From IMG/VR virus record IMGVR_UViG_3300046002_002256, positions 1-32,252 of that record: a stretch of DNA of 32,252 nucleotides. One strand, 5' to 3'. Shown in pieces: positions 1 through 32,252 of this stretch. Each line of letters begins with the position of its first letter. The stretch's first letter is position 1. A model generated the notes under the pieces. That model was not told the origin of the DNA. It worked only from the letters and a program-made list of their open reading frames with translations, and searched no databases. The translations under genes were made by a program, and so were the position numbers. This stretch comes from a virus.

Positions 1-1
1 A

Positions 2-955
2 TTAACTATTAGTTCACCATTAACTGGAACTAGTTATAATGGTTCTGCGGCAGTTTCTATAGGTATGCCTGCTGCTACAACTTCTGTTGCTGGTTATTTG
101 ACTGCCGCTGATTGGACAACATTTAATGGCAAACAAAATGCTTTAGGATTTACTCCTATTCAACAAGGTGGAGGAACAAGTCAAAGTACTAATAAACTAT
201 ATATAGGGTGGGCATCAAATAAATTAAGGCTTCAAGTAGATAGTACAGATTTTGGATCAAATTGGCCTATTGATGTATCAGGCTTCGCTGCTTATGCTAC
301 AAATCAATCAGGTGGTACTGTAAGTGCAACTACTGGAGTATATTCAGGTTTAATTGTTGGCGCTACTGCAACGGTTGCTGATATTAATGTCGCTAATGAT
401 GCAGGATCAATGTCTATAAGAGGTAATCCTTCATTCCCTGCATCTGTATCTTTCCATAGAACAGGTGCCTATGCAATTAACGTAGGGTTAAGTACAGCTA
501 ATAACTTTGTAATTGGTGGTTGGTCAGCATCGGCAAATGCCTTCTCTATGACTGGTGGTGGAGCATTGACAATGCTCAACAATATCACAGCATATTCAGA
601 TGAAAGATTAAAGAAAAATTGGAGAGATTTACCAGTTAATTTTGTCGAACGTCTTGCCGGTGTTAAACATGGAATATATGATCGAACTGACCAAGAATGC
701 ACCCAAGTAGGTGTATCGGCGCAGTCATTACAACCACTTATGCCAGATGCTATAATGACTCAAGTGGATGGAATGTTATCTGTTTCTTATGGTAATGCTG
801 CATTAGTTTCAGCGGTTCAATTAGCTAAAGAAGTTGTATTATTAAAAGAACAATCAAGTATGCAAAGTAACACAATTGAGTTGTTAATAGAAGCAATCAA
901 AGAACAACAAGTACAAATTGATGAACTGAAAGAACTTATAAACAAAGGAAAATAA
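2..955 (+). CDS. Tail fibre protein, C-terminal part, with S74 chaperone domain (5' partial)
   Basis: The reading frame is open from the left edge, so the true start lies outside the window; the ATG at 65 is probably internal. The upstream part is Gly/Ser/Thr/Ala-rich, as in trimeric beta-structured fibres. Near base 593 the protein reads AYSDERLKKNW, the hallmark of the peptidase S74 intramolecular chaperone, where a Ser-Asp bond (codons at 596-601) is cut after trimerisation. The last 40 residues look like a coiled coil (repeated Lys/Glu/Leu/Gln), usual for the end of S74 domains. Known role of the family: trimer folding of tail spikes and fibres, followed by release of the chaperone. Receptor specificity cannot be read from what is visible. 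Very sure of S74, fairly sure of tail fibre. Confidence 0.85.
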   Translation, partial: LTISSPLTGTSYNGSAAVSIGMPAATTSVAGYLTAADWTTFNGKQNALGFTPIQQGGGTSQSTNKLYIGWASNKLRLQVDSTDFGSNWPIDVSGFAAYATNQSGGTVSATTGVYSGLIVGATATVADINVANDAGSMSIRGNPSFPASVSFHRTGAYAINVGLSTANNFVIGGWSASANAFSMTGGGALTMLNNITAYSDERLKKNWRDLPVNFVERLAGVKHGIYDRTDQECTQVGVSAQSLQPLMPDAIMTQVDGMLSVSYGNAALVSAVQLAKEVVLLKEQSSMQSNTIELLIEAIKEQQVQIDELKELINKGK

Positions 956-957
956 AA

Positions 958-1182
958 ATGGCAATTACAAAAACACAAAAATTAACAAGTATTACTTATC
1001 GTGAAGATATGATGACTATACCTAAACAATTATACGTTGAATACCTAATTACTCTTGATGACCCTGAAGATTCTTCATTACCTATATATACAAATAAAGG
1101 TTATTCATTGGTAGCAGATTCAGATATTAGTAATGAAGAAGAAATAGTTCAAAATATGTTCAATGCGGTGTTTAATAAATAG
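958..1182 (+). CDS. Small hypothetical protein downstream of tail fibre
   Basis: A 74-residue protein starting two bases after the fibre stop codon, so it is almost certainly co-transcribed and perhaps translationally coupled. It is acidic at the C-terminal half (EDSS, SNEEEIVQ) with alternating hydrophobic residues suggesting beta strands in the middle. There is no signal peptide or membrane segment and no motif I recognise. Position between fibre and neck genes suggests a fibre-associated or minor structural role, but this is only context. Confidence 0.6.
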   Translation: MAITKTQKLTSITYREDMMTIPKQLYVEYLITLDDPEDSSLPIYTNKGYSLVADSDISNEEEIVQNMFNAVFNK

Positions 1183-1211
1183 AATATAGAACTAATTATT
1201 GGATCATTAAG

Positions 1212-2192
1212 ATGGCAACAGTAAATACAAGGGAAGGTTTAAAACAATATGCATTAAGAGCATTAGGTGCACCAGTGCTTGAAATAAATGTTGATGATGA
1301 TCAACTAGAAGATCGTATTGATGAAGCAGTAGAATATTGGAGATTATATCATCCAGAAGGTATTGAACAAGTATATGCCAAATATATGATTACTGCTTCT
1401 GTGTTAAATCTTACAACTAATAATGCTGCATCTTTTGGTGATGCAACTGAAGTTACTGGAGCAACATCTGGTGCTACAGCATTTGTAGTTTTAGATGAAG
1501 GTACTAGAACAGAATCAAGAACATCTACAGGAAATGTTCTTCTTGTAGTTAATATAACCGGTAATTTCCTTGCTGGAGAAACTATTTCAAATGATATAAT
1601 TTCTGCTACATTAAGTTTAACTTCTCCAGTAGTTAAAGGTGTATTTGATAATAGATATATTACGCTTCCTGATTTATTGTATGGTGTGACTAGAGTTATT
1701 CCTATGTCTCAAGCATCTTCTTCAAAGAATATGTTTGACTTGCAATACCAATTACGGTTGCATGATTTGTATGATGTTACATCTACATCAATGATCTATT
1801 ATAAGACAGTTATGCAACATCTTGATATGTTGGATTTCGAACTTAATGCAAAACCTGATATTCGGTTTAATAGATTCACAAATAAACTATATCTTGATAT
1901 TAAATGGCACGCAGATGCTCTTATTGGTCAATATCTAATGGTTGATGGTTATGGTGCTTTAGATCCTGTCACTGCTCCTAGAATGTGGGGAGAGTTATGG
2001 TTAAAACATTATACAACTGCATTGTTTAAAAAGATGTGGGCAACTAATATCAAAAAGTTTTCCGGTATACAACTTCCAGGTGGTGTAACATTAGATGGTG
2101 ATTCTCTATATAGAGAGGCAGTTGATGAGATTAAAGATTTAGAAGATGAATTGATGACAAAGTCTGCTCCATTAAGTTGGTTCATGGGATAA
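1212..2192 (+). CDS. 13: Neck protein gp13 (head completion)
   Basis: A 326-residue protein whose N-terminus (TREGLKQYALRALGAP, then DDDQLEDRIDEAVEYW) matches T4-like gp13, the neck protein that joins the portal end of the filled head to the tail. T4 gp13 is about 309 residues, so length fits. Residues about 65-125 form a Thr/Gly/Ala/Ser-rich stretch (GATSGATAFVV, NITGNFLAGETI) that looks like an inserted beta module; the core resumes at about 130 with DNRYITLPDLLYGVTRVIP. It is followed by gp14 after 3 bases, the order found in T4. The upstream gap of 29 bases has only a weak ribosome site. Confidence 0.88.
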   Translation: MATVNTREGLKQYALRALGAPVLEINVDDDQLEDRIDEAVEYWRLYHPEGIEQVYAKYMITASVLNLTTNNAASFGDATEVTGATSGATAFVVLDEGTRTESRTSTGNVLLVVNITGNFLAGETISNDIISATLSLTSPVVKGVFDNRYITLPDLLYGVTRVIPMSQASSSKNMFDLQYQLRLHDLYDVTSTSMIYYKTVMQHLDMLDFELNAKPDIRFNRFTNKLYLDIKWHADALIGQYLMVDGYGALDPVTAPRMWGELWLKHYTTALFKKMWATNIKKFSGIQLPGGVTLDGDSLYREAVDEIKDLEDELMTKSAPLSWFMG

Positions 2193-2195
2193 ATC

Positions 2196-3101
2196 ATGAC
2201 AACAACTAATGTATATTTTACGCATGGTACTAAAAACGAACAATATCTTGTAGAAGATCTAATAATTGAATCACTTCGTATGTATGGAAATGAAGTGATG
2301 TATATTCCTAGAACATTAGTTGCAAAAGATAATATTCTAGGAGAAGATAGATTATCTCAATTCAAGACTGCATTTCCTATTGAAATGTATTTTGAAAACA
2401 TTGATTCATTTGGTGGTCAGGGATTCATGATCCAAAAGTTTGGATTGATGGTAGAACAATCGGCAACTCTTGTAGTTGCCCGTAGAAGATGGGAACAATT
2501 TGTCGGCAGATACGGTATAACAACTGTACCTACTAGACCTAATGAAGGTGACTTAATTTATTTCCCATTGTCAAAAGGTTTATTTGAAATTAAATTTGTA
2601 CAACATCAAGATCCATTCTATCAATTAGGCAAATTATATGTCTATAAACTTCAAGTAGAATTATTCCAATATGCATCTGAAAGAATTGATACAGGTCATA
2701 CTGATATTGATGTATTTGAATCATTAAAAACATTCTCTACTGATATCACAGATAGTAATTTCGGTGAGGTAACTGCTATTAATATTACAAATACTGGATC
2801 TGCATATTCAACTGCCACAGTACAATTTACATCTTCTACTGGATATGGAGCAACTGCAACCACGGTTATTGGAACTGGAAGTAATGCCGGTAAAATTGTT
2901 GATATTATTATCACTAATCCAGGTACAGGTTATAAATCAATACCTTATGTTGAAATAATTGGAAATGGTACTGGAGCAGTTATTCAAGCCGTTGTTAAAG
3001 TTAATATAGATAAACCAGATTCATACGGTGATAACAACTCATTTTTAGATGAAGCATCTACTGTTGTATGGAATACTAATAATCCGTTCGGAGATATTTA
3101 A
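2196..3101 (+). CDS. 14: Neck protein gp14 (head completion)
   Basis: A 301-residue protein; its first 170 residues (YFTHGTKNEQYLVEDLI, MYIPRT, FGLMVEQSATLVVARRRW) match T4-like gp14, partner of gp13 in the neck. T4 gp14 is about 256 residues; the extra length is a tandem beta repeat at residues about 195-272, two copies of a pattern ITNxGxxYxxxxVxx..GxGAxxxxV. The stop codon overlaps the start of the gp15 gene by one base (TAATG), implying coupled translation. gp13 and gp14 together form the binding platform for the completed tail. Confidence 0.88.
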   Translation: MTTTNVYFTHGTKNEQYLVEDLIIESLRMYGNEVMYIPRTLVAKDNILGEDRLSQFKTAFPIEMYFENIDSFGGQGFMIQKFGLMVEQSATLVVARRRWEQFVGRYGITTVPTRPNEGDLIYFPLSKGLFEIKFVQHQDPFYQLGKLYVYKLQVELFQYASERIDTGHTDIDVFESLKTFSTDITDSNFGEVTAINITNTGSAYSTATVQFTSSTGYGATATTVIGTGSNAGKIVDIIITNPGTGYKSIPYVEIIGNGTGAVIQAVVKVNIDKPDSYGDNNSFLDEASTVVWNTNNPFGDI

Positions 3102-3841
3102 TGTACGAAACTCCATTTTATCACGGAATTATAAGAAAAACTATTATTGGTTTTGGCAGTCTTTTTTCTAATATTAAAATAGAAAGAAAGGAAGGTGGTT
3201 CTGTTACTGGAACTACAATTCAAACCTTAAAAGTTCCAGTAGGATATGCACCAAAGGAAAAGTGGCTAGTAAGAATAGATTCTGATCCTACTTTAGAAGG
3301 ACATACATATACATCATTGCCTAGAATATCCTTTGAAATTACCGGTTATTCTTATGATTCTGTAAGAAAAACAAACAGAATGCAACAAATAAAATGTGGT
3401 GATGGTTTAAGTTCTCTAAGTACATTAAGTTCTGTTGTTCCGTATAATCTTGACATTTCATTGTATATTTTGACAAAAACTCAAGAAGATGCATTACAAA
3501 TAATAGAACAAATTTTACCTACATTTACTCCTGAATACACATTATCAATTAATGCAGTTCCTGAAATGAATGTTATTCAAGACATTCCTATTATTTTAAA
3601 TAGCATTTCGGTTCAAGATGATTATGATGGAGATTTTACTACTAGAAGATTTGTAACTCATACATTAAATTTCACTTTGAAATTAAATTTATTTAGCGGA
3701 AATAGCACAAGTGGTATCATTACTACTGTTAAAGCTAATATTAATGATAGTGTTACTAATGAACCTACTGCTAATTATACTTCTGTAGGTGATCCTACAG
3801 ATGGAAGTATTACATCAGAATCATGGTTAGAACATTTTTAA
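3101..3841 (+). CDS. 15: Tail completion / sheath stabiliser gp15
   Basis: A 246-residue protein beginning MYETPFYHGIIRKTIIGFG, the conserved start of T4-like gp15. It continues with the typical mid-section (KVPVGYAPKEKWLVR, LPRISFEI, RKTNRMQQI) and PVGYAPKEKW is a family signature. gp15 forms the hexameric ring that caps the tail and docks it to the neck. T4 gp15 is about 272 residues. The start overlaps the gp14 stop by one base. The next gene is the large terminase only 15 bases downstream, so no gp16 gene lies between. Confidence 0.9.
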   Translation: MYETPFYHGIIRKTIIGFGSLFSNIKIERKEGGSVTGTTIQTLKVPVGYAPKEKWLVRIDSDPTLEGHTYTSLPRISFEITGYSYDSVRKTNRMQQIKCGDGLSSLSTLSSVVPYNLDISLYILTKTQEDALQIIEQILPTFTPEYTLSINAVPEMNVIQDIPIILNSISVQDDYDGDFTTRRFVTHTLNFTLKLNLFSGNSTSGIITTVKANINDSVTNEPTANYTSVGDPTDGSITSESWLEHF

Positions 3842-3856
3842 ATTTAAATTTTTATT

Positions 3857-5458
3857 ATGGCTGCATTAACATATAATAGTAATCCTCAATTAAAAGCAGC
3901 GAATGTGCCTGTTCAGTATACTCAGGAGCAAATACAAGAGTATATTAAATGTAAAAATGATCCCATTTATTTTATTGATACTTATTGTCATATTATCCAT
4001 GTTGATTATGGCATTATACCATTCAAACTATATGATTGTCAAAAGAATAAAATAAAGATTATCCATGAGAATAGAAAAGTTATTCTTATGGAAGGCAGAC
4101 AACAGGGAAAGACACAAACCTCTGCTGCATATATTCTTTGGTATACTAATTTCCACGATGCAAAGAATGTTGCTATTCTTGCTAACAAAGCATCCGCTGC
4201 TAGGGAAGTAATGTCTAGATACCAAATGATGTTTGAATTATTACCTCCTTGGTTACAACAAGGTGTTAAAACCTGGAATAAAGGTGATATTGAATTAGAA
4301 AATATGTCTAAGGTTTTTACTGCAGCTACTACCGGCGCAGGTATTCGTGGTAAAACAGTGAATATGTTATACATCGATGAAACAGCATTTATTCCAAACA
4401 CAGTTGCAGAAGCTTTCTTCACTTCAACATTTCCGACAATATCTTCTGGTAAAACAACTAAAATTTTACTAAGTTCTACTCCACTTGGTTATAATCATTT
4501 TTGGAAGTTTTGGACAGATGCAGAAAAAGGACATAATGATTTTGTAACATTATTCATTCCATATACAGATATTCCTGGAAGAGATGAAACTTGGGCTTCA
4601 GAGCAACGTAGACAATTAGGTGAACTGAAATTCTGCCAGGAAGTACTTTGTTCCTTTCTTGGTTCTAGTTTAACTTTGATACCTCCTGATACTTTATCTA
4701 AACTAACTCCGGATCAAATAGATTATTCTAATGAAGGTCTTGATATATTTAAACGGCCTGAAAAGGGAAAGAATTATGTAATGACAGTTGATCCTTCTAA
4801 AGGCGTTGGAGGTGACAATTCTATAATTCAAGTCATAGATATTACAGAAATACCTTATAAGCAAGTTGCTAAGTATAAAGATAATCATATAAGTCCTTTA
4901 TTATTTCCAAATATAATATATAAAGTAGCAAAAGATTATAATAATGCTTATGTTTTAATTGAGATAAATATATCTGAACAGGTGGCACATATTTTACATC
5001 ATGAGTTAGAATATGAAAACATGATTATTATAAATAAAAAACCAAAGGGATTAGATAGAGGACAATCTGCCGGAGGTGGATTTGGTGGTAGATCGTTTTT
5101 AGGTGTAAACACTGATAAAAAAACAAAAAGAATTGGATGTGCCAATTTAAAATCATTATTAGTAGAAAATAAACTGCTTATTAATGATATGGATACTATT
5201 TCTGAACTATCTACTTTTATTGAAGTTAAGGATTCATACGCAGCAGATGATAGTTATAAAGATGATTTAGTAATGGGACTTGTTATTTTCTCATGGTTAA
5301 CTACACAACCATATTTTAAAGAATTAAATAACGTAGAACTTAGAAAAATGATGTATCAAAACCAAATGAGATTAATAGAAGAAGAGTTAACACCATTTGG
5401 TTTTTATGATGATGGACAAATAGAATCAGAAGCACCTATTATGCTTTTGAATTTCTGA
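3857..5458 (+). CDS. 17: Terminase large subunit gp17
   Basis: A 533-residue packaging motor ATPase and headful nuclease. Walker A is GRQQGKT at residues 80-86, Walker B is LYIDE at 171-175 and the coupling motif SSTPLG follows near 206. The C-terminal RNase H-like nuclease has its acidic residues at D312 (VDPSKG), E369 (LIEIN) and D469/D470 (YKDDLVMG). A Gly-rich segment with GGGFGGRSF at about 406-414 sits between the last two, as in T4-like gp17. T4 gp17 is about 610 residues. The 15 bases upstream are A/T only and carry no Shine-Dalgarno sequence. The usual small subunit gp16 is not found beside it. Confidence 0.96.
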   Translation: MAALTYNSNPQLKAANVPVQYTQEQIQEYIKCKNDPIYFIDTYCHIIHVDYGIIPFKLYDCQKNKIKIIHENRKVILMEGRQQGKTQTSAAYILWYTNFHDAKNVAILANKASAAREVMSRYQMMFELLPPWLQQGVKTWNKGDIELENMSKVFTAATTGAGIRGKTVNMLYIDETAFIPNTVAEAFFTSTFPTISSGKTTKILLSSTPLGYNHFWKFWTDAEKGHNDFVTLFIPYTDIPGRDETWASEQRRQLGELKFCQEVLCSFLGSSLTLIPPDTLSKLTPDQIDYSNEGLDIFKRPEKGKNYVMTVDPSKGVGGDNSIIQVIDITEIPYKQVAKYKDNHISPLLFPNIIYKVAKDYNNAYVLIEINISEQVAHILHHELEYENMIIINKKPKGLDRGQSAGGGFGGRSFLGVNTDKKTKRIGCANLKSLLVENKLLINDMDTISELSTFIEVKDSYAADDSYKDDLVMGLVIFSWLTTQPYFKELNNVELRKMMYQNQMRLIEEELTPFGFYDDGQIESEAPIMLLNF

Positions 5459-5470
5459 AATACAATTTTT

Positions 5471-5478
5471 TATAAATA
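5471..5478 (+). promoter_or_regulatory. T4-type late promoter for gp18
   Basis: An exact TATAAATA box, the T4 late-promoter consensus read by gp55-loaded polymerase, lies 64 bases before the gp18 start. With the usual spacing the transcript should begin near 5484. Confidence 0.8.
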
Positions 5479-5483
5479 ATACA

Positions 5484-5505
5484 ATGAATCTTAAGTATGA
5501 TTCAT
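5484..5505 (+). promoter_or_regulatory. Hairpin at the predicted 5' end of the gp18 transcript
   Basis: ATGAATC (5484-5490) and GATTCAT (5499-5505) form a perfect 7-bp stem with an 8-base loop. It starts at the position where a late transcript should begin. A 5'-terminal hairpin of this kind commonly stabilises an mRNA; gp18 is among the most abundant virion proteins. Confidence 0.55.
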
Positions 5506-5541
5506 CGTATACCCAGAATATTATTTCTTAGGAGAATTTAA

Positions 5542-7464
5542 ATGGCATATGCGCTAAGTCCTGGAGTTACAATAGTAGAAAAAGATTTTACTAATATTGT
5601 GCCCGCAGTTTCATCATCTACTGGAGCATTTGCAGGTAAGTTCCAGTGGGGTCCAATCGAATACCCAGTACAATTATCATCAGAAGTTGAATTAGTAAAA
5701 CAATTTGGCAAACCTAATGATAGTACCTTTGAATCATTTTTTACTGCAGCAAACTTTTTATCATATACAAACAGTCTATACATATCTAGAATTGATTCTC
5801 TTACTTCAGTTAATGCCGTCAGTACCAGTGGTACTGCTGTTAAAATTAAAAATGTAGATGCTTATGATGATTTAGTTACCTCAACGTATGACTGCTTATG
5901 GGCAGCAAAATACGCAGGTATTTTAGGTAATTCATTGAAAGTTTCAATGGCGGATAGACTAACATTTAAAAATTTAGTTTTGTCTAGTGTTACATCTTCT
6001 AGTATTGTTCCTATTGGTGGAACTACGGTTGTTGGTGTAAGTACACTTTTTGTTTCAGAACTTCATGTTGGAGCTATCCTTAAAACAGATGCTGGTGTAC
6101 TTATTGGTACTGTTAAGTCTATTGAATCTAATACTTCATTAACTTTAGAAGCTCCTGGATCCGTAATTTCTGTTCCTGCAGGTACTGCATTGAAAGCTGA
6201 CTGGGCATATAATGCTCAATTTGATTCTGCGCCTGGAACTTCAGATTATGTTTCTAACTCTAATGCTCTTTATGATGAATTACATATTATTGTTATTGAT
6301 GAAGATGGAGTATTCTCAGGAATAAAAGGTACAATTCTAGAAAAATTTGCTTATGTTTCAAAAGTATCAGATGCTAAAAAATATGATGGTACAATTAACT
6401 ATTATAAAGAAGTAATTAATACACGTTCACAATATATTTGGTGGATGGATCATACTGCAAATATTTCCGGTACAGGTAATGCGTGGGGTATTGCGGTTGT
6501 TGCAGGTGCTTCATATGCTCCTTTAAAAGGTGCTTTGAATGATTCATTTTCCGGTGCAGTCAATGACTTTACTGATTCTGATGGTGCATATGCAGTAACA
6601 TCTTGGGAATTATATTTAAACGACAGTCAATATGATATTAGCTTAATACCAGTAGGTAAAGCAAATTTTGCTACTGCTAATTATGTAATTCAAAATATTG
6701 CAGAAGTTCGTAAAGATTGTGTTGTATTTGTATCTCCACAAGATATATCTACCGGTGATGCTATTATTGGTTCAGGTTCTACTGTGACTGATAAAATTAA
6801 TGCTTATAGAAATGGATTAACATCATCTTCTTATGGTATTATGGATTCTGGTTATAAGTATCAATATGATCGTTATAATGATAAATATCGTTGGGTACCA
6901 CTAAATGGTGATATCGCCGGTATGACTGCACGTACTGATTATACTAATGATGCTTGGTGGTCTCCTGCAGGTTATAATAGAGGTCAAGTTAAAAATGTTG
7001 TTAAACTTGCCGCTAATTTATCTAAAATAGATAGAGATTCAGTATATAAAAATGGTGTTAATCCTGTAGTTACATTTCCTGGACAAGGCACTGTATTATT
7101 TGGTGATAAAACATTATTGGCAAAACCATCTGCATTTGATCGTATCAACGTTCGTAGATTGTTTATTGTCCTTGAAAAAGCAATTGCTACTGCATCTAAA
7201 TATCAATTATTTGAATTTAATGATGCGTTTACAAGAGCTCAATTCAAAAATATTGTTGAACCATTTTTGAGAGATGTTAAAGGTCGTAGAGGTATTATTG
7301 ACTTTAGAGTAATTTGTGATGATACTAATAATACTGGAGAAGTAATTGATCGTAATGAATTTGTAGGCGATATTTATGTTAAACCTGCACGATCAATTAA
7401 CTATATTACTTTGAACTTTATAGCAGTAAGAAGTGGTATTAGTTTCTCTGAAATTGGCGGTTAA
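5542..7464 (+). CDS. 18: Tail sheath protein gp18
   Basis: A 640-residue contractile sheath protein. The start MAYALSPGVTIVEKDFTNIVP and the C-terminal region (RRLFIVLEKAIATASKYQLFEFND, then VEPFLRDVKGRRGI, then AVRSGISFSEIGG) are typical of T4-like sheaths. T4 gp18 is about 659 residues. Residues about 150-221 hold a Thr/Val/Gly-rich module (GGTTVVGVSTLF, VGAILKTDAGVLIGTVKSI) that resembles a module in the protein at 11531-12205; in T4 the equivalent region is an exposed outer domain. A good ribosome site (TTAGGAG) precedes the start, with its own late promoter at 5471. Confidence 0.95.
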   Translation: MAYALSPGVTIVEKDFTNIVPAVSSSTGAFAGKFQWGPIEYPVQLSSEVELVKQFGKPNDSTFESFFTAANFLSYTNSLYISRIDSLTSVNAVSTSGTAVKIKNVDAYDDLVTSTYDCLWAAKYAGILGNSLKVSMADRLTFKNLVLSSVTSSSIVPIGGTTVVGVSTLFVSELHVGAILKTDAGVLIGTVKSIESNTSLTLEAPGSVISVPAGTALKADWAYNAQFDSAPGTSDYVSNSNALYDELHIIVIDEDGVFSGIKGTILEKFAYVSKVSDAKKYDGTINYYKEVINTRSQYIWWMDHTANISGTGNAWGIAVVAGASYAPLKGALNDSFSGAVNDFTDSDGAYAVTSWELYLNDSQYDISLIPVGKANFATANYVIQNIAEVRKDCVVFVSPQDISTGDAIIGSGSTVTDKINAYRNGLTSSSYGIMDSGYKYQYDRYNDKYRWVPLNGDIAGMTARTDYTNDAWWSPAGYNRGQVKNVVKLAANLSKIDRDSVYKNGVNPVVTFPGQGTVLFGDKTLLAKPSAFDRINVRRLFIVLEKAIATASKYQLFEFNDAFTRAQFKNIVEPFLRDVKGRRGIIDFRVICDDTNNTGEVIDRNEFVGDIYVKPARSINYITLNFIAVRSGISFSEIGG

Positions 7465-7471
7465 TTAGTAT

Positions 7472-7495
7472 TTGGGAGTTGAAATACACTCCCAA
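7472..7495 (+). terminator. Stem-loop between gp18 and gp19
   Basis: TTGGGAGT (7472-7479) pairs with ACTCCCAA (7488-7495) in a perfect 8-bp stem with an 8-base loop. Only CTTTA follows, so termination may be weak. It may partly terminate the gp18 transcript or protect its 3' end before the gp19 late promoter. Confidence 0.5.
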
Positions 7496-7502
7496 CTTTA
7501 AC

Positions 7503-7510
7503 TATAAATA
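7503..7510 (+). promoter_or_regulatory. T4-type late promoter for gp19
   Basis: Exact TATAAATA box 29 bases before the gp19 start. Together with the preceding stem-loop it gives the tube gene a separate late transcript. Confidence 0.75.
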
Positions 7511-7539
7511 ATATAAAGTCATACACCTAAGGAATAAAA

Positions 7540-8142
7540 ATGGCAAATATATCCGATTTTAAATCTCAATTAATTGGTGGCGGTGCCCGAGCCAATCAAT
7601 TTAGAGCATATTTAAATTTTCCTTCTTATGTATCAGCCGGTGCATTTGAAGGAGCAAGAGCACAGTTTTTATGTAAAGGAGCTCAACTTCCTGGATCTAC
7701 TATAGCAAATGTAGAAGTTCCATATAGAGGTCGAGTTGTTAATATTGCAGGAGAACGTACTTTCCAACCATGGACTGTAACACTTATTAATGATACAACT
7801 TTTGGTTTACGTAATGCATTTGAATCTTGGCAAGCAGGCATTCAAAGATATGCAGCCACTGAAGGTAAAACAAATCCTGCCGATTATCAAGTAGATTTAG
7901 AAGTTCATCAATTAGATCGTAATGGTGCTACTTTAAAAGTATATAAATTTGCAGATGCATATCCAACAACTATTGGGGCTATTCAATTAGACTTTGATGT
8001 AATAAACCAACTTGAAACTTTTGATGTAGAATTTACTTATAACTACTTTACATCAAATACTGGTACAGATACTGATGGTGCTTCTTTTGGTACTAACATA
8101 TCAATTGATACTCCAGTTGGAACAATTCCATTTAGTTTCTAA
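7540..8142 (+). CDS. 19: Tail tube protein gp19
   Basis: A 200-residue tail tube subunit. The sequence has the family pattern: N-terminal NQFRAYLNFPSYV, then FLCKGAQLPG, VEVPYRGRVVNIAGERTF, the WTVTLINDTTFGLRNAFESW segment, and C-terminal LDFDVINQLETFDVEFTYNYF. T4 gp19 is 163 residues; the extra length is a Gly/Thr/Asp-rich C-terminal tail. It lies between sheath and portal as in T4 and has a good ribosome site (AAGGA). Confidence 0.95.
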   Translation: MANISDFKSQLIGGGARANQFRAYLNFPSYVSAGAFEGARAQFLCKGAQLPGSTIANVEVPYRGRVVNIAGERTFQPWTVTLINDTTFGLRNAFESWQAGIQRYAATEGKTNPADYQVDLEVHQLDRNGATLKVYKFADAYPTTIGAIQLDFDVINQLETFDVEFTYNYFTSNTGTDTDGASFGTNISIDTPVGTIPFSF

Positions 8143-8172
8143 TCATTTTTCATTATAATTTTGAGATAAAAT

Positions 8173-9660
8173 ATGCAAATTTTTGGTATCGAGTTGGGTA
8201 AGAAGAAATCCGTCAAGGAAAATCCGCTTAGTGTAGTTCCACCAAGTTCGGAAGACGGTAGTACTGTAATAACAACAGCATCAGGTGCTGCGAATTATTA
8301 TGGTCTTGTTCTTGATATGGATTCTATTGTCAAGAATGAAAATGATCTTATCCGTCGATACCGAGAAGTTGCACAATATTCTGATTGTGATTCAGCTATA
8401 ACAGATATTGTTAATGAATCAATTATAACTGAAGATGATAAATCTATTGAACTTAATTTGGATAATTTAAAAGTTTCAGATGGCATTAAGAAAAAAATCA
8501 CCGATGAATTCGAAGAAGTATTAAAACTATTTGATTTCGAAGAATTCGGTCCAGACATTTTCCGTCAATGGTACATAGATGGTAGAGTATATTATCAAGT
8601 ATTGATTGATCCTGCTAATATCAAAAAAGGTATTACAGAATTACGTAAGATTGATCCAAGAAAAATAAGAAAGATCAAGAACGTAATGAAACAACGTAAT
8701 GAAAAAGGCATTGATGTTGTTAAATCTATAGATGAATTTTACATCTATAATGATAAAGGAATTAGTGAGCAAACATCACAAGGTGTTAAACTATCTCTTG
8801 ATTCAGTTATCTATTGCCCTTCTGGTTTAATTGATCCTAATTCAGGAATGACATTAGGCCATTTACATAAGGCAGTAAAACCAACCAACCAGTTAAAAAT
8901 GATTGAAGATGCGGTAGTAATTTATCGTATATCAAGAGCACCTGAAAGACGTATATTCTATATTGATGTTGGTAACTTACCTAAGTTAAAAGCAGAACAA
9001 TATGTAAATGATATTATGAATAAGTTTCGTAATAAAATTGTTTATGATGCTACTACTGGTGAAACAAGAGATGATCGTAAACATTTGTCTATGATGGAAG
9101 ATTTCTGGATGCCAAGGAGAGAAGGCGGTAAGGGTACAGAAATAACTACTCTGCCGGGCGGACAAACTCTAGGTCAAATAGAAGATGTACAATATTTTCA
9201 AAGTAAATTATATCAAGCTTTAAATGTTCCATTAGGAAGATTGCAACCTTCAACAGGATTTAGTATTGGCCGTTCTACAGAAATTACTAGAGAAGAAGTA
9301 AAGTTCAATAAATTTGTAACAAGATTGCGTAAAAAGTTTGCTAATTTACTTGTAGATGCATTGAGAATACAATTAATTTCTAAAGGTATCATTCGAGACG
9401 ATGAATGGTATGATATTAAACAAAGTATTCAGTTTGATTTCCAAAAAGATAATTACTTTTCAGAATTAAAAGAAAGTGAAGTTCTTAATCAACGCATTGT
9501 AACCTTACAACAAATTGATTTATATGTAGGTAAATATTATAGTATTGAATGGATTCAAAAGAATGTATTAATGCAATCTGAAGAAGATATAAAAGAAATA
9601 GCTGCTCAAAATAAAGAAAATCCTCCACCTGTTCCAGAAGATGCACAAAGTGCACAATAA
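8173..9660 (+). CDS. 20: Portal vertex protein gp20
   Basis: A 495-residue portal protein that forms the dodecameric DNA gate and initiates head assembly. Recognisable T4-like blocks include LIRRYREVAQYSDCDSAITDIVNE near residue 60, FRQWYIDGRVYYQV at about 135, RISRAPERRIFYIDVGNLPK near 255, the DFWMPRREGGKGTEI segment near 315 and LNVPLGRLQPSTGFSIGR near 355. T4 gp20 is 524 residues. It is followed 15 bases later by the core-protein genes, the normal order for prohead assembly. The C-terminus is Gln/Pro/Ala-rich and probably flexible. Confidence 0.95.
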   Translation: MQIFGIELGKKKSVKENPLSVVPPSSEDGSTVITTASGAANYYGLVLDMDSIVKNENDLIRRYREVAQYSDCDSAITDIVNESIITEDDKSIELNLDNLKVSDGIKKKITDEFEEVLKLFDFEEFGPDIFRQWYIDGRVYYQVLIDPANIKKGITELRKIDPRKIRKIKNVMKQRNEKGIDVVKSIDEFYIYNDKGISEQTSQGVKLSLDSVIYCPSGLIDPNSGMTLGHLHKAVKPTNQLKMIEDAVVIYRISRAPERRIFYIDVGNLPKLKAEQYVNDIMNKFRNKIVYDATTGETRDDRKHLSMMEDFWMPRREGGKGTEITTLPGGQTLGQIEDVQYFQSKLYQALNVPLGRLQPSTGFSIGRSTEITREEVKFNKFVTRLRKKFANLLVDALRIQLISKGIIRDDEWYDIKQSIQFDFQKDNYFSELKESEVLNQRIVTLQQIDLYVGKYYSIEWIQKNVLMQSEEDIKEIAAQNKENPPPVPEDAQSAQ

Positions 9661-9675
9661 TTAAGGATACCAAAA

Positions 9676-10971
9676 ATGATTAAAGAATCTATTAAAGATT
9701 TAATTAACGCAATTGCTGAAGGCGATTCAATTGCTATTGAAGATAGTTTTAACTATGTGATGGCTAGTAAAATATCTGACCATTTAGATAATATGAGGGT
9801 ATCTGTTGCACAAGGTATGTTTGGTTCAGTTGTAGAAGAAGGTTATGATTCGCGTGATGCATATGACTTGCATGATCCAAAGCATCCTGATTTTGTTAAA
9901 AACCATACAAAATGGAAAAAAGCTAATCCAGAAGGAAAGCTTGGTGACTTCATAGCTCATATGAAAACTAAAAGATTCAATGTTACAGAAAGTGCTGGTG
10001 CATATGAAACTTGGGATCCTAAGCATCCTAAATTCAAAGAAAAATTAATAAAGCATCATGCTCAAGGTGGAACTACTAAAAGTTTTATCGAAAAAGAAAA
10101 AGCAAAAGCATGGAAACAATTAACTAGAGAATCAGTTGAAGAATTCACTCTTGAAGATTATTCAGTTGAAGAACTTGAAGACTTTATGATGTCTGAAGAC
10201 TTTGAACAACTGGACGAAGTATCTAAGAAAACTCTTGGTTCTTATGTAACTAAAGCCCATGACCAATTGATGAAACATACTGCAGCCGTTAATTTCAAAT
10301 CAGGTCGTGGGGATAAAGATGTATTATCATATACACACGAACCAACAACAGCAAGAAAAACTGCAAACCGAACTAAAGGTGTTGCTACAGCAATTGGCAA
10401 ATTAACCAAAGAAGAACTTGAAGAGTTAGAAGAATCATTTTTATCAAATACTTCTTCTACACACCCAACATTAGCAGGTAAATTAAATAAACTTAGATCA
10501 ATACATAAAACATTGACTACTGCTGGATACAGTACTAATAATAAAGATCATTTATCGCAAGATAGCAATCATATGGGTAATCCAAATTCAAATACCGTAA
10601 CCTATAAAAAATCTGGAACAGCTGATGTTACAATTAATCATGGCGGTTCAGCAAATCCAAAAACTTTATATTCTGTTAAATCCTCTAAGGGTGCAGGAAA
10701 AAAAGTAAATTTGCCAGAAGAATTTACTCTTGAAGATTACTCTTTAGAAGAACTTGAAGATTTTATGGTGTCTGAAGACTTTGAGCAACTAGATGAATTG
10801 TCAAAAGCAACTCTAGGTTCTTATGTTAAGAAAGCAGCAGTTGATGCTGCAGTTCATACTGATAAATTTGGTCGTGGTGGAGCTGGTGTGACATATTCAA
10901 ACACTGCTGGAGTTGCAGACAGAAGATTGAAAGGTGTTTCAAAAGCAGTCGACAAAATGACTAAAGACTAA
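9676..10971 (+). CDS. Modular prohead core-type protein with internal repeats
   Basis: A 431-residue, strongly charged protein between portal and protease, where T4 encodes core proteins gp67 and gp68. The N-terminus (LINAIAEGDSIAIEDSFNYV then RVSVAQGMFG) resembles core-protein starts of T4-like phages. It contains two kinds of repeat: residues about 61-95 and 114-147 share DPKHPxF; residues about 155-247 and 348-431 share EEFTLEDYSxEELEDF, SEDFEQLDE and TLGSYVxKA, then a GRG, a Tyr and a KGV motif. At the DNA level the second pair is 10138-10256 and 10717-10835. Likely an internal head protein processed by gp21. The stop codon overlaps the next start (TAATG). Confidence 0.6.
   Translation: MIKESIKDLINAIAEGDSIAIEDSFNYVMASKISDHLDNMRVSVAQGMFGSVVEEGYDSRDAYDLHDPKHPDFVKNHTKWKKANPEGKLGDFIAHMKTKRFNVTESAGAYETWDPKHPKFKEKLIKHHAQGGTTKSFIEKEKAKAWKQLTRESVEEFTLEDYSVEELEDFMMSEDFEQLDEVSKKTLGSYVTKAHDQLMKHTAAVNFKSGRGDKDVLSYTHEPTTARKTANRTKGVATAIGKLTKEELEELEESFLSNTSSTHPTLAGKLNKLRSIHKTLTTAGYSTNNKDHLSQDSNHMGNPNSNTVTYKKSGTADVTINHGGSANPKTLYSVKSSKGAGKKVNLPEEFTLEDYSLEELEDFMVSEDFEQLDELSKATLGSYVKKAAVDAAVHTDKFGRGGAGVTYSNTAGVADRRLKGVSKAVDKMTKD
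10138..10835 (+). repeat. In-frame direct repeat within the core protein gene
   Basis: Segments 10138-10256 and 10717-10835, 579 bases (193 codons) apart, encode nearly the same 39 residues. Differences are mainly conservative or silent, consistent with an old in-frame duplication kept by selection. Confidence 0.75.
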
Positions 10972-11528
10972 TGTATTATTCACAGTTTTCTAAAAAGTTA
11001 AAAGAAACGGTATCAGGTATGGGTATACAGGAGTGCACCCATTACTTTGGTAATACTATTCAGATAACTAATGATAATACTATACTAATTAATAATGAAG
11101 TAACTCAGTTTAGAAATTTGTCGGAAGCAAAAAATCATATTAAATATTCAGAACAAGCAAAAGATATTATCAATAATTTATATGAAGAATTCTTTTCTGA
11201 AAATATATTAAAAATTGCAGACGTAATTAAAGAAGAACACAATATTAAAGTCACAAATAAAATAGTCGAACAATATATTAAAATAGCTTCCGACAAATCC
11301 TTTTCAATTGATCCAGTTGTTTCTAATATTCGTGAAATGAATGAATTTGATTCTATTATTAATGGTAAAATACATTACATTCTAGAAGATGAATCAGTTA
11401 TTGCAATAGATATTCAAACCCAACAAGATATAAATAACTTACTAGAAAATAAAGTAGAGGTTGTCGAGTTCATGAAAGAAAGTTCGGATAACTTCCTAAA
11501 AATACTCGATGTAATCATTAAGGAATAA
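10971..11528 (+). CDS. Hypothetical head-region protein
   Basis: A 185-residue protein, Ile/Lys/Glu/Asn-rich and mostly alpha-helical in appearance, with no membrane segment or recognised motif. It overlaps the preceding stop codon by one base and is followed two bases after its stop by the next gene, so it belongs to the head assembly operon. Position matches that of T4 gp68 (a prohead core protein), but I see no convincing sequence resemblance, so function is inferred only from context. Confidence 0.55.
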   Translation: MYYSQFSKKLKETVSGMGIQECTHYFGNTIQITNDNTILINNEVTQFRNLSEAKNHIKYSEQAKDIINNLYEEFFSENILKIADVIKEEHNIKVTNKIVEQYIKIASDKSFSIDPVVSNIREMNEFDSIINGKIHYILEDESVIAIDIQTQQDINNLLENKVEVVEFMKESSDNFLKILDVIIKE

Positions 11529-11530
11529 AG

Positions 11531-12205
11531 ATGGCAGCATTAACAAAAACCATTATTAAAGCATCAGAAACTGAGGCAATTATTAAAATTGCAGGTTCAG
11601 ATACTGCTGCATCTATAATAAATTTAACTACAGATTTGTTACCTTATGCCAATATTATTGTTGGCGCAGGAACTGTAACAATAGGCACAGGTGCTACATC
11701 AATTGTTGGTGTAGGAACAAGTTTTGATACTAATGTTCATGTCAATGCTAAAGTATATACTAGTGCAGGTGTTTATGTAGGTCTTATCACCTCAGTTACT
11801 AATGCAACTAATGCTGTATTATCTGCAAATGGTGCTGCAGTTATAGCAGGTACTACTTATAAAATTCAATATGCTACACAAGTTATAATAGGTACTCCAT
11901 CTGTTTCTATTACTGCGCTTCAATGGGCAGGTGAACCAGGAGCTATATATAAAGTAGATAGAAATGGTGTTCGCATTGTTACTCCTCTTGCAGATAATGG
12001 TAACCTTATTGATATGATGGGTACATATTTCCCACCTGATAATGTTAATGCAACATATTCTATCAGTGTTACTATTGTAGATAAACTTGCTGCTGCAGTC
12101 CAAGGCGAAATTTGGATTAAAGTTAGAAAGAATTCAGGTTATTATGGTAAAATAGAGACCACTCAGTTTGGTGCTCTTGATAACGAATTAGTATACGGAA
12201 GTTAA
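11531..12205 (+). CDS. Putative virion structural protein with beta module
   Basis: A 224-residue protein rich in Ala/Thr/Val/Gly/Ile, as expected of a beta-sheet virion component. Residues about 45-116 carry a module (GATSIVGVGTSFDTNVHV, then YTSAGVYVGLITSV) similar to one in gp18. The C-terminal part has VDRNGVRIVTP and KVRKNSGYYGKIETTQFG. Lying among capsid genes, it could be a head decoration or neck-associated protein. I do not recognise the overall family. The ribosome site AAGGAATAAAG directly precedes ATG and overlaps the end of the previous gene. Confidence 0.6.
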   Translation: MAALTKTIIKASETEAIIKIAGSDTAASIINLTTDLLPYANIIVGAGTVTIGTGATSIVGVGTSFDTNVHVNAKVYTSAGVYVGLITSVTNATNAVLSANGAAVIAGTTYKIQYATQVIIGTPSVSITALQWAGEPGAIYKVDRNGVRIVTPLADNGNLIDMMGTYFPPDNVNATYSISVTIVDKLAAAVQGEIWIKVRKNSGYYGKIETTQFGALDNELVYGS

Positions 12206-12206
12206 T

Positions 12207-12857
12207 ATGAAACTAATTAGGGAAGTTAACGAAACATTAAATATGGTTGTAGAGGAAAAACTCGGTAAAGGTAAACAACTTTATGTAGAGGGTGTATTTC
12301 TTCAATCAAATATTAAGAATCGTAATGGAAGAATGTATCCAGAATCAATTATGGATAATGAAGTTCAACGATATATTAAAGAAAAAGTAGAAAAGAATTC
12401 TGCCTTTGGTGAATTAGGACATCCTGAATCACCTTCAATTAATCTTGATAGAATTTCACATCTAATTACTAACTTAAGAAAAGAAGGTAATAATTGGATA
12501 GGAAAGGCTAAAATTCTTGATACTCCTATGGGTAGAATTGCTGAAGGTATTCTTAAAGGTGGCGGAAGAATTGGTACGTCAAGTCGTGCTTTAGGTTCAT
12601 TAAAAATGAACAATGAAGGTATTAATGTAGTACAAAATGATTTTATGTTAAGTACTGCCGGCGATTTAGTAAGTGATCCATCTGCACCTGATGCCTGGGT
12701 TCAAGGAATCATGGAAGGTGCATCTTGGGTTTATGTTGATGGAAAGTTTGAGAAACATGTTGATGAAGCTAGAAAAACAATAACAAAAGCAACGTCAATG
12801 AATTTAGAAGAGCAAAAAATACTTGCCTTTCAACACTTTTTACGTAGCATTAAGTAA
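12207..12857 (+). CDS. 21: Prohead core protease gp21
   Basis: A 216-residue serine protease of the T4 gp21 family (212 residues in T4). Family motifs are NRNGRMYPE at about 38-46, the catalytic His in FGELGHPES (H72), and the catalytic Ser in GTSSRALGS (S126 likely). NDFMLSTAGDLVSDPSAPDAW near residue 144 is the usual third conserved block. It matures scaffold, core proteins and the capsid protein by cutting after (L/I)xE. The context between core proteins and scaffold gp22 is as in T4. Start supported by GGAAG five bases upstream. Confidence 0.93.
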   Translation: MKLIREVNETLNMVVEEKLGKGKQLYVEGVFLQSNIKNRNGRMYPESIMDNEVQRYIKEKVEKNSAFGELGHPESPSINLDRISHLITNLRKEGNNWIGKAKILDTPMGRIAEGILKGGGRIGTSSRALGSLKMNNEGINVVQNDFMLSTAGDLVSDPSAPDAWVQGIMEGASWVYVDGKFEKHVDEARKTITKATSMNLEEQKILAFQHFLRSIK

Positions 12858-12869
12858 AAGTTTAATTTT

Positions 12870-12877
12870 TATAAATA
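12870..12877 (+). promoter_or_regulatory. T4-type late promoter for gp22-gp23
   Basis: Exact TATAAATA box 31 bases before the scaffold start. The gp23 gene has no such box immediately upstream, so scaffold and capsid genes are probably transcribed together from here. Confidence 0.75.
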
Positions 12878-12907
12878 ATAAGATATATCAAAATTAGGAG
12901 ATATAAA

Positions 12908-14005
12908 ATGTCTATTGATAGTAAAATCGCTGAGATTATGGAAGAATCCAAATTGGCAGGATTAGTTTTAGAAAACGAAGAAATTGTTGAAGAAGAATTA
13001 GATGAAGATTTCATCACTGAAGAAGAATATGATTCTTTAGATGAAGAAGAACAAGCATTGTTTGAATTATCTGCTGACATAAAACAAAGAGCTTATGTTA
13101 AACGATATAATAAAAGTGATGATGAATCAGATAATGACAAAGCACAAAAAACTTTATCACATATTAAAAAAAGAGAAGGACAGAAAGCAGCATTTAAAGC
13201 AGCTATGGATGCTGATGCACCGCCAGATCAACATAGAAAACAAATGAAAAGAGATTTTCTTTCAAAAGAATCAATTGACGTTTCTACCGATGTAGATGCA
13301 TTAATGTTTGGTGAATCTTTATCTGAAGAATTTAGAGAAAAAGCAGCTACTATTTTCGAGTCTGCTGTAGTTGTACGTGTTAAAGAAGAAGTTGCACGTT
13401 TAGAAGAAGAATTTGAAGAAAAACTTGCTGAGCAAGTAGATTCAATTACTGAGGGTCTGGTTGAAAAAATTGATGGTTACCTCGACTATGTTGTTGAGCA
13501 GTGGATAGAACAGAATGAAATAGCCCTTGAAAATGGACTTAAGTCTGATATCATGGAATCCTTTATTACTGGTATGAAAGGTCTTTTTGAAGAACATTAT
13601 ATTGATGTTCCTGAAGAAAAGTACGACGTTATCGGTGAAATGGAAACTAGGATTGATGTACTAGAGTCTAAGTTAAACGAACAAGTTGAAAGAAATATTG
13701 ATTTGAAAAAATCACTTTCTGAATCAACTCGTAAAGAAATCGTAAATATGGTTAGCGAAGGTTTGACTGATACAGAAACTGAAAAATTTGTAGCATTAGT
13801 AGAAGAATTATCTTATGATGCTGAAGATACATTTAAAGTAAAAGTACAAACAATTCGTGAAAACTATTTCACAGGCAAACAAAGCGCTTTGGTAGAATCT
13901 TTTGTTACTGATTCTCCAGTAGAAGAAATCAAAGAAAACAAATATGTAAACGTTGATCCTACTGTTGCTGCGTATGCTAAAGCATTACAACAATATAACC
14001 AATAA
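12908..14005 (+). CDS. 22: Prohead scaffold protein gp22
   Basis: A 365-residue, very acidic, helical protein directly before the capsid gene. The block DVDALMFGESLSEEFREKA (from about residue 127) followed by IFESAVVVRVKEEV is the signature of T4-like gp22. Glu-rich coiled-coil segments run through about residues 155-275. T4 gp22 is 269 residues; the extra length is mainly an N-terminal Glu/Asp-rich arm and a basic stretch (about 60-115). The C-terminus VDPTVAAYAKALQQ is also typical. It would be degraded by gp21 during maturation. A good ribosome site (TAGGAG) precedes the start. Confidence 0.9.
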   Translation: MSIDSKIAEIMEESKLAGLVLENEEIVEEELDEDFITEEEYDSLDEEEQALFELSADIKQRAYVKRYNKSDDESDNDKAQKTLSHIKKREGQKAAFKAAMDADAPPDQHRKQMKRDFLSKESIDVSTDVDALMFGESLSEEFREKAATIFESAVVVRVKEEVARLEEEFEEKLAEQVDSITEGLVEKIDGYLDYVVEQWIEQNEIALENGLKSDIMESFITGMKGLFEEHYIDVPEEKYDVIGEMETRIDVLESKLNEQVERNIDLKKSLSESTRKEIVNMVSEGLTDTETEKFVALVEELSYDAEDTFKVKVQTIRENYFTGKQSALVESFVTDSPVEEIKENKYVNVDPTVAAYAKALQQYNQ

Positions 14006-14031
14006 TTTTAATAAAAATAAGGAAACTTAAG

Positions 14032-15435
14032 ATGGAATTAAATCGTTCTGCCCTTTTAGAAAAATGGGCTCCTGTAATTGACGCTGATGGCGCTCCTGCT
14101 ATTAAAGACTTTACTCGTCGTGGTGACTTAGCTGTTATCCTAGAAAACCAACAACGTGAAATGAATGCTGCTAGCCAAGCTAACGGTATGCTTTTCGAAG
14201 CTGGTACAGGCGGTGTTTCTACTAACATTGGTGGTGGTGGCAACTATGGTGTCAATACTACTGGTACTGGTACATACAATGCTGGCGCTGCTGGTACTGG
14301 TGGTGTAGCTGGTTTTGATCCTGTGTTGATTAACTTAGTACGTCGTGCTATGCCTCAGTTGATTGCATATGATGTTGCTGGTGTTCAACCAATGACTCAA
14401 CCAACTGGTTTGATTTTTGCAATGAAATCTCGTTACACTAGTCCAAGTGGAACAGAAGCATTGTTTAACGAAGCAAACACTAGCTTTACTGGTACTTCAG
14501 GCGCTACTGGTACTGATCCTACCGGCGCTACTGGTTTATCAACTGGTTCATACCAAACTGGTTTAGGTTTGTCTACTGCTAATGCTGAAATTTTAGGTTC
14601 TACTTCAGGTGAAGCATTTCCTGAAATGGCATTCTCAATTGAAAAAACTTCAGTTGTTGCTAAAACTCGTGCATTGAAAGCTGAATACTCTATCGAATTA
14701 GCACAAGACTTGAAATCAGTTCATGGTCTTGACGCTGAAGGCGAATTAAGCAAAATTCTTTCTACTGAAATTCTTGCTGAAATTAACCGTGAAGTTATTC
14801 GTACTATCTACACTGTTGCTAAACAAGGTGCTGCTGTTGGTACTGCTACTGCTGGTATTTTTGATCTTGACGTTGACTCTAATGGTCGTTGGTCAGTTGA
14901 AAAATTCAAAGGTTTGTTGTTCCAAATCGAAAGAGAAGCTAACGCTATCGCTCAACAAACACGTCGTGGACGTGGTAACTTCATCATCTGTTCTTCAGAT
15001 GTTGCTTCTGCTTTAGCAATGGCTGGTGTATTAGATTATGCTCCTGCTCTTTCTACTGGTTTGAATGTTGATGAAGCATCTACTACTTTTGCTGGTATCT
15101 TAAACGGCAAATATAAAGTTTATGTTGATCCTTACACTGGTGGTAACAACCCATCTGCTGCAGGTCTACAATTCTTTACTGTAGGTTATAAAGGTACTTC
15201 TGCGTTTGACGCTGGTTTGTTCTATTGCCCATATGTTCCATTGCAAATGGTTCGTGCGGTTGATCCACAAACTTTCCAACCTAAAATTGGCTTCAAAACT
15301 CGTTACGGTATGGTTGCTAACCCAATGGTTGATATTGATGACGCTTCAATGTCTGCTACTTCAAATGCTGACAACTCAATGACAGCGCGTAAAAATTACT
15401 ATTATAGAATTTGTAAAGTTACAAATCTTATGTAA
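14032..15435 (+). CDS. 23: Major capsid protein gp23
   Basis: A 467-residue HK97-fold capsid protein of the T4 gp23 family (521 in T4). Conserved blocks include RRAMPQLIAYDVAGVQPM, then AEYSIELAQDLKSVHGLDAE near residue 224, and the C-terminal FKTRYGMVANPM. A gp21 cleavage site of the form (L/I)xE is visible as LFE-A at residues 54-57, which would remove the 56-residue N-terminal delta piece as in T4. A Gly/Thr-rich linker follows. The codon pattern differs from neighbours (many GCT, GGT, CGT codons), consistent with very high expression. Terminator follows at 15475. Confidence 0.96.
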   Translation: MELNRSALLEKWAPVIDADGAPAIKDFTRRGDLAVILENQQREMNAASQANGMLFEAGTGGVSTNIGGGGNYGVNTTGTGTYNAGAAGTGGVAGFDPVLINLVRRAMPQLIAYDVAGVQPMTQPTGLIFAMKSRYTSPSGTEALFNEANTSFTGTSGATGTDPTGATGLSTGSYQTGLGLSTANAEILGSTSGEAFPEMAFSIEKTSVVAKTRALKAEYSIELAQDLKSVHGLDAEGELSKILSTEILAEINREVIRTIYTVAKQGAAVGTATAGIFDLDVDSNGRWSVEKFKGLLFQIEREANAIAQQTRRGRGNFIICSSDVASALAMAGVLDYAPALSTGLNVDEASTTFAGILNGKYKVYVDPYTGGNNPSAAGLQFFTVGYKGTSAFDAGLFYCPYVPLQMVRAVDPQTFQPKIGFKTRYGMVANPMVDIDDASMSATSNADNSMTARKNYYYRICKVTNLM

Positions 15436-15474
15436 TTGATTTTAAAGGACTTTTTAAGTTCTTGTGAAATAATT

Positions 15475-15501
15475 AGAAGGGTCTTTTGACCCTTCTTTTT
15501 T
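15475..15501 (+). terminator. Rho-independent terminator after gp23
   Basis: AGAAGGGTC (15475-15483) and GACCCTTCT (15488-15496) form a perfect 9-bp stem with a TTTT loop, followed by TTTTT. It closes the head gene operon. Confidence 0.92.
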
Positions 15502-15534
15502 ATTTTGATAGATTAATGGCTTTAATAAATCATT

Positions 15535-15609
15535 AATAAATAAGTTGTAGATCACGGATCCCTCAATCCTATCTACTCTAAACATTCTAACAACTATTAA
15601 GGAACAGTT
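15535..15609 (+). promoter_or_regulatory. Late promoter-like box and structured leader of first homing endonuclease gene
   Basis: A near-consensus late box AATAAATA (15535-15542) is followed by a dyad: GTAGAT (15547-15552) with ATCTAC (15571-15576), an internal CAC opposite T, an inner GGAT/ATCC stem and a 6-base loop. Then comes a 23-base stretch from 15577 that is identical to one at 17453, and the ribosome site AAGGAAC. The same architecture precedes the other homing endonuclease gene at 17488, with compensatory changes in both stems. Confidence 0.7.
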
Positions 15610-16398
15610 ATGTCCAGCACAAATATATATTCAATATATCTTATAACAAATTTAATCAATAATAAGAAATATATTGGTTATACATCAAATAAATTAGGTC
15701 ATAGATTTAATGACCATTGTAAAATTACCAAACCAAAATATCAAGAAAGATCTCCTATATCTTTTGCTATTGAAAAATATGGCAAACACAATTTTTATTG
15801 TAATGTTATTTTGCAATCTAATGATTATGAATATTGCAGATTAATAGAAACTGATTTTATTATTCAATATGATTCATTGACTTCTACTCAAGGAGGTCAA
15901 GGTTATAATATAGATAAGGGCGGAAGAGGCCATAAAAGATCCCCTGAAACTATTGAAAAACATAGACAAAAAATGAAAGGTAGACCTCAATCAGAAGAAC
16001 ATAGAGCAAAAATATCTGTTGCTAATAAAGGTAATACTAACGGTAGTAATAACAAAGGTAAAATTAGAACTAAAGAACAGAATAATGCCAATAGCGTACA
16101 ACGAAAAAAAGAATATCAGAATGGGAGAATTTCTCCACTTAAAGGTAAAAAATTTAAAGATGATTATCCTCATGCTTTAGAAAAGATGAAACAAACTAAA
16201 TTACAAAATAGAATATTTACTAATAAGTATAAAAATTTGGTTGTTCAGTTTAAAAATAATAATCCAATTAATTTAGACATAAATTATACAGATTGGTTCC
16301 AAACCCATTCTTTAAATAACTTTATGAGCAAACAAACAAAAAATAATTCTATACCAATAAAAGGTTGGAAATTAATAAGTTTTGAATTGAATAAATAG
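15610..16398 (+). CDS. GIY-YIG homing endonuclease with NUMOD-type DNA-binding repeats
   Basis: A 262-residue free-standing homing endonuclease. The N-terminal GIY-YIG nuclease domain is visible as YSIYLI then KKYIGYT (residues about 7-25), a conserved Arg in HRFNDH, KYGKHNF, and the metal-binding Glu in RLIETDFI. Next comes QGGQGYNIDKGG and two NUMOD3-like segments near residues 115-155 (RSPETIEKHRQKMKGR, SEEHRAKISVANKG), which bind DNA. The C-terminal ~100 residues are basic and Asn/Lys-rich. It is inserted between the capsid gene terminator and a structural gene, like the seg genes of T4, and carries its own late-type leader. Confidence 0.88.
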   Translation: MSSTNIYSIYLITNLINNKKYIGYTSNKLGHRFNDHCKITKPKYQERSPISFAIEKYGKHNFYCNVILQSNDYEYCRLIETDFIIQYDSLTSTQGGQGYNIDKGGRGHKRSPETIEKHRQKMKGRPQSEEHRAKISVANKGNTNGSNNKGKIRTKEQNNANSVQRKKEYQNGRISPLKGKKFKDDYPHALEKMKQTKLQNRIFTNKYKNLVVQFKNNNPINLDINYTDWFQTHSLNNFMSKQTKNNSIPIKGWKLISFELNK

Positions 16399-16420
16399 TA
16401 AAACACTATCAGGTACTATA

Positions 16421-16951
16421 ATGGCAATAACAACTACATGTCCGTTTCCAACAAATATAAATCCACTATCTAGTAATGGGTTTAATTTTTCTATTTCAAA
16501 ATTACCGGAAGTATCATTCTTTTGTCAAGAAATTAATCTTCCAGGTATGTCTTTACCTACATTTGAAGTGAACACTCCTTTATCGGCTTTGCCATTTAGT
16601 GGGGAAATACTTTCATTTGAAGATCTAAATATACAGTTTATTATAGATCAAAATATGAGTAATTATATTGCTGTATATAATTGGATGATAGGACTTGGTT
16701 TTCCAGAAGATAATAATCAATTTACTGATTTTATTAATTTACAAGATACAGGGTATAGTAGAACAAGTAAAGAATATTCTGATGCTACTTTGCAAATATT
16801 AGGAAGTAATAATCTACCGGTAAAAACTGTAAAGTTTATAGATATTCTACCATTGAATTTAAGTTCAATGAATTTTCTATCTACAAATACAGATGTATCA
16901 TATTTAGTTGGGAATGTAACATTTAAAATAAGTAGATACGAATTTATATAA
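16421..16951 (+). CDS. Tail tube-like structural protein (gp19/gp54-type fold)
   Basis: A 176-residue protein showing the same pattern as gp19 in this window: a GFNFSISKLPEV strand region, then FFCQEINLPG (compare FLCKGAQLPG in gp19), a proline-containing loop, GEILSFEDLNIQFIIDQNMS and YNWMIGLGFP (compare TFQPWTVTLINDTTF and FESWQAGI). This suggests a tube-fold paralogue such as a tube initiator, terminator or baseplate-tube adaptor. In related marine phages the gene next to uvsY is often labelled a tail protein. Exact role uncertain. AGG lies 8 bases before ATG. Confidence 0.65.
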   Translation: MAITTTCPFPTNINPLSSNGFNFSISKLPEVSFFCQEINLPGMSLPTFEVNTPLSALPFSGEILSFEDLNIQFIIDQNMSNYIAVYNWMIGLGFPEDNNQFTDFINLQDTGYSRTSKEYSDATLQILGSNNLPVKTVKFIDILPLNLSSMNFLSTNTDVSYLVGNVTFKISRYEFI

Positions 16952-16965
16952 TTTTTGAGGATATT

Positions 16966-17406
16966 ATGGCTACAATTGATGAACTTTTATCAGAATGGGA
17001 TGAAGACTCTACTATGGATGATAATCATATCTCGAATGAATCCATTCGAGTTCCAAAGTTGCATGCTAAGTATATAAGATATTTAATGCAGGCAAAACTT
17101 AAAGTTACAAAATATAATAATGATTATAATGTTCTAAAAAAGACTAAGTTTAGATACTATAGAGGCGAACTTTCAAGAGAAGAATTGTCTACCTTGCAAT
17201 GGGAACAATGGTTAGGTGTCAAACCTATGAAGAATGAGATGGATCAATTTCTTGATGGTGACACTGATCTTAACAATATGAAAGTTAAAATAGAATATTT
17301 ACAAACTATGAGTTACCTACTTGAATCTATCCTAGGTCAAATAAAAGCTAGAGATTGGCAATTAAAAACAGTTCTAGAACATAAAAAGTTTTTAGCTGGA
17401 AATTAA
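16966..17406 (+). CDS. uvsY: Recombination mediator UvsY
   Basis: A 146-residue protein matching T4 UvsY (137 residues). Visible blocks: LHAKYIRYLMQAKLKV, the Lys-rich centre then RYYRGELSREEL, and C-terminal LLESILGQIKARDWQLKTV ending EHKKFLAG. UvsY loads UvsX recombinase onto gp32-coated single-stranded DNA. In T4 uvsY is followed directly by uvsW; here the second homing endonuclease gene separates them. GAGG sits 7 bases before the start. Confidence 0.88.
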   Translation: MATIDELLSEWDEDSTMDDNHISNESIRVPKLHAKYIRYLMQAKLKVTKYNNDYNVLKKTKFRYYRGELSREELSTLQWEQWLGVKPMKNEMDQFLDGDTDLNNMKVKIEYLQTMSYLLESILGQIKARDWQLKTVLEHKKFLAGN

Positions 17407-17411
17407 AAATA

Positions 17412-17487
17412 TATAAATAAGTATAGGTCACGGAACTGCAATTCCTACCTATTCTAAACATTCTAACAACTATTACAAGGAACAGTT
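17412..17487 (+). promoter_or_regulatory. Late promoter and structured leader of second homing endonuclease gene
   Basis: Exact TATAAATA (17412-17419), then ATAGGT (17423-17428) pairing with ACCTAT (17447-17452), an internal CAC opposite T, inner GGAA/TTCC stem (17432-17435 with 17442-17445) and a 6-base loop, then the shared single-stranded stretch and AAGGAAC ribosome site. With usual late spacing, initiation would be near 17425, just inside the outer stem, so the full stem would form mainly in read-through RNA or act as a DNA dyad. Confidence 0.75.
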
Positions 17488-18180
17488 ATGTCCAGCGAAA
17501 CTATATATCAAGAAATAATTCCAACATATCTCTATATAAAACAACATTCAATTACTGGTCTAAAATACTTTGGTAAAACAACCAATGATCCTTATACCTA
17601 TAATGGATCTGGAGTTTATTGGAATGATCATATTAAAAAGCATGGTAAAGAACATATAGTTACATTATGGGTGTCTAATCTATTTCATGATAAATCTATT
17701 GTTGATTATGCTTTACATTTCTCAGAAGAGAACAATATTGTAGAATCCAAAGAATGGGCAAACCAAAAACCAGAAAATGGTTTAGAAGGCGGGGCAACTA
17801 CTAATGGAAAAATATGGATTAATAATGGTGTAACTAATTTGTATATACATAAATATGATCTTATACCACTAGGTTATAAAAAAGGAAGATTGTGCAAATT
17901 TAATGACCCTAATTTTCAAAGGGAAATGTCTTCTAAGGTAGATAGGATTAAACAATCAAATGCTATGAAACAAAAATGGAATGAAGGAACGTTTATTAGA
18001 GATCATTCTAAATGTGGTAAAAAAGGTGCAGATAATGTCTCAAAAAGACCTGAAGTTAGAAATAAACTGTCTATAGTCGCTAAAAATAGACCCCTGATAA
18101 CGTGCCCGCATTGTACTAAAATAGGAATAACCTCTCCTGGAATGTTTAAACACCATTTTGATAATTGTAAAAATAAATGA
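17488..18180 (+). CDS. Divergent GIY-YIG-type homing endonuclease
   Basis: A 230-residue protein. The N-terminus TYLYIKQHSITGLKYFGKTT is a divergent GIY-YIG core (YLY and YFG replacing GIY and YIG), followed by NGSGVYWNDHIKKHG, a pattern I associate with phage homing endonucleases. A WINNGVTN segment near residue 110 is also seen in such proteins. The C-terminus has a zinc-finger-like CPHC ... H-H ... C motif from about residue 205. It shares its leader and first three codons with the gene at 15610, but the proteins themselves are different. Its stop overlaps the uvsW start (ATGA). Confidence 0.75.
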   Translation: MSSETIYQEIIPTYLYIKQHSITGLKYFGKTTNDPYTYNGSGVYWNDHIKKHGKEHIVTLWVSNLFHDKSIVDYALHFSEENNIVESKEWANQKPENGLEGGATTNGKIWINNGVTNLYIHKYDLIPLGYKKGRLCKFNDPNFQREMSSKVDRIKQSNAMKQKWNEGTFIRDHSKCGKKGADNVSKRPEVRNKLSIVAKNRPLITCPHCTKIGITSPGMFKHHFDNCKNK

Positions 18181-19664
18181 TTAAAGTTGAAAAATTTAAT
18201 GAATCTTATATTAGAATATTTTCTGATAAATCCATTGAACAAGAACTATCTGATTTCTTTAAATTTAGAGTTAAAGGATATCAATATATGCCAGCATATA
18301 AAGCTGGCATGTTTGATGGGTTTGTTAGACTGTATAACCTGCAAACTAAAACTCTTTATGCTGGTTTATTACAGTATGTTAAAGAATTTGCAAATAGAAA
18401 TGATTATGAATTAACTATTGGCAAAGGTATAGAGAATTCAAATACATATTCTGAAAAAGATATTCAATTATTTGCAGATAGTCTTAATTTATCTGCTAGA
18501 GGTCAACCTATATCACTTAGAGATTATCAAGTAGATGCTCTTCTAAAAGCCCTTAATAGAAATAGAGTAACTCTTTTAAGTCCTACTGCTTCAGGTAAAT
18601 CCGGTATTTTGTATGCTATAATGAGATGGCATCTAAATGCAAATAGAAAATTACTTCTGATAGTACCTAATACCATGCTTGTTGAACAAATGTATTCAGA
18701 TTTTGCCGATTATTCAAGCGCAAATGGATTTGATGTTGAACATAATGTACAAAAACTATATTCAGGATTTACAAAGGATTTTACTAAAAATGTTCTTATC
18801 TCTACATGGCAATCATTAATTACTATAAAACAAAAATCCTTTTATCAGCAATTTGATGTGGCTATGGTTGATGAATGTCATCTTGCTAAAGCTGCTTCTA
18901 TATCTGGTATTATGGAAAAATGTGTTAATACCAAATACAGGATTGGGGCTACAGGTACTATTGACGAAAGTTCTAAAACTAATAAACTAACACTTGAAGG
19001 ATTATTTGGACCAGTATATCAGGTAACTACAACCAAAAAATTAATGGATGAAGGTTCAGTAGTTAATCTAAAAATCAAGCAATTAATTCTTAAATATGAT
19101 GAAGAAACATGTAAGATGTTTAAAGGTACTGAGTATATTAAAGAACTTGATTGGTTAGTTACAAATCCTGTCAGAAATAAATTTATACGGAATTTAGCAA
19201 TATCTACTACAGGCAATACTCTAGTACTTTTCAACTATGTACAAAAACATGGCAAAGTAATATATGAAGATATAAAAAATAAAGTACATCAAGATAGACC
19301 TGTATTTTATATTCATGGAGGAGTTGATACAAAAGATCGTGAAGAAATTAGAAATGTATGCAGTAAATATAATAATGCAATAATAGTAGCCTCGTACGCG
19401 ACTATGAGTACAGGTACTAATATGCCTTCAATAGAAAATATTATATTTGCTCATCCTTCAAAATCTAAAATAAGAAATCTTCAATCTATTGGTAGAGGTC
19501 TACGTTTAAATGATGGTAAAAATGAATGCCGGCTTTTTGATTTAGTTGATGATCTACATTGGAAGTCTTGGAAGAATACCACGTTAACCCATGGCATAGA
19601 GAGATATAAGATATATATTACGGAGCAGTTTTTAGTTAACATAGTTGAAGTGGAGTTGAAATGA
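18177..19664 (+). CDS. uvsW: Recombination helicase UvsW
   Basis: A 495-residue SF2 helicase matching T4 UvsW, which remodels R-loops and branched DNA to switch replication from origin- to recombination-dependent. The N-terminal UvsW-specific domain (about 1-105; GYQYMPAYKAGMFDGFVRL) is followed by LRDYQ (114-118), Walker A SPTASGKS (135-142), DECH (232-235), a TGT motif III equivalent near 259 and motif VI SIGRGLR near 440. It starts in an ATGA overlap with the homing endonuclease gene and has no Shine-Dalgarno sequence upstream, so it probably depends on coupled translation. Confidence 0.95.
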   Translation: MIKVEKFNESYIRIFSDKSIEQELSDFFKFRVKGYQYMPAYKAGMFDGFVRLYNLQTKTLYAGLLQYVKEFANRNDYELTIGKGIENSNTYSEKDIQLFADSLNLSARGQPISLRDYQVDALLKALNRNRVTLLSPTASGKSGILYAIMRWHLNANRKLLLIVPNTMLVEQMYSDFADYSSANGFDVEHNVQKLYSGFTKDFTKNVLISTWQSLITIKQKSFYQQFDVAMVDECHLAKAASISGIMEKCVNTKYRIGATGTIDESSKTNKLTLEGLFGPVYQVTTTKKLMDEGSVVNLKIKQLILKYDEETCKMFKGTEYIKELDWLVTNPVRNKFIRNLAISTTGNTLVLFNYVQKHGKVIYEDIKNKVHQDRPVFYIHGGVDTKDREEIRNVCSKYNNAIIVASYATMSTGTNMPSIENIIFAHPSKSKIRNLQSIGRGLRLNDGKNECRLFDLVDDLHWKSWKNTTLTHGIERYKIYITEQFLVNIVEVELK

Positions 19665-20023
19665 TTGAGCATGAATATATTACCTTAAAACTTGTAAATG
19701 GAGATAACGTCATATGTGTAAAAATAGGTGAGGATGATCATAAATTTATAATTATGTACCCTATCCAAATGAAAACCGTCAACTTTGATTTTGAAGGTAA
19801 AAATAAAGAAGTATTAGCCGGTTCTCCTTGGTGTTCTTTTACAGATGAACAAATCTTTACAATATGGAAAGATGATGTCATAATCATTAAACCTTTAAAT
19901 GAATCTACTATTGAATACTATAAACGTCTTATAGATGTTCAAATAGGTCAATTAGTATTACCTGAAGAGGAATATGATTTAGAAACAATTAGTTTTAATC
20001 TATCTAATGAAACAATACATTAA
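19661..20023 (+). CDS. Sm-like fold phage protein
   Basis: A 120-residue protein overlapping the uvsW stop by four bases. Its layout of short beta strands (YITLKLVNGDNVICVKI, then IIMYPIQMK, SPWCSFTDEQIF and VIIIKPLNEST followed by EYYKRL) resembles small Sm-like proteins common in T4-like aquatic phages. The C-terminal half of the protein at 30861-31400 shows the same order: IGEDMIGEVV, a DIKNP turn, APVMPF, and EADPAE with EYKR. RNA binding is plausible for the fold but not shown. Last gene before the gp55 promoter region. Confidence 0.6.
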   Translation: MIEHEYITLKLVNGDNVICVKIGEDDHKFIIMYPIQMKTVNFDFEGKNKEVLAGSPWCSFTDEQIFTIWKDDVIIIKPLNESTIEYYKRLIDVQIGQLVLPEEEYDLETISFNLSNETIH

Positions 20024-20045
20024 CCTAGAAAAACCTGGTATAACC

Positions 20046-20074
20046 AGTATATCACAAAAGTAAACAGTTGTAAA
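20046..20074 (-). promoter_or_regulatory. Possible minus-strand sigma70-like promoter
   Basis: Read on the minus strand, TTTACA (20074-20069), a 17-base spacer and TGaTATACT (TATACT at 20051-20046) form a good extended -10 promoter of the same type as the phage's plus-strand promoters. Transcription would run leftward from about 20039, antisense to the Sm-like gene and uvsW. No minus-strand gene is present. Confidence 0.4.
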
Positions 20075-20078
20075 CAGT
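20060..20078 (+). repeat. Tandem 9-base direct repeat upstream of gp55 promoter
   Basis: GTAAACAGT occurs at 20060-20068 and 20070-20078, spaced exactly 10 bases (one DNA turn), about 20 bases upstream of the gp55 -35 element. It may be an activator or repressor site; it also forms the -35 part of the minus-strand promoter candidate. Confidence 0.5.
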
Positions 20079-20098
20079 AAAATAAAAATATATTTTAA

Positions 20099-20127
20099 TG
20101 TACTTTTTATCAATCATAGGATATAAT
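20099..20127 (+). promoter_or_regulatory. Sigma70-like promoter for gp55
   Basis: TGTACT (20099-20104), 17-base spacer, TATAAT (20122-20127). It shares TACTTTTT and GATATAAT-like surroundings with the gp44 promoter at 28308. The leader carries GAGGGAG before the gp55 start. Confidence 0.65.
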
Positions 20128-20157
20128 AGTTCTATATTATAAATTGAGGGAGTAGAA

Positions 20158-20697
20158 ATGAGCAAGAAACTAAATTATATTAATAATGAAGAATTCTTTG
20201 TAGCTATGCAAGAACGTATTGCTTTAGTTAAGGATTGTGAATCAAAGGGAATTCCCAAACCTAGAATCTCTGAATATATTGGTGGATGTATATTTAAGAT
20301 TGCTACTAATTTCTCCAATCTTAGAAGCTTTAATGGATATTCATTTAAAGAGGATATGATTCTTGATGGAGTAGAGAATTGTTTAAAGGTTATTGATAAT
20401 TTTGATGAGAATAAAACACATAATCCTTTTTCCTATTTTACTCAAATTGTTTATTTTGCCTTTCTACGTAGAATAGCTAAAGAAAAAAAGCAAGTCTATA
20501 TTAGAAGCAAACTACTTACCTCAAATGCTTTAGATCTTACTGAACTACAAGCTCATGATGAACAGGGAGATTTCACTAATAATTATATTGAATACATGAA
20601 AGCATATAATAATTTTGATGGTTCTTCATTTGAAAAACCTAAAAAGGAAAAGATTAAAAAAGAAGTGTACTCACCTTTAGAAGATTTTTATAATTAA
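20158..20697 (+). CDS. 55: Late transcription sigma factor gp55
   Basis: A 179-residue protein matching T4 gp55 (185 residues), a divergent sigma70-family factor that directs host RNA polymerase to TATAAATA late promoters. Typical blocks are IGGCIFKIATNFSNLRSFNGY, FKEDMILDGVENCLK and FDENKTHNPFSYFTQIVYFA with FLRRIAKEKKQ, the sigma region 2-like helices. The C-terminal tail after residue 160 is Lys/Glu-rich and should carry the short clamp-binding (gp45) epitope. The TATAAATA boxes upstream of gp18, gp19, gp22 and an endonuclease gene are its presumed targets. Confidence 0.93.
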   Translation: MSKKLNYINNEEFFVAMQERIALVKDCESKGIPKPRISEYIGGCIFKIATNFSNLRSFNGYSFKEDMILDGVENCLKVIDNFDENKTHNPFSYFTQIVYFAFLRRIAKEKKQVYIRSKLLTSNALDLTELQAHDEQGDFTNNYIEYMKAYNNFDGSSFEKPKKEKIKKEVYSPLEDFYN

Positions 20698-20715
20698 TTA
20701 TTGAGAGAATATATT

Positions 20716-20898
20716 ATGAATGAAGTTATAAAGCAATATCGTTTATTTGATGAAGAATCTAAAAGATGGGAAGATTGGAAAACTTTAGAAAATTATGAAA
20801 AAGAACATACAATCAAGTATGCAATAGCTCAAGGATGTAAGTGTCAACTTAAAACATTTGAACAAACAAGTATTGAAGGTTGGGGGTTGAATGAATAA
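20716..20898 (+). CDS. Small hypothetical protein between gp55 and gp47
   Basis: A 60-residue protein. The ATG at 20716 is chosen over the TTG at 20701 because GAGAGAA sits at a proper distance upstream. The sequence is charged and Trp-rich (RWEDWKTLENY, EGWGLNE) with two cysteines at CKCQL. No recognised family. Its stop overlaps the gp47 start by eight bases, so it is coupled to the nuclease genes. Confidence 0.6.
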   Translation: MNEVIKQYRLFDEESKRWEDWKTLENYEKEHTIKYAIAQGCKCQLKTFEQTSIEGWGLNE

Positions 20899-21949
20899 GG
20901 TTTGTTTAATAACTGACCAGCATTTCGGAGCTAGAACAGGTTCTACAATTATAATTGACCATCAACGTAAATTTTATAATGAGGTATTCTTTCCATACCT
21001 TGATAAAAATAATATTAATACTGTTATTATTCTAGGTGATACTTTTGATACCCGTAAATTTACTAACAATTATGTAATAGAACAAAGTAAATTATTTTTC
21101 TTTAATCAATTAAAAGACAGAAATATAACTGTCTATATGATAGTTGGTAATCATGACATTTATTTTAAACAAACCATTTATCCAAACACTCCTAGTTTGT
21201 TATTGGCAGAATATGATAATATTAGTCTTATAGAATATGCTCAAACTGTTTCTATCAAAGGTATTGATGTTGCAATGATACCTTGGATCTGTAATGATAA
21301 TTATGAAGAATGTTATGAAGAGATTAGAAGTTCACTATCTGATATCTGTATGGGTCATTTCGAGATAGGTGGATTTCAAATGTATCGTGGCGTAGAATCC
21401 CATGGAGGCATGTCAAGTTTAATGTTTGATCGATATGACAAAACCTTCTCAGGTCATTATCATCATAGGTCTACCAAGAACAATATTACCTATCTTGGAA
21501 CTCCATATGAGATTACTTGGCAAGATTACGCTGATCCAAAAGGATTTCATATGTTTGATCTTGCAACACGAGAACTTGAATTTATTGAGAATCCAAATAA
21601 ATTATTTGTCAAACTAGAATATAATGATTTAAACCAAGAACCAGTTGATCTAAGTAATATAGATATTAAAGACACTTATGTTAAACTTATAGTGGTTAAC
21701 AAAACTGATTATTACAAATATGACACATTCTTGACTAAATTATATAATAAAGGTGCTCATGAAATTAAGATTATTGAAGACATTGGAGACTTCTCTTCAG
21801 GTGAACTATCTGATGATATTAAATTAGAAGATACACAATCTGTTTTAAACCATTATATTGAATCTATAGAGACTGATATAGAAACATCAAAGATAAAATC
21901 TTATGTGCAGTCTTTATATACAGAAGCATTAAATAGTGAAATTGCATAA
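20891..21949 (+). CDS. 47: Recombination nuclease subunit gp47 (SbcD/Mre11-like)
   Basis: A 352-residue calcineurin-type phosphoesterase. The metal-binding motifs are clear: DQHFG near residue 8, GDTFDTRKF near 53, GNHD near 90, and the GHFEI and GHYHH histidines near 155 and 190. T4 gp47 is 339 residues. It forms with gp46 the exonuclease that resects ends for recombination-dependent replication. The C-terminal third should contact the gp46 coiled coil. Its stop (TAATG) overlaps the gp46 start by one base. Confidence 0.95.
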   Translation: MNKVCLITDQHFGARTGSTIIIDHQRKFYNEVFFPYLDKNNINTVIILGDTFDTRKFTNNYVIEQSKLFFFNQLKDRNITVYMIVGNHDIYFKQTIYPNTPSLLLAEYDNISLIEYAQTVSIKGIDVAMIPWICNDNYEECYEEIRSSLSDICMGHFEIGGFQMYRGVESHGGMSSLMFDRYDKTFSGHYHHRSTKNNITYLGTPYEITWQDYADPKGFHMFDLATRELEFIENPNKLFVKLEYNDLNQEPVDLSNIDIKDTYVKLIVVNKTDYYKYDTFLTKLYNKGAHEIKIIEDIGDFSSGELSDDIKLEDTQSVLNHYIESIETDIETSKIKSYVQSLYTEALNSEIA

Positions 21950-23667
21950 TGTCTACATTACATTTTAAGTACATTAGTTACAAAAACTTTCTATCGACAG
22001 GTAATGTTGAAAATAAAATCCTATTAGATAAGTCAAGAACTACCTTGATTATGGGTAAAAATGGTGATGGCAAATCTACCATACTTGATGCCATAACATT
22101 TTGTTTATTTGGTAAACCTTTCCGTGATATTAAATTAGGCCAGTTAGTTAACTCTATTAATGGCAAACAACTATTAGTAACATGTGAATTCCTTATTGGT
22201 ATTAAATCTTACAAGATTATCCGTGGAATAAAGCCCGGTATATTTGAGATATATTGTAATGATGTCTTATTGAATCAAGAAGCGGCAAATAAAGATTACC
22301 AAAAGATTTTAGAACAACAGATACTTAGACTTAACTATAAAACCTTTACACAGGTAGTTATTCTAGGTTCAGCATCTTTTGTTCCATTCATGCAACTTAA
22401 ATCTAGTCAACGTAGAGAAGTTGTTGAAGATATTTTGGATATCCGTATCTTCTCGGTAATGAATCAAATATTGAAGGATCGTGTAGCATCAACAAAAGAT
22501 TCTATCGCAAGATTAGAATCAGATATTAAAATAGCACGAGCAAAAGTTGAGTCTCAGACTGCTATAATTTCAGCAATGAATATAGCAAAGTCTGATACTG
22601 TTAAATTATTATTGGATAAAATTACTAAAAATGATCATCAAATTGAGCAATCTCAAGTAACTTCCGATCTACTAGCAGCAGAACTAGTTCATTTAAGAGA
22701 AAAGATTAGTGACAAAGATAAACTTGATGAAGATATTCAAGGTGTTAATAGGTTACTTAGCAAAGTTACTGCAATCCATAATCATCATGTAACACACAAA
22801 CATTTCTTTTGCGAAAATGATGTATGTTCAACGTGTTCACAGGAAATTACCGATGAATATAAACAAATAGTAGTTGCAGATATTCAATCTAAAATAGATG
22901 AGGAAGATTCTAAACTCCAAGCTTTGGAAAAAGCCTATGCTAATCTAAAAGAATCTTTGAAAAATATTCAACTAATACAAAATAATATTACCGATAAAAA
23001 TATTGAGTTATCGACAACAAATAGTACTATCACTCTATTGAATAGACAAAACTCTCAGTTCCTTACAGAGATTGAAGGTGTAGAACAAAATACTACAAAC
23101 GTAGATGAAGAGAAACGTAAATTAAAAGAACTTGCAAATAGTACTATAGAACAAATAACTGAGAAAACCTCCTTGATGGAACTTAGAGGGTTACAAGATA
23201 TTTCAAATCAGTTATTGAAAGATACTGGAATTAAGACTGCTATTATCCGTGAGTATCTACCTGTAATGAATACTTTGATTAATAAGTATCTTGCAATTAT
23301 GGACACGTATATTAAGTTTGAATTAGATGAGTCATTCAATGAAACTATTAAGTCAAGATTTCGAGATGAGTTTACATATGCATCATTTTCTGAAGGAGAA
23401 AAACGTAAACTTGATGTGGCAATCCTATTTGCTTGGAGACAAATAGCTAGACTTAAGAATTCAGTCAATACTAATCTTTTGATCATGGATGAGATTGCCG
23501 ATTCTAGTCTTGATGATGCCTCTACAGAATCATTATTAACCATGATTAATTCATTAGAATCAGATACTAATGTATTTGTGATTTCACATCGAGGTGATAT
23601 ACTGAATGACAAATTTCATTCAGTATTACGAGTTGAAAAGAGAAATGATTTTTCTGTGCTAGTTTAA
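21949..23667 (+). CDS. 46: Recombination nuclease ATPase gp46 (SbcC/Rad50-like)
   Basis: A 572-residue SMC-type ATPase (T4 gp46 is 560). Walker A is GKNGDGKST (residues 36-44), the zinc hook is CSTC (C293, C296) between two coiled coils, the ABC signature is ASFSEGEKRKLD near residue 480 and Walker B with its Glu is LLIMDEIAD near 515, followed by the D-loop SSLDDAS. The His switch is VISHR near the end. Partner of gp47 in resection. A 250-base regulatory gap follows. Confidence 0.95.
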   Translation: MSTLHFKYISYKNFLSTGNVENKILLDKSRTTLIMGKNGDGKSTILDAITFCLFGKPFRDIKLGQLVNSINGKQLLVTCEFLIGIKSYKIIRGIKPGIFEIYCNDVLLNQEAANKDYQKILEQQILRLNYKTFTQVVILGSASFVPFMQLKSSQRREVVEDILDIRIFSVMNQILKDRVASTKDSIARLESDIKIARAKVESQTAIISAMNIAKSDTVKLLLDKITKNDHQIEQSQVTSDLLAAELVHLREKISDKDKLDEDIQGVNRLLSKVTAIHNHHVTHKHFFCENDVCSTCSQEITDEYKQIVVADIQSKIDEEDSKLQALEKAYANLKESLKNIQLIQNNITDKNIELSTTNSTITLLNRQNSQFLTEIEGVEQNTTNVDEEKRKLKELANSTIEQITEKTSLMELRGLQDISNQLLKDTGIKTAIIREYLPVMNTLINKYLAIMDTYIKFELDESFNETIKSRFRDEFTYASFSEGEKRKLDVAILFAWRQIARLKNSVNTNLLIMDEIADSSLDDASTESLLTMINSLESDTNVFVISHRGDILNDKFHSVLRVEKRNDFSVLV

Positions 23668-23917
23668 TAATAACATATTGATTTTATTAATTAAATAAAA
23701 AAATAATGCGTTCTGTGCACACTTTTTTATTTTAAGGGTGATATACTTAACATAAAGTGAAAAAAGCCCACTTTTTAATAAAAAAAGTATAATATAATCA
23801 ATTACTTAAAAGTGCACTTTTTTTACACTTGGCAATTTTTCAAATTGTGAAAATAAATGTTTACATTCTCTGAAAAGGTGATATAATAGACTCATAAATT
23901 GATAAAGAGATTATATT
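23668..23917 (+). promoter_or_regulatory. Regulatory intergenic region before the CobT-like gene
   Basis: No gene is seen. The region holds repeated AAGTG/CACTT words, including a perfect 14-base palindrome (AAAAGTGCACTTTT, 23808-23821) followed by T residues, and an AAAGTG/CACTTT stem-loop (23754-23774). A dyad CAATTT/AAATTG (23833-23847) lies just upstream of the promoter at 23860. A weaker promoter-like GGTGATATACT lies at 23737-23747. The arrangement suggests termination of the gp46 transcript followed by a controlled promoter. Confidence 0.55.
23860..23887 (+). promoter_or_regulatory. Sigma70-like promoter for the CobT-like gene
   Basis: TTTACA (23860-23865), 16-base spacer, extended -10 TGATATAAT (TATAAT 23882-23887), 30 bases before the start codon. 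The leader resembles those at 25985 and 26229. Confidence 0.8.
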
Positions 23918-25942
23918 ATGAATACAGCAATAGACCTTACCGCAAAACTCCTCGCAACAGAAAACCTAACTGTGGTTAAAGCCGCAGTTAAAACTGCCTC
24001 TTTTAATGTTAAATCAAGGCAACTAACTTTACCTATCTTTAAAGATATGACTCCTGAAATAGAGAGTATGCTTGTAGGTCATGAAGTAGGTCATGCATTG
24101 TATACAACTATGGATATGATGGAAGCTTCAAAAGAAGATTACAAAATCCATGACTATATCAATGTAGTTGAAGATGTTCGTATTGAAAAATTAATGAAAC
24201 GTAAATATCCCGGTCTTAAAAAGACTATGATTGAGGGTTATAGACAACTTAATGAAAAGGATTTCTTCGGTATAAGCAAGATTAAAAATGTAAGAACTCT
24301 TAACTTAATTGATAGAATTAACCTTTGGTTCAAAGTAGGTATTTCTTCTGGAGTTTCATTCTCTGAACAAGAAAAATTATTTGTTACTCGCGCAGAAAAA
24401 ACTGAAACTTCCATTGAAGTTGTTCAATTAGCAAAAGATATTTATGAATTTTGTAAAAATGAATTAGAAAACCCAGAAAGTAAAGATTCATCATTTAATA
24501 ATGAAAATACTGAAGAATCTGAAGAATCTGAAGAGAATGAAAGTTATGAAGAATCTGAAGAATCTGAAGAGAATGAAACAAAATCTCCTGAAGAAATAGA
24601 AGAAGAATTAGAATCTAAAACTAATAAATCTTTAATGGAAAATTTAGATAATTCTGTAGATATGAATGCAGAATATAATTATTTAAGATTAGATACTGAT
24701 TATGATCCTGATACAATAGTAGGTTATAAAACCATTTTATCTGAAACTGAAACTGAACAAGAATTTATATTAAATCGTTGGGGTTATAAAGAAGATATTC
24801 CAAGAAGTGTTGATGCAGAATATATTAAATTCAAGTCAAATACATTGAAAACAGTTAATTATCTCATAAAAGAATTTGAGATGAAAAAAGCAGCAACTCA
24901 ATATAAACGTAACCAAGTATCAAAATCAGGTTCATTGGATATGAAAAAGGTTTGGGGTTATCAATTGAATGATGATTTATTTAAAAGAATTACTACTACT
25001 CAAGATGGTAAAAAGCATGGAATGATCTTTTTGATAGATTGGTCAGGTTCTATGAACGAAGTTATTGGAGATGTAATTCAACAAGTTACTACATTATCAA
25101 TGTTTTGTCATAGATTGCAAATTCCATTTCAAGTATTAGCATTTTCTGATTATTATTATAACTGTTATGATAATAAACCTTATTCTAATAGAAGAAAAGA
25201 TAGATTTCAAAAAACTAGATTAGCTACAAATTTATTAAATAATGCAACTAAAGAATGTGCTTTATTGGAATTCTTTAGTCATAAAATGTCAAATAAAGAT
25301 TTTAATGATATGGCTAAAAGACTGTTTAATACTTATAAGTTTACTAGAAAAAGTGAATACTCGTTAGGTGGAACTCCATTAAATGAAGCATTAGCTTATA
25401 TGACTGATCATATAGGCAAATTTATGAATCAAAATAATGTGGAAAAGATGTCTTTTATTACATTAACTGATGGAGCAGGAAGTACTTTACGTGCTTATAA
25501 TGCTCCACATTATGGTAAGAATTTCTTAGTCGATCCAATAACTAAAATAAATTATGATTTTAGATATGATGCTACTGGACAAACTAATACTTTATTAAAA
25601 ATGATAAAAGATAGATATAATGTTGCTAATATTGGTTTTTATGTTGCAGGTTCTTTAGGTCGTTCAGAAATTAATTCAGCTTCATTTAATAATGGTATAG
25701 ATGATATAGATATCGACGAAGTAAGAAAAGAAGTTCGCCAAAATGGTTTTGCTTCTTTCAAAACTAAAGGTCGTGATGATTTATTATTAGTTCCTGCAAA
25801 GTCTTTGAGAATTAAAGATATAGAATTGGAAGTTTCAGGTAAACAATCAACTTCTTCTATTGCAAATAAGTTCACCAAAATGATGGAAGGACGTCAAGTG
25901 AACCGTTTATTATTGAATAAATTTATCAGTTACGTTGCCTAA
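23918..25942 (+). CDS. CobT-like protein: zinc peptidase motif plus vWA domain
   Basis: A 674-residue protein with three parts. Residues 1-100 have a zinc-peptidase signature, HEVGH (55-59), followed by NVVEDVRIE (82-90), where a Glu could be the third metal ligand as in gluzincins. Residues about 185-240 are a Glu/Ser acidic linker with an internal 36-base repeat. The C-terminal half is a von Willebrand A domain: MIDAS DWSGS at 374-378, later GGTPLNEAL and TLTDGAGS. CobT of the cobaltochelatase and other vWA partners of MoxR ATPases share linker plus vWA. The ATPase at 26265 is its likely partner. Not essential for cobalamin synthesis here, as no other such gene is present; a chaperone or protein-remodelling role is inferred. 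Confidence 0.8.
   Translation: MNTAIDLTAKLLATENLTVVKAAVKTASFNVKSRQLTLPIFKDMTPEIESMLVGHEVGHALYTTMDMMEASKEDYKIHDYINVVEDVRIEKLMKRKYPGLKKTMIEGYRQLNEKDFFGISKIKNVRTLNLIDRINLWFKVGISSGVSFSEQEKLFVTRAEKTETSIEVVQLAKDIYEFCKNELENPESKDSSFNNENTEESEESEENESYEESEESEENETKSPEEIEEELESKTNKSLMENLDNSVDMNAEYNYLRLDTDYDPDTIVGYKTILSETETEQEFILNRWGYKEDIPRSVDAEYIKFKSNTLKTVNYLIKEFEMKKAATQYKRNQVSKSGSLDMKKVWGYQLNDDLFKRITTTQDGKKHGMIFLIDWSGSMNEVIGDVIQQVTTLSMFCHRLQIPFQVLAFSDYYYNCYDNKPYSNRRKDRFQKTRLATNLLNNATKECALLEFFSHKMSNKDFNDMAKRLFNTYKFTRKSEYSLGGTPLNEALAYMTDHIGKFMNQNNVEKMSFITLTDGAGSTLRAYNAPHYGKNFLVDPITKINYDFRYDATGQTNTLLKMIKDRYNVANIGFYVAGSLGRSEINSASFNNGIDDIDIDEVRKEVRQNGFASFKTKGRDDLLLVPAKSLRIKDIELEVSGKQSTSSIANKFTKMMEGRQVNRLLLNKFISYVA
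24512..24577 (+). repeat. Tandem repeat encoding the acidic linker
   Basis: A 30-base unit (24512-24541) is repeated exactly at 24548-24577 with a 6-base spacer, giving a 36-base period. It encodes Glu/Ser-rich linker sequence inside the CobT-like protein and is a site where length could vary by slippage. Confidence 0.85.
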
Positions 25943-25950
25943 AGTGAAAT

Positions 25951-26029
25951 TAAACGTTTACATTTGATGAAAACGTGTTATAATAGATCCATAAACTAAT
26001 TAATTGAGATAAACTATATTATGAAAACA
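25951..26029 (+). repeat. 79-bp direct repeat, copy 1 (promoter, leader and first codons)
   Basis: Identical to 26195-26273. It contains TTTACA (25957-25962), a 16-base spacer and TATAAT (25979-25984), an ACGTTT/AAACGT dyad (25954-25959 with 25971-25976) spanning the -35 and spacer, the leader, and codons for MKT. This copy drives the 52-residue gene. Confidence 0.95.
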
Positions 26030-26179
26030 TTAGTACCAAGTGAAATTATTGTTCAACAAGGAACCTATACTGTTAAAGTGTATCTTAATGGTGATAGATT
26101 ATGTTTTACCTCATATACTCAAGCAGCAGCAAAACAAAAATGCGTAGCTTATCTTTCTCCTAGAGGATATAAGATTTAA
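26021..26179 (+). CDS. Small 52-residue protein between CobT-like and CobS-like genes
   Basis: A 52-residue protein starting MKTLVPSEIIVQQGTYTV and ending YLSPRGYKI, with its own promoter. It is basic overall, with two cysteines and a likely beta-strand start followed by a helix (YTQAAAKQKCVAYL). No family recognised. It is judged real because it begins at the same position relative to the duplicated promoter-leader as the ATPase gene, fills the interval between the two copies, and has phage-like codon use. Function unknown; a link to the flanking CobT/CobS-like pair is only suggested by position. Confidence 0.65.
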   Translation: MKTLVPSEIIVQQGTYTVKVYLNGDRLCFTSYTQAAAKQKCVAYLSPRGYKI

Positions 26180-26194
26180 CTTTTCATATGAAAA

Positions 26195-26273
26195 TAAACG
26201 TTTACATTTGATGAAAACGTGTTATAATAGATCCATAAACTAATTAATTGAGATAAACTATATTATGAAAACA
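26195..26273 (+). repeat. 79-bp direct repeat, copy 2 (promoter, leader and first codons)
   Basis: Identical to 25951-26029, offset 244 bases. It contains TTTACA (26201-26206) and TATAAT (26223-26228) with the same dyad, and the first three codons of the ATPase gene. Both genes should therefore respond to the same signals. Confidence 0.95.
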
Positions 26274-27380
26274 ATTCCAAACTTTATTCCTACTATGTAC
26301 CAAATGTTTCCTGATGCTGAAACAACCGGTACTATCACTCGTAAACAACTCAAAGAAGTAAAAGATCAAATGAATTGTGATTGGCCAGATTGGTTAATGC
26401 AAAACAAAGTTGCTAGAGGTGTTTATAGATTACCAACTGCAGAAATGCCTATGAAAGAATTGAAAATAGTTTCCATTCCTAAAGGTGGAACTTCTCTCGT
26501 GCCAGAAAAAGATCCTAACTTTGTACCCTTCGGTAACTTCAAAGATTTAGAGTCTATCATTAAATCCGGCATTTTTTATCCCTCGTATATTTACGGACCT
26601 ACGGGTAATGGTAAATCTACAATGGTTGAGCAAATATGCGCTAAGCATAAAAAACCTTTGATTCGTGTTAACTTGAACATGATGACTGACGAAGAGCAGT
26701 TGATTGGTTCTAAAACTCTTCAAGAAGGAAATGTTGAGATTGTTGAAGGACCAGTATTGGTTGCTATGCGTACAGGTACTACTTTGTTACTTGATGAGAT
26801 AGATGCAGGTTCAGCAAATACTTTATTATGCTTACAACCTATTCTTGAAGGTAAACCATACTACTTCAAGTTGAAGAATGAAATGATTATTCCTGCAGAA
26901 GGATTCAATATACTTGCTACAGCCAATACTAAAGGTAAAGGTTCTGATGATGGTCGTTATATTGGTACTAATGTATTGAATGAAGCATTTCTTGAACGAT
27001 TTGCGGTTACATTTGAACAAGAATATCCAAGTGCAAACATCGAATTAAAAATTGTTAAGAATCTAATGGAACAATTTAACTGTGTTGATGAACCTTTTGC
27101 TGAACTGTTAGTTAAATGGGCAGACGCAATTCGTAAAACTTATGATGATGGAGGTGTTGATGAACTAATTACAACTCGTCGAATGGTTCATATCATTCGT
27201 GCTTTTGCAATCTTTGGTAATAAAGTAAAAGCAGTTCAATTGTGTTGCAATCGTTTTGACTCTCAAACTAAGGCAGCATTTATTGATTTACTTGATAAAA
27301 TGTCTGAACCAGAACTTTCTGAAATAGATCCTGCAGAAGTAATTATATCTATTGATGAATTTGATGAAATCCCTTACTAA
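26265..27380 (+). CDS. cobS: CobS-like MoxR-type AAA+ ATPase
   Basis: A 371-residue ATPase of the kind annotated as CobS in T4-like aquatic phages. Walker A is GPTGNGKST (111-119), Walker B is LLLDE (174-178), sensor 1 is ILATANT near 218, and NEAFLERF near 240 carries the arginine-finger region. The N-terminal 100 residues are phage-specific; near 290-310 RRMVHIIRAFAIFG is the sensor 2 area. MoxR-family ATPases work with vWA-domain proteins; the CobT-like protein two genes upstream fits. The cobalamin name is by homology only; the phage substrate is not known. Confidence 0.88.
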   Translation: MKTIPNFIPTMYQMFPDAETTGTITRKQLKEVKDQMNCDWPDWLMQNKVARGVYRLPTAEMPMKELKIVSIPKGGTSLVPEKDPNFVPFGNFKDLESIIKSGIFYPSYIYGPTGNGKSTMVEQICAKHKKPLIRVNLNMMTDEEQLIGSKTLQEGNVEIVEGPVLVAMRTGTTLLLDEIDAGSANTLLCLQPILEGKPYYFKLKNEMIIPAEGFNILATANTKGKGSDDGRYIGTNVLNEAFLERFAVTFEQEYPSANIELKIVKNLMEQFNCVDEPFAELLVKWADAIRKTYDDGGVDELITTRRMVHIIRAFAIFGNKVKAVQLCCNRFDSQTKAAFIDLLDKMSEPELSEIDPAEVIISIDEFDEIPY

Positions 27381-27398
27381 TAAAAATGAATTATTCAG

Positions 27399-27427
27399 TT
27401 TACTTTTATGGGATTATGTAATATAAT
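27399..27427 (+). promoter_or_regulatory. Sigma70-like promoter for the 27448 gene and gp45
   Basis: TTTACT (27399-27404), 17-base spacer, TATAAT (27422-27427). Leader carries ATGGAG before the start at 27448. Confidence 0.72.
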
Positions 27428-27447
27428 TATTATTTTATGGAGTTATT

Positions 27448-27651
27448 ATGAGTAAATACGAAGATGCAGTATGTGAAAAAATCCAACAAAGAGCTAAATT
27501 TGGATTAGATAAGTACGGAGTTTCATTAGAGAGAACTGACTTGAATGAATTAGATTGGTTAATCCATGCACAAGAAGAAGCCATGGATTTAGCAAATTAT
27601 CTTGAAGTGATTATACAACGAAAAATTAAAACTATGGAGACATCATTATGA
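27448..27651 (+). CDS. Small alpha-helical phage protein (MazG-like motif)
   Basis: A 67-residue protein of a kind common in phages: KIQQRAKFGLDKYGVSLERTD followed by ELDWLIHAQEEAMDLANYLE. The EExxD arrangement recalls the metal-binding helix of MazG-type nucleotide pyrophosphatases, but the protein is too short for a full domain and activity is uncertain. It overlaps the gp45 start by four bases (ATGA), so the two are translationally coupled. A role in nucleotide or replication control is conceivable from context. Confidence 0.65.
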   Translation: MSKYEDAVCEKIQQRAKFGLDKYGVSLERTDLNELDWLIHAQEEAMDLANYLEVIIQRKIKTMETSL

Positions 27652-28301
27652 AAATCAGTAAAGACACAATTAATATCCTTAAGAACTATGCATCAATCAA
27701 TAGCAACTTGTTGTTAACACCTGGAAATAGATTGAAGACTACTTCGGTAAATAAAACTGTAGCATCAAGTATAACTGTAGTTGAGCAATTCCCTATTGAA
27801 TTTGGCATATATGACCTTAATTCATTTTTAGGAGCAATTTCTTTATTCACTGATCCTGAATTAGAATTTGAAGAAAAGTATGTTAATATTCAAGAGAAAA
27901 ATAACAGAATTAAATTTTTTGCTGCCGATGCATCTTTATTGAAAACTCCAAGTAAAGATATAGTATTTCCTGCTGCAGATATTAATTTTGACTTATCTGA
28001 ATCATTATTTGCTGCTATTCAAAAAACTGCCGGTGTTTTAAAAGCTTCTGATCTTTCTATTGTGGGCGATGGAACTAGTTTAACTTTAACAATTGGTGAT
28101 AAAAAGAATGCTACTAGCAATTTATATGAATCAATTGTAGGTACTACTGATAAAACTTTTAAAGCTAATATTAAAATTGAAAACCTGAAAATGTTACAAG
28201 GTAATTATACAGTAACTATTCATTCTAGAATCGCTAGATTTGAATCTACAATTGGTGATTTAGTTTATTATTGTGCAATTGAGGCTGATAGTACGTTCTA
28301 A
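27648..28301 (+). CDS. 45: Sliding clamp gp45
   Basis: A 217-residue DNA polymerase clamp (T4 gp45 is 228). The start MKISKDTINILKNYASINSN, the FPIEFGIYDLNSFLGAISLF block and DLSIVGDGTSLTLTIGDKKN are characteristic. Trimeric gp45 tethers the polymerase and also activates late transcription by contacting gp55. Encoded just before the clamp loader gp44 as in T4, but separated by a promoter and dyad. Confidence 0.93.
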   Translation: MKISKDTINILKNYASINSNLLLTPGNRLKTTSVNKTVASSITVVEQFPIEFGIYDLNSFLGAISLFTDPELEFEEKYVNIQEKNNRIKFFAADASLLKTPSKDIVFPAADINFDLSESLFAAIQKTAGVLKASDLSIVGDGTSLTLTIGDKKNATSNLYESIVGTTDKTFKANIKIENLKMLQGNYTVTIHSRIARFESTIGDLVYYCAIEADSTF

Positions 28302-28307
28302 AATACA

Positions 28308-28346
28308 TTTACTTTTTGATAAAGTCATGATATAATGTATCATGAC
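28308..28346 (+). promoter_or_regulatory. Sigma70-like promoter with overlapping 9-bp inverted repeat before gp44
   Basis: TTTACT (28308-28313), 17-base spacer, TATAAT (28331-28336). GTCATGATA (28324-28332) and TATCATGAC (28338-28346) are a perfect 9-bp inverted repeat overlapping the -10 and predicted start. It could be a repressor operator, or a hairpin at the 3' end of the gp45 message. Confidence 0.75.
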
Positions 28347-28366
28347 TATTTTACTATGGAGACATT

Positions 28367-29320
28367 ATGACTATCGAATCTAAAGACAATCAATTTTTGT
28401 GGGTAGAAAAATACCGCCCGCAATCCATCAGTGAATGTATTCTTCCTGAATCCATTAAAACTACATTCAATAATTATATTAAGCAAGGTGAATTACCCAC
28501 ACTTTTATTAACTGGTTCTGCCGGTGTAGGTAAAACTACTATAGCTAAAGCACTTTGTAATGAAGTGGGTGCAGACTATATAATGATTAACGGTTCCGAT
28601 GAAGGTCGTAAAATTGATACTCTTAGAACTACAGTAAAAGAGTTTGCCTCGTCTGTATCACTAACTGATGCAAAGAAGGTTATCATTATTGATGAAGCAG
28701 ATTATATGAATGCAGATTCAGTTCAACCTGCCTTAAGATCTTTCATTGAGGAGTTTAGCAATAACTGCCGGTTTATATTTACTTGTAATTTTAAAAATCG
28801 TATTATAGATCCATTGCATTCACGATGTGCTATTATAGATTTTAAAATAGATCCTAAAGATAAACAAGAAATGGCTGCATTGTTTTTCAAACGTGCTACC
28901 CGTATATTGAAGCAAGAAAATATAGAGTTTGATCCAAAAGTGGTTGCTGAATTAGTAACAAAACATTTTCCAGATTATAGAAGGATATTAAATGAATTGC
29001 AAAGATATTCTGTTGCGGGTAAAATTGACTCTGGAATTTTTGTCAATGTATCTGCAGACTCTTATAAAGAATTAATTAAAGGTCTTAAAGAAAAAGATTT
29101 TACGTCTGTACGTAAATGGGTTGCTAGTGCAGATGCGGATGCTTCATCATTATTCAGACATTTATATGATAATGCATTAAATGTTTTAGATCCATCAAGT
29201 ATTCCGCAATTAATTATTATTATCGGTGACTATCAATATAAGAGTGCCTTTGTAGCAGATCAAGAGATAAATACAATGTCAGCAATGGTTGAAATAATGT
29301 CTTCTTGTAAATTTAAATAG
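28367..29320 (+). CDS. 44: Clamp loader large subunit gp44
   Basis: A 317-residue AAA+ ATPase (T4 gp44 is 319). The start region WVEKYRPQSISECILP is typical. Walker A is GSAGVGKTT (50-58), Walker B is IIIDEAD (DEAD at 109-112), sensor 1 is FIFTCNFKNRI and the SRC motif is HSRC near 147. Four gp44 with one gp62 load the gp45 clamp. Here a 111-residue gene lies between gp44 and gp62, unlike T4. Start supported by ATGGAGA upstream. Confidence 0.95.
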   Translation: MTIESKDNQFLWVEKYRPQSISECILPESIKTTFNNYIKQGELPTLLLTGSAGVGKTTIAKALCNEVGADYIMINGSDEGRKIDTLRTTVKEFASSVSLTDAKKVIIIDEADYMNADSVQPALRSFIEEFSNNCRFIFTCNFKNRIIDPLHSRCAIIDFKIDPKDKQEMAALFFKRATRILKQENIEFDPKVVAELVTKHFPDYRRILNELQRYSVAGKIDSGIFVNVSADSYKELIKGLKEKDFTSVRKWVASADADASSLFRHLYDNALNVLDPSSIPQLIIIIGDYQYKSAFVADQEINTMSAMVEIMSSCKFK

Positions 29321-29328
29321 GTATTAAT

Positions 29329-29664
29329 ATGGAAATGGATTATCTAACTTTAATATTAGTACTATTGAATGGAGGAATAGGATATTGGTATGGAGTTCGT
29401 AGAACTATAAGTAAATTCCAAAATGGAGAGTTATATATAGAATATGATGAAGATGAATATATAGATGAAGATAATCAAATAATAGTAAATGATATATTGG
29501 CATACTTAGAAGTACATGACAATATTATTTATATGTATAAATTAAAAGATCATACATATCTTTCACATGGAACTTCTATAGAATCTTTACAAGATAAATT
29601 GTTAGATAGATTTCCAAATAAAACTTTTGCTATTGCATTAGATGATGAAGAAGGAATTTTATAA
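29329..29664 (+). CDS. Hypothetical protein with N-terminal membrane segment
   Basis: A 111-residue protein. Residues about 4-22 (DYLTLILVLLNGGIGYWYG) are hydrophobic enough for a membrane anchor, followed by Arg/Lys (RRTISKF), which predicts the rest lies in the cytoplasm. The remainder is acidic (YDEDEYIDEDNQ) with a mixed alpha/beta C-terminal half. No family recognised. Its stop overlaps the gp62 start by one base (TAATG), so it is coupled to the clamp loader small subunit. Confidence 0.6.
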   Translation: MEMDYLTLILVLLNGGIGYWYGVRRTISKFQNGELYIEYDEDEYIDEDNQIIVNDILAYLEVHDNIIYMYKLKDHTYLSHGTSIESLQDKLLDRFPNKTFAIALDDEEGIL

Positions 29665-30041
29665 TGAATCCATTTGATTTTATTACTGCCATTACACAAA
29701 CTAAAGAAAATCTGTTTGTTGATCCGCAGGCATATAAAGATTATAATTCATTTATGGTGAATAGAGGATTATCCCAGCATTCAGATACTATTTTATATGC
29801 TAATGAGATGAATAAATTTTATAATTTAGATAATGATATGCAATTTAAATATTTAATAAATACAATAGCTAAGAAGAAACGATTTGGTAAATGGGCAAAG
29901 AAAGATAAAGACTCTAAATCATTTTTATTAGTTAAAGAATATTTTAAATATTCTGATGAGAAGGCAAGACAAGTATTGGATATCCTAACCAATGATCAAC
30001 TTGCTATTATTGAAAAGAAATTGTATAAAGGCGGGTATTAA
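29664..30041 (+). CDS. 62: Clamp loader small subunit gp62
   Basis: A 125-residue protein matching the short gp62 of T4-like aquatic phages (T4 gp62 is 187). Recognised by NPFDFITAITQTKENL, YNSFMVNRGLSQHSDTIL and ANEMNKFYNLDNDMQFKYLI followed by KKKRFGKWAK. It completes the gp44/62 loader. Position between gp44 and regA agrees. Confidence 0.85.
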   Translation: MNPFDFITAITQTKENLFVDPQAYKDYNSFMVNRGLSQHSDTILYANEMNKFYNLDNDMQFKYLINTIAKKKRFGKWAKKDKDSKSFLLVKEYFKYSDEKARQVLDILTNDQLAIIEKKLYKGGY

Positions 30042-30042
30042 A

Positions 30043-30453
30043 ATGGATATTTTTTATGATTGGAATTATGACAGTATGCTTGAGGTGACGTTACCTGACC
30101 CTGATGCATTTTTGAAAGTATGTGAAACTTTAACTAGGATTGGTATTGCTTCTAAAAAAGACAATACGCTATATCAATCTTGCCATATATTGCATAAGCA
30201 AGGCAAATATTTTATCGTCCATTTCAAAGAGTTGTTTGCATTGGATGGTAAAGAATCCAATATCACTAATAATGATATTGAGAGAAGAAATGCTATAGCT
30301 AGTTTGCTGGGTGACTGGGGATTATTAACTATAGTAACTGCTGCGCAAGCAGAAAATAAAGCGTCATTATCCCAGATTAAGATTGTCTCTTATAAAGACA
30401 AAAAGAACTGGACTTTAACATCAAAATATACTATTGGAAACAAGAGAAAATAA
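30043..30453 (+). CDS. regA: Translational repressor RegA
   Basis: A 136-residue RNA-binding repressor matching T4 RegA (122 residues): LEVTLPDPDAFLKVCETLTR, IGIASKKDNTLYQSCHILHK, YFIVHFKELFALDG, LLGDWGLLTIV and C-terminal TSKYTIGNKRK. RegA binds translation starts of many early mRNAs. The start at 30043 is chosen because GGCGGG lies upstream and it directly follows the gp62 stop; a more T4-like start would be the Met at 30076, which lacks a good ribosome site. A longer frame from 29992 would overlap gp62 and is unlikely. Confidence 0.93.
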   Translation: MDIFYDWNYDSMLEVTLPDPDAFLKVCETLTRIGIASKKDNTLYQSCHILHKQGKYFIVHFKELFALDGKESNITNNDIERRNAIASLLGDWGLLTIVTAAQAENKASLSQIKIVSYKDKKNWTLTSKYTIGNKRK

Positions 30454-30455
30454 AT

Positions 30456-30671
30456 ATGAACGAAGAACAAAAATTGAAAATTGAAGAAAGTTTTATTGAT
30501 TTAAAACTAAATGTACGTGGTGTTAATACAATTTTAGCATCATTAGCAAAACAATCTTATGAAGTTGTTGCAGAATTGATCAATGAAATTAGATCTCAAG
30601 GAACTTCTCAAGTTGGAGAAATTGAAAAAGCCATATTGGCTGAAATTCCTGAAGTTAGCAACGAAGAATAA
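30456..30671 (+). CDS. Small helical hypothetical protein after regA
   Basis: A 71-residue, acidic, probably all-helical protein (EEQKLKIEESFIDLKLNVRG, KQSYEVVAELINEI). It starts immediately after the regA stop, so it is part of the clamp/RegA operon. No recognised family. In T4 the DNA polymerase gene 43 follows regA; here this small gene and then the structured hsp20 leader occupy the place, so gp43 must be elsewhere. Confidence 0.6.
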   Translation: MNEEQKLKIEESFIDLKLNVRGVNTILASLAKQSYEVVAELINEIRSQGTSQVGEIEKAILAEIPEVSNEE

Positions 30672-30860
30672 AAGAACACTCCTTCTCCCGAGGTAGGTAG
30701 TCTTTATCACTATAGACTTTAAATAATAGTGCGTGAAGGACCAGGATGTCCGCCGATCGATACCCACGTAAGAGGTATTCCAGATTCGTAACTGGAACCC
30801 CACCATTCTATGCCGTAAGGATAGAAATATTAATTAATCTCGCAGAAATGGAGACGCAAC
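30672..30860 (+). ncRNA. Structured 5' leader (candidate riboswitch-like element) upstream of hsp20-type gene
   Basis: Unlike its surroundings this 189-base stretch is GC-richer and full of complementary segments. AGTCT (30699-30703) with AGACT (30714-30718) and CACTAT (30708-30713) with ATAGTG (30726-30731) can form an H-type pseudoknot. TCCTTC (30680-30685) pairs with GAAGGA (30735-30740). Three hairpins follow: ATACC/GGTAT (30760-30778), TCCAG/CTGGA (30779-30796) and TTCTAT/ATAGAA with CC-GTAA-GG (30806-30826); all three loops contain CGTAA. It ends at the GGAG ribosome site. Position before an hsp20 gene in a T4-like aquatic phage recalls the manA/wcaG RNA classes, but I cannot verify identity. 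Confidence 0.65.
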
Positions 30861-31400
30861 ATGAATACAACCGCACATATGGCTTTTGGCTCACATCTAA
30901 ATCAATTCGTAGGTCTTGAGAGACTATTGAAAGATATGGAAATGTCAACAAGCGATTATCAATTATCAACTAAGTATCCTCCCCATAATATCATTAAATA
31001 CAATGACAATGAATATGTTGTTGAATTAGCAGTAGCTGGTTTTTCTAGGGAAGAATTGGAAATTACTGTTGAGGACTGCGTTCTTATTATGACTGGTACT
31101 AAAGGCGAATTTGATAATAGAGTTTTTAAATCCCAAATCGGGGAAGATATGATTGGTGAAGTAGTTGATGTTACTAATATATGGTATGATATCAAAAATC
31201 CCGCAAATATTGTCCTTCAAGAAACAGAATCAGGTGTAAGAGTTGCTATCGCCCCTGTAATGCCGTTTGCAAAAGGCAATATCAAAGTATATTTTCATTC
31301 AATAGCTATTGAAGCAGATCCTGCAGAAGCACTTGTAACTGAATATAAACGAGTATTTAGTCCAATTGTAGTTCCAACTTCAAAAATAATTTTAAAGTAA
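30861..31400 (+). CDS. Hsp20-like protein fused to Sm-like domain
   Basis: A 179-residue chimera. Residues about 35-80 match small heat-shock proteins (YPPHNIIKYNDNEYVVELAV, AGFSREELEI then LIMTGTK). The usual second half of the Hsp20 domain (a G-I-A-R-x-F type block and later strands) is missing. From about residue 88 the sequence (IGEDMIGEVV, DIKNPANIV, APVMPFAKGNIKV, EYKRVFSPIVVPTSKII) instead resembles small Sm-like proteins of T4-like aquatic phages and the protein at 19661-20023. No frameshift is needed to explain this; other frames do not encode the missing part. GGAG sits 7 bases before ATG behind the structured leader. Confidence 0.72.
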   Translation: MNTTAHMAFGSHLNQFVGLERLLKDMEMSTSDYQLSTKYPPHNIIKYNDNEYVVELAVAGFSREELEITVEDCVLIMTGTKGEFDNRVFKSQIGEDMIGEVVDVTNIWYDIKNPANIVLQETESGVRVAIAPVMPFAKGNIKVYFHSIAIEADPAEALVTEYKRVFSPIVVPTSKIILK

Positions 31401-31406
31401 TTAACA

Positions 31407-31679
31407 ATGAATACTAATAATTTAAGCAATCAAAAGTTACTTGAAGATTCTGTTAAATTTGTAAACATACGACTTCAAGGTTGGGTCGCAAGCAAAGTAT
31501 ATGCTGAAGGTAAAATTATATACTCAAGACTTAATAAAGATTCTGTTGCTATTATAGGTGTTACAGTATTGGAAAAAATTGAATTTGATGTTTATGAGAA
31601 ACACTTAGAATTTAGTGTGATGAATGATAAATTAATTCCAATGATACCTTTAAGAGCATTATGCGACGTAATAGGGTAA
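31407..31679 (+). CDS. Hypothetical protein
   Basis: A 90-residue protein, mixed alpha/beta in appearance, with a long alternating hydrophobic stretch (SVAIIGVTVLEKIEFDVYEK). No membrane segment or recognised motif. It starts six bases after the preceding stop without a clear ribosome site, suggesting coupling to the Hsp20-type gene. Its end overlaps the next gene by 19 bases. Confidence 0.55.
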   Translation: MNTNNLSNQKLLEDSVKFVNIRLQGWVASKVYAEGKIIYSRLNKDSVAIIGVTVLEKIEFDVYEKHLEFSVMNDKLIPMIPLRALCDVIG

Positions 31680-31849
31680 AAATATCTCTCACAGATTTTA
31701 ATGAAATAGTTCGGGATTCTGAAAAACCGATTTATATTCAATGTGGATTTAATAGATTTGCTATAGGTATAATTAGTGAAGAAGAAGATTGTATATTATT
31801 AGTAATAGAAGAAGACGCAAATAACCCGTGTAAAGGAGAAAATAAATGA
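31661..31849 (+). CDS. Small hypothetical protein overlapping its neighbours
   Basis: A 62-residue protein with basic start (MRRNRVKISL) and acidic end (ISEEEDCILLVIEEDAN). It overlaps the previous gene by 19 bases and the next by four (ATGA). AAGAG lies upstream of the chosen ATG. It shows no recognised family; the strand-like pattern IYIQCGFNRFAIGIIS suggests a small beta fold. Confidence 0.5.
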   Translation: MRRNRVKISLTDFNEIVRDSEKPIYIQCGFNRFAIGIISEEEDCILLVIEEDANNPCKGENK

Positions 31850-32252
31850 TAAAATTAGATCAACTGAAGAAGATTTGCCCGAACAATAAACAACCTGAAG
31901 CATTACTCGAGGTTCTTAATAAAGTTCTACCGTTATATGAAATTAATACCAGAAAACGAGTTGCTGCTTTCTTGGCACAATGTGGACACGAATCTGCTCA
32001 GTTTACTGCCTTGAAAGAAAACTTGAATTATTCTGCCGATGGTCTTTGTAAAGTTTGGCCAAAGAGATTTATCTCTGTTGCAATGGCTGCTCCTTATAAT
32101 CGTAATCCAGAAAAGATTGCTAATAAGGTTTATGCCGATAGAATGGGTAATGGTTCAGAAGCATCAGGCGAAGGATTCAAATTCCGAGGTCGTGGATGTA
32201 TTCAATTAACTGGTAAAGATAATTATTCAAAGTTTGCAAAGTCTATTGGTAC
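31846..32252 (+). CDS. GH19-type endolysin (chitinase-like lysozyme), 3' partial
   Basis: The gene starts in an ATGA overlap and runs off the right edge; 135 residues are visible. Motifs are typical of phage GH19 endolysins: KRVAAFLAQCGHESAQF with catalytic Glu49, LKENLNYSADGLCKVWPKRF, RNPEKIANKVYADRMGNG, then the SGEGFKFRGRGCIQLTGKDNY block. It would cleave peptidoglycan for host lysis. GGAGAA is 8 bases upstream. No signal peptide is seen, so a holin encoded elsewhere would be needed. Confidence 0.88.
   Translation, partial: MIKLDQLKKICPNNKQPEALLEVLNKVLPLYEINTRKRVAAFLAQCGHESAQFTALKENLNYSADGLCKVWPKRFISVAMAAPYNRNPEKIANKVYADRMGNGSEASGEGFKFRGRGCIQLTGKDNYSKFAKSIG

Follow-up and report, generated by a model that had tools for sequence, protein, structure and literature searches.

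What governs the translation of hsp20, a core gene of T4-like cyanophages whose regulation is apparently unexplained in the open-access literature examined? The question is posed here by a leader of 189 nucleotides that precedes hsp20 in a 32,252-base stretch of viral DNA (the window, meaning the whole stretch analysed). An earlier note on this DNA had taken the leader for a structured cis-regulatory element upstream of a chaperone gene, which proved correct. The predicted fold of the entire leader (-45.5 kcal/mol, z = -1.8, equalled by 6 of 200 shuffled sequences) is only modestly better than chance and is weak evidence alone, so that comparison among relatives carries the case.

Genomic Setting of the Leader

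Genes for the portal, the prohead protease, the clamp loader and RegA mark the window as a fragment of a T4-like phage, and the closest cultured relatives of its portal protein are those of Synechococcus phages (56% identity). The order clamp loader, regA, (small ORF), hsp20 is common to the window, S-CAM1, S-H9-2 and C48C1. Two ORFs (15610-16398 and 17488-18180) that lie between the structural and the replication genes resemble GIY-YIG or related homing-type endonucleases, as judged from sequence.

Relatives of the leader were found on viral contigs via the downstream gene, and fall into a long form, which is that of the window (L001-L003, L005, L006, L009, L012-L014), and a short form, in which the middle hairpins are absent (L004, L007, L008, L010, L011). 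The distant leader L049 was reached through its 3′ block: the exact block TCTCGCAGAAATGGAGA also matches coding DNA of unrelated phages by chance, but L049, one of the matches, is a true distant homologue. A BLAST search with the leader gave chance matches only among cultured phages, ARAGORN found neither a tRNA nor a tmRNA in it, and no sigma-70 promoter above chance was detected on its plus strand. The features of the region are as follows.

29664-30041: clamp-loader gene, upstream of regA
30043-30453: regA, between the clamp-loader gene and the 71-aa ORF
30456-30671, plus strand: ORF of 71 aa without a family match, adjoining the 5′ end of the leader
30672-30860: leader, from the 71-aa ORF to the hsp20 ORF
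30681-30693, plus strand: 5′ hairpin C-CUUC-UCCC-GAGG, whose UCUCC (30684-30688) is complementary to the Shine-Dalgarno (SD) sequence (GGAGA)
30699-30731, plus strand: H-type pseudoknot with stems S1 (30699-30703/30714-30718) and S2 (30708-30713/30726-30731) and an A-rich loop (30719-30725)
30738-30751, plus strand: short hairpin GGAC-CAGGAU-GUCC, long form only, read from the sequence, with a G-C to G-U change in relatives
30760-30778, plus strand: hairpin AUACC-CACGUAAGA-GGUAU, long form only, with two double compensatory changes
30778-30797, plus strand: hairpin UUCCAG-AUUCGUAA-CUGGAA, long form only, invariant in relatives
30806-30826, plus strand: hairpin I, UUCUAU-(bulged G)-CC-GUAA-GG-AUAGAA, from covariation and a phage covariance model match
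30838-30854, plus strand: hairpin II, UCUC-(bulged G)-CA-GAAA-UG-GAGA, a putative thermosensor that buries the SD, from comparison and a phage covariance model match
30850-30853, plus strand: SD sequence GGAG, 7 nt before the start codon
30861-31400, plus strand: hsp20 ORF, with Pfam HSP20 in the window ORF and in relatives

In the window, the ORF at 30861-31400 joins Hsp20 residues 1-86 to a phrog_527 protein, the product of the next gene. Since the near-identical contigs L001-L003 have an intact hsp20 (141 aa) and a separate next gene, 330 nt are missing from this region of the window, either by a real deletion or by an assembly error. In L009, an insert of ~600 nt (2213-2820) separates the 71-aa ORF from the leader; the leader travels with hsp20 and not with the upstream gene.

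A Conserved Two-Hairpin Module Buries the Shine-Dalgarno Sequence

The last 60 nt of the leader form a module that is found before most of the phage hsp20 genes sampled, and its key element, hairpin II, which holds the SD, had been overlooked by the earlier note. In the common plan, hairpin I consists of a stem of free sequence, a bulged G, CC, a tetraloop and GG, and is followed by 12-22 nt, hairpin II (CUC(G)CU-NAAN-AGGAG), 4-9 nt and the AUG. Both sides have changed in six of the eight pairs of hairpin I over 40 sequences, with 125 cells showing double changes compared to 35 in shuffles. The covariation score was 0.55 against 0.12 in shuffles, and 0.48 against 0.15 in a set of 75 sequences, where a C-G/U-G exchange occurs at the UYGCU position. 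The top pair of hairpin II shows a U-A to A-U compensation; the window differs from the family at a single pair, having UCGCA/UGGAG with a bulged G30842 instead of UCGCU/AGGAG, and this change is likewise compensated.

Within the two-hairpin module of the window, the SD is predicted to be unpaired at a level of 0.02 at 25 °C, while the corresponding prediction is at least 0.15 for 19 of 20 other genes in the window. For the window, the nearest-neighbour model predicts that the SD opens little at temperatures up to 50 °C, and its prediction for the proven Pseudomonas aeruginosa element is likewise small; melting curves from energy models separate the proven thermometer from non-thermometers too poorly to weigh on either side.

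The Module Is Tied to hsp20

The distribution of the module was followed with two sets. The motif-led set was obtained with a relaxed pattern, the hairpin top GCCGNANGG plus the SD block CTCGCNNAANNGGAG, with residues taken from conserved positions; it matched more than 100 viral contigs, and hsp20 came next after 93 of the 101 matches having a real hairpin-I stem. A similar pattern (linker 12-18 nt) applied to bacterial genomes as a control gave 80 matches, none of which precedes hsp20. The second set started from Hsp20 proteins and is independent of the conserved-residue pattern. Here the module was present ahead of the gene and on its strand in 66 of 79 loci at E<0.01 and in 72 of 79 at E<1, three of these loci being also in the training set of the covariance model. 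The anti-SD and SD combination UYGC[UA]..NGGAG precedes 66/72 hsp20 ORFs as opposed to 3/157 other ORFs with an SD, and of the latter, two are small ORFs directly before hsp20; UYGC[UA] itself is present in 72 of 75 leaders. A promoter core lies within 40 nt upstream of the module in 21/35 cases, compared to 5% of random windows.

Several arrangements were seen besides. In L238, there are two consecutive matches to the phage model (1315-1370 and 1478-1539), one of which lies before a small rubredoxin-like ORF (CxxC..CPxCG) and the other before hsp20. In L074, L095, L151, L224, L245 and L126, a ROSE-like leader stands before an unknown small ORF (MLxNINxxIDTF.. / MLxYANMAIDAIQ..); hsp20 follows closely in L074, L095 and L151, and none was seen in L126. 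The ROSE-like leaders of L097, L152 and L158 precede an ORF of 53-54 aa, hsp20 being absent from the DNA examined around the leader, and in L152 and L158 the C-terminus of regA lies upstream. Permuted tmRNA genes (RF04321) occur on two viral contigs that also carry hsp20 (L075:619-901 and L076:2346-2630).

The Core Has the Architecture of a ROSE-Like Thermometer

ROSE-like thermometers are defined by a 3′ hairpin that bears the SD and in which U(U/C)GCU is imperfectly paired with the SD around a G (PMC3669281, PMC11182007); those of Pseudomonas ibpA have two hairpins only and about 62 nt (PMC3669281, PMC11182007). The proven short element of this type, the P. aeruginosa ibpA leader, has two hairpins, U(U/C)GCU, and G39 opposite the SD (PMC3669281). 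The phage leader likewise lies in the 5′ UTR of a small heat-shock (Hsp20/IbpA) gene, as seen from Pfam HSP20 and the association with hsp20, and it holds its SD in an imperfectly paired, 3′-proximal hairpin (30838-30854). The family has the U(U/C)GCU anti-SD and the G opposite the SD, the window being one base off (UCGCA, compensated), and the number of hairpins falls within the two to four of the class, with the two-hairpin module and, in the window, extra 5′ hairpins.

A covariance model (R1) built from 35 phage leaders, all from outside the clade of the window, matches the window at 30803-30863 (E=5.7e-12), as well as the cultured phages Melnitz-3, S-H9-2, Syn1, Mosig, HTVC115P and S-CAM1, and it also matches the P. 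aeruginosa ibpA leader (E=0.0017). In the reverse direction, Rfam ROSE_3 (RF02523) finds phage hsp20 leaders at the correct position with E=4e-8, 1.6e-6, 0.003 and 0.004, all of them below the gathering cut-off of 43 bits, since phage leaders reach at best 35 bits. The ROSE_3 search of the window gave no match. Because of this, and because of the UCGCA/UGGAG departure, the core is filed as ROSE-like by architecture and not as a member of RF02523.

The ibpA leader in the record of "Pseudomonas phage Y7" (L372, OQ572409.1) scores 69 bits with ROSE_3, and its numbering, counted on the sequence, agrees with that published for the P. aeruginosa element (C36, U38, G39, C40, SD G51-G54). This record is marked UNVERIFIED and holds ibpA of P. 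aeruginosa together with its leader; the region is probably bacterial DNA inside a phage record.

A Clade-Specific 5′ Domain with a Pseudoknot

The earlier note had placed a pseudoknot at 30699-30731, and both its existence and its coordinates were confirmed. The stems, AGTCT/AGACT (S1) and CACTAT/ATAGTG (S2) in the window, occur among relatives as AGUCU/AGACU, AGUCA/UGACU, GGUCA/UGACC, AGUCC/GGACU and GAUCG/CGAUC for S1, and as CACUAU/AUAGUG, CACUUU/AAAGUG, UGCUAG/CUAGCA and GUGUCC/GGACAC for S2. Over seven sequence types, 76 of 77 cells of S1 and S2 are paired, and none of 5000 partner shuffles was as good; with these compensatory changes, the pseudoknot is therefore real. It is a 5′ add-on of the small clade of the window and not a part of the core module, most hsp20 leaders with the two-hairpin module having no 5′ domain of this type. 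Covariation in homologues, which the note had named as the check, is found also in the hairpins at 30760-30778 and 30806-30826; the hairpin at 30778-30797 is invariant in relatives and thus uninformative in this respect.

Three hairpins (30760-30778, 30778-30797 and 30806-30826) do carry CGTAA within or next to the loop, but the suggestion that CGTAA is a docking or protein-binding signal did not hold, the loop sequence varying among relatives. As a conserved loop motif it was rejected: among relatives, the first loop reads CGTGA and the third one GAAA, GTAT or GCAA, and the short forms have neither of the first two hairpins. The note had further brought up manA and wcaG RNAs, structured RNAs associated with marine phages that lie upstream of chaperone genes, and had considered the leader a divergent member of these or a new class. 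Rfam scans of the leader with all families, including manA, wcaG and riboswitches, at the gathering cut-off and at E<=10 returned nothing relevant, and the manA and wcaG models had no match at any threshold. Nor is it a wholly new class, given that the core has a ROSE-type architecture with a known bacterial counterpart; what is particular to the clade is the added pseudoknot domain.

The UCUCC at 30684-30688 is unchanged in all relatives, the distant L049 included, and the UCUCCC of the short 5′ hairpin is retained in L049 although the remainder of its 5′ domain differs. Full-length folding without pseudoknots predicts that in the window and L005 the SD pairs with this 5′ block and not within hairpin II; the short forms are divided between the two predicted pairings, and in L049 the SD is predicted to lie in hairpin II. 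The pairs between the 5′ block and the SD hardly vary among relatives, so that covariation gives no decision between the pairings. On these folding predictions, the 5′ block is possibly a second, competing anti-SD.

Proposed Mechanism and Rival Explanations

In its leader, this phage hsp20 very probably carries a ROSE-like RNA thermometer to which a clade-specific 5′ domain has been added, and we infer that heat melts the thermometer and derepresses the translation of hsp20. At low temperature, the anti-SD UCUCGCA (30838-30844) would pair with UGGAGA (30849-30854), leaving a bulged G across from the SD, and ribosomes would be excluded. Heat, or a heat-like stress in infection, would then melt the weak hairpin II and release the SD, while hairpin I would remain folded and keep the register of the two-hairpin module, as happens in the short thermometers of Pseudomonas ibpA. 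Within the clade of the window, the module would act behind a 5′ domain made of the UCUCCC hairpin and the H-type pseudoknot, plus three hairpins in the long forms; this domain may supply a second partner for the SD, mutually exclusive with hairpin II, and would probably tune or gate the switch. A fuller version, which we consider rather unlikely, is a composite switch in which the ROSE thermometer and the pseudoknot domain with its second anti-SD (UCUCCC) would make hsp20 translation answer to two inputs, temperature and a further signal (a protein or ligand), via two mutually exclusive structures that mask the SD.

Might the leader instead be mainly a protein operator, on whose pseudoknot or hairpins a translational repressor of the phage, either RegA or the single-strand binding protein, nucleates to block hsp20 translation? 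The precedent is T4 gp32, which binds the H-type pseudoknot of its own leader (PMC3014915), and by this analogy the 5′ domain could be a protein site; the pseudoknot in the window is of the H-type too, covaries and has an A-rich loop, and regA is nearby upstream. RegA sites, however, are A+U-rich and unstructured (PMC3014915), the 5′ domain is missing from most of the hsp20 leaders that share the module, and the two-hairpin core fits ROSE with no protein required; the operator is very improbable as the main function. That the 5′ domain is a metabolite riboswitch acting via the UCUCC/GGAGA pairing is extremely improbable: the pseudoknot is compact, its flanking blocks are invariant and the alternative anti-SD excludes hairpin II, but no Rfam riboswitch matches at any threshold, the domain is seen only before hsp20 in one small clade, and the pseudoknot has few invariant loop bases, with S1 and S2 varying freely.

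The module could also be merely a strong ribosome-binding site with hairpins stabilising the 5′ end, and no temperature switch at all; hairpins placed right after promoters, as the promoter counts above indicate, could protect the mRNA, and the SD is near-perfect. Yet the anti-SD strand, bulged G included, is conserved as much as the SD and compensates for it, and such a pairing reduces ribosome access instead of raising it; this reading we hold to be highly improbable.

Relation to Known Systems and Significance

The closest counterparts of the phage leaders are the short ROSE-like thermometers of Pseudomonas ibpA (RF02523, ROSE_3; PMC3669281), which likewise lie before a small heat-shock gene, comprise two hairpins in about 60 nt, and have a stable hairpin I with a GCC...GG top and bulged G and a hairpin II whose anti-SD is of the U(U/C)GCU type and places a G opposite the SD. 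The phage leaders differ in their shorter loops (GNAA, NAAN) and in scores below the Rfam cut-off, and the window in its UCGCA/UGGAG and the added 5′ domain with the pseudoknot. The rhizobial and enteric elements (Rfam ROSE and ROSE_2) share the UYGCU core at an SD-bearing 3′ hairpin and the small heat-shock genes, but have three to four hairpins and other sequences, and neither family gave an Rfam match here. RNA thermometers known from phages are lambda cIII, SPbeta blyA and a sigma-70 fourU in a Caudoviricetes (PMC11182007, PMC4166951); these are thermo-regulated phage leaders too, but are not there termed ROSE type and are not on hsp20. The T4 gene 32 leader (PMC3014915) resembles that of the window in having an H-type pseudoknot in the mRNA leader of a T4-like phage, but belongs to another gene and lacks the ROSE module, the likeness being one of pseudoknot type.

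No phage ROSE element or hsp20 thermometer was found in the open-access literature, an earlier mention elsewhere being possible, and the open-access literature examined on cyanophage small heat-shock genes and proteins mentions neither a leader nor an RNA thermometer. If ROSE thermometers are as general in phages as they are in bacteria, then RNA in viral mRNA couples infection to temperature or proteotoxic stress in abundant aquatic phages, and a family whose described members all belong to small heat-shock genes of bacteria extends to viruses. The roughly one hundred elements are a directly testable set, and the pseudoknot add-on would illustrate how a ROSE thermometer acquires a second input.
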